Positions 1 to 64,000 of a DNA stretch of 64,000 bases are shown here, in pieces. The position numbers and the translations under genes are program-made. Source of the stretch: Flavobacteriaceae bacterium UJ101 (GTDB taxonomy: Bacteria > Bacteroidota > Bacteroidia > Flavobacteriales > UJ101). The stretch lies in NCBI GenBank assembly GCA_001880285.1, contig CP016269.1:2056501-2120500 (forward strand), read 5' to 3'. Below the pieces are notes generated by a model. The model worked only from the letters and a program-made list of their open reading frames with translations. It had not been told where the DNA came from and ran no database searches. The number at the start of each line of letters is the position of its first letter. The first letter of the stretch is position 1.

Positions 1-1139
1 TCATATAACTCGTTTCTTTTTTTACCATAACGTTTCATTTCGATGTCCAATTCAAAAGCAAAAATAATACCTAATGTTCTTGCATTTTTTACTTTAGGAT
101 GTTGCTTGATTTCTTGTAAAAAAGATTGATGTTTTTGAGTAATCCGTTGAATATTATCTCGTATTTCCTTAGAGGTTAATAAATCAATAGCTGCTTTGGC
201 TACAGAGCAGCCTAACGGACTGGCAGAATAAGTATGGGCATGCATGAGCCCTTTGGTCATCTCATTATCTAAAAAAGATTGATAAATTTTTTCAGTACAG
301 GTAGTAAGTGCCATTGGTGTAACTCCTGCTGTTAATGATTTTGCTAAACAAATAATATCAGGGTTTGTTTTTAAGTGATCTGAAGCAAAGTTTTTCCCAG
401 TTTTACCAAAACCTGTCATGACTTCATCTGCAATACACAGTGTATTATATTTTTGTGCTATTTGAATAAGTTCATCTAAAAATTTAGGAGAAAACATTTT
501 CATACAATTAGCTCCTTGAACTAACGGTTCATAAATAAAACAAGCAATATCTTGTTGAGAAACTAAATCAGAAAATTGTTTTTTTACTTGATGGAAATTG
601 TCATCATTAGGAACAGGAATGTGAATTACGTCAATAAAAAAATCATTAAATGCTTTGTGATAGACAGGAGAATTAGAAACTGACATAGCACCAAAAGTAT
701 CGCCATGAAAAGCATCTTCAAAAGCAATGATTTTTGTTCTAGGAATATTTTGATTATGAAAATATTGTAAAGCCATTTTTATAGCTAAATCAACCGATGT
801 GGAGCCATTTTCAGAAAAAAATATTTTTTGTTGATTTTTAGGTAAAATTTTAATCAAAGTTTCTGAAAGCTCAATTGCAGGCTTATGAGTTAAACCTACA
901 AATGGAATATGACTAAATTGTTGTAAACTTTCATATGCCTTCTGAATAATTGCTTCATTGCAATGACCATACATACAAGTATACCAAGAAGAAAATCCGT
1001 CAATATATTTTTGATTGTTTTCGTCATAAAGATAAACTCCTTTTGCTTTTTTTATAACGAGATGATTATCAATTGTTTGATGTTGTGTTATTGGGTGCCA
1101 AAGGTGTTTGAGGTCACGTTGTTGTAAGTCAGAAATCAT
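1..1139 (-). CDS. bioA: adenosylmethionine-8-amino-7-oxononanoate aminotransferase (BioA), 3' end outside window
   Basis: Class III PLP aminotransferase that converts 7-keto-8-aminopelargonate to 7,8-diaminopelargonate in biotin synthesis, using SAM as amino donor. The reverse strand from the ATG at 1137-1139 reads without a stop for about 379 residues to the window edge. BioA proteins are about 420-430 residues, so only the C-terminal few dozen are missing. Visible landmarks are the N-terminal LWHP motif, the GFSSWYTCMYGH segment that separates BioA from other class III enzymes, the cofactor Asp in IADEVMTGFG, and the PLP lysine in LAKSLTAG near residue 266. No other bio gene is visible, since the operon would continue to the left. 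The specific assignment to BioA is confident from the SSWY segment. Confidence 0.93.
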   Translation of the reverse strand, partial: MISDLQQRDLKHLWHPITQHQTIDNHLVIKKAKGVYLYDENNQKYIDGFSSWYTCMYGHCNEAIIQKAYESLQQFSHIPFVGLTHKPAIELSETLIKILPKNQQKIFFSENGSTSVDLAIKMALQYFHNQNIPRTKIIAFEDAFHGDTFGAMSVSNSPVYHKAFNDFFIDVIHIPVPNDDNFHQVKKQFSDLVSQQDIACFIYEPLVQGANCMKMFSPKFLDELIQIAQKYNTLCIADEVMTGFGKTGKNFASDHLKTNPDIICLAKSLTAGVTPMALTTCTEKIYQSFLDNEMTKGLMHAHTYSASPLGCSVAKAAIDLLTSKEIRDNIQRITQKHQSFLQEIKQHPKVKNARTLGIIFAFELDIEMKRYGKKRNELY

Positions 1140-1198
1140 AGTATTGTATTATTTGGTAAAATTAATCTTTTTAAAAAAATACTCAAATAATTAGAAGC

Positions 1199-1696
1199 TT
1201 ATTCTTCTTCAATTTTTTCAATTTTACCATCATAAGAAATAATACTTTTATTTTCAGGGCGGACAGTTAAGTCAGCATATCCAGATTTTCCTATGGAAAG
1301 AATAATGTCATAGTTTCGTTTGTTTTCATCTTCTGCTTCAAATGAAATTTGGTATCTTTTTTTTATTTCTTTTTTTTCAAGATGATTCATTGTGTTTGCT
1401 AAATCAATACCTCCATCTGAAGAGAAATCAGCTGTAAAAGCCCTTCCGAAATAAGGTAAGTAAGCAAAAACAGAGTCATTTTTAATAGTTAAATCGTAAC
1501 TTGATAGATTGTTAATGGTTCTTCCATTATATGTAGAGGCAGAATAAACATTAAAAGTAAAATTTCCATCTTCTATCAATTTCTTTATAGAAGCTTCTTT
1601 TTCAAGTTCTTTTTGCTTCCTCAACTCTTTTTTTGATTGACCAAAACTAAACTGTACACTCAAAATTGTAACGATAATAAAACCCCAAATTTTCAT
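1199..1696 (-). CDS. exported DUF4251-type protein
   Basis: Small secreted protein of unknown function resembling the DUF4251 family of Bacteroidota. The start at the ATG on 1694-1696 gives a clean signal peptide (MKIWGFIIVTILSVQFSFGQ) of about 20 residues, whereas the longer open frame to 1735 would put 13 non-conserved residues before it. A Lys/Glu-rich helix follows (residues 20-45), then the family hallmark alternation: FNVYSAST, NDSVFAYLPYFGRAF, then DGGIDL and a YQISFEAED strand. The mature protein is about 145 residues and probably periplasmic. It lies 60 bp from bioA in the same orientation, but nothing links their functions. Family assignment is by motif recall and was not searched. 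Confidence 0.75.
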   Translation of the reverse strand: MKIWGFIIVTILSVQFSFGQSKKELRKQKELEKEASIKKLIEDGNFTFNVYSASTYNGRTINNLSSYDLTIKNDSVFAYLPYFGRAFTADFSSDGGIDLANTMNHLEKKEIKKRYQISFEAEDENKRNYDIILSIGKSGYADLTVRPENKSIISYDGKIEKIEEE

Positions 1697-1865
1697 GCTA
1701 TATATTTTTATGGATTGTAGTAAATAAGGCAGCAATTAGCTTGCCAAAGAATAAAATTTTGATGATAAAATCCAATATTGAAGAGATTATTTGAAAAAAG
1801 AATTAAGAAAATAAAAGGAAGTAAATAACTTAATCACTATATGCTTTAAAATCCAACATAATTTA

Positions 1866-1874
1866 CTATATTCG
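1866..1874 (+). promoter_or_regulatory. possible flavobacterial promoter -7 element of ileS
   Basis: TATATTCGC differs by one base from the flavobacterial -7 consensus TAnnTTTG and sits about 35 bp before the ileS ATG. No clear TTG at -33. The rest of the 212-bp gap (1697-1908) is AT-rich and shows no T-box-like structure. Confidence 0.35.
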
Positions 1875-1908
1875 CAAGTCCTATTTTAGGTTAAAAATAG
1901 TATAAAAA

Positions 1909-4900
1909 ATGAGCAAAAAATTTAACGAATATAAGCAGCTAAGTTTAACAACTATAGCAAGCGAGATTTTAGAATACTGGAAAGAACATAATACTTTTGA
2001 AAAAAGTGTTGAATCCAGAGAAGGAAAAGATTCTTTTGTGTTTTATGATGGACCACCCTCTGCAAATGGAATGCCTGGAATTCATCATGTGATCTCTCGT
2101 TCGATTAAAGATATTTTTTGTCGTTATCAGACTCTTAAGGGGAAACAAGTAATGCGTAAAGCAGGTTGGGATACACACGGTTTACCTGTTGAATTAGGTG
2201 TTGAAAAGCAGTTAGGAATAACCAAGGAAGATATAGGGAAAACCATTTCTGTAACGGAATATAATGAAGCTTGTAAGAAATCGGTTATGCAATTTACCGA
2301 TAAATGGGCAGATATGTCTGAAAAAATGGGATATTGGGTTGATATGGATAATCCATATGTTACCTACGATTCGAAATATATGGAGACCCTTTGGTGGTTA
2401 TTGAAGAAGATTTATACTAAGAATTGGTTGTATAAAGGATATACCATTCAACCTTATTCACCTGCAGCAGGAACGGGATTGAGTTCTCATGAATTAAACC
2501 TTCCAGGCACGTATCGTGATGTAACTGATACTACTATTGTAGCACAGTTTAAGGCAAAGAAAATATCAACAGATTTATTTCAGAATATAGAGGGAGATGT
2601 TCATTTTCTTGCATGGACGACTACGCCTTGGACACTACCTTCAAATACGGCGTTAACTGTAGGAGCAAAAATTGATTATGTTTTAATCAAATCATATAAT
2701 CAATATACATTTGAACCTATACAAGTCATTTTAGCTGAAAATTTAGTAGGAAAACAATTTTCAGGAAAGTTTTTTGAAGCAGAATCTGATGAGGATTTTT
2801 CAAACTATGAGGCTGGAAATAAAAAAATACCATATCAAATAATTGAAAAATATAAAGGTTCTGATTTAGTTGGAATCGAATATGAACAATTGTTACCATG
2901 GACATTGCCTTATGAAGATGCTGAAAAAGCATTTCGTGTGATTGATGGAGATTTTGTTACAACAGAAGATGGAACTGGAATTGTTCATACAGCACCTACT
3001 TTTGGTGCAGATGATGCTTTTGTAGCTAAAAAACATGGAATACCACCTATGTTGGTTTTGGATGAAAACGAAAATCCTGTACCGTTAGTAGATTTGCAAG
3101 GTCGATTTGTAAAAACATTAAATAATGATTTTGCGGGTAAATATGTTAAAAACGAGTATTATAAAGAGAATGCACCCGAAAAATCAACTGATGTTGAAAT
3201 AGCTATTTTATTAAAAACAGAAAATAAAGCTTTTAAAGTTGAAAAATATGTACACAGTTATCCACATTGTTGGAGAACGGATAAACCAGTGTTATACTAT
3301 CCTTTAGATTCATGGTTTATTAAGGCTACTGCAGTAAAAGAACGTATGCAGGAGTTAAATAAAACCATTAATTGGAAACCGAAATCAACAGGGGAAGGAC
3401 GTTTCGGAAATTGGCTGGAGAATGTAAACGATTGGAATTTGTCTCGTTCTCGATACTGGGGAGTTCCTCTACCGATTTGGCGTACAGAAGAAGGTGATGA
3501 AGAAATTCTAATTGGATCAATAGAGGAATTAATACAAGAAATAGAAAAATCAATTCAAGCAGGTTTTATGACTGTAAACCCTTATCAAGGATTTGAAGTA
3601 GGAAACATGGACCAAGCAAATTATGAAAAAGTTGATTTACATAAACATATTGTAGATGCTATTGTTTTGGTTTCTTCAAGTGGTAAACCAATGAAGCGTG
3701 AAGCTGATTTGATTGATGTGTGGTTTGATTCAGGTGCTATGCCTTATGCTCAACACCACTACCCATTTGAAAATAAAGAATTAATTGATGAAAGAAAAGC
3801 ATACCCTGCTGATTTTATTGCAGAAGGAGTAGATCAAACAAGAGGATGGTTTTATACGTTACATGCTATTTCGACGATGGTTTTTGATCAAGTTTCATAT
3901 AAAAACGTAATTTCAAACGGACTAGTTTTAGATAAAAATGGTCAAAAAATGTCCAAACGTTTAGGAAATGGAGTTGATCCATTTGAAACCTTAGCTAAAT
4001 ATGGTCCAGATGCAACACGTTGGTATATGATTTCTAATGCACAACCATGGGAAAATTTAAAATTTAATATAGAAGGAATTGATGAAGTTCGTCGTAAATT
4101 CTTTGGTACTTTATACAACACATATTCATTCTTTGCTTTATATGCTAATTTAGATGGATTTGATTATGGAGAAGAAGTACTTGTGAAAAACCGAACAGAA
4201 TTAGACCGTTGGATTATTTCAGAACTCAATACATTGATAAAGAATGTTGATGCATTCTATGCCGATTATGAGCCAACACGTGCTGCACGTGCCATTTATA
4301 GTTTTGTAACTGACAATTTAAGTAATTGGTATGTTCGTTTGAATCGAAGACGTTTTTGGAAAGGAGAATATTCTGATGATAAAAGAGCAGCTTATCAAAC
4401 ATTATATACATGTTTAGTAACGATTGCTAAGTTAGGTTCTCCTATAGCACCATTTTTTATGGATAAACTGTATCAGGACTTAAATAAGGTTACCAATATA
4501 GAAGATTTTGAATCTGTGCATTTGGCTGATTTTCCTCAAGTAAATGAAGATTTGATTGATCAAGAATTACAAGAGCGAACACATTTAGCTCAAAAAATAA
4601 CCTCAATGGTATTTTCATTACGTAAACGTGAGCAAATCAAAGTGCGTCAACCTTTACAAAAAATTATGATACCTGTATTGAATCGTGAGTTGCATGATCG
4701 ATTAGAAATAGTTTCTGATATTATTAAACAAGAAGTTAATGTAAAAGAGGTAGAATTGCTTACCAATGAGGAAGCTTCTGGAATATTGGTTAAACAAATT
4801 AAACCTAATTTTAAGACATTAGGTCCTAAATTTGGTAAAAATATGAAACAAATAGCAGCTCGTGTTGCTCAATTTGATCAAGATATGATCAATAGTATTG

Positions 4901-5310
4901 AAGCAAATGGTGGGGTGATGCTAGAAATAGAAGGAGAAAATGTAGAGTTAACTCCAGAAGATTTTGAAATTTCGACCAAAGACATTGAGGGCTGGTTAGT
5001 AGCGTCAGAAGCCGGTTTGACGGTAGCTTTAGACATACAAATAGATGAAACACTAAAAGCGGAAGGTATTGCAAGAGAGTTAGTTAATAGAATTCAAAAT
5101 TTGAGAAAAGAAGCTGGTTTTGAAGTTAGTGATAAAGTTAATATATTGATACAAAATCAAGAAGCTATTAAAAAATCAGTTGATTTGTATCAAGATTATA
5201 TTTGTAACGAAGTTCTAGGTAAAAGTTTGCAATTAGTGGATTCAATTGAAAATGGCATAGATATTGATTTTGATGACATACACACAAAAATAGTATTAAC
5301 TAAAATTTAG
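1909..5310 (+). CDS. ileS: isoleucyl-tRNA synthetase
   Basis: Charges tRNA-Ile in the cytoplasm. At 1133 residues it is of the long form usual in Bacteroidota. The class I HIGH-equivalent signature is GMPGIHHV (residues 54-61), the KMSKR loop is at 680-684, and the CP1 editing domain lies between with the TTPWTLPSNTAL motif. An anticodon-binding domain follows KMSKR, and the C-terminal extension includes the REL-VNRIQNLRKEAGFEV segment typical of this type. The start is the ATG at 1909, the first in frame and about 35 bp after the candidate promoter. It heads a compact unit with the TraR/DksA-like gene (5-bp gap) and lspA, an arrangement common in Flavobacteriia. Confidence 0.98.
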   Translation: MSKKFNEYKQLSLTTIASEILEYWKEHNTFEKSVESREGKDSFVFYDGPPSANGMPGIHHVISRSIKDIFCRYQTLKGKQVMRKAGWDTHGLPVELGVEKQLGITKEDIGKTISVTEYNEACKKSVMQFTDKWADMSEKMGYWVDMDNPYVTYDSKYMETLWWLLKKIYTKNWLYKGYTIQPYSPAAGTGLSSHELNLPGTYRDVTDTTIVAQFKAKKISTDLFQNIEGDVHFLAWTTTPWTLPSNTALTVGAKIDYVLIKSYNQYTFEPIQVILAENLVGKQFSGKFFEAESDEDFSNYEAGNKKIPYQIIEKYKGSDLVGIEYEQLLPWTLPYEDAEKAFRVIDGDFVTTEDGTGIVHTAPTFGADDAFVAKKHGIPPMLVLDENENPVPLVDLQGRFVKTLNNDFAGKYVKNEYYKENAPEKSTDVEIAILLKTENKAFKVEKYVHSYPHCWRTDKPVLYYPLDSWFIKATAVKERMQELNKTINWKPKSTGEGRFGNWLENVNDWNLSRSRYWGVPLPIWRTEEGDEEILIGSIEELIQEIEKSIQAGFMTVNPYQGFEVGNMDQANYEKVDLHKHIVDAIVLVSSSGKPMKREADLIDVWFDSGAMPYAQHHYPFENKELIDERKAYPADFIAEGVDQTRGWFYTLHAISTMVFDQVSYKNVISNGLVLDKNGQKMSKRLGNGVDPFETLAKYGPDATRWYMISNAQPWENLKFNIEGIDEVRRKFFGTLYNTYSFFALYANLDGFDYGEEVLVKNRTELDRWIISELNTLIKNVDAFYADYEPTRAARAIYSFVTDNLSNWYVRLNRRRFWKGEYSDDKRAAYQTLYTCLVTIAKLGSPIAPFFMDKLYQDLNKVTNIEDFESVHLADFPQVNEDLIDQELQERTHLAQKITSMVFSLRKREQIKVRQPLQKIMIPVLNRELHDRLEIVSDIIKQEVNVKEVELLTNEEASGILVKQIKPNFKTLGPKFGKNMKQIAARVAQFDQDMINSIEANGGVMLEIEGENVELTPEDFEISTKDIEGWLVASEAGLTVALDIQIDETLKAEGIARELVNRIQNLRKEAGFEVSDKVNILIQNQEAIKKSVDLYQDYICNEVLGKSLQLVDSIENGIDIDFDDIHTKIVLTKI

Positions 5311-5315
5311 GTATT

Positions 5316-5693
5316 ATGGAAAACACAAAACTACGATATTCAGATAATGATTTAGAAGAATTTAAAACATTAATCCAAGAAAAGATTGAAAAGGCTGAAG
5401 CCGATTTAGAAGTCTTAAGAGAAAGTTTTATGAATGACGGGAATAATGGAACAGAGGATACTTCACCTAGCTTTAAAGCTTTTGAAGAAGGATCTGAGAC
5501 TATGAGTAAAGAACAAAATGTTATTTTAGCAAGCCGTCAAGAAAAATTTATTCGTGATTTAAAAAATGCACTAATTCGTATAGAAAATAAAACATACGGA
5601 ATCTGTAGAGTTACGGGTAAATTAATAAATAAAGAGCGCTTAAAATTAGTCCCTCATGCAACCTTAAGTATTGAGGCAAAAAATATGCAATAA
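5316..5693 (+). CDS. TraR/DksA-family protein with degenerate zinc finger
   Basis: 125-residue homologue of the DksA/TraR family, whose members bind the secondary channel of RNA polymerase. An N-terminal coiled-coil (about residues 8-85) is followed by the YGICRVTGKLI...RL...P.A.LSIEAK block of the C4 zinc-finger region. Only one of the four canonical cysteines remains (C in GICRVTGK), so zinc binding by the usual C4 site looks unlikely. From memory this Cys-poor form is common in Bacteroidota homologues. The gene starts 5 bp after ileS and ends 1 bp before the lspA TTG start, so all three are likely co-transcribed. Whether it acts with ppGpp is unknown. Confidence 0.88.
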   Translation: MENTKLRYSDNDLEEFKTLIQEKIEKAEADLEVLRESFMNDGNNGTEDTSPSFKAFEEGSETMSKEQNVILASRQEKFIRDLKNALIRIENKTYGICRVTGKLINKERLKLVPHATLSIEAKNMQ

Positions 5694-5694
5694 T

Positions 5695-6345
5695 TTGAAA
5701 AAAGTAGCAGCAATTGTAGCCTTGATTCTCATCATAGATCAAGTGTCCAAAATTTATATAAAAACACACTTCCATATTGGAGAAGAAGTGAATGTCATTG
5801 GGGAATGGTTTAAATTAAAATTTGTTGAAAATCCTGGTGCTGCGTATGGGTTTCATTTGGGAGGTTATTCGGGAAAAATATTATTGAGTTTGCTTCGAAT
5901 AATTTTGAGTGGAGGTATTATTTGGTGGGTTTATAAAAATATCCAACGAGGTGCTTCTAACTATTTTATTATTCCAATGGCTATGATTTTGGCAGGAGCT
6001 ATAGGGAACCTAGTTGATGGGGCACTTTACGGAGTTCTCTTTGATCATGGAACTATTTATTATGAGGATCAAGGATATTGGGATTGGAGTGTTCAAGGAA
6101 TTCCTTATACAGAACAAGTTTCTCAACTAGATTTTTCAGGCTATAATGCCCCTTTTTTAGGATGCGTAGTAGATATGCTATATTTTCCTTTATTTGAATT
6201 TACATGGCCCGAATGGGTTCCTTTTGTTGGAGGTTCGCATGCTGAATTCTTTCGCTATATTTTTAATATTGCTGATTCGGCAATTTCAATAGGTGTTTTT
6301 TTCTTATTAATTTTTAGAAAAAAAGCTTTTGAAAATGTAAGCTAA
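5695..6345 (+). CDS. lspA: lipoprotein signal peptidase (LspA)
   Basis: Aspartic peptidase of the inner membrane that removes lipoprotein signal peptides. I place the start at the TTG of 5695-5697, one base after the preceding stop, because it gives MKKVAAIVALILIIDQVSK, the standard Lsp start. The longer frame from the TTG at 5671 overlaps the preceding gene. Signatures: ENPGAAYG (about residues 43-50), GAIGNLVDG with catalytic Asp near 108, and FNIADSAISIG with catalytic Asp near 194. Four transmembrane helices are visible. The protein is about 216 residues, longer than the roughly 160 of E. coli, with an insertion between the two Asp motifs that is common in Bacteroidota. Its partner in lipoprotein maturation, lnt, is at 22.4 kb. 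Confidence 0.95.
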   Translation: MKKVAAIVALILIIDQVSKIYIKTHFHIGEEVNVIGEWFKLKFVENPGAAYGFHLGGYSGKILLSLLRIILSGGIIWWVYKNIQRGASNYFIIPMAMILAGAIGNLVDGALYGVLFDHGTIYYEDQGYWDWSVQGIPYTEQVSQLDFSGYNAPFLGCVVDMLYFPLFEFTWPEWVPFVGGSHAEFFRYIFNIADSAISIGVFFLLIFRKKAFENVS

Positions 6346-6381
6346 ATTTGAGTAATGATTTTATAAGTTACATTTTCAAAA
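6327..6381. terminator. long inverted repeat at the lspA 3' end
   Basis: TTTTGAAAATGTAA (6327-6340) is repeated as its exact reverse complement at 6368-6381, a 14-bp stem with a 27-nt spacer. The left arm lies inside the last lspA codons. It sits between the convergent lspA and decarboxylase genes, so a bidirectional terminator is plausible, though the loop is long. Confidence 0.4.
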
Positions 6382-6395
6382 ACTATTTGATCATT

Positions 6396-7553
6396 TTACA
6401 TTTTTGAAATTAACGCTGCAAGATGATCTTTTTTTACATGTTCCATTGTAAATATATGTGTGAAGTTAACTCCATTTTTTTTGTACAAGGGAAGATGATA
6501 TTTCTTCATTAAATTTTGATCAGGAGCTTCAAAATATACACAAGGTGAGCATTCATTATGATATGCTTCTATACCTTTCAAAGATAATAAAGACTTAAAC
6601 CAAGTAGCTTTTTTTATAACGTCATTTGTTCGTTTAACCATTTCATCATGTCCAACTTTTATTAATTTTAGATAAGAAACAAGAGGAGAGAAACCATCTC
6701 GAGATCCTGGAATTGTTATGTCAAATGAGCTATAATCTTCAACGTATTTTGCGTTTTTATAGGGGTCATATTTTGATTTATTTAATAGGAAGATTGAACC
6801 AGGTATAGGAATTCCTAATCGTTTATGAAAACTTACAGTAATACTATTTATTTCAGGAATAGAAAAATCAAGGTAATGATACTTTTTATCTTTTAGAAAA
6901 GGGGTGATAAGACCACCTAAGGCAGCATCTAAATGTATATAATAATCTTCGATATGAAATGACTTTATAATTTCTACTAATTGAAAAACATCATCATATG
7001 CTCCTTTAGAAACCGTTCCAGATGTAAAGAAAAAAGTGATTCTTTTATTTTTGTTTTGAGATAGTTTATTATAAAAATCATGAAGATCTATTTCTCCTTT
7101 TTGATTAGTTTTTAGTAAAATAATTTCTTTGATTCCTGTAATGTTAGCTGCTTTTGTTATACTGTTATGGGCATCTTCTGAAGTGATTAAAATTGTATTA
7201 TCTCCTAATTTGTTTTTAGCAATATACATAGCTTGTAGATTAGAAATAGATGATCCTGAAGTATAGTAACCCCATGCGTCAGATGATGAATCCAAATGAA
7301 GATAGTTTGACATTAAACGAACTAATTTTCGTTCATATTTGAAAGTATCTAAGTGTGTTCCTTTGCCTAAGAAAGGATCACCTAAATTATTTAAAGTATG
7401 CTGTAATAATGGTGAGAAATCGATACAATCTGCCGTTTCTTGATTCATTTGTATACCAAAGCAATTTTCTTTTTCATGATTGAAGTAGTGCATACATTCT
7501 TTTAATTCAGAAGAATAATTCTTTTGATTATTTTCTAATATTAGTTTTTCCAT
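6396..7553 (-). CDS. PLP-dependent group II amino-acid decarboxylase, histidine decarboxylase-like
   Basis: 385-residue fold-type I PLP enzyme of the group II decarboxylase family. Visible: the phosphate-binding TSGSSISN segment (residues 98-105), the ring-stacking His of SEDAHNS (H129), the cofactor Asp of HLDAALGG (D209) and the Schiff-base lysine of SFHKRLGIPIPGS (K244). The size is close to the short bacterial histidine decarboxylases rather than the about 500-residue glutamate/aromatic enzymes, but the substrate cannot be fixed from sequence. It lacks the usual neighbour antiporter, so an acid-resistance or amine-export cassette is not visible. No TAnnTTTG element is evident within 100 bp upstream. 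It stands alone between lspA and porT and could be an acquired gene. Confidence 0.82.
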   Translation of the reverse strand: MEKLILENNQKNYSSELKECMHYFNHEKENCFGIQMNQETADCIDFSPLLQHTLNNLGDPFLGKGTHLDTFKYERKLVRLMSNYLHLDSSSDAWGYYTSGSSISNLQAMYIAKNKLGDNTILITSEDAHNSITKAANITGIKEIILLKTNQKGEIDLHDFYNKLSQNKNKRITFFFTSGTVSKGAYDDVFQLVEIIKSFHIEDYYIHLDAALGGLITPFLKDKKYHYLDFSIPEINSITVSFHKRLGIPIPGSIFLLNKSKYDPYKNAKYVEDYSSFDITIPGSRDGFSPLVSYLKLIKVGHDEMVKRTNDVIKKATWFKSLLSLKGIEAYHNECSPCVYFEAPDQNLMKKYHLPLYKKNGVNFTHIFTMEHVKKDHLAALISKM

Positions 7554-7674
7554 GTGATAGTGTTTAAATATTTATAAATTTTATAAGGTAGCACTAGTTG
7601 TACTTAGCTAATAGTGTGAGCTGATTTTATAAAAAAGTTGAGTTATAAAATCAATTCCTGAAAAGTAAAAAGGT

Positions 7675-8049
7675 TTATGGTATTATATTATAAAAGCATA
7701 ACTTTTTAAAGAGAATAAAAAGTTTAATTGAAAAGAAAGTGCAATGGAGTTTGTTATCAATTAAGCTAACTAAATTTTTATGAATTATTACTATGTAATG
7801 ATAAACTCCTTGTGTGTTAAAATTATTAAACTTAAAGTCTTTAGATGATGATAGGAAAAGAAATTCTTTGTAGAAAGCTATGATTTTTTCTCTATCAATT
7901 TCTTCTGCATAACAAATATTATTTTCTTTAGAAGAAACTATATCTGTATTTATGCTAATTGTTTTAGTGAACGTTAGATTAACAAAAGTAAATAATACAA
8001 TAGAGGAAATATTGAAAAAAATATAATATGTAATACTTTTGTTGTTCAT
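7675..8049 (-). CDS. hypothetical small exported or membrane-anchored protein
   Basis: I do not recognise this 124-residue frame. It has a hydrophobic N-terminus (residues 7-29, TYYIFFNISSIVLFTFVNLTF) that could be a signal anchor, then a polar stretch with few charges, then a Phe/Ile/Lys-rich tail that looks like read-through of AT-rich DNA. In favour of a real gene are the ATG start and a TAnnTTTG element 21 bp upstream (8070-8077 on this strand). Against it are the biased composition and the lack of any conserved motif. It lies downstream of porT in the same direction but 90 bp away. It could be a decaying remnant. Confidence 0.4.
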   Translation of the reverse strand: MNNKSITYYIFFNISSIVLFTFVNLTFTKTISINTDIVSSKENNICYAEEIDREKIIAFYKEFLFLSSSKDFKFNNFNTQGVYHYIVIIHKNLVSLIDNKLHCTFFSIKLFILFKKLCFYNIIP

Positions 8050-8069
8050 TTCATTGATAAGATATTATA

Positions 8070-8077
8070 CAAATGTA
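8070..8077 (-). promoter_or_regulatory. TAnnTTTG promoter element before the 124-aa hypothetical
   Basis: Reads TACATTTG on the minus strand, 21 bp before the ATG at 8049. It is enclosed by a 9-bp inverted repeat, CATTTCATT at 8047-8055 and AATGAAATG at 8092-8100. No -33 TTG is visible. Confidence 0.4.
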
Positions 8078-8138
8078 TAAATATTGTAATAAATGAAATG
8101 TTAAATTATATGAATAATAAAGACAATTAGAGTTAAAA

Positions 8139-8834
8139 TTATTCAAATTTCAAACTGAACATAATTGCTCTAGATCGTAAGTTTGATATTGATCCGTTCC
8201 AATAAGGATCCGTTCCAGGATTATCAGGAACCATTTCATCATTAATCATGAAGATTCCCTTAATAGCAGGTGTCATTTTAAATCGTTTAAAATATAATTC
8301 GACTCCAGCCTCAGCTTGCCAATTGAAGTTACTTTCTTTCATTCTAAAAATTCCTTTTGAAGCATCATCTTCTGTAGTTTCATTGGCTTGTAAATTACGC
8401 ATATAACCAATTCCTGCTGCAACAAAAGGGCGTACATTGTTCCATCGAGCTCCTCTAAAGTGAGCCAAGAAAGGAATATCTAAATAAGTTGATTTAACAC
8501 TAAATTCACGATCAGCTTCAGGAATATTTCCATTATCAAATGTGAGCGTTCTACTAACGAAATGTAATCCAGGCTCAACTCGAACATCTAAAAATTTATT
8601 AATATTCATAATTCCCATTAAACCTACCGAAAGACCAGTACTTCCTTTTACAATAACATCTGAACTTGCATTAGAAACAGGGTCTAATTTAAAGTCCCAG
8701 TTACTTAATCCAATATAATACCCCCAATTGAAACGTTTTTCAGATTCAAAATTTTGTAGATTTAAAATTTGTTCTCTTTGTCCGTAAAGACTAAGAGAAA
8801 ATACAAAACAAAGAGTTAAAATGATGTTTTTCAT
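8139..8834 (-). CDS. porT: PorT-like outer-membrane beta-barrel protein of the type IX secretion system
   Basis: 231-residue exported beta-barrel protein. A signal peptide (MKNIILTLCFVFSLSLYGQ) is followed by LNLQNFESEKRFNWGYYIGL, the characteristic PorT/SprT opening, and then alternating amphipathic strands including YLDIPFLAHFRGARWNNVRPFVAAGIGY. It ends in a Phe-containing strand (MFSLKFE), as outer-membrane barrels do. PorT is needed for T9SS secretion and gliding in related species. It is separated by 26 bp from ubiE upstream on the same strand, and the two are probably co-transcribed from the promoter at 9609-9616. I recall this ubiE-porT order from other Flavobacteriia. The T9SS link is supported by the sorting-domain protein at 46-48 kb. 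Confidence 0.85.
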   Translation of the reverse strand: MKNIILTLCFVFSLSLYGQREQILNLQNFESEKRFNWGYYIGLSNWDFKLDPVSNASSDVIVKGSTGLSVGLMGIMNINKFLDVRVEPGLHFVSRTLTFDNGNIPEADREFSVKSTYLDIPFLAHFRGARWNNVRPFVAAGIGYMRNLQANETTEDDASKGIFRMKESNFNWQAEAGVELYFKRFKMTPAIKGIFMINDEMVPDNPGTDPYWNGSISNLRSRAIMFSLKFE

Positions 8835-8860
8835 ATTGTATTAACGTGATTTACTGAAGA

Positions 8861-9589
8861 TTATTTTATTGAAGTATAAATAGCTGATATTCCAAAAGTG
8901 AGGTTTTTATTTTTTACAGATTTAAAACCACATTTTTTGATGATTTTAACCATTTTTTCTCCATATGGAAAAGCTTCTACAGATTCAGGTAAATAAGTAT
9001 AAGCTGAATTATCTTTTGAAAAGATCCGTCCAATATTAGGCAAAATGTTTTTAGAATAAAAACCGTATAGTTGCTTCATTGGAAATTTTTCAGGTTGTGC
9101 AAATTCCAAAATGATAAAAGTTCCACCTGGTTTTAATACACGATTAATTTCAGTTAAGCCTTTTTCAAGATTTTCAAAATTTCGTACACCAAAAGAAACG
9201 GTAATAGCATCAAAAGTATCATCTTCAAATGGTAGATTTTCAGAATCTCCCTGAATCATTTCAATTCGATTTTGTAACTCTTTTTCCGTTACTTTTTTTC
9301 GTCCTACTTCTAGCATTCCTGCTGATAAATCAAGTCCGGTAATCTGAGCTTTTGTATTTTCAGCAATCATAATGGCCAAATCGCCAGTTCCGGTAGCAAT
9401 ATCTAACACCTTTTCTGCTTGCAAAGACTGAATTTGTTTTACCACCTTTTTTCTCCATTGGATATCAATTCCCATAGATAAAAAATGATTTAAAAAATCA
9501 TATTTAGGTGAAATATTATCAAACATTTCAGCTACTTGCTCCTTTTTACTTTTGTCAGACTCTTTATATGGTTTTACGTTTGTGCCCAT
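8861..9589 (-). CDS. ubiE: demethylmenaquinone methyltransferase (UbiE/MenG)
   Basis: SAM-dependent C-methyltransferase that performs the last step of menaquinone synthesis. At 242 residues it has the family length. It shows the UbiE opening ([22 protein letters not shown], residues 19-40), SAM motif [11 protein letters not shown] (61-70), DLSAGML after it, the signature [10 protein letters not shown] (post-I region) and RVLKPGG. No ubiquinone genes are present, and menB lies at 27.3 kb, so the menaquinone role (MenG) is the natural reading. It is first in a unit with porT and is preceded on the minus strand by a perfect TATCTTTG element 20 bp before the ATG. Confidence 0.97.
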
Positions 9590-9608
9590 AAATAATTGTA
9601 TAATGCTA

Positions 9609-9616
9609 CAAAGATA
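9609..9616 (-). promoter_or_regulatory. TAnnTTTG promoter element of ubiE-porT
   Basis: Minus strand reads TATCTTTG, a perfect match to the flavobacterial -7 consensus, 20 bp before the ubiE ATG. A -33 TTG is not evident. Confidence 0.6.
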
Positions 9617-9711
9617 GAATAATTTGTAAGTTAGTCCTTAGAAACTAATTTATTTTTATTTTTGAATTAAACCTTTAGGGAATTTTATAGTCAAATAAAT
9701 AAATCGAATGA

Positions 9712-10278
9712 ATGGACGATAAAGAATTAGTCAGTCTGATCGTAGAGCAAGGGAAAGTAGATGAAGGGTTTAGAGTTTTACTCAAAACTTATCAAGAACG
9801 AGTGTATTGGCATATTCGTAAGATGGTTTATGATCATGATGATGCTAATGATATTGCACAGAATACGTTTATTAAAATTTATAAGAATTTAAATAAATTT
9901 AAAGGAGATTCGAAACTCTATTCATGGATTTATAGGATTGCGACAAATGAAGCCATTACGTTTATCAATCAGAAAAAGAAACGTGATGATGTAAGTTTTG
10001 AAGATGTAAGTTATTCATTAGCTCAGAATTTAGAAGCAGATGAGTTTTTTGATGGAGATGAAATAGAAGTTCTTTTACAGCAATGTATTGCCCAATTGCC
10101 AGAACAACAAAGATTGGTTTTTCAAATGAAGTATTTTGATGATATGAAATATGAAGAAATAGCAGAAGTTTTACAAAAGTCAATAGGAGGGTTAAAAGCA
10201 AATTATCATCATGCTGTAAAAAAAATAAAAGAATTATTGGAAATGAAAACGGTTAATAATCAAAATATAATACAATGA
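9712..10278 (+). CDS. ECF-type RNA polymerase sigma-70 factor
   Basis: 188-residue sigma factor of the extracytoplasmic function group. Region 2 is visible as YDHDDANDIAQNTFIKIYKNLNKF followed by SWIYRIATNEAI (about residues 38-85), and region 4 as LPEQQRLVFQMKYFDDMKYEEIAEVLQKS with the helix-turn-helix (about 125-165). The start at 9712 is used because an ATG four bases earlier (9708) is out of frame. Its last four bases overlap the ATG of the following membrane protein, the usual layout of a sigma/anti-sigma pair. Its regulon cannot be read from this window. Confidence 0.93.
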   Translation: MDDKELVSLIVEQGKVDEGFRVLLKTYQERVYWHIRKMVYDHDDANDIAQNTFIKIYKNLNKFKGDSKLYSWIYRIATNEAITFINQKKKRDDVSFEDVSYSLAQNLEADEFFDGDEIEVLLQQCIAQLPEQQRLVFQMKYFDDMKYEEIAEVLQKSIGGLKANYHHAVKKIKELLEMKTVNNQNIIQ

Positions 10279-10625
10279 ACGATTTAGATTTTAAACATAA
10301 AAAAGAAGTTTTTAAAGTTCCTAAAAATTATTTTGAGGAATTAGAACAGAATATTTTAGCTCAAACAGTTGATGCTAAGAAAGAAAAAGTAAAAGTGATT
10401 CCATTGAAGAACAAACGTTTCTATCTCTTTTCTTCAGTGGTAGGGGTTGCAGCAAGTTTATTATTACTAATTGGAGTGTTTTTTAACTCTTCAAAACAAA
10501 CTGCAATAACAGAAAATGATATTATTACTGCTGAAAATAGTATTTATAGCACATTATTAGGTGATACAACAGTAATTTCAGATGAAGAGCTATTGAGTTA
10601 TGATACGAATTATGTTTTTGAATAG
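10275..10625 (+). CDS. putative membrane-anchored partner (anti-sigma-like) of the ECF sigma factor
   Basis: 116-residue protein translated from an ATG overlapping the sigma stop by 4 nt. A cytoplasmic N-terminal stretch of about 50 residues (VPKNYFEELEQNILAQ) precedes one transmembrane helix (about residues 50-67, FSSVVGVAASLLLLIGVFF), then a short acidic periplasmic tail. The VPKNYFEEL opening is common to small membrane partners of ECF sigma factors in Bacteroidota. It does not show a zinc-binding anti-sigma motif (HxxxCxxC), so the anti-sigma role is inferred from gene order and topology only. Confidence 0.65.
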   Translation: MNDLDFKHKKEVFKVPKNYFEELEQNILAQTVDAKKEKVKVIPLKNKRFYLFSSVVGVAASLLLLIGVFFNSSKQTAITENDIITAENSIYSTLLGDTTVISDEELLSYDTNYVFE

Positions 10626-10635
10626 AATGTACTTT

Positions 10636-11328
10636 TTATAAAAATAATCGTGCTAAATAATCATAATGCTTGCCATCAAGAATTTTCTCACATTTAAATC
10701 CTGAATTTAAAGCAAACTTTTGTAATGTATCATAGTCGATATAGACCCAAGGAAAAGCTTTCCCTTGCTCTCCTTTATACGATAATTGAAAATCAACCTC
10801 ACCATAGTAATAATCAAGTTCAGATAACATTTCTTGTGGATACATATACATAATATCAGAAGAATCAACCAGAATTTGCCCGTTTTCGTTTAAAAGTGAT
10901 TTTAAATGATGTAATAAAAAAGGAAGATTTTCTAAATAACCACAAACACCTGCTCCATTCATCATCATCAATAAAGTGTCAAATGAAGTTTCATTAAAAT
11001 CATAAATACTTTGGTGAATGGCCTTTTTTATACCTCTTTTTTTACAAATTTCTATAGCTCCTTTTGAGATGTCTAAAGCTGTAATATCCAATCCTTTTTT
11101 TTGTAAATATAAACTATGACTTCCTGCACAACATCCAATGTCGAGCGTTTTTCCTTTACTCAGATCTAAAGCACGTTGTTCTATTGGAGGCATTTCTTGA
11201 TAGGGTCTGAATAAATAAGGTACAGGTAAAATATCATCTTCAGTGATATTAGTAGAATTGATAATGTCTTCCGTATAATTTCCTTCAAAATAATCTTTTA
11301 CTGCCTTTCCAAATATATCTAGGTTCAT
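10636..11328 (-). CDS. class I SAM-dependent methyltransferase
   Basis: 230-residue Rossmann-fold methyltransferase. Motif I is TLDIGCCAGSHSLYL (residues 61-75), followed by the ribose-binding acidic residue in ITALDISKGAIEICKKRG (82-99) and motif IV-like LLMMMNGAGVCGYLENL. The substrate is unknown. It converges on the sigma/membrane-protein pair (10-bp gap) and diverges from the YkgJ-like gene, with only 18 bp between the two start codons, so their promoters must overlap the coding regions. Confidence 0.85.
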   Translation of the reverse strand: MNLDIFGKAVKDYFEGNYTEDIINSTNITEDDILPVPYLFRPYQEMPPIEQRALDLSKGKTLDIGCCAGSHSLYLQKKGLDITALDISKGAIEICKKRGIKKAIHQSIYDFNETSFDTLLMMMNGAGVCGYLENLPFLLHHLKSLLNENGQILVDSSDIMYMYPQEMLSELDYYYGEVDFQLSYKGEQGKAFPWVYIDYDTLQKFALNSGFKCEKILDGKHYDYLARLFL

Positions 11329-11346
11329 TTTTACTATTTTTGTTGT

Positions 11347-11841
11347 ATGGATGATTTGTTGCGAGCATTACCTCAAAAAGCCAAAGATAAGAAAAAGGAG
11401 CATAAAGCATTTTTAGAAAAGCTAAAAAAGAAAAAACCAAAGAAATTAGATGTCATCATGAAAGATACTCATGAATCGGTTTTTGAAGAGATAGATTGCT
11501 TGAAATGTGGGAACTGTTGTAAAACAACAGGACCTCTTCTTATTCAAAAAGATATTGAACGAATAGCAAAGTTTTTACGTTTAAAGCCACAACAGTTTAT
11601 AGCAAAATATTTGAAAATAGATGAAGATCAAGACTATGTATTTCAATCGATGCCATGTCCTTTTTTAGGAGAAGATAATTACTGTTCTATTTATGAAGTT
11701 AGGCCAAGAGCTTGTAAAGAATTTCCTCATACGGATCGTAAAAATTTCTATCAGATTAATCAATTAACACTTGAAAATGTAAAGATTTGTCCTGCTGTAT
11801 ATGAGATTTTAGAAGAAATACAAAAGAGAATATCATTATAA
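11347..11841 (+). CDS. YkgJ-family cysteine cluster protein
   Basis: 164-residue protein with the conserved cysteine pattern of the YkgJ family (putative Zn/Fe-S chelating). Cysteines are C51, C54, C57, C58 (CLKCGNCC), C104 (MPCPFLG), C113 (YCSIYEVRPRAC) and C123. The N-terminal 35 residues are extremely lysine-rich. The biochemical role of the family is unsettled. A TATTTTTG element at 11335-11342 lies only 5 bp before the ATG, which would imply a nearly leaderless mRNA if used. The gene is followed 75 bp later by yaaA. Confidence 0.85.
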   Translation: MDDLLRALPQKAKDKKKEHKAFLEKLKKKKPKKLDVIMKDTHESVFEEIDCLKCGNCCKTTGPLLIQKDIERIAKFLRLKPQQFIAKYLKIDEDQDYVFQSMPCPFLGEDNYCSIYEVRPRACKEFPHTDRKNFYQINQLTLENVKICPAVYEILEEIQKRISL

Positions 11842-11892
11842 AAGAATAGAAAGAATAAATCGAAAACATTTTTTAAGCAAACAAAAGCATTG

Positions 11893-11900
11893 TATTTTTG
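11893..11900 (+). promoter_or_regulatory. TAnnTTTG promoter element of yaaA
   Basis: TATTTTTG ends 16 bp before the chosen yaaA ATG (11917). It overlaps no coding sequence. No -33 TTG is visible. Confidence 0.4.
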
Positions 11901-11916
11901 AGTAAAATTGAAAGAT

Positions 11917-12660
11917 ATGCTCAAAGTAATATTATCACCTGCAAAGAAATTAGATTTAACAACAGATACTAGTTTAGAAAAAACACAACCTGTTTTTATT
12001 AAACAAGCTGAAAAAGTAAATGCAAAATTAAAAGAACAATCTCCTAAAGATTTAATGAAATTGATGAAGTTGTCTCAAAAATTAGGGGATTTGAACTGGG
12101 AACGTAATCAAAATTGGAGACAGAAAGGAAGTATTGCAGCTGGGTTTACTTTTGATGGTGAAGCTTATCGAGGTTTGGGAGTAAAAACTTTATCAAAAGG
12201 ACAATTAAAAACTGCACAAGAGAAGCTGTATATTCTTTCAGGATTATATGGGTTATTGAAACCTTTAGATGCTATTGATGCTTATCGTTTGGAAATGGGA
12301 ACTAAATTTGGAGTAGAAGGAACTAAAAATCTATATGAATTTTGGAAAGAAAATATTACAAAGCAAATTAATAAAGAGTTAGGGGAAGGAATTTTAGTAA
12401 ATGTTGCTTCAGATGAATATTTTAAAGCTATTGATAAAAAAGCTTTAAAAGCCAATATTATTACATGTCATTTTAAAGATTATAAAGACGAAAAATTGAA
12501 AACAATCATGGTGTATGCAAAAAAAGCACGTGGAATGATGGCACGTTATATTATTGAAAATAATATTAAAGAATTAGAGGATTTAAAAAAGTTTAATTAC
12601 GAAAGATATGCCTTTGATTCTAATCTCTCTACAGAAACGGATTATGTTTTTACACGATAA
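11917..12660 (+). CDS. yaaA: peroxide stress protein YaaA (DUF328)
   Basis: 247-residue YaaA/DUF328 protein. In E. coli it lowers intracellular free iron during hydrogen peroxide stress and is a DNA-binding protein. The start at the ATG on 11917 gives MLKVILSPAKKLD, matching the family's opening; an in-frame TTG three codons upstream is less likely. Further family blocks are LMKLSQKLGDLNWERNQNW, AGFTFDGEAYRGL, LYILSGLYGLLKPLD and VYAKKARGMMARYI near the C-terminus. The gene stands alone behind its own -7 element. Confidence 0.93.
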   Translation: MLKVILSPAKKLDLTTDTSLEKTQPVFIKQAEKVNAKLKEQSPKDLMKLMKLSQKLGDLNWERNQNWRQKGSIAAGFTFDGEAYRGLGVKTLSKGQLKTAQEKLYILSGLYGLLKPLDAIDAYRLEMGTKFGVEGTKNLYEFWKENITKQINKELGEGILVNVASDEYFKAIDKKALKANIITCHFKDYKDEKLKTIMVYAKKARGMMARYIIENNIKELEDLKKFNYERYAFDSNLSTETDYVFTR

Positions 12661-12730
12661 TAAATTTTATAAATTATAATTCTATAATTAGAGTAAAGTA
12701 ACGCTTTTTAGGATAAAAGAAGGAATTAAA

Positions 12731-12760
12731 TTGTTCTGTTGAAAAAAAAACGTAACTTTG
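12731..12760 (+). promoter_or_regulatory. complete flavobacterial promoter of the zapB-like/zapA unit
   Basis: TTG at 12731-12733 and TAACTTTG at 12753-12760 are separated by 19 bp, matching the TTG-N(17-23)-TAnnTTTG consensus. The next ATG is 30 bp downstream at 12791. Best-formed promoter in the window. Confidence 0.7.
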
Positions 12761-12790
12761 TATTTAGTTAGAATTTCAGTCTAATCATTA

Positions 12791-13090
12791 ATGGAATCGG
12801 CAAAAGAACTCTATAAGATATTAGAAAATAAGATCTTAAATTTATTAAAAGAAAATAAAGAGATAAAAGGTCAAGTGATTGATTTAGAGCGTGAAATTGT
12901 TTTTTTAAAGGAAAAACTTTCCGAGCAGAGAATTCATAATGAAGAACTGAAGGATAAAAATGAAGTACTGAAAATAGCCAGTGCTGTAGGTGGAAATAAA
13001 GAGCACAGACGATTAATGAAAAATAAAGTCAATGGTCTGGTCAAAGAAATAGATAGATGCATTAAGTTGATTGATTATACCGATAGGTGA
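12791..13090 (+). CDS. small coiled-coil protein upstream of zapA
   Basis: 99-residue protein that is almost entirely a predicted coiled coil, with heptads running from about residue 5 to 65 (ILENKILNLLKENKEIKGQV and VFLKEKLSEQRIHNEELKDK), then a basic tail. Its stop overlaps the zapA ATG (TGATG), so the two are translationally coupled. A division-related, ZapB-like or ZapA-partner role is a reasonable inference from position and architecture. No sequence motif proves it. Confidence 0.75.
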   Translation: MESAKELYKILENKILNLLKENKEIKGQVIDLEREIVFLKEKLSEQRIHNEELKDKNEVLKIASAVGGNKEHRRLMKNKVNGLVKEIDRCIKLIDYTDR

Positions 13091-13380
13091 TGCAAGATGA
13101 AAAAATAAAAATAAAGATTAACGTCGCCGGTAGATTATATCCTTTAACTATTGCACCCGCTGAGGAAGAAGCCGTTCGTATGGCCGGAAAAAACCTCAAT
13201 GATATGATTAAGCAGTTTGAGAAAAACTATGATATTCGAGATAAGCAAGATGTTTTATCTATGTGTGCATTGATGTTATCTTCGAAAATTGAATTAGGGG
13301 GATATCAAAACAAACAAAATGACCAGGATGAAAAAGAAAAATTGACTGCGTTAATTGATTTGATTGATCAGAATACATAA
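13090..13380 (+). CDS. zapA: cell division protein ZapA
   Basis: 96-residue ZapA, which binds FtsZ and cross-links protofilaments at the division ring. The ATG at 13090 overlaps the preceding stop by one base; a GTG one codon earlier is also possible. The N-terminal globular part reads IKINVAGRLYPLTIAPAEEEAVRMAGKNLND, the standard ZapA opening, and the C-terminal helix (LSMCALMLSSKIELG onward) is the dimerising coiled coil. The 6S-like RNA and rny follow, as in other Flavobacteriia. Confidence 0.93.
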   Translation: MQDEKIKIKINVAGRLYPLTIAPAEEEAVRMAGKNLNDMIKQFEKNYDIRDKQDVLSMCALMLSSKIELGGYQNKQNDQDEKEKLTALIDLIDQNT

Positions 13381-13387
13381 GACGTTC

Positions 13388-13406
13388 TTTTCTCTTTTAG
13401 AGAAAA
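13388..13406 (+). terminator. short perfect hairpin after zapA
   Basis: TTTTCTCT / AGAGAAAA form an 8-bp stem with a 3-nt loop, beginning 8 bp after the zapA stop. It is followed by an A-rich stretch rather than a T run, so it is a weak terminator or processing element at the upstream boundary of the RNA gene. Confidence 0.35.
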
Positions 13407-13420
13407 TAAAATAGTAGCAT

Positions 13421-13596
13421 ATCCTGCATTGGTTCTAACTTATTAAGTAAATTCAACACCAATTACTTAACCGAGTAAGTAGTTCTCTGGAAAGCAAGCC
13501 GTAATCTTTGGATTCAGCGGATCCTTGAATGAGACTTTAGCTCAAATCCTATTTTTTAGGAGTTTACGAAACTTAGAATAGATGCAGGTTTTTTTA
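13421..13596 (+). ncRNA. ssrS: 6S RNA candidate (6S-Flavo type)
   Basis: A 240-bp gap between zapA and rny holds a strongly structured element with no reading frame. A long-range terminal stem is formed by CCTGCAT (13423-13429) with ATGCAGG (13582-13588), extended by TTCTAA (13433-13438) with TTAGAA (13573-13578), and is followed at once by seven T (13589-13595), an intrinsic terminator signature. Inside are further helices: TTAAGTAA/TTACTTAA (13443-13470), ATTCA/TGAAT near 13513-13530 and TCCTA/TAGGA near 13547-13562. A closed rod of about 170 nt directly downstream of zapA is the position and shape of 6S RNA, which sequesters housekeeping RNA polymerase. The identity rests on context and folding by eye, not on a covariance search. 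Confidence 0.75.
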
Positions 13597-13624
13597 TTAA
13601 ATAAATATAAATATATATATAGAC

Positions 13625-15199
13625 ATGGAACCAATAAGTATTATTATCGGTATACTAGTAGGCCTAGTAATAGGATTAGGAATAGCATATACATTGCTTA
13701 AAAATACCATTAGAAAATCAAGTCAAGATTTGATTTCTAAATCAGAAAGTAAAGCAAAAGGAATTGTTCGTGACGCACAGAAAGATGCAGAAACGATCAA
13801 AAAAGAAAAAATATTACAAGCAAAAGAAAAGTTTATCGAATTAAAAGCAAAACATGAGCAATCGGTAAACCAACGAGAAAAGAAAATGGTAGATGCTGAA
13901 AAACGCATTAAAGATAAAGAGCATAAATTAAATGAAGATTTAAAAAATAATAAAAGAGTTACAGCAGATCTTGAAAAGAAAACAAAAGATTATAACAATC
14001 GATTGGATGTTCTAAAAATTCGTCAAGAAGAGGTTGAAGGAGCTTATAAAGAACATGTTGAAGCATTAGAAAGAATTTCAGGATATTCCGCAGAAGAAGC
14101 AAAAGCAGAATTAGTACAAGCTTTAAAAGAAGAAGCACGTACCAATGCACAAGCATTTGTTCAAGAAACGATGGAAGAAGCTCAAATGACAGCTAAAAAA
14201 GAAGCTCAGAAAATTGTTTTGAATACCATTCAACGTGTAGGTACAGAACAAGCAATTGAAAATGCTGTTTCAGTATTTAACATAGAATCAGATGATATAA
14301 AAGGTCGAATTATTGGACGTGAAGGACGAAATATTCGTGCTATTGAGGCTGCTACCGGAGTAGAAATTATTGTAGACGATACTCCTGAAGCGATTTTGTT
14401 ATCATGTTTTGATCCAGTTCGACGTGAAATTGCACGTTTATCGTTACACCGTTTGGTTTCTGATGGACGTATACACCCAGCTCGAATTGAAGAAATTGTT
14501 TCAAAAACAAAAAAACAAATTGATGAAGAAATTATAGAAGTTGGAAAACGTACGGCTATTGATTTAGGAATTCATGGATTACATCCTGAATTAATTAAAC
14601 AAGTGGGACGTATGAAATACCGATCTTCTTATGGGCAAAATTTATTACAACACTCTCGTGAAGTAGCCAACTTATGTGCAATCATGGCTTCTGAATTAGG
14701 TTTAAATGCAAAAGTAGCTAAGAGAGCGGGGCTTTTACATGATATAGGGAAAGTTCCTGAAACAGAATCTGAAATGCCACACGCATTATTAGGAATGCAG
14801 TGGGCTGAAAAATATGGAGAGAAGAAGGATGTTTGTAATGCGATTGGAGCTCACCATGATGAGATTGAAATGACTTCATTGATTTCTCCTATTGTTCAGG
14901 TTTGTGATGCGATTTCAGGAGCACGCCCTGGTGCACGTCGTCAAGTAATGGAATCATATATTCAACGTTTAAAAGATTTGGAAAATATTGCTTTAAGTTA
15001 TGATGGTGTAACCAATGCCTATGCTATTCAAGCAGGTAGAGAGCTTCGTGTAATGGTTGAAAGTGAAAAAGTTGATGATACCAAAGCGGGAACGTTATCA
15101 TTTGATATCTCTCAACGTATTCAAAATGAATTAACATATCCAGGACAAGTTAGAGTGACTGTAATTCGTGAAACGAGAGCAGTTAATGTAGCAAAATAA
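13625..15199 (+). CDS. rny: ribonuclease Y
   Basis: Membrane-anchored endoribonuclease initiating mRNA decay, 524 residues as usual. An N-terminal transmembrane helix (residues 4-25) is followed by a long Lys/Glu/Ala coiled coil (about 30-200), a KH domain with [15 protein letters not shown] (about 225-240), and an HD domain whose HD pair is in LLHDIGK (H372, D373). The conserved C-terminal [11 protein letters not shown] block is present. A TGAC/ATGACTT hairpin terminator lies 22 bp after the stop. The 6S-like RNA is immediately upstream and would be separately transcribed. Confidence 0.97.
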
Positions 15200-15220
15200 A
15201 AATTATTTAAAATAAAATAA

Positions 15221-15258
15221 AAGTCATCTTAAATATATTTTAGGATGACTTTTTTTAT
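15221..15258 (+). terminator. intrinsic terminator of rny
   Basis: AAGTCATC ... GATGACTT stem with an AT-rich, partly paired loop, followed by a run of T. Confidence 0.8.
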
Positions 15259-15336
15259 GAAATTATATAAAGAAATTTAAGAGAATGTTAGGAGAAGAAA
15301 TAGAGGAAGTGCGTAAAACTTATTAAATTTGTTATC

Positions 15337-15660
15337 ATGTTTTTAGTGTTTCGTTACATATTGGCTAAAAATGTTGCTGCAATGGCTTTGTGGCCTTTTA
15401 TTATTCTTCGTAATCGAGATTTGAAGTACAATCAGAGATTGCTTAACCATGAGAAAATTCATTTGCGACAACAACTTGAATTATTAGTGATTTTCTTTTA
15501 TTTGTGGTATGGAATTGAGTTTTTGGTTCATTTTTTTCGATACAAGGATCAGTACACAGCTTATAGAAGAATTTCTTTTGAACGAGAGGCTTATGAAAAC
15601 GATGAAAATCTAAATTACCTAAAAAAAAGAACCCTATGGAGTTTTCTGAACTATATGTGA
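15337..15660 (+). CDS. small membrane-associated HExxH-type protein
   Basis: 107-residue protein of a family widespread in Bacteroidota and usually left as hypothetical. The motif NHEKIHLRQQ gives H38-E39-x-x-H42, the zincin HExxH pattern, followed by one hydrophobic segment (LLVIFFYLWYGIEFLVHFF, about residues 49-67) and then SFEREAYEN with glutamates near 83-85 that could be the third zinc ligand. This is the M56-like 'minigluzincin' arrangement on a single helix pair. Peptidase activity is not shown. It overlaps the next gene by 25 nt in another frame, so they are co-translated. Confidence 0.7.
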   Translation: MFLVFRYILAKNVAAMALWPFIILRNRDLKYNQRLLNHEKIHLRQQLELLVIFFYLWYGIEFLVHFFRYKDQYTAYRRISFEREAYENDENLNYLKKRTLWSFLNYM

Positions 15661-16598
15661 AATGGAATAAAGAAATTGAAATCCCTATACAAGAAGTTAT
15701 ATTACCCGTTTTTTTAGAAAAAAAGGTTCATGTTTGTGTTAAACGAGAAGATTTAAATCATCAATATATTTCGGGAAACAAATTACGAAAGTTAAAATAT
15801 AATATTCTGAAAGCTTCAGAATTAAATGAAGATACATTATTAACTTTCGGAGGTGCTTTTTCTAATCATATTTTAGCAACAGCTTCGGCCGGTTATGAAA
15901 GTGGTTTTAAAACAATTGGTGTTATTAGAGGAGATGAATTAGAAGAGCGATTAGAAGAAGTTTTAGAAGAGAATGAAACTTTGAAATTAGCTCATCATTT
16001 TGGAATGCAATTTTATTTTGTGTCCAGGGAAGATTATCGACAGAAAGAAGACCCCGTTTTTATAGAAAAGCTAAGGGAAAAGTTTGGAACATTTTACATG
16101 ATTCCAGAAGGGGGAACAAATGATTTAGCTGTAAAAGGAACAGAGGAAATTTTAAAAGATGCTCCTCAAACATATAATTTTGATTATATAACCTGTGCTA
16201 TGGGAACAGGAGGTACCATTTCAGGGATAATTAACGCTTCTCAAAAACATCAAACCGTTTTAGGGTTTCCAGCATTAAAAGAATCTGCATTTTTTGAAGC
16301 GGTTATAGATCAATATACTTTAAAGAGAAATTATAATATCATAACAGATTATCATTTTGGAGGTTTTGCAAAATATAATGAAGAACTAATTCGTTTTATT
16401 AATGATGTTAAAATGAAAACACAATTACCTTTAGATCCTATTTATACAGGAAAAATGTTTTATGGTTTGGTAGATATGGTAAAAAACGATTATTTTGAAG
16501 AAAATTCTCGAATTTTAATGATTCATACAGGAGGATTACAAGGAATTAAAGGGTTTAATGAAAAACTAAAAAGAAAAAACCAAATTTTGATTAAATAA
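15636..16598 (+). CDS. PLP-dependent 1-aminocyclopropane-1-carboxylate deaminase / D-cysteine desulfhydrase-like enzyme
   Basis: 320-residue fold-type II PLP enzyme. The Schiff-base lysine is in YISGNKLRKLKY (K49), followed by TFGGAFSNHILATA (about 72-85), which binds the substrate carboxylate, and a glycine-rich phosphate loop AMGTGGTISGI (about 188-198). In this family members deaminate ACC or D-cysteine; the short Bacteroidota form is generally annotated without a proven substrate. The ATG at 15636 lies inside the end of the previous gene. The glucosaminidase starts 10 bp after its stop, suggesting one transcript. Confidence 0.88.
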   Translation: MEFSELYVKWNKEIEIPIQEVILPVFLEKKVHVCVKREDLNHQYISGNKLRKLKYNILKASELNEDTLLTFGGAFSNHILATASAGYESGFKTIGVIRGDELEERLEEVLEENETLKLAHHFGMQFYFVSREDYRQKEDPVFIEKLREKFGTFYMIPEGGTNDLAVKGTEEILKDAPQTYNFDYITCAMGTGGTISGIINASQKHQTVLGFPALKESAFFEAVIDQYTLKRNYNIITDYHFGGFAKYNEELIRFINDVKMKTQLPLDPIYTGKMFYGLVDMVKNDYFEENSRILMIHTGGLQGIKGFNEKLKRKNQILIK

Positions 16599-16608
16599 AA
16601 GATAATAA

Positions 16609-17607
16609 ATGAAAAAGTATACAGTAATTTTTTTATTAATAGGAACTTTTATCAATGCACAATCTTCTGCTGAGACCTATATAAAACGTTTTGCAAAAAC
16701 TGCGGTAGGTGAAATGGAAAAGTATGGTATACCGGCAAGTATTACGTTAGCTCAAGGGATGTTAGAATCAGGCTATGGAAATAGTGATTTAGCAAATCGT
16801 TCTAATAATCATTTTGGAATTAAATGTCATTCTTCATGGACAGGAGAAAGGGTATATCATGATGATGATGCAAAAGGAGAATGTTTTCGAAAGTATGAAT
16901 CACCTTGGTGGTCGTATCGAGATCATTCAAAGTTTTTACAGAAAAAACGTTATCAAGGCTTATATCAGTACGATCAAAAAGATTATAAATCATGGGCGAG
17001 AGGTTTAAAAAAAGCAGGTTATGCAACAAACCCTAAATACCCAGAATTGTTAATTTCTAAAATTGAAAAATACCAATTATGGCGTTATGATTATATGACA
17101 AATCAAAATATTGATGGAGAATTAGACGGAGCTTTAGCTGCTACATTTAAGCAGGGAGGAAATACACCTCCACCTGTAGTTCCTACTACACCAACAACTC
17201 CAGTTGTTACGAAACCTGTTACTCCAACGAAACCTGTAGTGAGTAATGAACCTCATACTGTTCACAAACACCGAACAGGTAAATTACCTTATGTAATTGC
17301 TAGAAATGGTGATACTTGGGATAAAATTGCGGCTGAAATGGATATTAAAATTAAAAAATTAGTAGAATATAATGATGTAGCAATAGATCGGGCTGTTATT
17401 CCAGGACAATATATATTTTTGAAAAAGAAAAAATCCAGAGCAAAAGAAAAATATCATACTGTACAACCAGGAGAAGATATGTATCGAATTGCTCAAAAAC
17501 ATGGTGTTCGTCTTGGGAAACTATATGAGAAGAATTTAATGCGAATAGGAGAACAACCTAATGTAGGTGATGTAATCTACTTGAAAAAGAAGAAAAAAAA
17601 GAAGTAA
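16609..17607 (+). CDS. exported LysM-containing glucosaminidase (GH73-like)
   Basis: 332-residue peptidoglycan hydrolase. Signal peptide MKKYTVIFLLIGTFINAQ, then a glucosaminidase/FlgJ-type domain (about 25-165) with the catalytic Glu in LAQGMLESGYGNSDLA (E53) and the SNNHFGIKC motif (65-73). A Pro/Thr linker (about 183-213) leads to two LysM modules, one from about 232 (RNGDTWDKIAAEMDIKIKKL) and one from about 287 (VQPGEDMYRIAQKHGVRLGK), ending in a Lys-rich tail. It would cleave peptidoglycan in the periplasm, binding GlcNAc chains through LysM. Confidence 0.93.
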   Translation: MKKYTVIFLLIGTFINAQSSAETYIKRFAKTAVGEMEKYGIPASITLAQGMLESGYGNSDLANRSNNHFGIKCHSSWTGERVYHDDDAKGECFRKYESPWWSYRDHSKFLQKKRYQGLYQYDQKDYKSWARGLKKAGYATNPKYPELLISKIEKYQLWRYDYMTNQNIDGELDGALAATFKQGGNTPPPVVPTTPTTPVVTKPVTPTKPVVSNEPHTVHKHRTGKLPYVIARNGDTWDKIAAEMDIKIKKLVEYNDVAIDRAVIPGQYIFLKKKKSRAKEKYHTVQPGEDMYRIAQKHGVRLGKLYEKNLMRIGEQPNVGDVIYLKKKKKKK

Positions 17608-17633
17608 CGTAATTGAATGATAAAGAAATAGTA

Positions 17634-17663
17634 TCTAATATACTAATGTCTAACATACTAATA
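17634..17663. repeat. two imperfect 15-bp tandem repeats before hemL
   Basis: TCTAATATACTAATG (17634-17648) is followed directly by TCTAACATACTAATA (17649-17663), 13 of 15 positions identical, 12 bp before the hemL ATG. Confidence 0.6.
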
Positions 17664-17674
17664 CACTATTAATT

Positions 17675-18961
17675 ATGATATACAAAAGAAGTAGTGCTTT
17701 ATTTGCAGAAGCACAAAATTATATACCAGGAGGTGTGAATTCTCCCGTTCGAGCATTTAAAGGAGTAGGAGGAACCCCAGTTTTTTTTAAAAGGGCCAAG
17801 GGAGCATACCTTTTTGATGAAGATGATCGAAAATATATAGATTATATTAATTCTTGGGGACCTATGATTTTAGGACATTCGGTAGATTTTATTAATGATG
17901 CTTTAAAAGAACAAATTGAAAGAGGTACTTCATTTGGTGCACCAACTGCTTTGGAAACTCAAATAGCAAAATTAATTGTAGAAATGGTTCCCAATATTGA
18001 TAAAATTCGAATGGTTAATTCGGGAACAGAAGCTTGTATGAGTGCTATTCGTTTAGCTAGAGGTTTTACAAAACGTGAAAAAATCATCAAGTTTGAAGGA
18101 TGTTATCATGGACACTCCGATGCCTTTTTAATAAAAGCAGGAAGTGGTGCAGCAACTTTTGGTTCTCCTAATAGCCCTGGAGTAACCCAAGGAACAGCAA
18201 AAGATACCTTGTTAGCACGCTATAATGATTTAGCTCAGGTAGAAGAATTAATGCATCAAAATAAGGAAGAGATTGCAGCCATTATTTTAGAGCCTATTGC
18301 AGGAAATATGGGAACCATTCGACCTTCTGATACTTTCTTAAAAGGGTTACGCACGCTATGTAATGAAAATGGTATTTTGTTGATTTTTGATGAGGTAATG
18401 ACAGGATTTCGTTTGGCTAAAGGAGGAGCGCAAGAAGCTTTAGGAATTGATGCTGATATTGTAACATTTGGAAAAGTAATTGGAGGAGGATTACCTGTTG
18501 GAGCATTTGCTGCACGAAGTGAAATTATGGATTGTTTGGCACCTTTAGGTAGTGTTTATCAAGCTGGAACACTTTCAGGAAACCCTATTGCTATGACAGC
18601 TGGATTGATGCAGTTAAGAAAGTTAAATGATAATCCGCAGATATTTGATGAAATTAATCAATCAACAGCTTATTTACATAAAGGATTTGATGAAGTTTTG
18701 CAAAAGAATCAAATTGATTATACGATTAACCGTTTTGGTTCTATGATTACAATTTTCTTTAGTTCAGAAGAAATTAAAGATTTTGATACAGCACAAACAG
18801 CCAATAACGATTATTTTAAAAAGTTTTTCCATGGAATGTTAGAAAATGGTGTTTATTTACCACCTTCTTCTTTTGAAACATGGTTTGTTGGTCATGCATT
18901 ATCACAAGCAGACTTAGATTATACTATAGAAACAGTAGATAAAGTGACAAAGACGTTCTAA
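17675..18961 (+). CDS. hemL: glutamate-1-semialdehyde 2,1-aminomutase
   Basis: Converts glutamate-1-semialdehyde to 5-aminolevulinate in C5-pathway heme synthesis. 428 residues. Signatures: the [18 protein letters not shown] opening (residues 17-34), [17 protein letters not shown] (PLP phosphate loop), the cofactor Asp in [11 protein letters not shown], and the Schiff-base lysine in [14 protein letters not shown] (K267). Heme made here would feed the cytochrome c maturation factor CcsBA encoded at 29-32 kb, although the genes are not linked. A strong hairpin terminator follows. Confidence 0.97.
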
Positions 18962-18988
18962 AACAATAGAAAACGAAACTTAGAAAGA

Positions 18989-19016
18989 TTGCAGATGAAA
19001 AACATCTGCAATTTTA
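18989..19016 (+). terminator. intrinsic terminator of hemL
   Basis: TTGCAGATG / CATCTGCAA perfect 9-bp stem with a 5-nt A-rich loop, followed by TTTTAG. Confidence 0.85.
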
Positions 19017-19058
19017 GTTTTAAGAATTAATGAAAATTGAACTTGGCGGGATTTTTGT

Positions 19059-19199
19059 ATGAGTAAAATCATATATTTGTACAAATCTTTAAAAGGGAAG
19101 AAAAGTACCAAGAAGTTGATGAAACGATCCATAAAAAAGTTAATATCAACTAAAATGATAATGTACGAATTCCATTTGACCATAGAAAAAATAAAATAG
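19059..19199 (+). CDS. possible 46-residue basic small protein upstream of the GH25 gene
   Basis: An ATG at 19059 opens a 47-codon frame ending TAG at 19197-19199, 10 bp before the GH25 gene. The product is strongly basic (SKIIYLYKSLKGKKSTKK, then a Lys-rich run) and has no hydrophobic stretch. A TATATTTG element at 19072-19079 lies inside it, so the region may instead be the GH25 5' leader. I know no homologue. The composition of a 30% GC leader could produce such a frame by chance. Confidence 0.25.
   Translation: MSKIIYLYKSLKGKKSTKKLMKRSIKKLISTKMIMYEFHLTIEKIK
19072..19079 (+). promoter_or_regulatory. TAnnTTTG element upstream of the GH25 gene
   Basis: TATATTTG, implying a 5' leader of about 125 nt before the ATG at 19210. 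Rest of the 18962-19209 gap: the hemL terminator and a possible small frame. Confidence 0.35.
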
Positions 19200-19209
19200 T
19201 AACAAACAG

Positions 19210-20445
19210 ATGAAGAAAAGATTAACAACACTACTAGGATTCTTATGTATTCTTTTAAATGCACAAAATACAAATGACAAAATAACCACAGCATTAAATT
19301 TAGTAGTTTGTAATAATGATACTCAAAAATTATTAACACGTCAATACACGCATGATTCTTGCCCAAAAGGTGTGAAACCAATTATGCTAATTGAAAATGT
19401 AGGTGTTGCAGAAGTAGATGCGCAATATGTAAAGCCAGATTATATTCTGGATCATAATCGAGTTCAATCAAGTAAAAATTATTTGATGAAGATGTTACCT
19501 GTTGAGTATCAGTGTGCTAATGGAATGACGATTCATACACATAAGTTGTTTAATTTTTTAAGTTCTGAATTATCATCAGAAGATTATTGTCGAGTTGCTC
19601 AAAACTTACGTGCACAACAATCTTTTGAAAACTTAAAATTTAGAAGTCCTCCTGTTGTTCAAGAATATGGAGAATTAAATCGTGTAAGTAACTCCCTTTC
19701 AGAAGTGATGAATGAATACCCAGGATATGTAGGTATTGATGTTTCCCATCATCAAAAAGAAATTAATTGGGGAGCAGTTCGTTCAATTCAATATCCAAAG
19801 CCAATTAAGTTTGTTATTATGAAAGCAACAGAAGGAAGTTCTTTTAGAGACAAACGCTTTAAAGATAATTGGGGGAAAGCTCGTGAATATGGATTAACAA
19901 GAGGTGCTTATCATTTTTACCGTCCAGATGCGGATCCTTATGAACAAGCAAGGAATTTTATTACACAAGTAGGGCATTTAGGAAATCATGATATGATTCC
20001 AGTAATTGATTTAGAGAAACCCTGTAGAAGTTGTTCTGATTTGATGGGGCCTCATTTTAATTACATGAGAGATTTGAAAATATTTGTGCAACAAATTAAA
20101 AATCATTACGGTACAAAAGTATTGTTTTACTCAGGGAATAGTTATTATTATAATCATATTAAAGGTTATTTTCCTGATGATTATTTTTGGTTAGCACGTT
20201 ATTCTTCAAATTACAAACCTCATGATTTAGGAAAAGAAACCGTAGGTTGGCAGTTTACAGATCGTATGAAGTTACAAGGTATTGATACTTCTGTGGATAC
20301 CAATTACTTTTTAGCTTCTCAATTTGAACATTTAAAAGTAGGTAAGAGTAAAAAAGAGCAAAAAGGAACGAATAAAACGATTTTGATACATGATGAAATT
20401 ATTGAGGTTAAACATGTTCCTACAGTTCATCAAACACAACCCTAA
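19210..20445 (+). CDS. exported GH25-family lysozyme-like protein with an extra N-terminal domain
   Basis: 411 residues. A signal peptide (to about residue 19, LLNAQ) is followed by about 145 residues with three cysteines that I cannot assign, then a GH25 muramidase domain from about 172. Its hallmarks are present: YVGIDVSHHQ (D177), IMKATEGSSF (206-212), GAYHFYRPD (232-240), and the catalytic pair in IPVIDLEK (D267, E269). A Lys-rich C-terminal tail follows GWQFTD. GH25 enzymes cleave the MurNAc-GlcNAc bond of peptidoglycan. The stop overlaps the next ATG by one base (TAATG), so it is coupled to the DUF1304 gene. Confidence 0.88.
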   Translation: MKKRLTTLLGFLCILLNAQNTNDKITTALNLVVCNNDTQKLLTRQYTHDSCPKGVKPIMLIENVGVAEVDAQYVKPDYILDHNRVQSSKNYLMKMLPVEYQCANGMTIHTHKLFNFLSSELSSEDYCRVAQNLRAQQSFENLKFRSPPVVQEYGELNRVSNSLSEVMNEYPGYVGIDVSHHQKEINWGAVRSIQYPKPIKFVIMKATEGSSFRDKRFKDNWGKAREYGLTRGAYHFYRPDADPYEQARNFITQVGHLGNHDMIPVIDLEKPCRSCSDLMGPHFNYMRDLKIFVQQIKNHYGTKVLFYSGNSYYYNHIKGYFPDDYFWLARYSSNYKPHDLGKETVGWQFTDRMKLQGIDTSVDTNYFLASQFEHLKVGKSKKEQKGTNKTILIHDEIIEVKHVPTVHQTQP

Positions 20446-20810
20446 TGGAAATTGTAGCTAAAATAAGTATACTTATAGTCGCATTAGAGCATTTTTATAT
20501 TCTATGGCTCGAAATGTTTGCTTGGAAAACCAGAGGTCCTAAAGTATTTAGATCAATACCTAAAGATTTATTTGAGAAAACAGAAATGATGGCTAAAAAT
20601 CAAGGATTGTATAATGGGTTTTTAGCTGTAGGATTAATATGGTCATGTTTGATTGAGAATGTAATATGGAGTAAAAATATAGCAATATTTTTTCTATCAT
20701 GTGTAATTGTAGCAGCTATTTATGGAGCTATTACGGTAGATAAAAGAATTTTCTTTACACAAGGAATTCCGGCTATAATAGCGTTATTTTTAACATTATT
20801 CTTTTTATAA
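20445..20810 (+). CDS. DUF1304 integral membrane protein
   Basis: 121 residues with four predicted helices. The motif ALEHFYILWLEMFAW (residues 13-27) and the later NQGLYNGFLAVGL are the signatures of DUF1304 (YrdA-like). Function of the family is unknown. The ATG overlaps the stop of the GH25 gene by one base. Confidence 0.88.
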   Translation: MEIVAKISILIVALEHFYILWLEMFAWKTRGPKVFRSIPKDLFEKTEMMAKNQGLYNGFLAVGLIWSCLIENVIWSKNIAIFFLSCVIVAAIYGAITVDKRIFFTQGIPAIIALFLTLFFL

Positions 20811-20959
20811 AAGAAATTAATTGCAAAATAATCATTAATAAGCGGTGTTTTTTTGTTATATCATATTTTTTATAGGTATAATGGCTTTATTTTTGCATAT
20901 TTTTTAAAAATGCTTCAAAAATTCTTCTTATCTTTAGACTTTTAAAATGAGTGTTAAAA

Positions 20960-22270
20960 ATGGCAGAATATAAAATTGTTTTACCTGAATTAGGAGAAGG
21001 TGTGATTGAAGCAACTTTAACCAATTGGTTAGTAAATGTTGGTGATAAAGTTGAAGAAGATGATTCAATTGCAGAAATAGCAACGGATAAAGTTGATTCA
21101 GATGTTCCAACATCTCGTGATGGAGTTGTTAAAGAATTATTGTATCAACCAAATGATGTTATTAAAGTAGGAGCTGTTTTGGCCATTTTAGAAGTAGAAG
21201 GAGAAGTAAGTGAAGAAGAGGTTAGTACAATTGTAAAAGAAGAAACGGCTGTTTCTGAAGAAATAATAGAAACGGTTTCTGCCCCTTTGACAACGCAAAA
21301 TTCAGAGGTTAACTCTATTGAGTCTTCGGAAGATCGTTTTTATTCACCTTTGGTTAAAAATATTGCAAAAGAAGAAAATATTTCACAGTCAGAATTAGAT
21401 TCAATTAAAGGTTCTGGAGCGAAAGGACGTGTTACAAAAGATGATATTTTAGATTATCTAAAAAATAGAGGTAAAAATAAAGATACTAAAATTGAAAGTG
21501 TTTCACCAAAAACAACTCCCACACCTCGCAATTCACAACCTACAACTAATTACACATTCCAATCGGGTGATGATGAAATCATTGAAATGGATCGCATGCG
21601 TAAAATGATTGCAAACCATATGGTAGATTCTAAGAGAATTTCACCACATGTTTCTTCATTTGTAGAAGCAGATTTAACCAAAATAGTGAATTGGCGTAAT
21701 AAAATTAAGGATGAATTCTTAAGAAAAGAAGGAGAGAAGATGACTTTCACACCAATTTTTATTCAAGCTGTAGCACGTGCAATTAAAGATTATCCTATGA
21801 TTAACGTTCAGGTTGATGGAGATAAAATTATCCGTAAAAAAGATATCAATATAGGAATGGCTGTTGCTTTACCTTCGGGTAATTTAATTGTACCTGTAAT
21901 TAAAAATGCAGACCAATATAGTTTAACGGGGTTAGCAAAAAAAGTAAACGATATAGCCAATAGAGCACGAAATAATCAGTTAAAACCTGATGAAATAAAA
22001 GGAGGTACTTATACTGTAACGAATATTGGTTCCTTTGGAAATGTTTTTGGAACTCCAATTATCAATCAGCCTCAAGCAGCTATTTTAGCAGTAGGAGCCA
22101 TTGTGAAAAAACCAGCTGTTATTGAAACTCCAGAAGGTGATGTAATTGGAATACGTCACAAAATGTTCTTGTCACATTCTTATGATCATAGAGTAGTTGA
22201 TGGAGCTTTAGGAGGTATGTTTGTAAAACGAGTAGGAGAATATTTAGAAAGTTTTAATGAAACCATCTAG
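20960..22270 (+). CDS. 2-oxo acid dehydrogenase E2 (dihydrolipoamide acyltransferase)
   Basis: 436 residues from the ATG at 20960; a GTG three codons upstream is in frame but unneeded. Domains in order: one lipoyl domain (2-78) with the lipoylated lysine in EIATDKVDSDV (K44), a flexible linker, a peripheral-subunit-binding domain around 125-165 (YSPLVKNIAKEENIS, then GSGAKGRVTKDDIL), a second linker, and the CoA-acyltransferase domain with SYDHRVVDGALGG (catalytic His near 410). The lipoyl sequence with ELGEGVIEATL resembles branched-chain or 2-oxoacid E2 of Bacteroidota rather than succinyltransferase, but the substrate is not certain. No E1 or E3 gene is adjacent. Confidence 0.93.
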   Translation: MAEYKIVLPELGEGVIEATLTNWLVNVGDKVEEDDSIAEIATDKVDSDVPTSRDGVVKELLYQPNDVIKVGAVLAILEVEGEVSEEEVSTIVKEETAVSEEIIETVSAPLTTQNSEVNSIESSEDRFYSPLVKNIAKEENISQSELDSIKGSGAKGRVTKDDILDYLKNRGKNKDTKIESVSPKTTPTPRNSQPTTNYTFQSGDDEIIEMDRMRKMIANHMVDSKRISPHVSSFVEADLTKIVNWRNKIKDEFLRKEGEKMTFTPIFIQAVARAIKDYPMINVQVDGDKIIRKKDINIGMAVALPSGNLIVPVIKNADQYSLTGLAKKVNDIANRARNNQLKPDEIKGGTYTVTNIGSFGNVFGTPIINQPQAAILAVGAIVKKPAVIETPEGDVIGIRHKMFLSHSYDHRVVDGALGGMFVKRVGEYLESFNETI

Positions 22271-22293
22271 ATAATACAATACATAAAATATAG

Positions 22294-22331
22294 ATTGATC
22301 TTTCTGAATAATAGGAAGATCAATTTTTTTT
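22294..22331 (+). terminator. intrinsic terminator of the E2 gene
   Basis: ATTGATCTT / AAGATCAAT 9-bp stem, 13-nt loop, followed by eight T. Confidence 0.85.
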
Positions 22332-22389
22332 GGTAAAGATTTGTACTTTTATAAAACTATAAAATAGAATAATTGTACATTAATTTTAG

Positions 22390-22397
22390 TACTTTTG
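22390..22397 (+). promoter_or_regulatory. TAnnTTTG promoter element of lnt
   Basis: TACTTTTG, 22 bp before the lnt ATG. A TTG lies 14 bp upstream (22373-22375), closer than the usual -33 spacing. Confidence 0.45.
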
Positions 22398-22419
22398 AAG
22401 AAACAAGAACGATCAATAG

Positions 22420-24063
22420 ATGAAAACGCCTTATTATTTTTTATTGGCTATTTTTTCAGGACTTTTATTAGGTTTTGCATGGCCAACAACAGGTTTCCCA
22501 CTGCTTTTATTTATAGCTTTTATACCCTTATTATGGATTGAATATTCAATAACATCAAATAAAAAGTTAAATAAAAAAGGATGGTATGTTTTTTCATACG
22601 CTTATATTGCTTTTTTAATATGGAATTTATTAGCTGTTGGTTGGTTGTCTAATTTACAACCTGCAATTCCCGCGTTTCCTATTGCTGTAGGGTTTAACGC
22701 CTTGTTTATGGCATTGGTTTTTTGGATGTTTTATTACTTTAAGAAGAAATTAGGTAATGGCTATGGCTATACGTTTCTTCCTTTAGTATGGATCGCTTTC
22801 GAAAAACTACATTTAAATTGGAGTATTTCTTTCCCTTGGTTAAACTTAGGAAATGGTTTTGCTAGTTATCATACATGGGTTCAATGGTATGAATATACAG
22901 GTGTTTTTGGAGGGACTTTATGGGTGTGGATTGTGAATTTAGGATTGTTTTTTGCATTAAAAGATTATGTGAAAACAAAAGAAATAGAACATTTTTTAAA
23001 GAAAATAATTGTTCAAGTCTTTATTATTATATTTCCTATTCTCATTTCACTTTTTATCTATAATTCTTATGACGAACAAGGAGATGGCGTAAAAATAACA
23101 GTGCTGCAACCTAATTTAGATGTTTATGAAGAAAAATTTAGGATTTCAAAAGATCAGATGACGGATGAGCTACTTGAACTGGCAGAAGAATCCATGGATT
23201 CTGATACCGATTATGTAATAGCTCCCGAAACTTCTATTTTAGGAGTTAGAGGGATTGAATTAAATAAAGCTGAATATAATCCACAAATTCAAAAAGTAGA
23301 GAACTTTGTTAAAAAGCATCCCAATACTCTATTTTTAGGGGGAACGACATTTCATACTTTTACTTTTAATAAAGATGAAATTTCTCCTTACAGTAATAAA
23401 CTTTCAGGAATTGATCAAGACGTTTGGGTAGATCGGTATAATTCTGCTTTTCAAATTGGAAATCAAGAACAATTTCAAGTTTATCATAAGTCAAAACTAG
23501 TTATTGGTGTAGAAACTATTCCATTTCATACTTTTTTAAAACCTTTGATGGAAAATGTCCTTATCGATTTAGGTGGAACTGTTTCAACTCATACACCACA
23601 AGAAAAAAGAACAAATTTCACTAATTCAAAGAATAACTTTAGACCAGGGGTTGCAATTTGTTATGAATCTGTCTATGGAGAGTTTGTTACCGAGTACGTA
23701 AAAAATGGAGCTAATCTTTTATTTATTATTACGAATGATGGATGGTGGGGTAATTCGGAAGGACATAAACAACATCTTGCTTATGCAAAGTTACGTGCTA
23801 TTGAAAATAGAAGAAGTATTGCTCGAAGTGCAAATACGGGAGTATCGGCTTTTATTAATCAGAAAGGAGATATCATTTCAAGATTGGAGTATGATACAAA
23901 AGGGGCGTTGAATGAAATTATATTGACTAATGAAAAATTAACATTTTATTCAAAATATGGAGATGTAATTGTACGAACGGTTCTTTTTTTAGTAGGAATA
24001 TTTTTTGCAATACTTTTTTCTAACATGATTTTAACAAAAAAGAAAACCAACACCCATAAGTAG
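22420..24063 (+). CDS. lnt: apolipoprotein N-acyltransferase
   Basis: Inner-membrane enzyme adding the third acyl chain to lipoproteins. 547 residues. The N-terminal half has about six helices, opening with LLLGFAWPTTGFPLLLFIAF, and the FPWLNLGNG motif is present. The nitrilase-like periplasmic domain carries the catalytic triad: Glu in APETSILG (E270), Lys in YHKSKLVIGVE (K359) and Cys in VAICYESVYGE (C414), followed by NDGWWGNSEG and the RAIENRRSIARSANTG block. A final helix anchors the C-terminus. It functions downstream of lspA (5.7 kb) in the same pathway. About 190 bp after it (24064-24253) I see nothing coding. Confidence 0.97.
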   Translation: MKTPYYFLLAIFSGLLLGFAWPTTGFPLLLFIAFIPLLWIEYSITSNKKLNKKGWYVFSYAYIAFLIWNLLAVGWLSNLQPAIPAFPIAVGFNALFMALVFWMFYYFKKKLGNGYGYTFLPLVWIAFEKLHLNWSISFPWLNLGNGFASYHTWVQWYEYTGVFGGTLWVWIVNLGLFFALKDYVKTKEIEHFLKKIIVQVFIIIFPILISLFIYNSYDEQGDGVKITVLQPNLDVYEEKFRISKDQMTDELLELAEESMDSDTDYVIAPETSILGVRGIELNKAEYNPQIQKVENFVKKHPNTLFLGGTTFHTFTFNKDEISPYSNKLSGIDQDVWVDRYNSAFQIGNQEQFQVYHKSKLVIGVETIPFHTFLKPLMENVLIDLGGTVSTHTPQEKRTNFTNSKNNFRPGVAICYESVYGEFVTEYVKNGANLLFIITNDGWWGNSEGHKQHLAYAKLRAIENRRSIARSANTGVSAFINQKGDIISRLEYDTKGALNEIILTNEKLTFYSKYGDVIVRTVLFLVGIFFAILFSNMILTKKKTNTHK

Positions 24064-24253
24064 TATTAGTTTTCTTGACATTGCTATAATGGAAAAAGAA
24101 TATATAAAGTGTTTTAGGTCTAACTCAATAATTATTTATAAACTTTCAACAAGAGACAAAATAAATTGAATCTAATATTAATCCAATTTTATAGCAACTT
24201 AAAATAGAATAACTGAAGTGTTTTGTATAATATATTAATTAAGTAGTAATCAA

Positions 24254-25318
24254 ATGGTTAAAAAACTTTATGTGGTCGTTTTCACTCTTTGTTTGGTCTT
24301 TTTTATCGGATGTAAGAAAATACAGTCAGACAATAAAAATATAGAATTAGAAATTTTTCCTTTTTTATATACAAAAAACATTGAATTGAAAAATAACGAT
24401 ACATTAGCTCAATTTCGTTTTTCATTTCATGATAACCAATTTAAAAATATCCAGTTGCCTTTAAAAAAAATAATAGTGAATGGAACTTCAAGTTTAGGTT
24501 TTTTAGAAGCATTAGATGCAAGAGAGAGGATTATTGGTGTATCAAACCCTCATTATGTTTATGATTCTATAATTAGAGAAAAGATACAGAAAGGAGTTAT
24601 AAAGAATATAGGGAATCAAGGTTCTGTTGATGTTGAAAAAATTGTAAAATTAAAGCCAGATGCTTTTTTTAGTTATTCTGATCCTAATATGATAAAAATT
24701 CATCAAAAACTAGAGAGTTTAGGAATTCCTGTTATTTTAATAGATGGATTTAAAGAAACAACCCCTTTAGCAAAAGCTGAATGGATTAAGTTTTTTGGTG
24801 TTCTTTTAAATAAAGAAGAAAAAGCAACACAATTTTTTAAACAAGTAGAAACGCAATACAACCAATTGAAAACACATTATACCTCTGAAAAAAATAAACC
24901 TACAGTTTTAGTAGATATTATGTATGGAGATGTGTGGTATTTGCCTAATAATCAGAGTTTCTTGGCAAAATTTATTCATGATGCTGGAGGTAACTATATT
25001 TTTAAAGAAGAAAATAATACTACGTTGAACTTTTCATTTGAACGTGTTTTTAGAAAGGCACAAAAAGCCAATGTTTGGATTAATGCGAGTAATATAGAAA
25101 AGTTAAAAGAATTAGAAGCTAAAAATCATAATTATACATTATTTGATGCATTTAAGAGAGGAGAGATTTATTCCTTAACAGGAAATGTTAAAGATGAAGC
25201 GAATAACTACTTTGAAGAAGGTGTAGTGCGTCCTGACATGATTTTGAAAGATTTAACACAGATTTTTCACCCTTCAGAGAAAGTACAAGAACTGAAATTT
25301 TATAAAAAATTAAAATAA
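24254..25318 (+). CDS. ABC-transporter periplasmic-binding lipoprotein (iron-siderophore/cobalamin type)
   Basis: 354 residues. A lipoprotein signal ends in FFIGCKK (C20), so the protein should be a substrate of the LspA and Lnt enzymes encoded in this window. The mature part is a cluster A-II/BtuF-FhuD-like binding protein: ALDARERIIGVSNP, then VEKIVKLKPDAFFSY, LGIPVILIDGFKE and the AKFIHDAGGNYIF block. Permease and ATPase genes are not adjacent, so the ligand (heme, siderophore or cobalamin) is unknown. Flavobacteria often have such an orphan binding protein. Confidence 0.87.
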   Translation: MVKKLYVVVFTLCLVFFIGCKKIQSDNKNIELEIFPFLYTKNIELKNNDTLAQFRFSFHDNQFKNIQLPLKKIIVNGTSSLGFLEALDARERIIGVSNPHYVYDSIIREKIQKGVIKNIGNQGSVDVEKIVKLKPDAFFSYSDPNMIKIHQKLESLGIPVILIDGFKETTPLAKAEWIKFFGVLLNKEEKATQFFKQVETQYNQLKTHYTSEKNKPTVLVDIMYGDVWYLPNNQSFLAKFIHDAGGNYIFKEENNTTLNFSFERVFRKAQKANVWINASNIEKLKELEAKNHNYTLFDAFKRGEIYSLTGNVKDEANNYFEEGVVRPDMILKDLTQIFHPSEKVQELKFYKKLK

Positions 25319-25366
25319 TGTAACATTTTAAAATATTCTCTACTAATTAGGTAAACTTGAGCAACA

Positions 25367-25867
25367 TTGGGTAACAAACGCGAAAAAGAATTCACAGAAC
25401 TTATAGAACTTAATCAAGGAATTATTCATAAAATAACGAAAATTTATGGTAATAACCGAGATGAACAAAATGACTTGTTCCAAGAAATTGTGTATCAGTT
25501 ATGGAAATCATACGACTCTTTTCAAGGTAATTCTAAATTTTCAACATGGATGTATCGTGTTTCTTTAAATACAGCAATTACAATTTTTAGGAAAAAGAAA
25601 ATTAAGTATGCCAGCTTAGATGATATCTCTTTCAAAATTAAGTCAGAAGAATATGATTCTGAAGTTGAAGATCAATTAAAAATGCTCTATGCTGCAATTA
25701 AAAAATTAAATGATATTGAAAAAGCAATGGTGTTTCTTTATCTGGAAAATAGACCTGGAAAAGAAATTGCAGAAACATTAGGTATTAGTGAAGTGAACGC
25801 TCGAGTAAAAATGAATAGAATTAAAACAAAATTGAAGAAAATCATACAAGAGAATAATTATGACTAA
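25367..25867 (+). CDS. second ECF-type sigma-70 factor, TTG start
   Basis: 166 residues. Region 2: NNRDEQNDLFQEIVYQLWKSYDSF and FSTWMYRVSLNTAI. Region 4: LNDIEKAMVFLYLENRPGKEIAETLGISEVNARVKMNRIKTKL with a clear helix-turn-helix. The only start that keeps region 2 complete is the TTG at 25367, because a stop lies three codons further upstream and the next ATG falls well inside the protein. The stop overlaps the following gene by 8 nt. The two downstream membrane proteins are likely part of the same regulatory unit. Unlike the 9.7 kb sigma factor it lacks a single-helix partner. Confidence 0.9.
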   Translation: MGNKREKEFTELIELNQGIIHKITKIYGNNRDEQNDLFQEIVYQLWKSYDSFQGNSKFSTWMYRVSLNTAITIFRKKKIKYASLDDISFKIKSEEYDSEVEDQLKMLYAAIKKLNDIEKAMVFLYLENRPGKEIAETLGISEVNARVKMNRIKTKLKKIIQENNYD

Positions 25868-26504
25868 CGATTTTTTAAAAGATATATGGAGTAAACAAGA
25901 AGTAGAAAATAGTTTTTCACAAGCTCAGATTTTTAAAATGTTAAGTAGAAAAAGCTTGAACAATGTAAAGATTATTTTATGGGTTAATGCTGCTGAAATC
26001 TTATTTACTATTGCCTTGTATATTTATGGTATAATAAATAAAAGAGATATTATGTTCAATATGGGACATAATTCAAATAATGATCAACATCTTAAAACTT
26101 CTTTTGAATTTATGTATGATGTTATGTATCCTATTTCTTTAATAGTGATGATTTTCTTCTTTGTGTTATTTATTATTAAATATAGAAAACTACATACACA
26201 ACAAACAGTTAAGGAATTTATTGAACGATTAATTGCATTTAGGAAAGTGAGCTATTGGTATATGGGAACGAGTGTAACAATAGGCTTACTGAGTTTAATT
26301 TATGTTTCTTATACTGGAATAGTAATGCCAGGTACTCAAGTTCCAATAGAAAAACTAATTATAACAATAGGAATAGTCTTTGTATTTATGATCATTTTCT
26401 TACTTTTAATAGGAGTATATTACTTTATATTATATGGAATTGTTTTAAGAAAAATCAATAAAAACTTAATTACCTTAAAAGAGATTGAAGAAGAGGAACT
26501 ATAG
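25860..26504 (+). CDS. polytopic membrane protein coupled to the sigma factor
   Basis: 214 residues, unrecognised. The N-terminal 38 residues are cytoplasmic (NDFLKDIWSKQEVENSF), then about four helices near 40-60, 88-115, 135-160 and 166-200, ending in a charged tail. The start overlaps the sigma gene by 8 nt. Several Bacteroidota sigma factors are followed by such multi-helix proteins with a short N-terminal arm that can hold the sigma at the membrane, so an anti-sigma role is an inference. Its last helix plus tail (YYFILYGIVLRKINKNL) resembles that of the next gene (SYIVIYGIPYRLLQKKI), indicating paralogy. Confidence 0.6.
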   Translation: MTNDFLKDIWSKQEVENSFSQAQIFKMLSRKSLNNVKIILWVNAAEILFTIALYIYGIINKRDIMFNMGHNSNNDQHLKTSFEFMYDVMYPISLIVMIFFFVLFIIKYRKLHTQQTVKEFIERLIAFRKVSYWYMGTSVTIGLLSLIYVSYTGIVMPGTQVPIEKLIITIGIVFVFMIIFLLLIGVYYFILYGIVLRKINKNLITLKEIEEEEL

Positions 26505-26592
26505 CTGTTTAAAAAAATAAATGTATATTTGGGGAAAATAAAAATTTACTTACTGTTTTTGATCTTTTGATTTTTAGATTAAATGCATTTTT

Positions 26593-27174
26593 ATGCAAAA
26601 AAAATTAGAAGCCAGGAAGCAGACATATAAATTTGTTAAGATACTTATTTTTATTTTTAGTATTGAAACCTTGTATGTAATAGGTGGTATTTACTACGTT
26701 TTATTTATCCAAGGAGATAAAACCCCTTTTGAAGAACAATTTATAGAAAACTTTGATACCGTTAAGAGTGATTTAAAGGTTGTAAAAGATTTACTGAAAT
26801 ATCTATTTTATATTTACGTATTATTTGTAACGTTCTATATCTATAAAATTTTTATAAATTTTTATAAATTATCAAAGTCGTATAATGAAAGTTATAAACC
26901 ACGTTTAATAAAGTTTGTTCAGACTTTAGAAGAATATATTCTCTTATCTATTTTTATAGGTTCCTTTTCGATGGTAATTGGGGGATTTGAATTGTATTAT
27001 ACCGCTATTTTAAGTGAAAAAAATATTATGTGGTTTTTATTGAAAATCATAGGACTTTTTGTAGGTGCTTTTTTCTCAGGATTTTTGATTTATGGGTTTT
27101 CTTACATAGTGATTTATGGTATTCCATATCGTTTATTGCAAAAGAAAATAAAAAAGTATTATGTTCAAGTTTAA
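26593..27174 (+). CDS. paralogue of the preceding membrane protein
   Basis: 193 residues with four predicted helices (about 16-38, 70-92, 112-134, 145-175). Its SIETLYVIGGIYYVL segment aligns by eye with NAAEILFTIALYIYG of the upstream protein, and the C-terminal helix/tail also match, so the pair arose by tandem duplication. It lacks the first gene's long cytoplasmic arm. Function unknown. It starts 89 bp after its paralogue, without a clear promoter between them. Confidence 0.6.
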   Translation: MQKKLEARKQTYKFVKILIFIFSIETLYVIGGIYYVLFIQGDKTPFEEQFIENFDTVKSDLKVVKDLLKYLFYIYVLFVTFYIYKIFINFYKLSKSYNESYKPRLIKFVQTLEEYILLSIFIGSFSMVIGGFELYYTAILSEKNIMWFLLKIIGLFVGAFFSGFLIYGFSYIVIYGIPYRLLQKKIKKYYVQV

Positions 27175-27233
27175 AAATAGGAATTCTATTTTGAATACTC
27201 TTTAATTATTTTTATAATCTTAATTCATTTTAG

Positions 27234-27241
27234 TATTTTTG
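27234..27241 (+). promoter_or_regulatory. TAnnTTTG promoter element of menB
   Basis: TATTTTTG, 31 bp before the menB ATG. No -33 TTG at the expected distance. Confidence 0.4.
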
Positions 27242-27272
27242 ATAAGTTAATTTGTAGTTTTAAATTATTAGA

Positions 27273-28115
27273 ATGAGTAAAATAGAATGGCAAACTGTTA
27301 AGGAGTTTGAAGATATTACATATAAAAGATGTGGAGCTGTAGCTCGTATTGCTTTTAATAGACCTGAGGTGAGAAACGCCTTTCGTCCTAAAACAACCAG
27401 TGAATTATATGAAGCCTTTTATGATGTACATGAAGATCCTTCGATAGGTGTTGTTCTCTTATCTGGGGAAGGACCATCACTTAAGGATGGTATTTTTTCA
27501 TTTTGTAGTGGAGGAGATCAGAAAGTAAGAGGACATAAAGGATATGTAGGAGAAGATGGAAGACATCGATTGAATATTCTAGAAGTACAAAGATTGATTC
27601 GTTTTATGCCAAAAGTAGTGATTGCAGTTGTTCCAGGTTGGGCTGTTGGAGGAGGTCATAGTCTACATGTAGTATGCGATTTGACCTTGGCTAGTAAAGA
27701 ACATGCCATTTTTAAACAAACAGATGCTGATGTAACCAGCTTTGATGGTGGTTATGGTTCTGCTTATCTTGCTAAAATGGTTGGACAAAAGAAAGCACGC
27801 GAAATTTTCTTTTTAGGTAGAAATTATTCTGCACAAGAAGCATATGAAATGGGTATGGTAAATGCTGTAATTCCTCATGAAGAGTTGGAAGAGACTGCTT
27901 TTGATTGGGCCCAAGAAATATTAGAAAAATCTCCAACTTCAATCAAAATGTTGAAATTTGCAATGAACTTAACAGATGATGGGATGGTTGGACAACAAGT
28001 TTTTGCAGGAGAAGCAACGCGTTTGGCTTATATGTCTGATGAAGCGAAAGAAGGTCGTGATGCATTTTTAGAAAAACGTAAACCCAATTTTGATAAAAAT
28101 GGATGGGTTTCTTAA
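27273..28115 (+). CDS. menB: 1,4-dihydroxy-2-naphthoyl-CoA synthase
   Basis: Crotonase-fold enzyme that cyclises o-succinylbenzoyl-CoA in menaquinone synthesis. 280 residues. Identifying segments: FSFCSGGDQKVRG (oxyanion region, 76-87), PGWAVGGGHSLHVVCDLT (121-138) and the MenB-specific VTSFDGGYGS (154-163), then AREIFFLGRNYSAQEAYEMGMVN. It acts in the same pathway as UbiE/MenG at 8.9 kb. Other men genes are not in the window. A bidirectional hairpin terminator follows. Confidence 0.97.
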   Translation: MSKIEWQTVKEFEDITYKRCGAVARIAFNRPEVRNAFRPKTTSELYEAFYDVHEDPSIGVVLLSGEGPSLKDGIFSFCSGGDQKVRGHKGYVGEDGRHRLNILEVQRLIRFMPKVVIAVVPGWAVGGGHSLHVVCDLTLASKEHAIFKQTDADVTSFDGGYGSAYLAKMVGQKKAREIFFLGRNYSAQEAYEMGMVNAVIPHEELEETAFDWAQEILEKSPTSIKMLKFAMNLTDDGMVGQQVFAGEATRLAYMSDEAKEGRDAFLEKRKPNFDKNGWVS

Positions 28116-28141
28116 TTATATTGATAAAAGATAAAAAATAG

Positions 28142-28167
28142 AAAAAGTACCTTAATGGTACTTTTTT
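28142..28167. terminator. bidirectional terminator between menB and the YCF48-like gene
   Basis: AAAAAGTACC / GGTACTTTTT perfect 10-bp stem with a 5-nt loop, running into the stop of the convergent gene. Confidence 0.85.
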
Positions 28168-29191
28168 ATTGAATTAATTTCCCAATATTTCCATCTTTTC
28201 CTGCTAAAAATACTGTTGTACCTTGCTTAGCTTTTTTACAAACATTAAATGATTTATCTGAAATATTTTCCCAATGTAATCCTTGGTCAACTGAGAAGTC
28301 AACACCGTTTATTCCGCAAGTAATGGCCTTTCTTTTGTTGAGTATTGCAACAGAACTTCTGTAACCAGAAGGTGATTTGAAAATTGGACTAAAAAAGATT
28401 TCTTCTGTTTCAAAATTAATGGAAAACAATGCAACATTTTGAGTGTTGATATCAGGTTGCGTGTAATCACCGCCTACAATAATACCAAAGTTATGCTCAA
28501 AATTATAATCTAAAGCATTAGCTCCTGAGCTTTTATTCCCTTGCATAATAGGAATTTTTTCGTAAAAAGGATTTTCTTGTATAACAATTAAACGAGATTG
28601 GGAACCACCTGTAACCATTAACATGTGGTTGTGGTTAAGAGCTATGATATTTGATCCGCTTGCTGCAAAGAAAAATTCGTCTTTTTGTAAAGTTGGAAAG
28701 AAAAATTCTTTTAAATCAAGAGGCAATTCATTCCATTGATTATCGATGTCTTCAGAAAAACGAATGTAAGGGTAATCATCTAAAGGGTCACCTAATAATA
28801 TGCCTCGTTTTACTGACATGAAATCAATAGCATTGAAAAATACTCCTTTTGTTTCATCTCGAAAAATTTCACGCCAGCTTTTTCCACCATCAGTAGTTTT
28901 TAAAAGTAAACCAGGTTCTGTAATTCCCATAGCAATAGCACATGAATCGTTAAAAGCTTCTATGTCACGAAAATCAACTGTATTATAACCTTTTGGAGAA
29001 AACCATTGAAATGTTTTTCCAGCATCAAGGCTTTTCCCAATTGTTCCTTTCGAACCGCTTACCCATAAAACCGAATCAGAAACAATAGATAAACCTCGAA
29101 AAGAAATGTCTTTTTTTTCCTGATTGATTAATTCGATTTTTTGAGCTTTTAAAAAAGTAAATAGAGACAAAATAAAAAAAAGTCGAATCAT
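28166..29191 (-). CDS. exported YCF48/BNR-repeat protein
   Basis: 341 residues. A signal peptide (MIRLFFILSLFTFLKAQ) leads into a beta-propeller made of YCF48/BNR-type repeats: SDSVLWVSGSKGTIGKSLDAG, ITEPGLLLKTTDGGKSWREIF, and GVDFSVDQGLHWENI. Such proteins are usually annotated as photosystem II assembly factor-like or oxidoreductase. The plant-like activity does not apply here and the function is unknown. It shares the BNR repeat type with the giants at 55-63 kb but is a separate subgroup. Confidence 0.85.
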   Translation of the reverse strand: MIRLFFILSLFTFLKAQKIELINQEKKDISFRGLSIVSDSVLWVSGSKGTIGKSLDAGKTFQWFSPKGYNTVDFRDIEAFNDSCAIAMGITEPGLLLKTTDGGKSWREIFRDETKGVFFNAIDFMSVKRGILLGDPLDDYPYIRFSEDIDNQWNELPLDLKEFFFPTLQKDEFFFAASGSNIIALNHNHMLMVTGGSQSRLIVIQENPFYEKIPIMQGNKSSGANALDYNFEHNFGIIVGGDYTQPDINTQNVALFSINFETEEIFFSPIFKSPSGYRSSVAILNKRKAITCGINGVDFSVDQGLHWENISDKSFNVCKKAKQGTTVFLAGKDGNIGKLIQ

Positions 29192-29232
29192 AATGTTTAG
29201 AATTAGACCTCAATATATAAAAACAACAAATA

Positions 29233-29270
29233 AAAAGCTATATTTATTTATATTAAAATATAGCTTTTTG
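29233..29270 (-). terminator. intrinsic terminator of ccsBA
   Basis: AAAAAGCTATATTT / AAATATAGCTTTTT 14-bp perfect inverted repeat, 10-nt loop, downstream of ccsBA on the minus strand. Confidence 0.8.
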
Positions 29271-29290
29271 TATGATAAAAGTATTTTTAA

Positions 29291-32200
29291 TTAATTTTTC
29301 TTAATGAATTGTTGCTCATTTCTGTTAGCAAAGAAGGCTAAAATTAAAATGACAATGATAAGAGGTCCTGCCCATTCTAAAATTGGAATAGGATCTCCTG
29401 CTCCATAAGAGTGCATTCCTGATAAGAAGTAATTTACTCCTAAGAAAGTCATTAGAATAGAGGCAAAAGAAAAAATGGCAGCAATATTGTATGCAAAATA
29501 ACCTCGAAGTCCAGGAACTAAACGCATATGAGCAACTACAGCATAAACAAACATACTAATAAAGGCCCAAGTTTCTTTTGGATCCCAACTCCAATAACGT
29601 CCCCAGCTTTCGTTTGCCCAAACACCGCCTAAGAAAGTACCAATGGATAGAGCGTAAAGCCCAACCATCATAGATAACTCTGAAATAGCAGTTAATTCTT
29701 TAATGTTTAATGTTAATTTTTTATAATTATCTTTTTTTCGAATACACATTAATATTAGGTTAACGAGTCCAACAATAAAACTTAAACCTAAAAATCCATA
29801 ACTCGAAACAATAACAGCAACATGTACTACTAGCCAATACGATTTTAAAACAGGAACAAGATTTGTAACTGTAGGGGACATAACACTTAAAAATGAAAAT
29901 GCCATCAAAAGAACAGTCATTAATGAGCCTGAAGACAAAACAAAATAGTTTTTATAGGCAAAAATAATACTCGATAATAAAGTACACCATGCAACAAATA
30001 TAATAGCTTCATAACCATTACTCCATGGGGCATGTCCTGAGATATACCATCTGGCAGCTAAACCAATAGTGTGAAGTACAAAAGTTATTATAATGAAGAA
30101 ACTTAATATATTTCCAATCGTTGTAATATATTTTTTGTCACTATATAGATTTAAAAATGCTAAAATGATTAAGAAAGATCCTAAAATAGCATAAAGAATA
30201 ATACATACTTTAAAAATAGGGAATTTGTTATATAAAATCTCTAATTCAATTTTTTCTTTAGAAGGCAATTCAATGTCTTCAGTACGCTGAAAATCAGCTA
30301 TTTTTTGAAGATTTTCATTGGGTTTTGACCAGTCTTTTGTTTCTCGTGCTTTTAAAATAGAGTTAAAGTAATCACTTATAAAGATTTGTCCTTCTTTGAA
30401 TAATTCTCCGTCATGTGTTGCCCAGCTATTCCAGTCGTTATTATGTGCTTTTAAATCAGGAATTACCCAAAAATAACTACCATTTCCTATTCCTTCAATA
30501 GTACTTAAACGTTGAATTACTTTCAATACTTCTTTATCAAAATCACTACGTTCAGCCTCTGATTTATTGAAAGATTCTTCATAAACATCATATAATGATT
30601 TAGCAGTAGGATTTTCAGGATCTTTTTTTACCAAATCAACCATAGAGGTATACCATTTACCATTTTTTTCTATGGCATGTGTGATACTTTTAAGTTCTTC
30701 ACCTCCTTTTTTACCAACCAATATTATAGGCTGATTAAACCATTTAGAAGTTTCAAAAGTCATTGATAAATAAACCTGAACAGCATTTAATGAATCAATT
30801 TTATCACTTCCGTGTATTTCACCAATTAATTCTTTTGCATAAGTATGAATGGGTTTAATACGCCCTTGCTGATCTTGAACTAATACTTTTCCTAATTTTT
30901 TAGCATGTTCAGAATCGATAGTGAACGAATTTGTAAAACCATGATTAAAAGTTTGCCCTCCATGAGCTGCTTCAGATTGAGCTGTCTCGGTTTTATGAAC
31001 AGATCCATCAGTATGTATGTGAGTATCAGAAGGATTTTTACCATGCATATCAATTTCATGAGTGCCTGGAGCATCTGGTTTAACAGGGTTATGATTAGCG
31101 TTATGAACTGTTCCATCTTCGTGAACATGAGTTTCTTCTTGTTGGTTAACAGGATTATGGTTAGCATCATGTACTGTACCGTCTTCGTGAACATGAGTTT
31201 CAGTTTGTTTTTCTTTAACGACTGACTCAGTACTAGTTTGCGCATTTAATGCTCCAACAGAAAGAAGAGTAGCTATAACTAAGCTTGCTTTTCGTTTTTT
31301 GATAGAGTTTAAAACATGACGTACTTTACTGAAATAACTTCCTTTCCAGACTATAGTTAAAATCATACCTAATGTCATAACAAAATAACCTATATAAGTT
31401 ATTAATGTTCCCCAGAAATCAGCATTTACCGATAAAACTGTGGTTTGTTTTCCTTCGGGAGAAATGATATAAGAAGATTGAAAAAAGCGATAACCTTTGT
31501 AATCTAACACATTATTCATGAATATACGATAAGGAAATTTAGTTTCTCCATCTATAACGGTTACTTCACTGGCAAAAGAGGAAGGGTTTTCAGAACCTGG
31601 ATATTTTTCCAATTGAAAATCGTTCAACCGAATTTTAAAAGGCATTTTATATTTAGGGTCTAACCAAGAAGAACCATAACCTAAACTAATATTCAATCCA
31701 TTGATTTCATAAGTAGGACTATAAGTTGTATTAAATTGACGTCCCATGAACGATATTTTTTTAGTTTCTTTTCCTGATTTTAATTCTCCAATAACTAAGT
31801 TATCAATTTCTGTAGGTAGAATAACGAAACGAGCTTTATCGGTAGTATATAAAATTTGTTCAATTTTAGTTAACTCATTGGCTTTAACATTACCAGAATC
31901 ATTTTTCATCATGTTAAAAAAACCAAAATCATAAGGTGCTTGTAAATATAATTCATTGTCCTTTTCAATAATATTCATTATAGATTTATCAGTACTTTCG
32001 TATCCTAATTTTTGACCATCAAACTCGATAATATCACCTTTTAATAAGATTTCAGATTCTCGGACGGCTTCTCCACCATTTTGTCCTCCCATTTTAGTAA
32101 TAACCTCTACACCGGGATGTCCTTTTGAATATTTTTTTTGAATATAATCTAGTACACGAAATTCAACAGTTTTGTCCCCATAATGAATAGTTTTTTCAAA

Positions 32201-32641
32201 ATCTTTATGAAAAGGAGATAAAATATAGGCATCTTCACCATAATAAGGTCGTTTACCATCTTCTTTTACCATATATTTGAAAAAAGATTTGTACGAACGA
32301 ATAATATCTGCTGATTCACCTTCAGCAATATCCATCTGCCCTTCAAAGCTATGATAACGTGAGATAAAAGCCCCGATAAACATGATAATGAACGAAACAT
32401 GTAATAATAAAGTAGGAAGCTTTTTCCATGTATATAATTTATAACGTTCTATATTTCCAATAAAATTAAGGATTAATAAAACCATGATTAATTCAAACCA
32501 CTTGGTTTTGTATATCCAAGCTTGAGCTGTCGGTGTTCCATACCATGATTCTACAAAAGTTGCAATTCCCATTGTCGTTGCAAAGACAATGAGTAATAAG
32601 GTCATGGTTCTAGTTGAAAATAATATTTGGAAGAATTTCAT
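29291..32641 (-). CDS. ccsBA: fused cytochrome c biogenesis protein CcsB-CcsA with His-rich insert
   Basis: 1116 residues. System II cytochrome c maturation protein that exports heme and attaches it to apocytochromes in the periplasm. The N-terminal ResB/CcsB half opens with helices at about 12-30, 48-64 and 72-95 followed by a large periplasmic domain, closing with a helix near 412-430. The C-terminal CcsA half (from about 810) carries the heme-handling WWD region WANESWGRYWSWDPKE near residues 1010-1030 and conserved periplasmic His residues. Between the halves is a hydrophobic, signal-like segment (about 447-468, ending ALNAQ) and a His-rich region with 22-residue repeats (about 480-550), unusual for the family. 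Long fused CcsBA is normal in Bacteroidota. No adjacent cytochrome gene. Confidence 0.95.
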   Translation of the reverse strand: MKFFQILFSTRTMTLLLIVFATTMGIATFVESWYGTPTAQAWIYKTKWFELIMVLLILNFIGNIERYKLYTWKKLPTLLLHVSFIIMFIGAFISRYHSFEGQMDIAEGESADIIRSYKSFFKYMVKEDGKRPYYGEDAYILSPFHKDFEKTIHYGDKTVEFRVLDYIQKKYSKGHPGVEVITKMGGQNGGEAVRESEILLKGDIIEFDGQKLGYESTDKSIMNIIEKDNELYLQAPYDFGFFNMMKNDSGNVKANELTKIEQILYTTDKARFVILPTEIDNLVIGELKSGKETKKISFMGRQFNTTYSPTYEINGLNISLGYGSSWLDPKYKMPFKIRLNDFQLEKYPGSENPSSFASEVTVIDGETKFPYRIFMNNVLDYKGYRFFQSSYIISPEGKQTTVLSVNADFWGTLITYIGYFVMTLGMILTIVWKGSYFSKVRHVLNSIKKRKASLVIATLLSVGALNAQTSTESVVKEKQTETHVHEDGTVHDANHNPVNQQEETHVHEDGTVHNANHNPVKPDAPGTHEIDMHGKNPSDTHIHTDGSVHKTETAQSEAAHGGQTFNHGFTNSFTIDSEHAKKLGKVLVQDQQGRIKPIHTYAKELIGEIHGSDKIDSLNAVQVYLSMTFETSKWFNQPIILVGKKGGEELKSITHAIEKNGKWYTSMVDLVKKDPENPTAKSLYDVYEESFNKSEAERSDFDKEVLKVIQRLSTIEGIGNGSYFWVIPDLKAHNNDWNSWATHDGELFKEGQIFISDYFNSILKARETKDWSKPNENLQKIADFQRTEDIELPSKEKIELEILYNKFPIFKVCIILYAILGSFLIILAFLNLYSDKKYITTIGNILSFFIIITFVLHTIGLAARWYISGHAPWSNGYEAIIFVAWCTLLSSIIFAYKNYFVLSSGSLMTVLLMAFSFLSVMSPTVTNLVPVLKSYWLVVHVAVIVSSYGFLGLSFIVGLVNLILMCIRKKDNYKKLTLNIKELTAISELSMMVGLYALSIGTFLGGVWANESWGRYWSWDPKETWAFISMFVYAVVAHMRLVPGLRGYFAYNIAAIFSFASILMTFLGVNYFLSGMHSYGAGDPIPILEWAGPLIIVILILAFFANRNEQQFIKKN
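30993..31205 (-). repeat. His-rich 22-residue (66-bp) repeats within ccsBA
   Basis: Two units beginning THVHEDGTVHxANHNPV are exactly 66 bp apart: the + strand string CGTGAACATGAGTTTC occurs at 31120 and 31186. A third degenerate unit reads THIHTDGSVHKTE. Together they give over a dozen histidines, with another HGG...NHG stretch just after. Confidence 0.9.
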
Positions 32642-32766
32642 TTTTTTTAGATTAAAATTGAACTCAAATTTACGTAATCTAAAAATTTTAAGAATTAAAT
32701 TCGATTATTTTTTTTAATAAGAGTATCAAAATAGGGTGTAATTATTTTCTAAACGTTTTGAAATCG

Positions 32767-32774
32767 TATATTTG
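32767..32774 (+). promoter_or_regulatory. TAnnTTTG promoter element of pnuC
   Basis: TATATTTG, 55 bp before the pnuC ATG, in the 188-bp divergent gap with ccsBA. No TPP or NAD-II type riboswitch could be recognised in the leader. Confidence 0.45.
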
Positions 32775-32829
32775 TGGCACAAATTGTGATGTATGATAAT
32801 AATCAGTCAGGAAAAAATTGATTAATTAA

Positions 32830-33606
32830 ATGGATTCGTTAAAAATAAGATCACTGTTAAGACAGTTAGTTCAATCAGAACACTTAGATATTTTTTCAGC
32901 AATTTTAATTTTAGGAGTAACACTATGGAGAGGGTTTCATGAAACCATATATTATAATGGAGAAATTCAGTTTGGAATACCTATTTCTGAATTGAGTGAT
33001 TATATTGAGAAAGGAGCTTTCCCTTTAGGGATTTTTTCTATTATAGGTGCTGTATTTTCAGTAATGGCAACACGTTTGGTAGGGAAGCAAAATAATTGGG
33101 GAAACTTTATAGCAATTGTTACAACAATTTCATCAGGGATAATTGATTATATGTTTGGAAATCATTCAGCAATTATTACATATCCTTTGACTTTTTTAAT
33201 CCATTCTTTCGCCTCTTATAACTGGAGTAAAGGAGAAAAAATCAGAAAAATTGATATTTGGTATGCAATTATTGTAGGTGGAGGTTTATGTATAGCATTT
33301 GGTATTGTATATTTAGGATTTTATCTTTTTGGTGGAGATTTTGAATTATACCCTTGGGTTTCTTTAATCTTTGGACTTTCAATTGGGGCAAATATTGCAA
33401 ATGCATTAAAATATGAAGAAACATGGTTGAGTTGGATGATTTATAATTTTCTTCAATTAATAAAAGCAATTATTCAATTAAATTTAGCCAATGTAGTAAA
33501 ATATATATTTTATCTATTTAATGCATTATTTACGTTTCTTGATTGGAAACTAAATGGAGATGTAGTAAAGGATAGTGAATTAGAATTAGTTGAAGTTTCA
33601 AAGTAA
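32830..33606 (+). CDS. pnuC: PnuC-family nicotinamide riboside/mononucleotide transporter
   Basis: 258 residues with seven or eight predicted helices. The C-terminal part has the PnuC signature: ETWLSWMIYNFLQLIKAI (W and N of the substrate site), then KYIFYLFNALFTFLDWK. The family moves vitamin-type substrates by facilitated diffusion trapped by a kinase. Bacteroidota have PnuC-like members for NR, thiamine (PnuT) and riboflavin (PnuX). No TPP riboswitch is seen here, which argues mildly for the nicotinamide riboside type, but the substrate is not proven. The DUF2911 gene starts 7 bp after its stop. Confidence 0.78.
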   Translation: MDSLKIRSLLRQLVQSEHLDIFSAILILGVTLWRGFHETIYYNGEIQFGIPISELSDYIEKGAFPLGIFSIIGAVFSVMATRLVGKQNNWGNFIAIVTTISSGIIDYMFGNHSAIITYPLTFLIHSFASYNWSKGEKIRKIDIWYAIIVGGGLCIAFGIVYLGFYLFGGDFELYPWVSLIFGLSIGANIANALKYEETWLSWMIYNFLQLIKAIIQLNLANVVKYIFYLFNALFTFLDWKLNGDVVKDSELELVEVSK

Positions 33607-33613
33607 TTTTCGA

Positions 33614-34501
33614 ATGAAAAAATTTTCGTTTTTATTGATATTTTGGAGTATTGGTTTGTTTTGTCAAACAGAAGTAGCTCCACGATTAAGTCCTAAGTCA
33701 ACAGTAATTAGTACAGTAGGTTTTACCGAGATACGAATCGATTATAGTAGCCCAGGAGTTAAAGGGAGAAAAGTTTTTGGAGATTTAGAAGGGTATGGAA
33801 CTATTTGGCGTGCCGGGGCTAATGAAGCTACTAAAATTTCATTTTCAACTGATGTGAAAGTAAATGGGCATGCAATTCCGAAAGGATCGTATTCTTTTTT
33901 TGTTATTCCTGAAGTAACCAATGAATGGACATTAATTTTTAATAAAGAAGCAAATCAATGGGGAAGTGCCTCTTATGACCCTGAAAAAGATTTTTTACGT
34001 TTGGTTATAGAGCCTGATTTTACTCAGGAATCTAGAGAACGCTTGATTTATGATATTCAAAGTAATGGGATTGATAAAGCTGTAGTACAATTGTATTGGA
34101 GTTTGTTAAAGTTACCTTTTGTAGTTGAAGTTGATTTCATGAAAGATGTTGAAAATCAACTTCAAAAAGCATTGGAAGAACAGAAAGAAGGAGATGAATG
34201 GCGTCCCTATTATAATTTAGCTAATTTCTTTTCAAGACCAAATTACAGTCATCCTAAAGCTGAAGATTGGATTGATAAAGTATTGATTGATTTGGAAAAA
34301 TCAACAGGTGAAGATAAAGAAAGTAATCTAGATAGAGCATACTGGGTAAAAGCAAAATTATTGGCTAAGAATAATGAAAAGGAGCAAGCTCGAAGTTTAT
34401 TTGAACAAATTAGTACAGGTGAACGGTCTCAATTTATTCAGGATAATATAGGAAGAATGCAAAATATTGCTGCAGGTTGGGTCACTGCTTCAATTCAATA
34501 A
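33614..34501 (+). CDS. exported DUF2911 protein
   Basis: 295 residues from the ATG at 33614; the open frame begins earlier at a TTG inside pnuC, but this start gives a clean signal peptide (MKKFSFLLIFWSIGLFCQ). The DUF2911 domain follows: RLSPKSTVISTVGFTEIRID, GYGTIWRAGANEATKISFS and GSYSFFVIPEVTNEWTLIFN, with the typical N-W-G. C-terminal helices (about 180-295) look TPR-like. The function of DUF2911 is unknown. Its stop directly abuts the stop of the convergent gene. Confidence 0.88.
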   Translation: MKKFSFLLIFWSIGLFCQTEVAPRLSPKSTVISTVGFTEIRIDYSSPGVKGRKVFGDLEGYGTIWRAGANEATKISFSTDVKVNGHAIPKGSYSFFVIPEVTNEWTLIFNKEANQWGSASYDPEKDFLRLVIEPDFTQESRERLIYDIQSNGIDKAVVQLYWSLLKLPFVVEVDFMKDVENQLQKALEEQKEGDEWRPYYNLANFFSRPNYSHPKAEDWIDKVLIDLEKSTGEDKESNLDRAYWVKAKLLAKNNEKEQARSLFEQISTGERSQFIQDNIGRMQNIAAGWVTASIQ

Positions 34502-34996
34502 TTATTGTAATGACTTTTTCACAAAACGAATCATACTTTTAGTATGTTCTTTTGAATATTCTTGTCCTATCTTAGAGGCAATATAGGTCACTAAAATAAT
34601 GAATATACCTAAAAGATTAAACCAAATAAAGTAAGAAGATTTTCCTAAAGTTAATTCAACAATTCCATACATCCCGATAAAAAGAATAATACTGGAACCT
34701 AAACCGTACAAAAACATAAAAAATGTCCAAACGTTGGGGTGAGGACCAAATAATCCACTTAGAAAAATTTCACCATCTTCTTCTTCGACTCGCAGCGTTA
34801 GTTGTGGATGCCAATATTGGTCACGATCTTTTCGTAAACGAATTATAGTACGATCTTGATTAATAATTCCTTGATATAAGTTGTTTTCGTCTTGTAAGAT
34901 TTTTTGAAAACGGGCGTGCATCTCTTCTTTAGTGAAAGGTATTTTAATAGAAAACCTTGGACGTGATGGTGTAAAGTTAACTTTGATTGGATCCAT
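34502..34996 (-). CDS. membrane protein, GTP-pyrophosphokinase-unrelated hypothetical
   Basis: 164 residues from the ATG at 34994-34996, chosen because the upstream 27 codons look non-coding (MDLYNSSSFQPFSG). Soluble N-terminal 85 residues (VNFTPSRPRFSIKIPFTKEEMHARF and IIRLRKDRDQYWHPQLTLRVEEEDGE) precede two helices (about 89-114 and 121-145) and a basic tail. I do not recognise a named family. It is last in a run with yraN and the LD-carboxypeptidase, all on the minus strand. Confidence 0.65.
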   Translation of the reverse strand: MDPIKVNFTPSRPRFSIKIPFTKEEMHARFQKILQDENNLYQGIINQDRTIIRLRKDRDQYWHPQLTLRVEEEDGEIFLSGLFGPHPNVWTFFMFLYGLGSSIILFIGMYGIVELTLGKSSYFIWFNLLGIFIILVTYIASKIGQEYSKEHTKSMIRFVKKSLQ

Positions 34997-35086
34997 ATAG
35001 TAGTATAGTTTGTTTCTATTAAAATAGGAATTTTTTCCAGAAAATGGCTGAAATGATGAAGAATTATATAAATCCAATCCAAAAAA

Positions 35087-35449
35087 TCAGAAATGAGGGC
35101 GAAAAGCATCAGGAATATGATTCATTCTCCATTTTGTACCCTTTTTAATTAATGTAATAATATCAAATTGAACTTCAATATTTAAATTATGTTGAATAGT
35201 ATACTCATGAGCTGTTTCTATAAGAAGTTTTCTCTTTTTAAAATTGACAGCATCTTCAGGTTTAGCAACTTCATCATAACTTCTTGTTTTAACTTCAACG
35301 ATATAAAGAATATTCTTTCGTTTTGCAATAATATCAATTTCAGCCTTTTTGAAACGCCAACGTTCTTCTAAAATAGTATATCCTTTTTCTTTAAGATATC
35401 GTTTAGCATAGTATTCTCCTTCAACGCCTAATTCATAGCTTTCAGACAT
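35087..35449 (-). CDS. YraN-family (UPF0102) predicted endonuclease
   Basis: 120 residues. The restriction-endonuclease-like core is visible: GVEGEYYAKRYLKEKGY with E11, then AEIDIIAKRKNILYIVEVKTR giving D39, E52 and K54 (the D...ExK triad). Activity of the family is largely unproven; archaeal-like members are Holliday-junction or single-strand nucleases. It starts 36 bp after the LD-carboxypeptidase stop and probably shares its transcript. Confidence 0.92.
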   Translation of the reverse strand: MSESYELGVEGEYYAKRYLKEKGYTILEERWRFKKAEIDIIAKRKNILYIVEVKTRSYDEVAKPEDAVNFKKRKLLIETAHEYTIQHNLNIEVQFDIITLIKKGTKWRMNHIPDAFRPHF

Positions 35450-35485
35450 AGGTTTTTAAATTTTAAGAAGAAAGATACGAAAAAA

Positions 35486-36388
35486 TTAAAACTTTAGAGA
35501 TACCATATTATTTTCAATGGTTAATTGACATTCTTTATTGAAAATTAGAGCTCTATTATCATCTATATGACCTGCTGGAAAATTAAAAATAATAGGATAA
35601 TCATATTCATAACATACGTCTAAAATAATTTCTTGAATATTTTTGCCAAAAGGGATTGTGTTATCGTGCATATCACTCATACCTCCCACAAGTAATGCTT
35701 TGATATTTTTTAAAAGATGATTTCGTTTTAAATTTAACATCATGCGGTCAATATGATATAAGTATTCATCTAAATCTTCTATAAATAAAATTTTTCCATC
35801 AGTATCAATAGAGGAAGAGCTGCCTAACAGGCTGTAAATCATAGATAAATTGCCTCCTACTATTTTTCCATTAATTTTGGATTTTGCTTTGTGTACAATG
35901 GTTTTTTGAGTTGTAATATTGTAAAATTCTCCAAATAATATCTTGCGTAATGATTCAAAGGTTTCAGATGTAGCTCTTTTATAATCAATAGGCATTGTAG
36001 CATGTAGCGTTGCGATATTAAAATTTTGATTAATGTGTTCATGGAAAACAGTGATATCTGAATAGCCTATTAACCATTTTGGATTTTGAATAAATTGAGA
36101 GAAATCAAGTTGATCGATAATTCTAACAGAACCATATCCACCACGAGCACACAATATAGCCTTGGCACTAGTATGGTTTAGTGCATTTTGGAAGTCTTCT
36201 AAACGTTCTTGATCGGTTCCTGCATATTGATGGTTTTCTTTTAATATATTTTGTCCTAGTAGTACATGTAACTCCCATTGTTCAAGTAACTGAATAAAAG
36301 GTTGCATTTCTTTTAGGGTTATTTTTCGGGCAGGGGATACCAAAATGATGGAGTCACCTTTTTTTAAAGGTTGTGGTTGAGTGTTCAT
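35486..36388 (-). CDS. LD-carboxypeptidase (peptidase S66 family)
   Basis: 300 residues. Cytoplasmic muramoyl-tetrapeptide carboxypeptidase that trims D-Ala during peptidoglycan recycling. The serine nucleophile is in WLIGYSDITVFH (S110), the glutamate in LFIEDLDEYLYHIDR (E204), and the histidine in FPAGHIDDN (H274), the S66 Ser-Glu-His triad. CARGGYGSVR (80-89) is the other family block. Together with the glucosaminidase and GH25 enzyme it suggests active peptidoglycan turnover. A TACATTTG element (36415-36422, minus strand) lies 27 bp before the start. Confidence 0.93.
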   Translation of the reverse strand: MNTQPQPLKKGDSIILVSPARKITLKEMQPFIQLLEQWELHVLLGQNILKENHQYAGTDQERLEDFQNALNHTSAKAILCARGGYGSVRIIDQLDFSQFIQNPKWLIGYSDITVFHEHINQNFNIATLHATMPIDYKRATSETFESLRKILFGEFYNITTQKTIVHKAKSKINGKIVGGNLSMIYSLLGSSSSIDTDGKILFIEDLDEYLYHIDRMMLNLKRNHLLKNIKALLVGGMSDMHDNTIPFGKNIQEIILDVCYEYDYPIIFNFPAGHIDDNRALIFNKECQLTIENNMVSLKF

Positions 36389-36414
36389 AGAGTAAAAATA
36401 AAAAAATCTGAATT

Positions 36415-36422
36415 CAAATGTA
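36415..36422 (-). promoter_or_regulatory. TAnnTTTG promoter element of the LD-carboxypeptidase
   Basis: Minus strand reads TACATTTG, 27 bp before the ATG. The rest of the 307-bp divergent gap (36389-36695) holds only AT-rich DNA, a short TAACA/TGTTA dyad near 36421-36433, and a near-consensus TACCTTTA at about 36663 before the kinase gene. Confidence 0.4.
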
Positions 36423-36695
36423 ACAAAATGTTATTTTAGCTACTAATACAATAAAGTTTTATAGTATGATACAATTAATCTTGAATATGGCAATAGAAAT
36501 AAGTCAATTTATTTTAAGTAATATTTAACTAAAAATAGAGAGTATATTATAAGTCACTGTAAATCAAGTTTATTTTCTAATCTTGATTATTTCTGCATAA
36601 ATCAATAATAAGTTTTTACTACACGTAATTTAAAAAGATTATAAATTATCAATTAAATTGAATACCTTTAGATAAGTTATTCAAAAAATAGGCTA

Positions 36696-38624
36696 TTGAA
36701 AAAAATATACTGTATACTATTCCTTCTGAATATTTTTTTTATGTACTCTAATGATAAAGGTTGCCCTAAAACATTACTAGAGTATGATAAACTAATGAAG
36801 CCTGTTCGAGAAGATGTTCATAAATACTGGGATCGATTATATCTTAATAAAAATAAAGTAATTAAAAGAGCTCCAAAATGTCTTCAAAATGATTTAGGGC
36901 TGAATATGTATGTAGATGGATGTTCTATACTTTTTGGCCCAGATATTGACCTTTATACATTTGAAGAGCTAAAAAAAGAGTTAGATCAAAAATATAGTGT
37001 ATTAAAAACAAATCCTAAAACTCCATGGGATGAGATAATCTATGATTATACTTTATTTGTTTTAGCTTACTATTTATCAGAATGTCAAAATGGATGTATT
37101 GTAAAGATGATTGATTTTCAGGAGAAGATAGAAGGAGCAAATGCTTTTTTTGTACCTGAGATTTGGTCTTTGTTGGCTGCTTCATATACAGGAAGAATGC
37201 AGAATGATAAATCACTTGAAGTTTTAAATCAATTAGAAAAAATAGCTGATGACGAACTTAATTTACATATGTTACATTTAAACAGAATGTTTTCTTATGA
37301 TGAAGCTTTACAAGAAAAAAGTGAACTTTATGATGAAAATATTTTAAAAAAAGAGATGTTCAATAGTTATGAAAAATTATATGCTTTAGAAGATTTTAAT
37401 CAGAACTATGGAATATCAAAAATTGGTTTAATGCAAGCAGACCAGTTGATGGCAATAAAATATCTAGAATGGAATATGTTGGATGAAGCTGATATTGTAA
37501 TAGAACGGTTAAAAAAACATATTGATAAAAAAAATGAAGGTTTTTATATACGCTATTTTTATTTTAAAGTAAAAGCAGTTAGTGAGGGAAAAAAGAAACA
37601 CTTTATAGAATCTGAGAAATTTTTTAAAAAAGCACTTCAATTATGTGTTAATATAAAAGATTCTTCGATGGTGTATGATTATTATGCAAAGATGCTTTAT
37701 GATAAAGGAGATTATAAGAATGCATATAATATAGACATTATAAGAGAACAATTTGAAGATCAAATTTATGAAAATGATAAAGTGAATGCCATTCAAATGG
37801 CTATTGAAAAATATGAAACAACTGAAAAAGAAAAGAAAATAAAGTTGTTAGGAGAAATGAATCAAACAAAAGATGAGAGTATCAAACAAAAAAATATAAC
37901 ACTAGTATTTGGTGGTATCACTTTTCTTTTAACAGGATTCTTAGTCTATTTTTTAATAAAACAAAATAAATTAACCTCAGAAATAAAAACAGTTCGATTA
38001 GAACAGCGATTATTGCGAACACAAATGAATCCTCATTTTATGTTTAACACTTTAGCAACTATTGATGGTTTAATGCTGGATAATAGAATTGAGGAGGCTT
38101 CAGATGGTATTGCACAGTTTGCTGAGCTAATGAGGACGATTTTGGAAAACTCAAGAGAAGATTTTGTATCCTTGAATAATGAATTGAAAGTGATTCATTC
38201 TTATGTTGAATTGCAACAATTACGTTTTAATGATCGTTTTACCTTTGAAGTCCAATTATTGAATGTTGAGAGTAATATGTTAGATCAATTTTTGATACCT
38301 CCGATGTTAATTCAACCTTTTATAGAGAATGCAATTAATCATGGGTTTAAAAAAGAAGATAAAAATTATAGATTAGTATTAAAGGTTCTGAAAAAAGAAA
38401 ATCAGTTAAAAGTTTTTATAGAAGATAATGGAGAAGGATTTTTAGAAGATAAAAATAAACTGAATAATAGAAGGTCGTACTCTATTCAAATAACAAAAGA
38501 AAGATTAGAATTATTAACAAAGTCAACAAAACGAAAGTCAGATTTAATAATTAACGAAAATGTAGATGAGAATATAAGTGTTCAAGTAATCTTAGAAATA
38601 CCTTTAAAAAATACAATAACGTGA
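36696..38624 (+). CDS. sensor histidine kinase of the LytS/His_kinase (PF06580) type, TTG start
   Basis: 642 residues. TTG at 36696 gives a clean signal peptide (MKKIYCILFLLNIFFMYS). The periplasmic part (about 20-395) is helical and probably TPR-like (LIEDSxx/FKKALQLCVN, YYAKMLYDKGDYKNAYNI). One transmembrane helix lies at about 400-420. The kinase part has the phosphoacceptor in QMNPHFMFNTL (H447) and the ATPase region PPMLIQPFIENAINHGFKK and DNGEGF. This domain order is the standard Bacteroidota LytS-like kinase paired with a LytTR regulator. Its last four bases overlap the regulator's GTG start. Confidence 0.93.
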   Translation: MKKIYCILFLLNIFFMYSNDKGCPKTLLEYDKLMKPVREDVHKYWDRLYLNKNKVIKRAPKCLQNDLGLNMYVDGCSILFGPDIDLYTFEELKKELDQKYSVLKTNPKTPWDEIIYDYTLFVLAYYLSECQNGCIVKMIDFQEKIEGANAFFVPEIWSLLAASYTGRMQNDKSLEVLNQLEKIADDELNLHMLHLNRMFSYDEALQEKSELYDENILKKEMFNSYEKLYALEDFNQNYGISKIGLMQADQLMAIKYLEWNMLDEADIVIERLKKHIDKKNEGFYIRYFYFKVKAVSEGKKKHFIESEKFFKKALQLCVNIKDSSMVYDYYAKMLYDKGDYKNAYNIDIIREQFEDQIYENDKVNAIQMAIEKYETTEKEKKIKLLGEMNQTKDESIKQKNITLVFGGITFLLTGFLVYFLIKQNKLTSEIKTVRLEQRLLRTQMNPHFMFNTLATIDGLMLDNRIEEASDGIAQFAELMRTILENSREDFVSLNNELKVIHSYVELQQLRFNDRFTFEVQLLNVESNMLDQFLIPPMLIQPFIENAINHGFKKEDKNYRLVLKVLKKENQLKVFIEDNGEGFLEDKNKLNNRRSYSIQITKERLELLTKSTKRKSDLIINENVDENISVQVILEIPLKNTIT

Positions 38625-39361
38625 AATTAAAAACTTTAATAATTGAAGATGAGGCTATTTTACGAAAAAGTTTAATACAAAAACTAAATAGTTTTTGTGC
38701 AGATAAAGTTGAAATAGTTCATGAAGTAGGAAATGTTCATGATGCAGTATTGTATCTTAATTCACATGAAGTTGATTTAGCTCTCATGGATATTCGCCTA
38801 TCAGATGGGGTAAGTTTTGATATTTTTCAACAATTAAGAGAAATAAATTTTAAAATTATATTTATCACAGCTTACGACGAATTTGCTATTAGAGCGATCA
38901 AATTGGGGGCACTTGATTATCTTTTAAAGCCAATTAAAGTTTCTGAATTAAAAGAAAGTATAACGAGAGTCTATCAAAATCAATTAGAAACTAATTTAAC
39001 AGAAAAACAGTTAAATTATTTGAGAGGAGAAAATAAATCAGATTATATTGTAATAAAATCTTCTTCAGAATATCAACTAGTTCGATTTCAAGATGTTTTG
39101 TATGCTAATTCGGAAAAAGGGTATACTACTTTTTATCTTAAAGATGGTTCAAAAACGATTTCTTCTACTAATTTAGGTGAATATGAAAAATTATTACCAG
39201 AAGCTCTTTTTATTCGAACACATCAATCCTATATTGTTAATAAAGATTTTATTTGTAAGTATTTAAAAGAAGGAGTTTTAGTTTTAAAAAATGATAAGCA
39301 AATACCAGTTTCGTTTAGAAAAAGAGAAGAGGTGTTAAAACGAATTTTTAAAGAAACATAA
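38621..39361 (+). CDS. LytTR-family response regulator
   Basis: 246 residues. Receiver domain (1-115) with phosphoacceptor Asp in DLALMDIRLSD (D57), Thr/Lys conserved sites in IIFITAYDEF and DYLLKPIK, and a LytTR DNA-binding domain (about 140-246) with FIRTHQSYIVNK. The GTG start overlaps the kinase stop by four bases (GTGA), so the pair is translationally coupled. Its target operator is not visible. A bidirectional terminator follows 145 bp later, after the kinase/regulator unit. Confidence 0.95.
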   Translation: MKLKTLIIEDEAILRKSLIQKLNSFCADKVEIVHEVGNVHDAVLYLNSHEVDLALMDIRLSDGVSFDIFQQLREINFKIIFITAYDEFAIRAIKLGALDYLLKPIKVSELKESITRVYQNQLETNLTEKQLNYLRGENKSDYIVIKSSSEYQLVRFQDVLYANSEKGYTTFYLKDGSKTISSTNLGEYEKLLPEALFIRTHQSYIVNKDFICKYLKEGVLVLKNDKQIPVSFRKREEVLKRIFKET

Positions 39362-39456
39362 CGAATTTTAAAAAAAGACCAACAGATATTCATTAATGAT
39401 AAATAATAAAAGATGGGTTTTTATATTTACAGTCCCTAGGGAGAAAATCTATTCTA

Positions 39457-39478
39457 AATTGAATTATCAAATTCAATT
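39457..39478. repeat. AT-rich inverted repeat downstream of the regulator
   Basis: AATTGAATT / AATTCAATT with a 3-4-nt spacer. It lies in the 204-bp gap between the response regulator and ffh, alongside a CCCTAGGG octamer at about 39435. No coding or RNA gene is evident in this gap. Confidence 0.5.
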
Positions 39479-39506
39479 AATTAATCTAATTTACATTTTT
39501 AAGGCA

Positions 39507-39550
39507 AACCCTATTTTCAAAGGGAAATGAAAATAGGGTTATTATTTTTT
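39507..39550. terminator. bidirectional terminator between the LytTR regulator and ffh
   Basis: AACCCTATTTTC / GAAAATAGGGTT perfect 12-bp stem, 10-nt loop, with a T run on the + side. Confidence 0.85.
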
Positions 39551-39565
39551 AAAAATATTGTATGT

Positions 39566-40918
39566 TTAGTTTAATCCTCCACCCAAATTAGGGTTTCCTT
39601 TTGACATCTGTTTCATCATTTGTTTTCCAGCACCACTTTGCATAAATTTCATCATTTTACCCATATCAGCAAATTGTTTGATTAAGCGATTTACTTCTTG
39701 AATAGAAGTACCAGAACCTTTAGCAATTCGTTTTCGTCTACTCGAATTAATAATTTTAGGATTTTCACGTTCTTTAGGCGTCATGGAATAAATAATGGCT
39801 TCGACTCCTTTGAATGCATCATCATCAATGTCTACATCTTTTAAAGCTTTTCCAGCTCCAGGGATCATCCCCATTAAATCTTTCATGCTACCCATTTTTT
39901 TGATTTGTTTGATTTGCTTTAAGAAATCATTAAAATCAAATTTATTTTTAGCAATTTTTTTATGAAGCTTTCGTGCCTCTTCTTCATCAAATTGTTCTTG
40001 AGCACGTTCTACTAATGATACTACATCTCCCATTCCTAAAATACGGTCAGCCATACGTTCAGGATAGAATACATCCAAAGCTTCCATTTTTTCTCCTGTA
40101 GAAATGAATTTAATTGGCTTTTGAACCACTGAACGGATCGTTAAGGCAGCTCCACCACGTGTATCACCATCTAATTTGGTTAAAACAACTCCATCAAAGT
40201 TTAAGGTGTCGTGAAAAGCTTTTGCTGTATTTACCGCATCTTGTCCTGTCATAGAATCTACAACAAAGAGTGTTTCAGTAGGATGAATAGTTTGATGAAT
40301 AGTGGAAATTTCATTCATCATTTCTTCATCTACTGCTAAACGACCTGCTGTATCAATGATGATAACATTTTTCCCATTTTGTTTAGCGTAATTAATGGCG
40401 TTTTGAGAAATTTCAACAGGATTTTTATTTTCGGGTTCTTTATAAATAGGTACACCTACTTGTTCTGAAAGAACGGTTAATTGATCAATTGCGGCAGGAC
40501 GATAAACATCACAAGCAGTTAAAAGGACATTTTTATGTTTTTTGTTTTTTAAATATTGAGCTAATTTTCCTGAAAATGTAGTTTTACCTGATCCTTGAAG
40601 TCCTGCTATTAAAATAACAGTAGGCTCGTCTGATAGATTTAATCCTACATTTTCACCTCCCATTAATTGGGCCAGTTGGTCATGAACAATTTTAGTCATT
40701 AACTGTCCTGGGTTAATGGTAGTCAATACATTCTGACCTAATGCTTCCTTTTTAACTGTATCAGTAAAGTCTTTAGCAACTTTATAGCTAACATCAGCAT
40801 CTAATAATGCACGACGAATTTCTTTAACAGTAGAAGCAACATTAATTTCGGTTATTTGTCCTTGTCCTTTTAGTGTATGAAAAGCTTTGTCTAATTTATC
40901 TTGCAGATTTTGAAACAT
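39566..40918 (-). CDS. ffh: signal recognition particle protein Ffh
   Basis: SRP GTPase that binds 4.5S RNA and signal sequences for co-translational targeting. 450 residues from MFQNLQDKLDKAF; the open frame extends 38 codons further upstream but that part is non-coding and contains the promoter. NG domain: G1 loop GLQGSGKTT (106-114), DTAGR, and TKLDGDTRGGAAL. The methionine-rich M domain follows (IKKMGSMKDLMGMIPG, SSRRKRIAKGSGTSIQEVNRLIKQF, MMKFMQSGAGKQMMKQM). A consensus promoter lies upstream (40940-40968). Confidence 0.97.
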   Translation of the reverse strand: MFQNLQDKLDKAFHTLKGQGQITEINVASTVKEIRRALLDADVSYKVAKDFTDTVKKEALGQNVLTTINPGQLMTKIVHDQLAQLMGGENVGLNLSDEPTVILIAGLQGSGKTTFSGKLAQYLKNKKHKNVLLTACDVYRPAAIDQLTVLSEQVGVPIYKEPENKNPVEISQNAINYAKQNGKNVIIIDTAGRLAVDEEMMNEISTIHQTIHPTETLFVVDSMTGQDAVNTAKAFHDTLNFDGVVLTKLDGDTRGGAALTIRSVVQKPIKFISTGEKMEALDVFYPERMADRILGMGDVVSLVERAQEQFDEEEARKLHKKIAKNKFDFNDFLKQIKQIKKMGSMKDLMGMIPGAGKALKDVDIDDDAFKGVEAIIYSMTPKERENPKIINSSRRKRIAKGSGTSIQEVNRLIKQFADMGKMMKFMQSGAGKQMMKQMSKGNPNLGGGLN

Positions 40919-40939
40919 ATTAATTTCTTTATGAATTGC

Positions 40940-40968
40940 AAATTTAAGAATTATATTGATATTCCAAT
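40940..40968 (-). promoter_or_regulatory. complete flavobacterial promoter of ffh
   Basis: On the minus strand TTG (40966-40968) and TAAATTTG (40940-40947) are separated by 18 bp, matching the consensus, and the ffh ATG lies 21 bp beyond. This supports the short Ffh start. Confidence 0.65.
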
Positions 40969-41047
40969 ATGGAGGATTATGGAATTTGATGAAGACAACA
41001 TGATAAGTTATAAAAAAGATGGTATCTTTCACTAAATTTTAAAAGAA

Positions 41048-41902
41048 ATGAAAATTATAAAGAATCATATAATAAATGGATCAGCTGAGAAACCAATATT
41101 GTTAGATGCTTTTTACAAAGAAAATCGAACAAAAAAGCCTATTGTAATTTTTGCTCATGGCTTTAAAGGTTTTAAAGATTGGGGTACTTTTAATCAGATG
41201 GCAGCGTTTTTTGCAGAGAAAGAAGTTGTTTTTGTGAAATTTAATTTTTCTTTTAATGGAGGAACTATTGAGCAACCTATTGATTTTCCTGATTTAGAAG
41301 CTTTTTCGTTGAATACCTATACAAAAGAATTAGACGATTTAGGTTTGGTGGTTGATTTTGTAGAAAAAGACACTACCATTCCAGATGAAGAGAAAGATAT
41401 TGATACTGTATTTTTGATAGGGCATAGTAGAGGAGGAGGTATTACGGTACTTAGAGCAAGTGAAGATAAGAGAATTAAAAAAGTAGTGGCTTTAGCAAGT
41501 GTTTCAGATTATGCTTCACGTTTCCCAAAAGAAAATGACCCTCAATTAAAAGCATGGAAAGAAAATAAGATAGTTTATATCGAAAATTCAAGGACGCATC
41601 AACAAATGCCACTAGATTATTCTTTTTATGAAGACTTTAAGAAAAATGAACCACGTTTAACCATTAAAACAGCTTGTGAGAATCTTAAGATTCCTTTTTT
41701 GATAGTTCATGGAGATGAAGATCCTACAGTAAATGTACAAGAAGCTAAAAATTTGCATGATTGGGCAACAGAAAGTGAATTGATGATTATTGAAGGAGCA
41801 GACCATGTTTTTAATGTAAATCACCCATGGGAGCGAAAAGGTTTCTCGAAAGAATTAGATGTAGCTTTAGAAGAAATAGTAAATTTTTTTGATAAAATAT
41901 AA
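41048..41902 (+). CDS. alpha/beta hydrolase (dienelactone hydrolase/prolyl-oligopeptidase-like)
   Basis: 284 residues. Oxyanion-hole region IVIFAHGFKGFKDWG (32-46), nucleophile elbow LIGHSRGGG (S127), acid in HGDEDPTVNV (about 223) and the histidine in GADHVFN (about H253) form a complete triad. No signal peptide, so it is cytoplasmic. Substrate unknown. It stands divergently to ffh. Confidence 0.87.
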   Translation: MKIIKNHIINGSAEKPILLDAFYKENRTKKPIVIFAHGFKGFKDWGTFNQMAAFFAEKEVVFVKFNFSFNGGTIEQPIDFPDLEAFSLNTYTKELDDLGLVVDFVEKDTTIPDEEKDIDTVFLIGHSRGGGITVLRASEDKRIKKVVALASVSDYASRFPKENDPQLKAWKENKIVYIENSRTHQQMPLDYSFYEDFKKNEPRLTIKTACENLKIPFLIVHGDEDPTVNVQEAKNLHDWATESELMIIEGADHVFNVNHPWERKGFSKELDVALEEIVNFFDKI

Positions 41903-41957
41903 ATGATAGAAATCATTTTTATGGTATAATAATTGTTATTAATTTCGAAAACAAATT

Positions 41958-42491
41958 ATGATGAAAAAAATAATAGGAATAGTATTAGGAGTAATGTTTA
42001 CTGTAATTAGTTGTAGTGGACCTAAAGTGATGTATGATTATGATCGTTCGGCAAATTTTTCTGAATATAAAACGTATAACTTTCATCCAAATATGAATTT
42101 AAGTACAATTTCAGAATTAGACGGAAAACGTATTTTAAATGCTATTGAAAGTCAGATGAATGCAAAAGGATTTCGTTTATCAGATGCTCCAGATTTATAT
42201 GTAGATGTGGCACCCTCATCAAGAACACGTAAAAAACAGGCAGGTAGCCTTGGTATCGGGTTAGGTAATTGGGGTAGAAATTTTGGAGTAAATATTGGTA
42301 CATCTGTTCCTATTACAACAAAAGTAGAAGATAGTAGTTTGGTTTTAGAAATGATTGATGCTAATTCAAATCAAATGATTTGGCAAGGTGTTTTTGAAGA
42401 TACAGCGAGTGCATCGAGTAGTCCAGCTGAGAAAGAAGGAATGGTTAACAAATCAGTAAGTGAGTTGTTAGTCAATTTTCCTCCAAAATAA
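41958..42491 (+). CDS. DUF4136 lipoprotein
   Basis: 177 residues. The lipoprotein signal ends in FTVISCSGPK (C20), followed by the DUF4136 domain: VMYDYDRSANFSEYKTYNF at the N-terminus and LVLEMIDANSNQMIWQGVFEDTA in the middle, ending in VSELLVNFPPK. Function unknown; probably anchored in the outer membrane. A glycine-rich segment (LGIGLGNWGRNFGVNIGT) lies in the middle. The next gene begins 8 bp after its stop, but the products are unrelated. Confidence 0.9.
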   Translation: MMKKIIGIVLGVMFTVISCSGPKVMYDYDRSANFSEYKTYNFHPNMNLSTISELDGKRILNAIESQMNAKGFRLSDAPDLYVDVAPSSRTRKKQAGSLGIGLGNWGRNFGVNIGTSVPITTKVEDSSLVLEMIDANSNQMIWQGVFEDTASASSSPAEKEGMVNKSVSELLVNFPPK

Positions 42492-42499
42492 ATATATTA

Positions 42500-43120
42500 A
42501 TGAGTAGAAAAAATACACAAATGATCATATTAGCTATGTTTTCATTATATGGAATCATAGCTATATTAATTTCATTCCCTTTTTCACCATTTTTAAATGC
42601 ATCTGTGCCTTTAAGAGGTCTTTTTCCACCTAATTATAGAATGTTTGTGAAACCAGCAAAAGTTTATTCGACACTTGAGTTTGTGTATTTCAATGAGGGA
42701 AAAAATGATAGTGTTAAGATTCCTTATTCAGAAGATCTTCAGCAAAAAATGAAAGATGATTTTCCTTTTAACGCCAATTCTTACTACTACTATAGGGCAC
42801 TTTTGTTTTCCTCTCATAAGTTAGATTATTTCAACAATATGGATCAATATATAAAAAATCATCCTGAAGTAGAATTGAATACTAGAAAACAAGTGGCGTA
42901 TAAAGAAGAAGGAAAGCGAATGCCTTATTATAAGAAAGGACTTTATAATCTTGCTGGAAAAATACAGAAAGAGAATGAGTCGTTAGAAAAATATCATAAT
43001 GTTATAATAAGGTTAAAAGCCCATAATATACTCCCAAAATACGATAGTGTATATTATAAAAGAAACGAATATGTTTATTCATTACCTAATATTAGAACTG
43101 TTATAGAATTAGAAAAATGA
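42500..43120 (+). CDS. single-pass membrane protein of an SdpA-like/HTTM-partner type
   Basis: 206 residues. One N-terminal helix (about 8-28, MIILAMFSLYGIIAILISFPF) followed by an extracytoplasmic region with RGLFPPNYRMFVKP and a Tyr-rich segment (NANSYYYYRALLF). The 4-nt overlap with the HTTM gene (ATGA) and the topology match SdpA-like partners of SdpB/HTTM membrane proteins, but no diagnostic motif is strong enough to name the family. A pore or modification role is inferred from the neighbour only. Confidence 0.45.
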   Translation: MSRKNTQMIILAMFSLYGIIAILISFPFSPFLNASVPLRGLFPPNYRMFVKPAKVYSTLEFVYFNEGKNDSVKIPYSEDLQQKMKDDFPFNANSYYYYRALLFSSHKLDYFNNMDQYIKNHPEVELNTRKQVAYKEEGKRMPYYKKGLYNLAGKIQKENESLEKYHNVIIRLKAHNILPKYDSVYYKRNEYVYSLPNIRTVIELEK

Positions 43121-43992
43121 TTCAATTAGATTCCATATTGTCGTTTTTGAATAAAGAAAATTATTATGCTAAAGTTTCTGCATTATTTAGAGTATCGATT
43201 TGCTTAGTTTTAATAATAGACTTTTTATTCCATATAGAATCTGTAAAAGATTTTTATTCATTAGACACTTGGTTTATTTCGGTGAACCAAACACCATTTT
43301 TGAATTATGTTAGAGAATATATTGGTGTGTTCTTTTTTATATATTTTGTTTTGTTGATATTCTATCTTTTAGGAATAGGTAGAAATGTCACAGCTTTGGC
43401 TTTCTTAATAGTAGTGATTTTAAAACAAAATATTACACCAGAAGTTATTAATTGGATTGATCATATTTTAAGAATAACACTTTTTTTAATGATTTTTGTG
43501 AATTCGTATTCATACTTGAGTGTTATTAAGTATGAGAAACCTATTTTTGATATTGATCAATCAACCAGTAATTTAATATCTAATTTGGGTGTTTATCTTA
43601 TAATAGGTCATATTTTTTTAATTTATACAGATAATGGAATTGCTAAATTATTTGAAAGAGATTGGCAAAATGGACAAGCTTTTTATTTCTCAGTAAAACA
43701 TGTATGGGTTGAAGGGACAAGTTTAAATAATCCATTGGCAGATAATATTTATGTATCAGCTATAGCTACTTATGGCACTTTGTTAAGTCAAGTTCTTTTT
43801 GTGCCATTAGTGTTATTTAAACCAACAAAAAATTTTATTATATACATTACAATTTTATTTCATGCAATTTTAGCCGTGTGTTTTTATATATATAAATTTC
43901 AGGCTGTTATGATATTATTACACTTGTTTTTATATACAGATAAAGAAATGCTACGAGCAAAATTTTTATCCAAATATTGGAAAACTAGTTGA
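43117..43992 (+). CDS. HTTM/SdpB-like multi-pass membrane protein
   Basis: 291 residues with six to eight helices. VSALFRVSICLVLIIDFLF at the start, a periplasmic loop with DFYSLDTWFIS, and LGVYLIIGHIFLIYTDNGIAKLFERDW resemble the HTTM (vitamin K-dependent gamma-carboxylase-like) membrane domain, to which SdpB belongs. In Bacillus, SdpA/SdpB mature the SdpC toxin; no SdpC-like gene is visible here. The gene is coupled to the preceding one. The classification is from pattern only and should be treated as tentative. Confidence 0.5.
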   Translation: MIQLDSILSFLNKENYYAKVSALFRVSICLVLIIDFLFHIESVKDFYSLDTWFISVNQTPFLNYVREYIGVFFFIYFVLLIFYLLGIGRNVTALAFLIVVILKQNITPEVINWIDHILRITLFLMIFVNSYSYLSVIKYEKPIFDIDQSTSNLISNLGVYLIIGHIFLIYTDNGIAKLFERDWQNGQAFYFSVKHVWVEGTSLNNPLADNIYVSAIATYGTLLSQVLFVPLVLFKPTKNFIIYITILFHAILAVCFYIYKFQAVMILLHLFLYTDKEMLRAKFLSKYWKTS

Positions 43993-44578
43993 AATAATCA
44001 GATTTGTATTGAATTCCTAAAATAGCTTTTTTTATAACTTCATTGATAATTAAATACGTAATAACAGATCCTATTGCAATAATAATAGCTTGAAATGAAG
44101 CTTTCTTGAAATCAAAATTAGATAGATTTGAAGTAATTATTAATTGATTAAAAGCACTTGCTATACGAGTCCTTTCGTTATAACATATTAATAATAAGAC
44201 TAATAAATAAAAGACTACATTAACGAGTGCTTGAAGTATTCCTGGAAGACCATAAAAATAATCAATTAAAAGAATATTGAGGAGTATAGGAAATAAAATA
44301 ACAACACCGATTAATTTAGTTTTATTAAAAAGTAATAAAAATCCTCCCAATATCTGTAAGCATCCAATGATAGCAGTAAGCGTATCTGAATAACTGAAAA
44401 ATACCCACATTAAGTCAAAACCTGATATTTCATTAAGTGTCTTGTCATAAAGTTGTTTCCCATAGGCAAATTGATGTCCACCAAATTTTACATAGCCATA
44501 TTTAAACATGTAAATAGCAGTGAAAAAACGCCAAACTAATTCAAGTGTTTTAAGGGAAAAAACAGATAGAGTATTCAT
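43985..44578 (-). CDS. DoxX-like membrane protein
   Basis: 197 residues with four or five helices. AIYMFKYGYVKFGGHQFAYG and the segment MWVFFSYSDTLTAIIGCLQILGGFLLLFNKTKLIGVVIL (45-85 region) match the DoxX-like family as found in Bacteroidota. Function unknown. It is convergent with, and overlaps by 8 nt, the 3' end of the HTTM gene, and diverges from clpX with 91 bp between start codons. Confidence 0.75.
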   Translation of the reverse strand: MNTLSVFSLKTLELVWRFFTAIYMFKYGYVKFGGHQFAYGKQLYDKTLNEISGFDLMWVFFSYSDTLTAIIGCLQILGGFLLLFNKTKLIGVVILFPILLNILLIDYFYGLPGILQALVNVVFYLLVLLLICYNERTRIASAFNQLIITSNLSNFDFKKASFQAIIIAIGSVITYLIINEVIKKAILGIQYKSDYFN

Positions 44579-44646
44579 AATGATTGTTTTAGTGACGAAG
44601 ATAGTAATTATTTAATGTATATAGTCATGATTAATCTTAGCTTTTA

Positions 44647-44654
44647 TATCTTTG
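44647..44654 (+). promoter_or_regulatory. TAnnTTTG promoter element of clpX
   Basis: TATCTTTG, a perfect -7 match, 15 bp before the clpX ATG, so the leader would be only a few nucleotides. No -33 TTG is visible. Confidence 0.6.
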
Positions 44655-44669
44655 CAAAAATTTTAATTA

Positions 44670-45890
44670 ATGTCAGAACAAAATAAATGTTCTTTTTGTG
44701 GTAAGAACGAAAATGAAGTTAGTATATTGATCGCGGGATTGGATGGACATATATGTAATAATTGTGCTGAACAAGCAAATGGAATTGTAACACAAGAGTT
44801 ATCTCATAAATCCCAAGAACAATTGGAAGAAGAACTTGTTTTACATTCACCAAAAGCAATTAAAGAGTTTTTAGATCAGTATGTTATTGGTCAAGATGAA
44901 GCTAAAAAAACATTGTCAGTAGCAGTATATAATCATTATAAAAGAATTTTAAATCAAAGAGAAGAGGGAGAGGATGATGTTGAAATTCAAAAATCGAATG
45001 TAATTATTGCAGGAGAGACTGGTACGGGAAAAACATTGTTAGCTAAGACAATTGCTAGATTATTAAATGTCCCTTTTACGATTGTTGATGCAACCGTTTT
45101 GACACAAGCAGGCTATGTAGGTGAAGATGTAGAAAGTATTTTGTCTCGTTTGCTTCAAGATGCAGATTATAATGTGGATAGAGCTGAAAGAGGTATTATT
45201 TTTATTGATGAGATAGATAAGATAGCACGAAAAGGAGATAATCCATCCATTACACGTGACGTAAGTGGAGAAGGAGTACAACAAGCTTTATTAAAAATAT
45301 TAGAAGGTTCAATTGTAAATGTCCCACCACAAGGAGGTAGAAAACATCCTGATCAAAAATATATTCAGGTAAACACAACGAATATATTATTTATAGCTGG
45401 AGGAGCTTTTGTAGGGATTAAAGATAAAATTAGTAGTCGTTTAAATACTTCTATAATAGGTTATAGTTTAGCAAGAAAAGAAAATATTGATAAAGATAAT
45501 TTATTGAAATATGTTAATGCTCAAGATTTAAGATCTTTTGGTTTAATTCCAGAGTTAATTGGACGTCTTCCAGTACTAACATATTTAAATCCTTTAGAAA
45601 AATCTGTATTACTGAAAATTTTAATCGAACCTAAAAATTCATTAATTAAACAGTACGTTAAACTATTTGCTTTAGACGACGTTGAATTAAAAATTGACGA
45701 CGAAGCATTAGAAACTATCGTTGATTATGCAATTGACCTAGGCTTAGGAGCTAGAGGACTACGTTCTTTATGTGAAGTGATATTCAGAGATTATATGTTT
45801 AATATAGAAGACTATAAAGGAGTGTTAAATATTTCTAAAAAGGAAATTGAAGAAAAAATGAAAGTTGTTGATTTAACGAGGTTTAATTAA
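44670..45890 (+). CDS. clpX: ATP-dependent Clp protease ATP-binding subunit ClpX
   Basis: AAA+ unfoldase feeding ClpP. 406 residues. N-terminal zinc-binding domain with C7, C10, C29, C32; Walker A GETGTGKT (115-122); pore loop GYVGEDVES; Walker [10 protein letters not shown]; the ClpX-specific [16 protein letters not shown] and GARGLRSL sensor-2 block. No clpP is adjacent, which is usual in Bacteroidota where it lies elsewhere. Confidence 0.98.
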
Positions 45891-45944
45891 CTGTAATAAG
45901 TTAAATAAAAATGTTAAATTTTTTTTTTAATTGTAAAATAATTT

Positions 45945-45952
45945 TACCTTTG
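45945..45952 (+). promoter_or_regulatory. TAnnTTTG promoter element of the T9SS cargo gene
   Basis: TACCTTTG, 40 bp before the ATG. A T-rich tract replaces the -33 TTG. Confidence 0.5.
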
Positions 45953-45992
45953 TAGCCAAGTTAGTGTGTAATAATGTAAAATTATTAATGGT

Positions 45993-48056
45993 ATGAAAAA
46001 AATTTTATTATCTGTATCGGTTTTAGGTGCAGTAGTAGCAAGCGCTCAGTCTGGGATAAGTGTCGCAGCTGGTGGGAGTGTGCATGTTCAGCCTAATACA
46101 TTGGTATATTCACAAGGTGGATTAGATGTAGCAACAACAGGAACAGTAGTTTCTGACGGACATGTGCAATTGGAAACAAAGTATACAAACGCAAAGGCTG
46201 ATGGGTCTAACGTGCAGTTTATGTATACTGATACAACGTCAGGTAATGCAGCAGGAGAAAATACTGCTTACGGTCAGTTGATTATTAAGGATAATGCTTC
46301 ATCAGTAACAGGTAAGGTGTTTATGGAAACGCCAATCATTAAAAAACAATCTGGAGTTGGTGTGGAAATCTCTTTTCCATTTAAAGCAGGAGGAAGTCTT
46401 TTAGATGTTGTAAATAGTGCCAGTTCTGCATCATATAATGCAAGTACTGGAGTAACAACTTTAACTTCTTTAGGTAATAGCATTGCAGATGCAGGTTCTT
46501 ATAATACAAGACCTATTTATTACCAAAAAAATAATACACATGAAGTAGAACCAGAAGGAGCTACTTTAAGAAGCCCTGAAACATTGTATTCAATATTTAT
46601 GACGCAAGCAGGATATAGTACTGCTTTTACTAATATATCAACTTCTGGTAATGCGTCAGATCAAATTGATGTTGTTTTCAGTGGAATACCTTATACAGGA
46701 GCATTTGATGTTTCTCAAGTAGCTCAGGTTTTAGGTAGCGATGGTACAACTACTTTTGAAAGTGTTAGTGATTTAGCAACTTCAAAGGCACGTAAAAATA
46801 GTAGAGGACATTACTACTATACATATTTAGAAGATTTTGTTGATGCTGCGACAGCTTCAACATGGGGACATAATATCTATGGTTATGGTAATCCATATAC
46901 TTCAAATATTTCATTAACTCAATTATTTGCAGATTCTAATATTGATGCAGCAGATATAGCAGGTTTAGCTATACACGGAAGTGAAGCAGACGATGATTTT
47001 GAAGGAGGTGCTGGATCAACATCAGGTAAGTTTTATAGAGCTACTTGTAGTGGTTCTGATGGAGATGCAGTTGATTCAAACAAGTGTGCAGGTGATTTAG
47101 TAAGAGGAACTAATTTTATCTTAAGACCTTTCGGTTCAGTATGGGTAAAATATAGAACGGGTAAATCAGTACACACTTTAAAGTTTTCTGATAATATTAA
47201 AACATTTGGTTATACAGGGTTAATTCTTTCACAAGGTACTTTAGTTGGTAATGCATCTGGAGATAATACATCTGCAAGAGTTGCTAATAGTGAAAGTTCA
47301 TCGGCTAGAAGAGCTTCAGCTAGAACTGCTTCTGCAAGTAATGTGAATAGTTTAGAAGTGTTACGTTTAGGTATCAACCAAAATGATAAGCAGTTAGATA
47401 ATGTATTTATTGCTGCAAATCCTTGGGCAGAAAAAGAATTAGATGATAAATTAGATGCTCATAAAGAAGCAACAGAAATGTTGACTGTTGTAAATGAAGA
47501 TTTAACATCTGAAGATAAGAACTTACATATCAATGGTATTAGTATGGATGAGTATGTTGGGAAACCAATTAACTTAGCAGTTAATACAAATGCTGGTAGT
47601 CAATATTCTTTTAAAGGAGATGTACGTATTGCTTCTACAACTAATTTAGATAATACAAATTTCTTCTTTGAAGATAAACAAGCTAAGAAAATTGTAAGAG
47701 TAGGTTCAGATTTTGATTATTCATATATTGCTTCAAATAATGACGATAATAGATTTACTGTTTATTATAAAGAAACACCAGTAGATGTTGATGAAGAAGT
47801 TGTTGATGAAGTTACAGGTGGTGAAATGAATGTGGCTAAAGATGCTTCAGGAGAAACATATGTTGTATTTAAAGGTATGACTGGTAAAGCAAAAGTAATG
47901 GTTTATAATGTATTAGGTCAATTAGTTTATGCTGATGAAGATGTTTCAACTAATGCTAATTATTCATTAAGTAAACTACCTGAAAATTCTGGAGTATATA
48001 TTGTAAAAGTTATTGACGATAAGGGTAAAGTTATCTCTAAAAAAATAGTTAAATAA
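45993..48056 (+). CDS. secreted protein with T9SS type A sorting domain
   Basis: 687 residues. Signal peptide MKKILLSVSVLGAVVASAQ. The mature N-terminus (about 20-110) is beta-rich with GISVAAGGSVHVQPNTLVYS, then an Asn/Ser/Thr-rich body with a low-complexity Ser/Ala/Arg tract near 430-455 (SESSSARRASARTASASN). The C-terminus from about 605 is a type A sorting domain: GKAKVMVYNVLGQLVYADED and YSLSKLPENSGVYIVKVIDD, ending GKVISKKIVK. It should be exported by the PorT-containing T9SS and attached to the surface or released. No enzymatic motif is seen; its even codon use suggests high expression. Confidence 0.88.
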   Translation: MKKILLSVSVLGAVVASAQSGISVAAGGSVHVQPNTLVYSQGGLDVATTGTVVSDGHVQLETKYTNAKADGSNVQFMYTDTTSGNAAGENTAYGQLIIKDNASSVTGKVFMETPIIKKQSGVGVEISFPFKAGGSLLDVVNSASSASYNASTGVTTLTSLGNSIADAGSYNTRPIYYQKNNTHEVEPEGATLRSPETLYSIFMTQAGYSTAFTNISTSGNASDQIDVVFSGIPYTGAFDVSQVAQVLGSDGTTTFESVSDLATSKARKNSRGHYYYTYLEDFVDAATASTWGHNIYGYGNPYTSNISLTQLFADSNIDAADIAGLAIHGSEADDDFEGGAGSTSGKFYRATCSGSDGDAVDSNKCAGDLVRGTNFILRPFGSVWVKYRTGKSVHTLKFSDNIKTFGYTGLILSQGTLVGNASGDNTSARVANSESSSARRASARTASASNVNSLEVLRLGINQNDKQLDNVFIAANPWAEKELDDKLDAHKEATEMLTVVNEDLTSEDKNLHINGISMDEYVGKPINLAVNTNAGSQYSFKGDVRIASTTNLDNTNFFFEDKQAKKIVRVGSDFDYSYIASNNDDNRFTVYYKETPVDVDEEVVDEVTGGEMNVAKDASGETYVVFKGMTGKAKVMVYNVLGQLVYADEDVSTNANYSLSKLPENSGVYIVKVIDDKGKVISKKIVK

Positions 48057-48075
48057 TAGAAAAAATAATTTTAAA

Positions 48076-48282
48076 ATGAAAAATTTTTTAGTGCTTATAC
48101 TGGGGTTGATTGGCCAAATGGTTTTATTCGCTCAAACACCACCAGACCCAGGAGATAATGCCTTGGGAGGAAGTGGAGATCAAGAATTACCTGTAGATCA
48201 ATATACCATTTTATTAGTTGTTATTTTATTAGGAGTAGCAGTATGGTATTACAAAAAGAATGTAATGAAATTAGTTAAGTAA
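48076..48282 (+). CDS. 68-residue small exported membrane peptide
   Basis: Signal sequence (MKNFLVLILGLIGQMVLFAQ), a Pro/Gly/Asp-rich linker (PPDPGDNALGGSGDQELPVD) and one transmembrane helix (about 44-60, TILLVVILLGVAVWYY) with a basic end. Short peptides with this layout commonly follow T9SS cargo genes in Flavobacteriia, and this one is 19 bp downstream of the sorting-domain gene and before its terminator, so it is in the same transcript. Function unknown. Confidence 0.75.
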   Translation: MKNFLVLILGLIGQMVLFAQTPPDPGDNALGGSGDQELPVDQYTILLVVILLGVAVWYYKKNVMKLVK

Positions 48283-48305
48283 TTCATATATTTAACATAA
48301 ATTTT

Positions 48306-48334
48306 AAAAGCCCCGATTAATCGGGGCTTTTTTT
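48306..48334 (+). terminator. strong intrinsic terminator of the T9SS cargo operon
   Basis: AAAAGCCCCGAT / ATCGGGGCTTTT stem with a 2-3-nt loop and a T run. Its high GC makes it the most stable hairpin in the window. Confidence 0.95.
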
Positions 48335-48336
48335 GG

Positions 48337-48344
48337 TATATTTG
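48337..48344 (+). promoter_or_regulatory. TAnnTTTG promoter element of the thioredoxin-like gene
   Basis: TATATTTG, 28 bp before the ATG at 48373, immediately after the cargo operon terminator. Confidence 0.45.
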
Positions 48345-48372
48345 TTGTTATAATTATTTTAAAATAAAAAAA

Positions 48373-49668
48373 ATGAAGAAAATTTCTTTAGCGTTACTGG
48401 TTTGTTTTTCTACAATGCTTTTTGCTGGATTTAATATAAAAGGTATAATTTCTGATTATACAAGTAAAGATGTTACTATTCGTAAAGCAGAAGGTGTGTC
48501 ATATAAGAATATGGCGATTGTAACAACCAATAAAAAAGGAGAGTTTAGTTACAGAATGGGAGAAGATTTTAAAGGTTTAATGTTGATAAGTATTGATGAT
48601 ACCAAACAAACTATTCTTCTATTAGCAGATGGAAAAGATATTACGTTCCAAACGTCTATTAAATCGATTGGTTCTCCTGTTTTTCCTCCTAATACAATTA
48701 ACTCAGCCTTTCAATCGTATATAAAAGATGCTAATAAAGGAAATCTAAATCAAATTTTAGACTATATATTAGGTACTTACTCTGAAGATGATGCCTATTA
48801 TAAAGCTACAAAAGCAGAAAAAGAACGTATAGCAAATCAATCTTTTAATACACAATATTTAGAACAGTATCCATTAATTAATTTTTATGTTGATGGTCAA
48901 GAAAATATTTCAAAATATAATTCAGTTCGTGATGAGTTAGCTTCTAAAGCTGAACGCAAAAATATTATTGAAAAGGTACAAAACTCAGGAGAATACCTTG
49001 AAACAACTAATTTATTAGGGGATTATGTTACTAGTTATTTTATGCTTGGGAATAATATCTATAAAAGTAAAGCTGATTTAGATCAGAATATGAAGAAAGA
49101 TTTAGATGAATTATTAGCAGCAGCTGATATTGAAACAGAAAGAGGTCAATTAGTATTAACACGAGTATTAGATTTATTAAAGAGCTATGGTTTTAATGAT
49201 TTAGTAAATGATTATATTCAAGATGTTGAAGGTTTGACATGTGAAGTATCCTCTGTATTAACAAATAAAGTTAAAGCTTTTGGAGCAGTTAGAGTAGGAG
49301 CTACTCTCCCTGATGCTAAATTACCCGATGGGAAATCAATATATAAAGTAAAAGCAAAGAATAAAGTTATTTTGTTTTGGTCTCCGGAATGCCCACATTG
49401 TTTAAAGGATTTACCACAAATTGTATCAATGTATCCTAAATTAAAAGAAAAAGGAGGTGAAATTATCTCTTTTGGAGCAGACACAGATAAACATAAATAT
49501 GATCAACTAGTAAAAGATAAGAAGTGGATTAATTATTATGATAAAGGAAGTGTGTACCTTGAAAAGTATGGAATTACAGCTTTCCCTACATTTATTGTAT
49601 TAGATGAGAATAATGTTGTACAGGGTACATATTCTAAAATGGAAGATGTAATGAATAATATTAAATAA
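48373..49668 (+). CDS. exported TlpA/ResA-like thiol-disulfide oxidoreductase with DUF4369-like N-terminus
   Basis: 431 residues. Signal peptide MKKISLALLVCFSTMLFAG, then a beta-rich domain (about 20-110) with KGIISDYTSKDVTI and IRKAEGVSYKNMAIVTTNKKGEFSYRM, of the DUF4369/carboxypeptidase-regulatory-like kind that precedes thioredoxin domains in Bacteroidota. A helical middle follows. The thioredoxin fold is C-terminal with the redox motif CPHC (C340, C343) in ILFWSPECPHCLKDLPQI and the cis-Pro segment FPTFIVLDENN. CPHC resembles the motif of DsbA rather than the usual CGPC or CxPC of TlpA. A periplasmic redox role is likely. Confidence 0.87.
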   Translation: MKKISLALLVCFSTMLFAGFNIKGIISDYTSKDVTIRKAEGVSYKNMAIVTTNKKGEFSYRMGEDFKGLMLISIDDTKQTILLLADGKDITFQTSIKSIGSPVFPPNTINSAFQSYIKDANKGNLNQILDYILGTYSEDDAYYKATKAEKERIANQSFNTQYLEQYPLINFYVDGQENISKYNSVRDELASKAERKNIIEKVQNSGEYLETTNLLGDYVTSYFMLGNNIYKSKADLDQNMKKDLDELLAAADIETERGQLVLTRVLDLLKSYGFNDLVNDYIQDVEGLTCEVSSVLTNKVKAFGAVRVGATLPDAKLPDGKSIYKVKAKNKVILFWSPECPHCLKDLPQIVSMYPKLKEKGGEIISFGADTDKHKYDQLVKDKKWINYYDKGSVYLEKYGITAFPTFIVLDENNVVQGTYSKMEDVMNNIK

Positions 49669-49688
49669 AATAGTTGTTATTATAATGA

Positions 49689-49720
49689 TAAAAGCCTCAA
49701 TCTATAGATTGAGGCTTTTA
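49689..49720. terminator. perfect 32-bp palindromic terminator, bidirectional
   Basis: TAAAAGCCTCAATCTA and its exact reverse complement join without a spacer, between the convergent thioredoxin-like gene and terC. Confidence 0.9.
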
Positions 49721-49743
49721 TTTTATTAGTTAAATATAATGGT

Positions 49744-50610
49744 CTATTTTAATTTTTCATCTTCAATTTCGGAATAATTTAATTCGATAGGGTTTCTATT
49801 TTTACGCATTTTGATATTGATAAATTCAACAGCTAATGAAAAGAAGATCGCAAAATATAGATAACCTTTAGGAATAGCATGAATTTCCATTTCTCCAAAC
49901 GTTAAATGAGCTAAATGTGATCCTTCAGCTAATAACATAACACCAATTAAAATCAAAAATGATAACCCTAATATTTGAATAGTTGGATGTTCATTAACGA
50001 ACTTACTTACTGGGCCAGCAAAGGCCATCATAATAATAATAGAAATAACTACGGCTAATACCATAATGATTAAACCTCCTGTTTCACCAAATCCTAGAGG
50101 GGGTTGATCTAAAGAGACTAAACCAATTGCAGTTAAGATGGAGTCAAAAGAAAAAACTAAATTTAACATAGCAATTTGAAAAATAGCATTTGTTAAATTA
50201 CCTCCAGAAGCTTTGGCTGTTTCTTCTTCATCGCCTTCTAATTTATGGTGAATTTCACTTACAGCTTTATATAATAAGAATAATCCACCTATTAAAATAA
50301 TGATACTTTGCCCAGAGGGAGCTACTGAAAATCCCCATACATCTAGGTGGAATAGGCTTTCTTGTAAACTTAAAACCCATTTAATTCCAAATAAAAGAAT
50401 GATACGAAAAATCATAGCTAAACCAAGTCCAATGTTTCGAGCTTTAGGTTGGTCTTTAGGATCTAGTTTTCCAGATACAATAGATATAAAAACGATATTG
50501 TCAATTCCCAATACAATCTCAAGAAAAGTTAAAGTAAGAAGGGCAACCCATGCTTGTGGATTAGTGAAAACATCTAACCATCCAGCATCTAAAAAGGTTA
50601 AAAAACTCAT
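49744..50610 (-). CDS. TerC-family integral membrane protein
   Basis: 288 residues with seven to nine helices. LTFLEIVLGIDNIVFISIV (the metal-site GIDN motif) and FSFDSILTAIGLV (FSFDSI motif) are TerC signatures. Members export metals or are linked to Mn handling; tellurite resistance cannot be inferred. A TATCTTTG element lies upstream (50641-50648, minus). Confidence 0.93.
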   Translation of the reverse strand: MSFLTFLDAGWLDVFTNPQAWVALLTLTFLEIVLGIDNIVFISIVSGKLDPKDQPKARNIGLGLAMIFRIILLFGIKWVLSLQESLFHLDVWGFSVAPSGQSIIILIGGLFLLYKAVSEIHHKLEGDEEETAKASGGNLTNAIFQIAMLNLVFSFDSILTAIGLVSLDQPPLGFGETGGLIIMVLAVVISIIIMMAFAGPVSKFVNEHPTIQILGLSFLILIGVMLLAEGSHLAHLTFGEMEIHAIPKGYLYFAIFFSLAVEFINIKMRKNRNPIELNYSEIEDEKLK

Positions 50611-50640
50611 ATTTATTAATTTTTTTGTTGTTTAACATTG

Positions 50641-50648
50641 CAAAGATA
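50641..50648 (-). promoter_or_regulatory. TAnnTTTG promoter element of terC
   Basis: Minus strand reads TATCTTTG, 31 bp before the ATG. Confidence 0.5.
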
Positions 50649-50708
50649 CTTTTTTGAATAGACTATCCTAAAAATCAATTATTAAAATTAAGATTTAAAA
50701 GAAAGTTC

Positions 50709-50716
50709 TATATTTG
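50709..50716 (+). promoter_or_regulatory. TAnnTTTG promoter element of the EamA gene
   Basis: TATATTTG, 36 bp before the ATG at 50752. Confidence 0.45.
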
Positions 50717-50751
50717 GACTGAATACTAAACAAATATTAAAAATTAAGGGG

Positions 50752-51624
50752 ATGAGATGGGTTTATTTCATAGCACTAGTGTTGATATGGGGAAGTGGAT
50801 TTTTATTTATAAAAAAGGCTTTAATAGGTTATTCCCCAGTAGAAGTGAGTTGTTTACGAATATTATTACCAAGTGTATTTTTAAGTTTTATAGCAATAAA
50901 ATCATTTTATGAAATAAATAGAAAAGATATTAAATGGATTATTCTATCGGCTATTTTTGGAATAATGTCTACGATTTATGTTCTACCTTTTGTACAAACA
51001 AAAATCAATAGTTCAGTTGTGGGAGTTATGGTTTCTATGACACCTGTGATAACAGCCATTTTCGGAAAAATTCTTTTTAATTATAAAATAACAATAAGAC
51101 AAGGAATTGGAATTGTTATAGGATTACTTGCAATGTTGGAGATGATTATCTTACCCTATATTTTTAAAGGGAGTTTTATATTAACTAATAAGCTCAGTTT
51201 GTTACATGTAGGATTGTTAATTTTGGGGATTACAATGTTTTCTATAAACCTACTTATAATTAAAAATAAATTGACTCATGTAAAGCCAATTAATTTGGTG
51301 GCCATGACTTATGTTGCTGCAGGAATAATGTCAATACCCATTATATTTTCTCAAGAAGAAATAGTTTCTTTACATTTTTTGTCAAATGAAAGTTTTATAT
51401 ATGTTCTAGCATTAGCTCTATTAAGTTCAATTTTAGGAAAATGGTTATATACGAATATAATTAATCTGTTTTCACATGTGGAAGCTTCTTCGACTACATA
51501 TTTGATTCCTTTTGTAGCAGTTATTTTAGGGTGGCTAGATGGAGAAAACATATCCTTATTTCAACTGAGTTGTTTTATATGTATCCTTTTATCAGTATAT
51601 TTAATAAGCAAAAAACAAGCATAG
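50752..51624 (+). CDS. EamA-family (DMT superfamily) transporter
   Basis: 290 residues with ten predicted helices in two EamA halves. First half: YFIALVLIWGSGFLFIKKAL and PVEVSCLRILLPSVFLSF; SSVVGVMVSMTPVITAIFGKIL. Second half starts near 145. Substrate unknown; family members export amino acids or metabolites. Stands alone between terC and dnaX. Confidence 0.92.
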   Translation: MRWVYFIALVLIWGSGFLFIKKALIGYSPVEVSCLRILLPSVFLSFIAIKSFYEINRKDIKWIILSAIFGIMSTIYVLPFVQTKINSSVVGVMVSMTPVITAIFGKILFNYKITIRQGIGIVIGLLAMLEMIILPYIFKGSFILTNKLSLLHVGLLILGITMFSINLLIIKNKLTHVKPINLVAMTYVAAGIMSIPIIFSQEEIVSLHFLSNESFIYVLALALLSSILGKWLYTNIINLFSHVEASSTTYLIPFVAVILGWLDGENISLFQLSCFICILLSVYLISKKQA

Positions 51625-51676
51625 CTTTTATTAAAAAGTTGTAGGATGTAAAGCTTTTCTTTTGGAAATATAATCC

Positions 51677-51684
51677 TATATTTG
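51677..51684 (+). promoter_or_regulatory. TAnnTTTG promoter element of dnaX
   Basis: TATATTTG, 21 bp before the dnaX ATG. Confidence 0.5.
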
Positions 51685-51705
51685 TAGTTATATAAGTTTA
51701 TTTTC

Positions 51706-52797
51706 ATGGAGAACTTCATTGTATCAGCTAGAAAATACCGTCCGAAAGAATTTTCAGATGTAGTAGGTCAAAAATCTATTACAGATACGTTAGTACAATC
51801 TATTGAAAATAATCACTTAGCACAAGCATTATTATTTTGTGGACCTCGTGGAGTAGGAAAAACAACTTGTGCTCGAATTTTAGCTCGAAAAATTAATGAA
51901 GAAATTAATGCTACAGGAGATGAAGATTATGCATTTAATATTTTTGAATTAGATGCTGCTTCGAATAATTCAGTAGACGATATTCGAAATTTAATTGAGC
52001 AAGTTCGTTTTGCACCACAACAGGGTAAATACAAAGTATACATCATTGATGAGGTTCATATGCTTTCACAAGCAGCATTTAATGCATTTCTAAAGACATT
52101 AGAAGAGCCACCTTCTCATGCAATTTTTATTTTGGCGACGACAGAAAAACATAAAATTATCCCTACAATTTTATCACGTTGTCAAATTTATGATTTTAAA
52201 CGTATATCTGTTTTAGATATTAAAACTCATTTAAAAACTATATGTAAAGATCAAAATATCATTGCTGAAGATGATGCGTTACATTTGATTGCTCAAAAAG
52301 CAGATGGTGCCTTACGTGATGCGTTATCCATTTTTGATAGAGTTGTTTCCTTTTCAGGAGAAGGTAATCTAACAGTAGAAAATGTTTCTAAAAATCTGAA
52401 TATATTAGATTATGATTCTTATTTTAACATAATAGAATTAGCTCTAAATAATAAAATACAAGAAATATTATTAGCCTATAATACTATTGTAAATAAAGGA
52501 TTTGATGGACATTTGTTTATTGCAGGTTTGGCTTCTCATTGTAGAGATTTATTGGTAGCAAAAGATCCACAAACCATATCATTGTTAGAAGTAGGAGAAA
52601 ATACACAACAAAAATATTTAGAACAATCACAAAAAGCGTCATTACCATTTTTAATGAATGCTTTAGAAGTATGTTCCCAAGCTGATGTAGCATACCGAAC
52701 AAGTAAGAATCAGCGATTAACAGTCGAGATAGCTTTAATGCAACTAGCTTCCTTAACTACAGAAAATGAAGGCTTAAAAAAAAAAGGTTTAGAATAA
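51706..52797 (+). CDS. dnaX: DNA polymerase III subunit gamma (zero-frame product of dnaX)
   Basis: 363 residues: clamp-loader ATPase domains I-III. Walker A GPRGVGKTT (46-54), DEVHML (115-120), SRC motif in ILSRCQIYDF. The zinc-binding Cys cluster of the E. coli protein is absent, replaced by a short loop (about 60-75). The frame ends TAA at 52795-52797, only three codons after an A10 run (52776-52785). The tau-specific domain continues in the -1 frame (next entry). The stop therefore falls just after domain III (E. coli gamma is 431 residues), the natural end of a gamma product, so a programmed slip is an attractive alternative to a plain homopolymer sequencing error. See the finding. Confidence 0.93.
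   Translation: MENFIVSARKYRPKEFSDVVGQKSITDTLVQSIENNHLAQALLFCGPRGVGKTTCARILARKINEEINATGDEDYAFNIFELDAASNNSVDDIRNLIEQVRFAPQQGKYKVYIIDEVHMLSQAAFNAFLKTLEEPPSHAIFILATTEKHKIIPTILSRCQIYDFKRISVLDIKTHLKTICKDQNIIAEDDALHLIAQKADGALRDALSIFDRVVSFSGEGNLTVENVSKNLNILDYDSYFNIIELALNNKIQEILLAYNTIVNKGFDGHLFIAGLASHCRDLLVAKDPQTISLLEVGENTQQKYLEQSQKASLPFLMNALEVCSQADVAYRTSKNQRLTVEIALMQLASLTTENEGLKKKGLE
52776..52785 (+). other. A10 slippery run, candidate programmed frameshift or transcriptional slippage site in dnaX
   Basis: Ten A between GGCTT and GGTTTAGAATAA. Zero frame: TTA AAA AAA AAA GGT TTA GAA TAA. A -1 slip (or one extra A in the mRNA) gives AAA AGG TTT AGA ATA ATT GCA and stays open through the tau domain. 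Known dnaX sites in E. coli (A AAA AAG, ribosomal) and Thermus (A9, transcriptional) are of this kind. Confidence 0.6.
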
Positions 52798-53390
52798 TTG
52801 CACCACCACAAACTCCCATTGTTTCTAAGAAAAGTTCCAATATTCCAAAAGTTATTGAAAAGAAAGAAGAAGTAGTTGAAATAAAAACACAACAAATTTC
52901 ATCTTCAGTAACTGTTTCCCAAACTAGTATTCGTCGTAGATCTAGCTTGAGTATTAAATCTGCTATGGAAGCTAAAGAAAAAGTGGTTGAAACAACAATT
53001 GATACAACAAATCTTCCAAAAGATGAATTTAAACAATTACATGTGGATGCTTTTTGGAAAGAATATTTGAATGAGCTTAAAAAATCAGGAGATTTTGCTG
53101 TTTTTAATGCATTAAATCATGTAAAAGTTGAATTAAAGGAAAATTTTGAATTATTATTTCGAGTAACTTCTAATGCTACGCAAGAAGAATTTAATAAACA
53201 GCGTAATATAATTGGGCGTAAATTTAAAGAAGGATTAAATAATCATCATATTCAATTAAAAACTGAAATTGTTGAAATTGAGTCTGGGAAGATATTATAT
53301 AATCCTAAGGAAAAATATGAATATTTGGTGAAAAAGAATCCTAATTTAGAAATTTTACGTAAGAATTTAGATTTGGATATCTATGGTTAA
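52785..53390 (+). CDS. dnaX: tau-specific C-terminal part of DnaX (-1 frame)
   Basis: In the -1 frame relative to the dnaX ATG the reading frame is open from the A10 run to the TAA at 53388-53390, 201 codons. Joining it to the first 360 codons gives a product of about 561 residues, the usual size of Bacteroidota DnaX. The first 60 residues are a Pro/Lys/Ser/Val-rich linker (PPQTPIVSKKSSNIPKVIEK); the rest has the WKEYLNELKKSGDFAVFNALNH segment of the tau C-terminal domain that contacts the polymerase core. Treating the ATG at 52947 as a separate gene is not needed: there is no promoter and it is mid-linker. The stop overlaps the universal stress gene by 8 nt. Confidence 0.85.
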   Translation, partial: RFRIIAPPQTPIVSKKSSNIPKVIEKKEEVVEIKTQQISSSVTVSQTSIRRRSSLSIKSAMEAKEKVVETTIDTTNLPKDEFKQLHVDAFWKEYLNELKKSGDFAVFNALNHVKVELKENFELLFRVTSNATQEEFNKQRNIIGRKFKEGLNNHHIQLKTEIVEIESGKILYNPKEKYEYLVKKNPNLEILRKNLDLDIYG

Positions 53391-54225
53391 TCATTCTTTA
53401 AAAAAAATAGCAACTGCAGTGGCTTTTTCTCCACGTTTAAAAGCTAATTTAAATGAATCGGTTCGCCTTGCTCAAAAGTTAGATGCTACGCTAGTATTAA
53501 TACATGTAGGGAAAAAAACATCTAAAAAAGAAGAAACGATTCGTCAGTTTTTACAAGAATTGATGTTTGAAACCAATCTTGAAATTATATGGAAAGAAGG
53601 AAACCCTGTTGAAGTAATCGCTTCTACAACTAATGATTTGGGGGTTGATTTATTGATAGCTGGAGCTATGATTAACGAAACATTATATCGTTATTATGTT
53701 GGATCGATCGCACGAAAATTAACTCGAACAGTAAATTGCTCACTATTGCTATTAACCAATCCATCAGAAAAAGAGCGTTTTTTAGATAAAGTAGTTGTGA
53801 ATGGTATAGAAAACCCCAAAACAGCTTATACAATTAAAGTAGGAGTTGAATTTTCGAAAAAAATAGCATCTAAAAATTTACACATAGTTGAAGAAGTTAA
53901 TCCAAAATTAATAAAAGTAACAGCTAAGGATAGTAAAACCATTAAAAAAGCAGAAGTAATTCGTGATCGAATACGTAAAAGAGAGCAACAACGAGTGAAG
54001 GAATTATTAGCTGAAATCAATACAGGGACTCTTCGAATTGAAAGTAAAGTTATTTTTGGCAAATCGGGTTACTCTATAGCTCATTATACTCAAAGTATAA
54101 AAGCAGATCTTTTAATTATGAATTCTTCCGATAAAAGAATGTCTATTCTAGACCGAATTTTCAAACATGATATTGAATTTGTTCTTTCTGATTTACCTTC
54201 TGATTTACTTATTATAAAAAAATAA
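53383..54225 (+). CDS. universal stress protein, two-domain
   Basis: 280 residues made of two tandem UspA folds (about 1-135 and 138-280). First: KKIATAVAFSPRLKANLNESVRLAQKL, ending GSIARKLTRTVNCSLLLL. Second: ENPKTAYTIKVGVEFSKKI, ending RIFKHDIEFVLSDLPSDLLII. The nucleotide-binding GxxG motif is degenerate. Translationally coupled to dnaX. Function not predictable beyond the family. The gap after it (54226-54429) holds only a TAATTTTG element. Confidence 0.85.
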   Translation: MVNHSLKKIATAVAFSPRLKANLNESVRLAQKLDATLVLIHVGKKTSKKEETIRQFLQELMFETNLEIIWKEGNPVEVIASTTNDLGVDLLIAGAMINETLYRYYVGSIARKLTRTVNCSLLLLTNPSEKERFLDKVVVNGIENPKTAYTIKVGVEFSKKIASKNLHIVEEVNPKLIKVTAKDSKTIKKAEVIRDRIRKREQQRVKELLAEINTGTLRIESKVIFGKSGYSIAHYTQSIKADLLIMNSSDKRMSILDRIFKHDIEFVLSDLPSDLLIIKK

Positions 54226-54386
54226 ACAAGAATTATATTAGTAATATTATAATTATTACCGTTGGTCGAAATTAATAAGAGGATATAATTTATACTTACT
54301 ACATTGTGGTTCAATAACAGAAGATATATTTATTAAAAAAAGGGTATATTAGATAATTATTTTTTTTAGTATTAAATAATATTTGT

Positions 54387-54394
54387 TAATTTTG
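54387..54394 (+). promoter_or_regulatory. TAnnTTTG element upstream of the exported 240-aa protein
   Basis: TAATTTTG, 36 bp before the ATG at 54430. Confidence 0.35.
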
Positions 54395-54429
54395 TTAATG
54401 AAAAGTTAAATAGAAAATTAGATAGTTAC

Positions 54430-55152
54430 ATGAGAAAGATTTTATTATTATCATTGATTATTATAGGGTTAATGATGTCGTCGGTAAATGCACAAGTAGG
54501 AATCGGAACGGATTCACCTAAGTCTGCATTAGATGTTGCAAGTACAACTTCTGGAATTTTAATTCCAAGACTAACAGCAACTCAAATTTTAGCTATTGAT
54601 AAAATAGCAGATCATAATGGAATGTTGGTGTATGCTACGGATACTTCTGGAGCTATAACCAGTACAGGTTTTTGGTATTATGATTCAGCTACGTCAGGTT
54701 GGAAAACAATGAGTACTGGATCTGGTGGTGGTGGAGCAACTCAAACTGTTATCTATGCTGAAACTTCAGGAACTGAAATAACAGTATCAGAAGCTACAGA
54801 ACAACAAATATTAACAGAGACTATTACACTTTCAGCAGTTAGTACAGTTGATGTAGAAGGAGTTTTAAATGTAAAGTCAAGTAATCAAAGTATTGTTCCA
54901 GAATTACGATTAGAAATTAAGGATGCAACGGATGCTGTAGTATTTACTAAAACAGTACGTAAAGGAATGTTGACAACTCCAACCGTTCAGTTACAAGATG
55001 ATTTAGGAATTTATGGAATAAAAGAAAATTTAGGTTCAGGAACTTATACTGTAAGTTTGTATGCTTCTCAACCTAGCTGTTGTAATGTTTCGGGATTATC
55101 TTTTGTAACAGGAGGTAGTGATACGTTATCTTTTATGAAAATTACGTATTAA
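54430..55152 (+). CDS. exported surface protein of the GIGT...SALDV type
   Basis: 240 residues. Signal peptide (MRKILLLSLIIIGLMMSSVNAQ) followed by VGIGTDSPKSALDVAST, an opening shared by many secreted Bacteroidota proteins, then GFWYYDSATSGWKTM and a Gly-rich hinge (SGSGGGG). The second half (about 110-240) is beta-rich (ITLSAVSTVDVEGVLNV, GTYTVSLYASQP) and ends in SFMKITY; it contains a Cys pair (SCC) near residue 217. No sorting domain is visible. Function unknown. It precedes a long non-coding region and the giant proteins. Confidence 0.75.
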   Translation: MRKILLLSLIIIGLMMSSVNAQVGIGTDSPKSALDVASTTSGILIPRLTATQILAIDKIADHNGMLVYATDTSGAITSTGFWYYDSATSGWKTMSTGSGGGGATQTVIYAETSGTEITVSEATEQQILTETITLSAVSTVDVEGVLNVKSSNQSIVPELRLEIKDATDAVVFTKTVRKGMLTTPTVQLQDDLGIYGIKENLGSGTYTVSLYASQPSCCNVSGLSFVTGGSDTLSFMKITY

Positions 55153-55530
55153 TACAGCATATTGAATTAATAAAAGATTAAATTTTTAGTCTAAACTTTA
55201 AAACACTATGAGAAATACATTTAAATGTTTTTTCTCTTCTTTTTCTTACTTTTTGTGATTTACAGAAAGTTAAATTCAAATTCTAAATGTTTTGGATTTA
55301 TGATTTAATTTAGTGCTTGACTATTGAAAGATGGAAGGATAATGATTGATCGTTTTACAATTATCCTATGATAGTTAAATAGAAACTAGGTTCAGACTAA
55401 TAAAAAATAGAAAATTTTAAAATGTTTTCTGTTTCCTAAGATGTAATAGAGAAGATTAGTTTTGGGGAAGACTAATTTTATAAAACGATATTATTCATAA
55501 TTAATATTACATTTTATATATAAAAAAAAC
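55153..55530. other. 378-bp non-coding stretch before the giant exoprotein array
   Basis: No plausible reading frame. It holds three weak hairpins: AGGATAAT/ATTATCCT (55336-55367), AGAAAA..TTTTCT around 55408-55430, and ATTAGT/ACTAAT around 55455-55478, with no T runs after them. It ends where the third-copy remnant starts (55531). Confidence 0.5.
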
Positions 55531-55554
55531 TCAAAAAGTAGAACAGTATTTAAT
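55531..55554 (+). pseudogene. 3' remnant of a third copy of the giant BNR/LamG gene
   Basis: These 24 bases match the 3' end of the 55.6-kb gene (59065-59088) at 23 positions and that of the 59.2-kb gene at 22. In frame they encode QKVEQYLI, the shared C-terminal end of both giants. They sit 12 bp before the shared leader, in the same relative position as the 3' end of copy 1 relative to the leader of copy 2. The simplest reading is a former upstream copy lost by recombination. Confidence 0.75.
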
Positions 55555-55566
55555 AATAAGATTCAT

Positions 55567-55714
55567 CTACAAAATTTTTAAGAGGGGGAATTTTTGTAAC
55601 GGATTAGACTATTTACCGATATAAAAAATGAAAAGTTTAAAACAATTACTTTTGGTATTGTTTCCAGTGTTATTTTTTTCACAGGAAATAGAACCAGACT
55701 TTATAAAAGAAATT
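55567..55714 (+). repeat. shared leader and signal-peptide block, copy 1
   Basis: Starts CTACAAAATTTTTAA, contains GGGGGAATTTTTGTAACGG, and runs through the first 29 codons of the 55.6-kb gene. Apart from a 2-nt length difference and substitution in the leader (AGA versus AATAA) and one synonymous change (TTG/TTA, codon 9), it is identical to 59123-59272. Confidence 0.95.
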
Positions 55715-58700
55715 CACAAAGAAGTTCCTAATTTAAGAATTTCAGATTCTTTGTTTAATCGTTATAAAGAAAAAAAAGAAGGAAAACCTTTAGGTTACTA
55801 CACGATATATTCAAAAGAAAAAGGTTTTATAAGTTATTGGCATTCGGAATATCATCATTGGAGAAAAGAACATTTACAATATGTTACAGCAGATGGCTCG
55901 GTAATAATCCCAACATCTAAAGAAATTGAAATTGAATTTAAAAAGGAAAGCCAACAAAGAATTCTTGTGAAAAATGAACGAGAAGCTTTGAAAAAAGCTG
56001 TTAGTAGAAAATCAGCTGTAACTTCTGTATCAACTACAACATGGAGTTATTTGGGGCCTAAAAATCAATATACCATCGGAGGAGATAAATTGAATACTCA
56101 AGTTAATGTTCAAGCCTTTGATCAATCATTAACCAATCGGGATTTATTGTACTGTGCACCTGAGGGGGGAGGATTATATAAAAGTAATGATAGAGGACTT
56201 ACATGGTCAGTAGCTAACCCAGATTATAATATGTCAAGTAGTCAATTTATTAAAATTCATCCTGATGATGATGATAAAGTAATTGCTGCAACAACTGGAG
56301 GTGTTATTTATTCCACTATTGATGGTGGAACAACTTGGAGGTCTGTTAGTTTACCTAGTAATCTTTCAGGGGTTTCGGGTCATAATGTTTATGCGATTAG
56401 TACAATGGAAATAATTCCTAAAGAAGGTACAAATCCAGCTAGAGTATTTATTTTAGGGAAGAATGGAATGTTTAATTATGATTTTGATACCAATACTGTA
56501 AGTGTTTCTACAGAACTTAATATTCGAGGATCTGAAATTAAAAAAAGTCCGAGTAATTCCAATACAATCTATCTTTTAGGATTAAATGAGACGACATTAA
56601 TAGAAGAACTGTATGTATCAATAGATAGAGGAAGTACATGGGTAAAGAAAGCCTCAAATGGTTATATAACGGTACCTACAGGGCAAACTAAAATTGTGAA
56701 TAGTAGAGGAGGAAGAATTGGATTAACTCCAGCAGATCCTAACCGAGTATATGTGTATTTAATAGGTGAATATGTGTCAGGTGATCCAGGAGGTTTTTTA
56801 ACCTTTATGAAGAGTGAAGATGGTGGAGAAAATTGGGTTATAACAGATCCTTTAGGCCCCGGAAAAGGAGGTGTAAATTATGAAAAAAATAATTTCACGA
56901 CAACGAAATCTCATGTGGCTTTATCAGCAGCTGGAAATGGGACGTATCATCAAGGTTATTATAATTCAGGTCTATTGGTAGATCAATTTGATGCTGACAA
57001 AGTTATTGCTGGAGGTGTAACATCCCATAAAACAGTAGATGGAGGTCTTAATTGGTCTATGGTAAGTAATGGATACATAGCAAGTAATGGAACCAGAATT
57101 CATTCCGATTTTCAATTTGGATTATCGAATAAGTTTGGAGCAGAGCAAGATAATTGGATTTGTAACGATGGAGGTATTGTTTATAGTACTAGTTTTTTTG
57201 GAAGCATAGGAACTGATAAGGTAGATACCAGAACGACTTATTTACCAACTGATTTTTGGGGGTTTGATGTAGGATTATTTAATAAAAATCTAACAGGAGG
57301 ACGTTATCATAATGGTGATGCAGCTATGACTTCTGCTTATAATGGTGATTTTATTTATGTTGGAGGAGCTGAAACTGATACAGGGTTGGTGCTTTTTGGA
57401 AGTGAAGAACGAGAAATGATGTGGAGAGATGCTACAGATCGAGTTATTCCTTCAACTCTTGGTGGTTCAGATGGTCAATCAAAAAGTAATTCTTCATATT
57501 ATCCAGGGGGACATCGTAGTAGTTATACGCGTCCAATGTTTGATAAAACGTTAACAGGAACTTTTTATTTTGGAATAGGAAAAAAAGTAATCAAATTTTC
57601 TCAAGATAAGAAGGGGATTGAATTGCATGAATTTGAAAATGAGTTGACTAATGTAGCTTCTTGTGCAACAAATGAAAATTATATTTATACCATTATGCAA
57701 GGTAAGGCAGGGTATTCTCCTTGGGATCGTGATGCTGTTAATCTTTTTAGATCAACAGATGGAGGTCTGAATTGGGAAAAAGTATACGAATTTCCTAATA
57801 ATAGTACCAATTGGCGTGGATATAATATTTTTGTTGATAATAAAAATCCATTACGAATATGGGCACACGCTAAATTAAATAAAAGCTTTTATGTAAGTGA
57901 AGATGGAGGAGAAACCTTTACTTCTTTAACAGATACTCCAGCTGGGGCATACAACATGGTATATCAATGGTCTTCTAATAATATTTATGCAGCAACAAAA
58001 GGAGGAGCCTATCGTTATGATATAGAAAATAATACATGGCATGAGTATGGAGATGGAATACCAGCCGGTTTAATACCTCATAGATTACAAGCCACTTATG
58101 GAGAAAAAAAGGTTATTTTATCTTCTGGAGGTTATGGAGTTTGGGAAGCTGATTTTTATTCGGAGTCAGATGATTATCCTGTTTATGCTACATTACAATC
58201 TGATATTATAGTTGGATATGATAAAACAGATGATTTTTCAATAACATATGATATTTATGGAGATGTATCTAAATATGACACTATAATTACTACAAATAGT
58301 TCAAAGGCTGTTATAAAGAATTTAGATAATGGTATACATAATATAGAGTTCAATGATTATGGTATTTTTGATGTTGTCTTAAAACTTACAGATAAAACTA
58401 CTGGAGAAGTTCAACAAGAAACCACAAAGAAATTTTATATATATCCTGGTTGTAGTTTTGATGATGATGAAAATGAAATACTCATTCCAATGGATAATGT
58501 TGCAGTATGGTTTTCAGGAGATGATTTATATCAATCTTATACTTTGCAAGGAGGATCTAATAGTGTATATGATAAATATGATTTAAATTATTATATATCA
58601 GGGTATTGTGATCCTATAACTTTTAATAAATATAATAATACAGAACATCGATCACTTTATTTTGATGGGACATATAATTGTAGAATGAATTTTAGTAAGC

Positions 58701-59113
58701 GTTATACAGAAGGAAAAACCTTTTTCTGGGTAATCAATGAAACTCCTGGTATAGGAAATCAAATTCGAAATTTATTAGGAGATGATACAGCTATAGATTT
58801 TCATGCAGGAGCTACAAATAATAAGAAGATTTTAAGATCACAAGCTGTAGTCAAGTTTGATTTAACTAAAATGAATGGCGCTGTAATTGACGCAACTACA
58901 ACGGATCGTCCTACCACACCTTCAGTAATTGGATTTAGAGTAAAAGATACGGAATCAGTTGCATTTTCTAATTTCTCAAAAGATCGAGGTTTTACCTCCA
59001 GATTATGGAAAGGAGATTTAGCGGAATTAATTATTTATAATAGGCGTCTTACAGATGAGGAGTTTCAAAAAGTAGAACAATATTTAATCAAAAAATATAA
59101 AATTAATAATTAA
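55628..59113 (+). CDS. giant exported BNR-propeller / PKD-like / LamG protein, copy 1
   Basis: 1161 residues. Signal peptide MKSLKQLLLVLFPVLFFSQ; Lys-rich N-terminal region with YYTIYSKEKGFISYWHSEYHHWRK; a propeller from about 138 (WSYLGPKN) with sortilin/BNR repeats such as GLYKSNDRGLTWS, YSTIDGGTTWR, SIDRGSTWVKK, FMKSEDGGENWV, LFRSTDGGLNWEKV and YVSEDGGETFT; a PKD-like beta domain at about 850-940 ending KKFYIYPGCSFDDDEN; and a LamG-like C-terminus (about 960-1161) ending AELIIYNRRLTDEEFQKVEQ. No standard T9SS sorting domain is visible, so the export route is open. Likely surface or secreted, perhaps glycan- or protein-binding. Paralogue of the next gene. Confidence 0.85.
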   Translation: MKSLKQLLLVLFPVLFFSQEIEPDFIKEIHKEVPNLRISDSLFNRYKEKKEGKPLGYYTIYSKEKGFISYWHSEYHHWRKEHLQYVTADGSVIIPTSKEIEIEFKKESQQRILVKNEREALKKAVSRKSAVTSVSTTTWSYLGPKNQYTIGGDKLNTQVNVQAFDQSLTNRDLLYCAPEGGGLYKSNDRGLTWSVANPDYNMSSSQFIKIHPDDDDKVIAATTGGVIYSTIDGGTTWRSVSLPSNLSGVSGHNVYAISTMEIIPKEGTNPARVFILGKNGMFNYDFDTNTVSVSTELNIRGSEIKKSPSNSNTIYLLGLNETTLIEELYVSIDRGSTWVKKASNGYITVPTGQTKIVNSRGGRIGLTPADPNRVYVYLIGEYVSGDPGGFLTFMKSEDGGENWVITDPLGPGKGGVNYEKNNFTTTKSHVALSAAGNGTYHQGYYNSGLLVDQFDADKVIAGGVTSHKTVDGGLNWSMVSNGYIASNGTRIHSDFQFGLSNKFGAEQDNWICNDGGIVYSTSFFGSIGTDKVDTRTTYLPTDFWGFDVGLFNKNLTGGRYHNGDAAMTSAYNGDFIYVGGAETDTGLVLFGSEEREMMWRDATDRVIPSTLGGSDGQSKSNSSYYPGGHRSSYTRPMFDKTLTGTFYFGIGKKVIKFSQDKKGIELHEFENELTNVASCATNENYIYTIMQGKAGYSPWDRDAVNLFRSTDGGLNWEKVYEFPNNSTNWRGYNIFVDNKNPLRIWAHAKLNKSFYVSEDGGETFTSLTDTPAGAYNMVYQWSSNNIYAATKGGAYRYDIENNTWHEYGDGIPAGLIPHRLQATYGEKKVILSSGGYGVWEADFYSESDDYPVYATLQSDIIVGYDKTDDFSITYDIYGDVSKYDTIITTNSSKAVIKNLDNGIHNIEFNDYGIFDVVLKLTDKTTGEVQQETTKKFYIYPGCSFDDDENEILIPMDNVAVWFSGDDLYQSYTLQGGSNSVYDKYDLNYYISGYCDPITFNKYNNTEHRSLYFDGTYNCRMNFSKRYTEGKTFFWVINETPGIGNQIRNLLGDDTAIDFHAGATNNKKILRSQAVVKFDLTKMNGAVIDATTTDRPTTPSVIGFRVKDTESVAFSNFSKDRGFTSRLWKGDLAELIIYNRRLTDEEFQKVEQYLIKKYKINN

Positions 59114-59122
59114 CAAGTTTAA

Positions 59123-59272
59123 CTACAAAATTTTTAAATAAGGGGGAATTTTTGTAACGGATTAGACTATTTACCGATATAAAAAATGAAAAGTTTAAAA
59201 CAATTACTTTTAGTATTGTTTCCAGTGTTATTTTTTTCACAGGAAATAGAACCAGACTTTATAAAAGAAATT
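59123..59272 (+). repeat. shared leader and signal-peptide block, copy 2
   Basis: Second copy of the block, from 9 bp after the stop of the 55.6-kb gene through codon 29 of the 59.2-kb gene. The leader has AATAA where copy 1 has AGA before the G5 run. Confidence 0.95.
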
Positions 59273-62200
59273 AATAAAGAGGTTCCAAACTTACGAATAG
59301 CAGATTCGCTATATAATCGTTATAGGGAGAGAAAAGAAGGCAAACCACAAGGATATTACACAGAATACTCTAAAGAAAAAGGGTTTATTGATATATGGCA
59401 TTCAGAATTTCATCATTGGAGAAAAGAAAATGAAGTGTTTGAAAATGAAGAAGGTTATATTATTATTCCAAAACTATCAGATAAAGAATTTGATCAAACA
59501 AAGAATAGAGCTAAACAAAAAAAACAGGTTGATCGAGAAATAAAAAGACAACAACGAAAACAATCTCGTAGTAACAAAACAGTTCAGGGAGTGACACCTA
59601 CAGTAACAAGTTTTACTTCTAGTCCAGATTGGACTTATATTGGCCCTAAAAATACGTACGGTACAAGTAGAGCTAAAATTGACTTACAAGCTAATGTTTA
59701 TAGTGTAGATCAGGCTCATAACAATCGTGATATACTTTTTTGTAGCGTAGAAGGAGCAGGTCTCTATAAATCAATTGATAGAGGTGATACATGGAGTGAA
59801 TCAACAATGAATATAAAATTATTAGCATCAGTTGAGAAAATAAAAATCCATCCTGAAGACGATAATATTATAGTAGGTGTAAGTAGTAGACAAATTATAT
59901 CAAGTGTAAATGGAGGACAAGATTGGCGTCAGGTTAGTATTCCCTCTAATTTAAGTAGACCGAGTGGTTATAGTACCTATGATATTGCTGATTTAGATAT
60001 TGTATACGATAAAACGACAGCTGGATTGGATGATGATTTTGCTATTGTGGTAGGGAGAAAAGGAAACTTTAAATTTAATATTATTGATAATACAGTTGAA
60101 GTCTTTACAGCACATAATATTCCATCATCAGATGTGAAAGTACATCCGAATAATTCTAAAGTGGTGTATATGTTGTCTTTTGATTCAAATACTTATACAG
60201 AGAAGATATATAAAAGTATAGATGGAGGAAAAACCTTTACAGTTAAGGATGCCAATGGATGGATAGCACCACCAGCAGGAGAAACGACAATAGTTCGTTC
60301 ACGAGGAGGGAGAATAGGATTAACCCCAGCCGATGATAATGTAATATATGTTCACATGATAGGTCAATATCTGAGTGATGATGATAAAGGTTTTTTAGGT
60401 ATTTATAAAAGTACAGATGGAGGTGACAATTGGCAATTGATGGATGTCAAAGGGCCAGGCTCATATGGAGGGCCTTATACATATGGAAGTAGTAACCTTA
60501 GTTTTACAACGTATGCAGAGCATGTGAATGTAGTTTCTAATGTGGGAGGAGGTTATCACCAAGGGTTTTATGATTCAGGAATTGTGGTAAATGCTGCTGA
60601 TCCAAATGAAATTATAGTAGGAGGAGTTGGGATTTTTAAGAGTATTGATAGTGGAAAAACTTTTAAAATGCTATGTAATGGTTTTGTTTATTCTAATGGT
60701 CCAGCTAATAGGGTACATTCTGATATACAGTCATGTTTTAGTCGTGTAAATGAATTGGGAGAAGTTGAAACTTGGATTTCAACGGATGGAGGAATAAGAA
60801 TGAGTAAAGATTTTTATGAAAATGTAGCAGCAAGTGAACGAAAGACAACAGGATTGAGTTGTGATTTTTGGGGATTTGATGTAGGGATATTTAATAAAAA
60901 TATGGCTGGAGGACGTTACCATAATGGAAGTATGGGAAGTCTAGCCGATTATAATGGGGATTTTCTATATGTAGGAGGAGGAGAATCAGCTACTGGAGGT
61001 GTTTTAATTGGTAATGAAGAGCGAGATATGATATGGGATGATGCCGGAAATAAAACACTTGATTCCAGTAGTATTACAGGAAGTCACTCAGGTCTCGGAG
61101 GAATATCCATTTATCCTATAGGAAGTGCTGGGAACTCTTTAGCTGGAATGGCCAAAACCTTAACAGGAGTATTTTATTATGCGAATAAGAGAAATAATAA
61201 AGAATTATATAAAACCTATGTAAATGAGAATGGAGGTTATAGTCAATTATTATTAAAGACATTTGATACCAACATACGTTATGTAGGGACCTGTGCTACG
61301 AATGAAAATTATATTTATGCTACGGTTATGGATAGTGGAAACCGAGCAAGAGAATTATATAGTTCAACAGATGGAGGAATTAATTGGAATAAAGTATATG
61401 ATTTTAGAGCCAACTTTAGTGCAAGTAATCATGTTCATATAGAAGTGGATAATGATGATCCTAAAAAAGTATGGGCCTATATCTATAGACAAGGAAAACT
61501 GTTTTATAGTGAAGATGGAGGAAATACTTTTGTTCAAAAAGCTTCTATCCCTACGAATCGAATTGATCATTTAGTATATCAATGGTCCTCTAATAATATT
61601 TATGGTATGACTCGAGGGAATCCACAAATCCACCGTTATGATATAACGAATAATACTTGGCATGAGTTTGGTTCTAGACTACCTGAAACGATTGATAATT
61701 TTAGGTTGGGAATTACCTATGGTGAAAAAAAATTAATACTAGCTACCTCAGGACATGGTGTTTGGGAAAAGGATTTATACAGTGATTCAACAACTGATCC
61801 AATCTATGTAGCTTTAGATGCCGATCTTATTATTGGATATGATAAAACAGATTCTTTTAATGTAGACACTACAATTTATGGAGATGATTCAAATAAAACA
61901 TTGAGTTGGGAGACCAATAATACCAGAGCTACTATTAATGTAGCAGCTGATAAGAAGAGTGCTCAAGTAACTTTTAATGATTTCGGTATTTACGATGTCG
62001 TTATAAAAATTACAGATAATGATACAGGAGCTGTTCAACAAGTCGTAAAAAAGTTTTATATCTATCCAGGTTGTAGTTTTGATGAAAGCGAGAATAAAGT
62101 ACTCATTCCAATGGATAATATTTTAACATGGTTTGATGCCTCTGATGCGACTAAAGAAGGGAGTAATTTTTACGTTAAAGAAAAACGAACCAATAAAAAG

Positions 62201-62746
62201 TTCAAATTAAGAAATGATGGATGTAAATATTCAACAATAGATGATTTTGTAAAGCCCAATTATAATAATAGTTCTTTTAGTTCTTTATATTTTAATGGTA
62301 GAAATTTTTGCGCTTTACCATTTGATAGAACTTATACAGAAGGGAAAACATTTTTTTGGGTATTGAATCAAACAGATGGAACATTTAGTAGGAATCGTTT
62401 TATTTTAGGTGATGGACAAAAGAATGATTTTGCAACAGATGGAGCTACTAAAAAACAGATTTTAGCAAGTTCTAGAGATTTTGCTTTTGACTATGCTAGT
62501 TTAAATGGTGTTAAGTTAGCAAGAGCATTTGATGGAGCAAAGCCAACTACAGCAGGAGTAATTGCATTAAGAAATAATGGAACGGATCCTGTACAGTATA
62601 ATTCCTTTAGTAGAGATCGAACAGCTTATACTTCTATTTGGAATGGTCATTTAGCAGAACTCATTATTTATGAAAGAAGATTAACAGATGAAGAAATCCA
62701 AAAAGTAGAACAATATTTAATTAAAAAATATAAAATAACACCTTAA
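59186..62746 (+). CDS. giant exported BNR-propeller / PKD-like / LamG protein, copy 2
   Basis: 1186 residues, same domain order as copy 1. After an identical 29-residue start the two diverge to roughly half identical residues by eye. BNR repeats include GLYKSIDRGDTWSE, SSVNGGQDWRQV, KSIDGGKTFTVK, YKSTDGGDNWQL, FKSIDSGKTFKM, YSSTDGGINWNKV and YSEDGGNTFVQK. The PKD-like segment ends KKFYIYPGCSFDESEN and the LamG-like C-terminus ends AELIIYERRLTDEEIQKVEQ. The N-terminal region is very basic (KKQVDREIKRQQRKQSRS). An independent hairpin terminator follows, closing the array. Copy 1 has no terminator before copy 2, so they may be co-transcribed or driven by the repeated leader. Confidence 0.85.
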   Translation: MKSLKQLLLVLFPVLFFSQEIEPDFIKEINKEVPNLRIADSLYNRYRERKEGKPQGYYTEYSKEKGFIDIWHSEFHHWRKENEVFENEEGYIIIPKLSDKEFDQTKNRAKQKKQVDREIKRQQRKQSRSNKTVQGVTPTVTSFTSSPDWTYIGPKNTYGTSRAKIDLQANVYSVDQAHNNRDILFCSVEGAGLYKSIDRGDTWSESTMNIKLLASVEKIKIHPEDDNIIVGVSSRQIISSVNGGQDWRQVSIPSNLSRPSGYSTYDIADLDIVYDKTTAGLDDDFAIVVGRKGNFKFNIIDNTVEVFTAHNIPSSDVKVHPNNSKVVYMLSFDSNTYTEKIYKSIDGGKTFTVKDANGWIAPPAGETTIVRSRGGRIGLTPADDNVIYVHMIGQYLSDDDKGFLGIYKSTDGGDNWQLMDVKGPGSYGGPYTYGSSNLSFTTYAEHVNVVSNVGGGYHQGFYDSGIVVNAADPNEIIVGGVGIFKSIDSGKTFKMLCNGFVYSNGPANRVHSDIQSCFSRVNELGEVETWISTDGGIRMSKDFYENVAASERKTTGLSCDFWGFDVGIFNKNMAGGRYHNGSMGSLADYNGDFLYVGGGESATGGVLIGNEERDMIWDDAGNKTLDSSSITGSHSGLGGISIYPIGSAGNSLAGMAKTLTGVFYYANKRNNKELYKTYVNENGGYSQLLLKTFDTNIRYVGTCATNENYIYATVMDSGNRARELYSSTDGGINWNKVYDFRANFSASNHVHIEVDNDDPKKVWAYIYRQGKLFYSEDGGNTFVQKASIPTNRIDHLVYQWSSNNIYGMTRGNPQIHRYDITNNTWHEFGSRLPETIDNFRLGITYGEKKLILATSGHGVWEKDLYSDSTTDPIYVALDADLIIGYDKTDSFNVDTTIYGDDSNKTLSWETNNTRATINVAADKKSAQVTFNDFGIYDVVIKITDNDTGAVQQVVKKFYIYPGCSFDESENKVLIPMDNILTWFDASDATKEGSNFYVKEKRTNKKFKLRNDGCKYSTIDDFVKPNYNNSSFSSLYFNGRNFCALPFDRTYTEGKTFFWVLNQTDGTFSRNRFILGDGQKNDFATDGATKKQILASSRDFAFDYASLNGVKLARAFDGAKPTTAGVIALRNNGTDPVQYNSFSRDRTAYTSIWNGHLAELIIYERRLTDEEIQKVEQYLIKKYKITP

Positions 62747-62769
62747 AAATTACAGTATATAAAAGATAG

Positions 62770-62796
62770 AAAACCACTCATTTTGAGTGGTTTTTT
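62770..62796 (+). terminator. intrinsic terminator of the giant array
   Basis: AAAACCACTCA / TGAGTGGTTTT perfect 11-bp stem, 3-nt loop, T run. Confidence 0.9.
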
Positions 62797-62811
62797 GTAA
62801 GGTAGAATTAG

Positions 62812-62819
62812 TATATTTG
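62812..62819 (+). promoter_or_regulatory. TAnnTTTG promoter element of the S46 peptidase
   Basis: TATATTTG, 17 bp before the ATG. Confidence 0.5.
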
Positions 62820-62835
62820 TTACAAATACAATATA

Positions 62836-64000
62836 ATGAATAGAAAAATTATAATCTCAGTTTTACTTTTACTAAGTGGATCATTAGTTTATAGCCAGAA
62901 AGATGGCGGAATGTGGCAACCTCAAAAATTGGAAGCCAATAAAAAGGAAATGAGAAAATTAGGGGCAAAGCTTAAACCTTCCGAAATCTATAATGAAGAA
63001 AAAAGCTCGTTGAAAGATGCTATTGTTCATTTTAATAGAGGTTGTACAGCAGAAATCATATCTCCAGAAGCATTATTATTAACCAATCATCATTGTGGTT
63101 ATGGTCAAATACAAGCACATTCAACCGTTGAAAATGATTTACTTAAAAATGGTTTTTGGGCAAAAAATAATAAAGAAGAACTAAAGAACGAAAAGCTAAC
63201 CGCAACATTCATTGTTTCAATTAAGGATGTTACAGAAGATGTTTTGAGAGGAGTTTCTTCTACAATAAGTGCTGTACATCGAAATATGTTAATTGATAAT
63301 AACATACGCAATGTACAAGAATTGATAAAAAAAGAACCTTGGCAAGATGTAGAAATCAAACCCTTTTACAAAGGGAATGAATATTATGCTTTTATTACTG
63401 AAACTTTTAGAGATGTTCGTTTAGTAGGGGCTCCACCACAAAGTATAGGAAAATTTGGTTCGGATACTGATAACTGGATGTGGCCACGTCATTCAGGTGA
63501 TTTTGCACTTTTTAGAATATATGCAGATCAAAACAATCGTCCGGCAGATTATTCAGAAAGCAATGTTCCCTATAAACCAAAACATTTTTTACCCATTAAT
63601 GTTGGTGGTATAGAAGAAGGTGATTTTACTATGGTTTTTGGTTTCCCAGGACGTACAAATGAATATCTACCTGCTAGTGCAATTAAACAAGTAAAGGAAG
63701 TTATAAACCCTGCTCGAATAGAAATTAGGGAGACAGCCTTAAATATTTTAGATAAAGAAATGCGTAAAGATGATGCAACACGTATTAAGTATGCATCTAA
63801 ATATGCAAGAACAGCAAATTATTGGAAAAAATGGAAAGGAGAAAACCTTGGGTTGGAAAAAAGTAAAGCCATTCTTAAAAAAGAGAAATATGAATGGGAC
63901 TTTCTTAAAAAAGCGGAAGGGAACACAGAGTATGTAACCGTTTTACCTAAAATGGAAAATCTATATGAAGAAATAGAACCGTATACATTAGCAAAAGTAT
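62836..64000 (+). CDS. S46-family dipeptidyl-peptidase (DPP7/DPP11-like), 5' part
   Basis: 388 residues are visible of an enzyme of about 710-720. Signal peptide (MNRKIIISVLLLLSGSLVYSQ), then KDGGMWQPQKL, the S46 opening. Catalytic His is in LLTNHHCGYG (H86) and catalytic Asp in DNWMWPRHSGDF (D222); the nucleophilic Ser and the residue that separates DPP7 (Gly) from DPP11 (Arg) lie beyond the window. S46 peptidases remove dipeptides from extracellular peptides in asaccharolytic Bacteroidota. It does not share a transcript with the giants because of the intervening terminator. Confidence 0.95.
   Translation, partial: MNRKIIISVLLLLSGSLVYSQKDGGMWQPQKLEANKKEMRKLGAKLKPSEIYNEEKSSLKDAIVHFNRGCTAEIISPEALLLTNHHCGYGQIQAHSTVENDLLKNGFWAKNNKEELKNEKLTATFIVSIKDVTEDVLRGVSSTISAVHRNMLIDNNIRNVQELIKKEPWQDVEIKPFYKGNEYYAFITETFRDVRLVGAPPQSIGKFGSDTDNWMWPRHSGDFALFRIYADQNNRPADYSESNVPYKPKHFLPINVGGIEEGDFTMVFGFPGRTNEYLPASAIKQVKEVINPARIEIRETALNILDKEMRKDDATRIKYASKYARTANYWKKWKGENLGLEKSKAILKKEKYEWDFLKKAEGNTEYVTVLPKMENLYEEIEPYTLAKV

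Follow-up and report, generated by a model that had tools for sequence, protein, structure and literature searches.

A conserved signal-peptide-like segment inside fused CcsBA proteins and its probable cleavage by signal peptidase I

The window analyzed here is a 64,000-nucleotide stretch of the genome of Flavobacteriaceae bacterium UJ101. Its minus strand carries a ccsBA gene (29291-32641) that is a single frame of 1,116 residues. A sequence-only reading of this gene had pointed to an unusual middle part, in which a hydrophobic segment resembling a signal sequence stands ahead of His-rich repeats in the chain. The locus raises the question of what a signal-like segment does in the interior of a polytopic membrane protein, and whether the repeats behind it take part in heme handling.

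The gene had been read as a fusion of CcsB and CcsA, and profile searches confirm this by placing ResB (PF05140; 63 bits, cut-off 24.6) and Cytochrom_C_asm (PF01578; 125.5 bits, cut-off 29.9) in the same 1,116-residue frame. Both domains of a CcsBA protein are thus present in one chain, and the score against the NCBIfam equivalog TIGR03144 (cytochr_II_ccsB) falls just below its cut-off (181.4 versus 187.6 bits). The protein has the two TM-His residues, the two P-His residues and the WWD motif of CcsBA: H81, H940, H1038, H1077, W1013, W1017, W1019 and D1020 are invariant in 50 sequences. Alignment to 7s9y and a published table equate the four histidines with H83, H761, H858 and H897 of Helicobacter hepaticus CcsBA. 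The AF2 model, built on a 50-sequence alignment, has a mean pLDDT of 82.6 and a pTM of 0.80, with both halves folded. Its predicted fold is that of 7s9y (Foldseek E 7.8e-48, TMt 0.84, rmsd 7.6 over 1120 columns), and 7s9z is also matched (E 1.8e-38). Residues 450-504 and 521-562 have pLDDT values below 50, and repeat 2 is modeled in blocks at 47-62. Because pLDDT is low there, TM5 and the His repeats are not reliably placed in the model; AF2 gave no helix for TM5, which may merely reflect the shallow alignment. When the window's own family was searched for CcsBA, the source genome alone was found. Elsewhere this genome encodes another protein with weak similarity to the CcsA half (G000:C1:1576618-1577085), a 201-residue frame with 35% identity to residues 910-1074 that is perhaps a CcmC-type protein. 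The features of the gene are collected in Table 1.

Table 1. Features of the ccsBA gene, with positions in the window and the evidence for each
Feature	Position	Strand	Evidence
CcsB half, residues 1-467: TM1-TM4 with periplasmic domain 1, plus signal-like TM5	31241..32641	-	PF05140; AF2 helices 10-34, 47-66, 72-97, 409-431; alignment to 7s9y
Internal segment resembling a signal peptide (TM5), KKRKASLVIATLLSVGALNA, residues 448-467, with basic n-region, apolar run of 14 residues, L at -3 and A at -1	31241..31300	-	Alignments, column conservation; AF2 pLDDT <50 from residue 450
Proposed signal peptidase I site A467↓Q468, Q-rule (Q at +1)	31238..31243	-	A 0.78 and Q 0.89 columns and [AGSC]Q in 85/93, Bacteroidota
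Variable periplasmic linker, His-rich, residues 468-568, proposed free N-terminal tail of mature CcsA	30938..31240	-	Alignments, His count, AF2
His repeat 1 THVHEDGTVHDANHNPV, residues 482-498	31148..31198	-	TRF, genome pattern search, codon comparison
His repeat 2 THVHEDGTVHNANHNPV, residues 504-520, 66 bp from repeat 1	31082..31132	-	TRF, genome pattern search, codon comparison
His repeat 3, degenerate, THIHTDGSVHK, residues 540-550, 108 bp from repeat 2	30992..31024	-	Genome pattern search
Periplasmic domain 2 and CcsA half, residues 569-1116 and stop, WWD motif, heme histidines	29291..30937	-	PF01578; invariant H940, H1038, H1077; Foldseek to 7s9y

Residues 448-467, KKRKASLVIATLLSVGALNA, form a short hydrophobic segment with Q468 directly behind it, so that its end reads ALNA↓Q. 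The (-3,-1) pattern is the hallmark of signal peptidase I (SPase I). Leu, which is common at -3 here, is tolerated by the enzyme but is not the best residue. The segment has a KKRK n-region and the other SPase I features listed in Table 1, and Q468 supplies the Q at +1 of the Q-rule. However, a SPase I signal is expected at the N-terminus, and TM5 is internal here and in the fused relatives; it is N-terminal in eight genomes with split genes, described below. In Bacteroidetes, the substrates of SPase I are reported mostly to expose Q (PMC5837995, PMC10653852). The window agrees with this habit: among the N-terminal signal peptides found by a Q-blind heuristic, all nine have [AGSC]Q, two of them being identical paralogues (13 hits, from which two lipoprotein-like sequences, one internal start and TM1 of CcsBA were set aside). 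In addition, the genome encodes a glutaminyl cyclase family protein (PF05096, E 3e-71). Two long ORFs on the plus strand of the window, 1,161 and 1,186 residues from starts at 55628 and 59186, share the identical signal peptide MKSLKQLLLVLFPVLFFSQEIEPDFI and are apparent tandem paralogues.

CcsBA relatives were gathered from the order, from the phylum (Bacteroidota) and from Campylobacterales. Full length in Bacteroidota was taken as a score above 480 bits against the window protein, a cut that retains 96 loci and leaves two fused proteins below it (L118, 461.8; L068, 391.8). Transfer of L066 and L059 to Campylobacterota, removal of the duplicates L178 and L187 and addition of the window protein give a Bacteroidota set of 93. 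The Campylobacterota set of 68 comprises 37 of 40 loci with frames above 780 residues, 29 others, and L066 and L059, and includes several paralogues from one genome. Between TM4 and periplasmic domain 2, the aligned fused proteins have first a short TM5-like hydrophobic segment and then a linker whose length varies widely. The segment belongs to the usual make-up of fused CcsBA and is no oddity of this genome.

Conservation at the end of TM5 is concentrated on the residues that a signal peptidase would read. In a MAFFT alignment of the 161 proteins, with columns of more than 50% gaps left out, the 93 Bacteroidota sequences have A at -1 with a frequency of 0.78 and Q at +1 with 0.89, versus 0.25-0.41 in the three preceding columns and 0.23-0.35 in the five that follow. 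The corresponding Campylobacterota columns have L at -3 (0.53), a poorly conserved -2 (0.18) and A at -1 (0.84), and the next retained columns are at 0.12-0.24. An [AGSC]Q pair lies 3-17 residues from the TM5 center in 85 of 93 Bacteroidota proteins; the background counts are 41 of 1262 for windows that follow other helices and 5595 of 93524 for windows placed anywhere in the proteins. In Campylobacterota the pair follows TM5 in 15 of 68 proteins (24/905 after other helices, 3375/64329 anywhere). When proteins are clustered at 55% identity, [AGSC]Q prevails in 23 of 26 Bacteroidota clusters and in 4 of 32 Campylobacterota clusters. The signature of the site is thus phylum-specific. The apolar run of TM5 in Bacteroidota has a median of 14 residues versus 17 in other helices, with overlapping quartiles (13-16 and 13-19). 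A recent structure labeled CcsA, 25vk_A (828 residues), actually shows a CcsBA fusion, and its TM5 region, with the sequence ASYA↓QETL, has a site of the Q type.

Several counts run against the SPase I reading. Eight of the 93 fused Bacteroidota proteins have no [AGSC]Q after TM5, and a site-scoring rule puts Q at +1 in just 67 of 93. The same rule places A at -1 in 82 of 93 Bacteroidota and 66 of 68 Campylobacterota proteins, figures that are partly built into the score. The short CcsBA proteins of Bacteroidales (48 shorter or lower-scoring loci, of which 11 were set aside to leave 37) have [AGSC]Q in only 10 of 37, with some pairs not at the TM5 end, and by a loose pattern a small-x-A ending of TM5 in 34 of 37. 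Their alignment is too gapped for column statistics, and therefore windows were counted instead. The low Q share of these 37 loci (between L070 and L111) contrasts with the Q-exposing habit of Bacteroidetes SPase I substrates.

Natural gene splits mark the same boundary. Separate ccsB and ccsA genes are present in eight genomes, five of family f6 (L114, L115, L116, L233, L234), two of family f16 (L231, L232) and one of Campylobacterales (L196, L197); the f6 count leaves out G367 and G394. In each, the ccsB stop lies directly before TM5, and ccsA begins with Met and a TM5-like segment, which resembles an ordinary N-terminal signal peptide. The seven genomes in which the genes are adjacent have a candidate ATG -4 to +53 nt from the ccsB stop, and the Campylobacterales genes are on different contigs. 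Judged by their placement rather than by a tree, the splits probably represent at least three separate events. They are few: most frames are fused among the matches listed in surveys that include 246 and 130 genomes, and when the 130 genomes were searched for further splits, no Campylobacterota frame below 800 residues was found among the matches listed. The seven split ccsA genes of the two Bacteroidota families (L114-L116, L231-L234) keep the TM5-like signal peptide, but in none of them is the likely +1 residue Q. This is a further count against the SPase I reading and slightly lowers our confidence in it. The site of L233, where VMSS precedes P, is poor. One locus not counted as a split, L198 (G086:C1:773300-776300), has a 557-residue CcsA frame that opens inside TM5 with a start that is not clear; another split, a frameshift and a pseudogene are all conceivable.

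Published work on CcsBA describes a proteolytic event near this position. Purified H. hepaticus CcsBA consists of two fragments that arise from a cut "at residue 368," and more than 90% of recombinant preparations are reported to be cut (PMC6299221). The proteins of W. succinogenes, H. pylori and C. jejuni are likewise cut, and split CcsBA is described as keeping its function (PMC6299221, PMC11322641). The cut site is placed near TM5 in a disordered region, and the authors argue against an artifact (PMC11322641). Protease-deficient E. coli did not prevent the cutting, deletion of residues 358-377 left proteolysis going, and in the passages concerned the protease behind this "natural proteolysis" goes unnamed (PMC6299221). 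A gene split at 368 gave ~15% activity and little CcsA, which the authors attribute to expression (PMC6299221, PMC11322641). Among the papers searched, those that mention both CcsBA and "natural proteolysis" nowhere name signal peptidase, and in passages of two further papers that mention both CcsBA and signal peptidase, the enzyme concerns other proteins.

The 7s9y chain reads SALCYALSSPQIAYA365 STQ368SQTDF (numbering hand-counted against H83 and H761), which puts an AxA site three residues before 368. Two features of these data count against SPase I: the three-residue gap between 368 and AYA365, and the failure of the 358-377 deletion to stop the cut. We conjecture that the deletion leaves SALCYA356↓L as a substitute site.

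The conservation, the gene splits and the published cut nearby lead us to regard the end of TM5 as a SPase I site, and the same three observations support the earlier suggestion that the helix ending in ALNAQ is a signal sequence. We consider it likely that SPase I cuts fused CcsBA at the end of TM5, which would serve as an internal signal peptide. The protein would be synthesized as a single chain and then cleaved where its fifth hydrophobic segment ends. TM4 is predicted to end in the cytoplasm, so that TM5 would restart export and take the second periplasmic domain across the membrane, with cleavage at its periplasmic end. The products would be CcsB with TM5 at its C-terminus, and CcsA consisting of periplasmic domain 2 and the heme-handling membrane part, and the two would stay together. 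Where Bacteroidota have Q at +1, the new N-terminus of CcsA would be Gln, presumably cyclized to pyroglutamate. In the organism studied here, mature CcsA would begin with a flexible tail of ~100 residues bearing three HxHxDGxxH units.

The broader proposal is held less firmly, although on balance we favor it. It states that the fused CcsBA proteins of Bacteroidota and Campylobacterota are membrane polyproteins that SPase I cuts at TM5 into two working subunits; that the protease of the "natural proteolysis" is LepB; and that CcsA of Bacteroidota with Q sites carries pyroglutamate and, in many lineages, a free His tail that binds metal or heme.

Alternatively, TM5 could be an ordinary uncut helix that only sets topology, the known proteolysis being the work of some other protease on an exposed linker. 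The disordered setting of the cut (PMC11322641) and its persistence after a 20-residue deletion across the site (PMC6299221) fit this explanation, as do the mismatch between 368 and 365 and the missing Q of the split Bacteroidota genes. However, an uncut helix does not predict an A at -1 and, in Bacteroidota, a Q at +1 beside poorly conserved columns. Nor does it predict the excess of [AGSC]Q after TM5 (85/93 versus 41/1262) or gene splits that give TM5 to CcsA, and the published argument against an artifact (PMC11322641) adds to these objections. We regard this alternative as improbable.

Cleavage by SPase I would account for observations that are otherwise puzzling. The enzyme is essential and, to our knowledge, is not among the proteases missing from the usual protease-deficient strains. 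If the proposal is correct, SPase I explains why neither such strains nor the deletion stopped the splitting of CcsBA. It would also suggest a reason for the weak activity and scarce CcsA of the gene split at 368, since CcsA would there lack its export signal, whereas natural splits lie before TM5. The proposal would also offer a way to make uncut or cleanly two-chain CcsBA, and would supply a candidate for Q-rule processing in an inner-membrane protein, a class for which pyroglutamate is named as still to be tested (PMC5837995). The unexplained splitting of CcsBA becomes a directly testable question, and the signal-like segment is of wider interest than the His repeats, which are a minor addition.

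The repeats were described from the letters as THVHEDGTVH units 66 bp apart plus a degenerate third unit, and the description holds, with the third copy out of register. HVHEDGTVH starts at residues 483 and 505 (22 residues, or 66 bp), and TRF reports a period of 66 with 2.0 copies and 84% matches; HIHTDGSVH starts at 541, 36 residues (108 bp) on. As a DNA pattern, HxHxDGxxH has three matches in the 3.07-Mb genome, all in the ccsBA gene, and a reversed control pattern has none, which rules out chance. The 17-codon blocks of repeats 1 and 2 differ by five synonymous bases and one D/N codon (two bases). Synonymous drift with a near-identical peptide implies that the protein sequence, not merely the DNA, has been kept. 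Read error, which had been named as a possible source of the differences, is unlikely given this pattern.

Among relatives, at least four His are present in 46 of 93 Bacteroidota linkers, and 22 of 93 have none. None of the 68 Campylobacterota linkers has at least four. For these counts the linker start was set at a fixed offset where [AGS]Q is unmatched and in all Campylobacterota. The linker of the window protein (105 residues) is the longest of the 93, which range from 2 to 105 residues, and ties for the most His (15). The linkers of Chryseobacterium and Pedobacter often begin KIETHG or KIDMHG, and L034, L035, L037 and L038 each contain one THVHEDGTVH-like unit, which rules out a His insert unique to this genome. 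The idea that the insert is foreign to the family therefore stands only for its length and its shared maximum of His, and not for the TM5-like segment, the variable linker or the richness in His. A Campylobacterales protein with a 1,248-residue frame (L200, G098) carries behind its TM5 site a long linker of degenerate repeats, SVDTNRTVRS being an example; judging from its sequence, this position tolerates quite different repeats.

Two accounts of the repeats differ from the one that we prefer. One makes the His array the central functional part of the insert: the array would bind heme, iron or copper and pass heme on to the active site of CcsA. Its three units occur in no other gene of the genome, its protein sequence is kept while synonymous bases drift, and both the share of His-rich linkers in Bacteroidota and the single units of relatives are in its favor. 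Against it stand the His-free Bacteroidota linkers and the absence of linkers with at least four His in Campylobacterota, the span of linker lengths and the low AF2 confidence. Moreover, the heme path published for CcsBA runs through four histidines outside the array, whose counterparts are the invariant H81, H940, H1038 and H1077 (PMC11322641). The suggestion that a His array serves heme carriage is thereby weakened, and a module of this kind is unlikely. Somewhat more credible, though still doubtful, is near-neutral tandem duplication in a flexible linker that needs only length and solubility, its abundance of His being incidental. Such a process agrees with the exact 66-bp period and with the variation of linker length and sequence among relatives, but not with five synonymous changes versus one amino-acid change over 17 codons, with every His kept, nor with His enrichment in several families.

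Our best guess is that the repeats make up a tail that binds metal or heme weakly and brings some benefit without being required. Their sequences look like those of a fast-changing tail, for which metal or heme binding is plausible, and the distribution of His among linkers indicates that the repeats are dispensable in the family at large.

The closest known system is CcsBA of H. hepaticus (7s9y, 7s9z), a System II cytochrome c synthase with the same fused ResB-CcsA architecture and fold. Its TM5 terminates at AYA365, close to residue 368 of the published cut. However, Ser follows AYA at +1 and there is no His-rich tail. In the Q-rule substrates of Bacteroidetes SPase I, A↓Q likewise ends a hydrophobic segment, and the glutaminyl cyclase family protein of this genome adds to the resemblance; those substrates have N-terminal signal peptides, whereas the segment described here is internal to a polytopic membrane protein. 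The linkers of Chryseobacterium and Pedobacter (L034, L035, L037) share the order of A or S, Q, an HG element and one THVHEDGTVH-like unit, where the linker studied here has two tandem copies and a third. FbcH of Bradyrhizobium is a cytochrome b/c1 polyprotein that is cut by signal peptidase. Although the proteins are unrelated, FbcH resembles the CcsBA proposed here in that a single chain is cut at an internal signal sequence to give two partner subunits.

Follow-up and report, generated by a model that had tools for sequence, protein, structure and literature searches.

A fragment of gene tail ahead of two giant tandem genes in Flavobacteriaceae bacterium UJ101, probably copied from the junction between them

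In this study, we asked how a short piece of DNA matching the 3' end of a giant gene came to lie upstream of a tandem pair of such genes in Flavobacteriaceae bacterium UJ101, and whether it records a third gene copy lost from the array, as a sequence-only reading had proposed. The window, that is, the whole stretch of DNA analyzed, comprises 64,000 nucleotides (contig CP016269.1, positions 2,056,501 to 2,120,500, forward strand), and coordinates refer to it unless another locus is named. Our findings support a model where the junction between copy 1 and copy 2 was, judging from sequence comparison, most likely duplicated upstream of copy 1 in recent times, long after the two genes had diverged. 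The locus is organized as follows.

55153-55530, no strand: intergenic upstream DNA, 21% G+C, unrelated to the giant genes and with a single match in the genome.
55531-55554, plus strand: 24-bp piece equal to a giant-gene 3' end (QKVEQYLI in the genes), 23/24 to 59065-59088; left end of the tract.
55555-55582, plus strand: degraded copy of the inter-gene spacer, with short deletions relative to 59089-59140 (small indels, whose gap placement in the alignment is not unique) and CTACAAAATTTTTAA kept at 15/15.
55583-55627, plus strand: shared leader of copy 1, 45/45 identical to 59141-59185 ahead of copy 2.
55628-55714, plus strand: copy 1 codons 1-29, the region of the signal peptide, which agree with copy 2 at 86/87 positions and close the tract on the right.
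55628-59113, plus strand: copy 1, an open reading frame for a 1161-aa secreted-type protein with Sortilin-Vps10/BNR propeller repeats and a weak lectin-like C-terminal end.
59065-59272, plus strand: the copy 1/copy 2 junction (copy 1 end, spacer, leader, copy 2 codons 1-29), likely source of the tract.
59186-62746, plus strand: copy 2, a 1186-aa paralogue of copy 1 with 48% amino-acid identity.
62836-63999, plus strand: S46 peptidase gene, marking the end of the array and extending past the window.

Copies 1 and 2 form a head-to-tail pair, each with a signal-peptide-like start and Sortilin-Vps10/BNR propeller repeats, and their ends bear a weak likeness to a concanavalin-A-like (Laminin_G_3) domain (E 0.03, under the curated cut-off). 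Since the unrelated S46 peptidase gene begins at 62836, the array has exactly two members. A strong hairpin, terminator-like on the minus strand in the scan and T-rich on both sides, lies 3' of copy 2 (62770-62794); the spacer between the copies holds none comparable, and the two genes may thus be co-transcribed.

The piece at 55531-55554, TCAAAAAGTAGAACAGTATTTAAT, shares 23 of its 24 bases with the copy 1 3' end (59065-59088) and 22 with the end of copy 2 (62698-62721). This match exceeds chance. Over 300 dinucleotide-preserving shuffles of the upstream DNA, the best 24-mer match to the 3'-terminal 150 nt of copy 1 reached at most 20/24, and over 60 such shuffles compared with the whole of copy 1 at most 21/24. 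Across the 3.07-Mb genome, four sites carry the 24 bp with up to three mismatches, namely the upstream piece and the 3' ends of three family members, while a reversed control at the same threshold finds none. Alignment, shuffles, and genome-wide site count thus bear out the sequence-only reading as to the match itself, and its view that a family gene's 3' end here marks a rearrangement is supported. No occurrence upstream of an unrelated gene was found in this genome, all four sites belonging to the family. The shared leader said to follow the piece is also present, 55567-55627 being the same leader as the one before copy 2. Outside the tract, the gene bodies share no exact run longer than 23 bp (59066-59088 and 62699-62721), and that run is the same tail block, with limits almost those of the upstream piece. 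Further to the left, no remnant of another copy appeared: the gene-family profile detected none at 55153-55530, a stretch found only once in the genome, and against the six frames of 55153-55627 it recovered the known tail only (E 0.03). Short-word BLASTN of the upstream DNA returned AT-rich alignments of about 60%, on both strands, in the locus of a distant paralogue, which we did not take as homology.

The 24 bp are the left end of one tract, 55531-55714, matching 59065-59272, the existing junction between the two genes. From the leader rightwards, 55583-55714 and 59141-59272 are identical at 131 of 132 positions, in exact runs of 71 and 60. By segmentation, identity outside the tract is 30% on the left, and on the right falls at once to 74% and then to ~51%, so that both edges are sharp, at 55530/55531 and at codon 29/30. 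A sharp-edged block of high identity inside diverged paralogues, as seen here, is expected of a gene conversion tract. The tract is not uniform: the tail and spacer hold ~4 substitutions in 52 positions plus indels, by hand count on a gapped alignment, against 1 in 132 for the leader and codons (Fisher p = 0.023). Greater change in tail and spacer is expected if selection acts on the leader and codons alone; two events of differing age fit as well. For the leader itself, no third copy was found in the genome, and an Rfam search of 55100-59400 left it without a match at E <= 1. In comparisons with first 60 and later 395 genomes from the order, the leader DNA gave short AT-rich matches only; the three examined look unrelated, the best seemingly in coding sequence, and were taken as chance.

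The tract is far younger than the gene duplication, since its codons are nearly identical and the gene bodies nearly saturated. In codons 1-29, 27 of 28 synonymous codons are identical, compared with 296 of 503 beyond (Fisher p = 1.4e-5). Codon usage alone predicts an agreement of ~0.54 for the gene bodies, and the proximity of the observed value to this figure indicates that they are near saturation; the chance of at least 27/28 arising from codon usage is ~3e-7. In the spacer block to the left of the leader, identity is likewise complete (15/15), which is unexpected in an old non-coding junction. The third family member, alone ~466 kb away and 38% identical to copy 1, has a different leader and start, and the identity of the tract is thus not a family-wide constraint.

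How was the junction copied? We favor a single event of one-ended gene conversion from the copy 1/copy 2 junction, to which we assign a probability of roughly 0.55. It would have started from a break, or an incoming fragment, at the 5' end of copy 1, with strand invasion at the homologous 5' coding part of copy 2, where the right edge corresponds to codon 29/30. With the junction as template, copying would have run leftwards past the start codon and across leader and spacer as far as the 3'-terminal bases of copy 1; the left end would then have met the upstream DNA at 55530/55531 in a joint lacking homology. Copy 1 would thereby have acquired copy 2's leader and signal peptide, leaving 24 bp of gene tail stranded upstream, and the spacer beside it would later have decayed by small deletions. 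Direction, the number of events, and mechanism are here inferred from the pattern of matches. A gene tail set against unrelated DNA at the left edge implies a non-homologous joint in any model. Three observations weigh against conversion in one event: at only ~74%, present-day identity in the anchor region would suit RecA poorly; divergence is higher on the spacer side than in the leader and codons, as two events of differing age could produce; and the 24 bp nearly coincide, for no evident reason, with the longest run (23 bp) that the gene bodies share exactly.

Joints of this kind have precedents. Recombination that is homologous at one end and illegitimate at the other is documented in Streptococcus pneumoniae, Acinetobacter baylyi, Pseudomonas stutzeri, and E. 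coli (PMC3240628). The UJ101 tract resembles this homology-facilitated illegitimate recombination, in which one end is homologous, the other is joined without homology, and resident DNA is replaced (PMC3240628); its right edge lies in homologous coding sequence (74% beyond) and its left against unrelated DNA (30%). It differs in that the template was probably the cell's own or a sister locus and the tract is ~0.2 kb. Moreover, most documented joints show 3-10 bp of micro-homology, whereas here the replaced upstream DNA is gone. Gene conversion in a bacterial tandem pair is documented for PE_PGRS17 and PE_PGRS18, where, as here, local sequence became common to tandem duplicates (PMC1762029); that history was drawn from many isolates, while ours comes from one genome and has its left end outside homology. 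Related recombination models have also been proposed for type VI effector and Rhs loci with displaced gene ends (PMC5361080). There too, gene ends are stranded at an array by a proposed one-ended recombination, but those remnants lie downstream and derive from displaced modules (PMC5361080), whereas the 24-bp tail of UJ101 lies upstream and matches the resident gene.

Was there, then, a third copy? The sequence-only reading saw no reason for non-coding upstream DNA to match a C-terminal coding segment. The existing copy 1/copy 2 junction, with the same order of parts, supplies one: it is a sufficient source, and so a third copy is not needed. Nor does a scar left by recombination between repeats describe what is seen. 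When an array loses units by unequal crossing-over, they go entire and a hybrid gene remains; a scar so formed would not consist of a 24-bp tail beside unrelated DNA. The idea of a deleted former copy is accordingly weakened, with a sufficient junction and no further remnant, though a transient third copy is compatible with the sequence. In its best-surviving form, which we regard as a serious if rather unlikely candidate, a recent unequal crossover between 5' ends would have produced an array of copy 1, a hybrid 2/1 gene, and copy 2, after which an illegitimate deletion took the first gene except for ~50 bases at its 3' end, the present copy 1 being the hybrid. This predicts the exact tract, how recent it is, and where it stops on the right (codon 29/30), in fact the same sequence as one-ended conversion in a single event, but it takes two steps, including an illegitimate deletion, when a single step is enough, and neither a third copy nor a larger remnant is present.

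An older loss appears improbable. Here an ancestral array of at least three genes would have lost its first member early, and copies 1 and 2 would later have been homogenized across leader and signal region. The 24-bp block is conserved among old paralogues anyway (23/24 between copies 1 and 2, three mismatches in the distant one), so that 23/24 alone is no proof of recency, and a spacer more diverged than the leader agrees with such a history. Yet it requires three steps, leaves no other remnant upstream, and does not lead one to expect the 15/15 agreement in non-coding spacer.

The identical leader at the start of both genes could also suggest that no recent exchange took place and that strong selection (on a promoter, an RNA element, or the signal peptide) keeps the leader and codons 1-29 the same. 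We consider this very unlikely, given that the distant paralogue lacks the leader, that the leader belongs to no Rfam family, that the match also covers the gene-tail piece and non-coding spacer, and that 27/28 synonymous codons are identical up to an abrupt edge. A chance origin, or derivation from some unrelated gene whose C-terminal end is similarly lectin-like, is hardly credible: the tail bears a resemblance, below cut-off, to the terminal part of the common Laminin_G_3 domain, but shuffles never attain 22/24, the sequence is confined within the genome to family members, and position and order agree with the copy 1/copy 2 junction.

Elsewhere in the genome, a second tandem pair of large genes lies at ~967 and 974 kb (L093:1158-5126 and 7576-11907; also L091:3158-7126 and 9576 onwards). 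These encode 1322 and 1443 aa, the first being Vps10-type with a Por_Secre_tail domain, and a 611-aa gene lies between them. The pair is mosaic: ~2.4 kb from the start codon are mostly 95-100% identical, with dips to ~77-83%, and the rest is ~50%. From these sequences, exchange between tandem paralogues seems to recur in this genome. No gene-tail piece was seen by eye upstream of the second pair. Inside the 611-aa gene, at L091:7430-8644, there are several tandem repeats of ~290 bp, 66-80% alike; upstream of the distant paralogue of the giant genes (L055, minus strand, ~4720-5090), two similar AT-rich stretches of ~90 bases are apparently repeated, as judged by eye. Two scans of named genomes confirmed no relatives of the giant genes, and relatives at the level of the order match them in the propeller core, not at the ends.

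The tract also has a consequence for the present array. Copy 1 is flanked by a 132-bp direct repeat with one mismatch (55583-55714 and 59141-59272), and recombination across it would, as computed, delete 3558 bp, remove copy 1, and leave an open reading frame that encodes exactly copy 2. Because the repeat could excise copy 1 so cleanly, copy-number variation at the locus is plausible, and constitutes a testable prediction. A bolder proposal, that tandem giant surface-protein genes repeatedly have their 5' ends (the leader with the signal or N-terminal portion) reshuffled and that the repeat serves as a switch adding or removing copy 1 in the population, with copy 2 always intact, is one we hold to be quite improbable. 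Overall, the cause is likely to be ordinary recombination between tandem paralogues, and when part of a gene tail lies upstream of a tandem array, an existing junction between the array's genes may have supplied it, without any copy having been lost.
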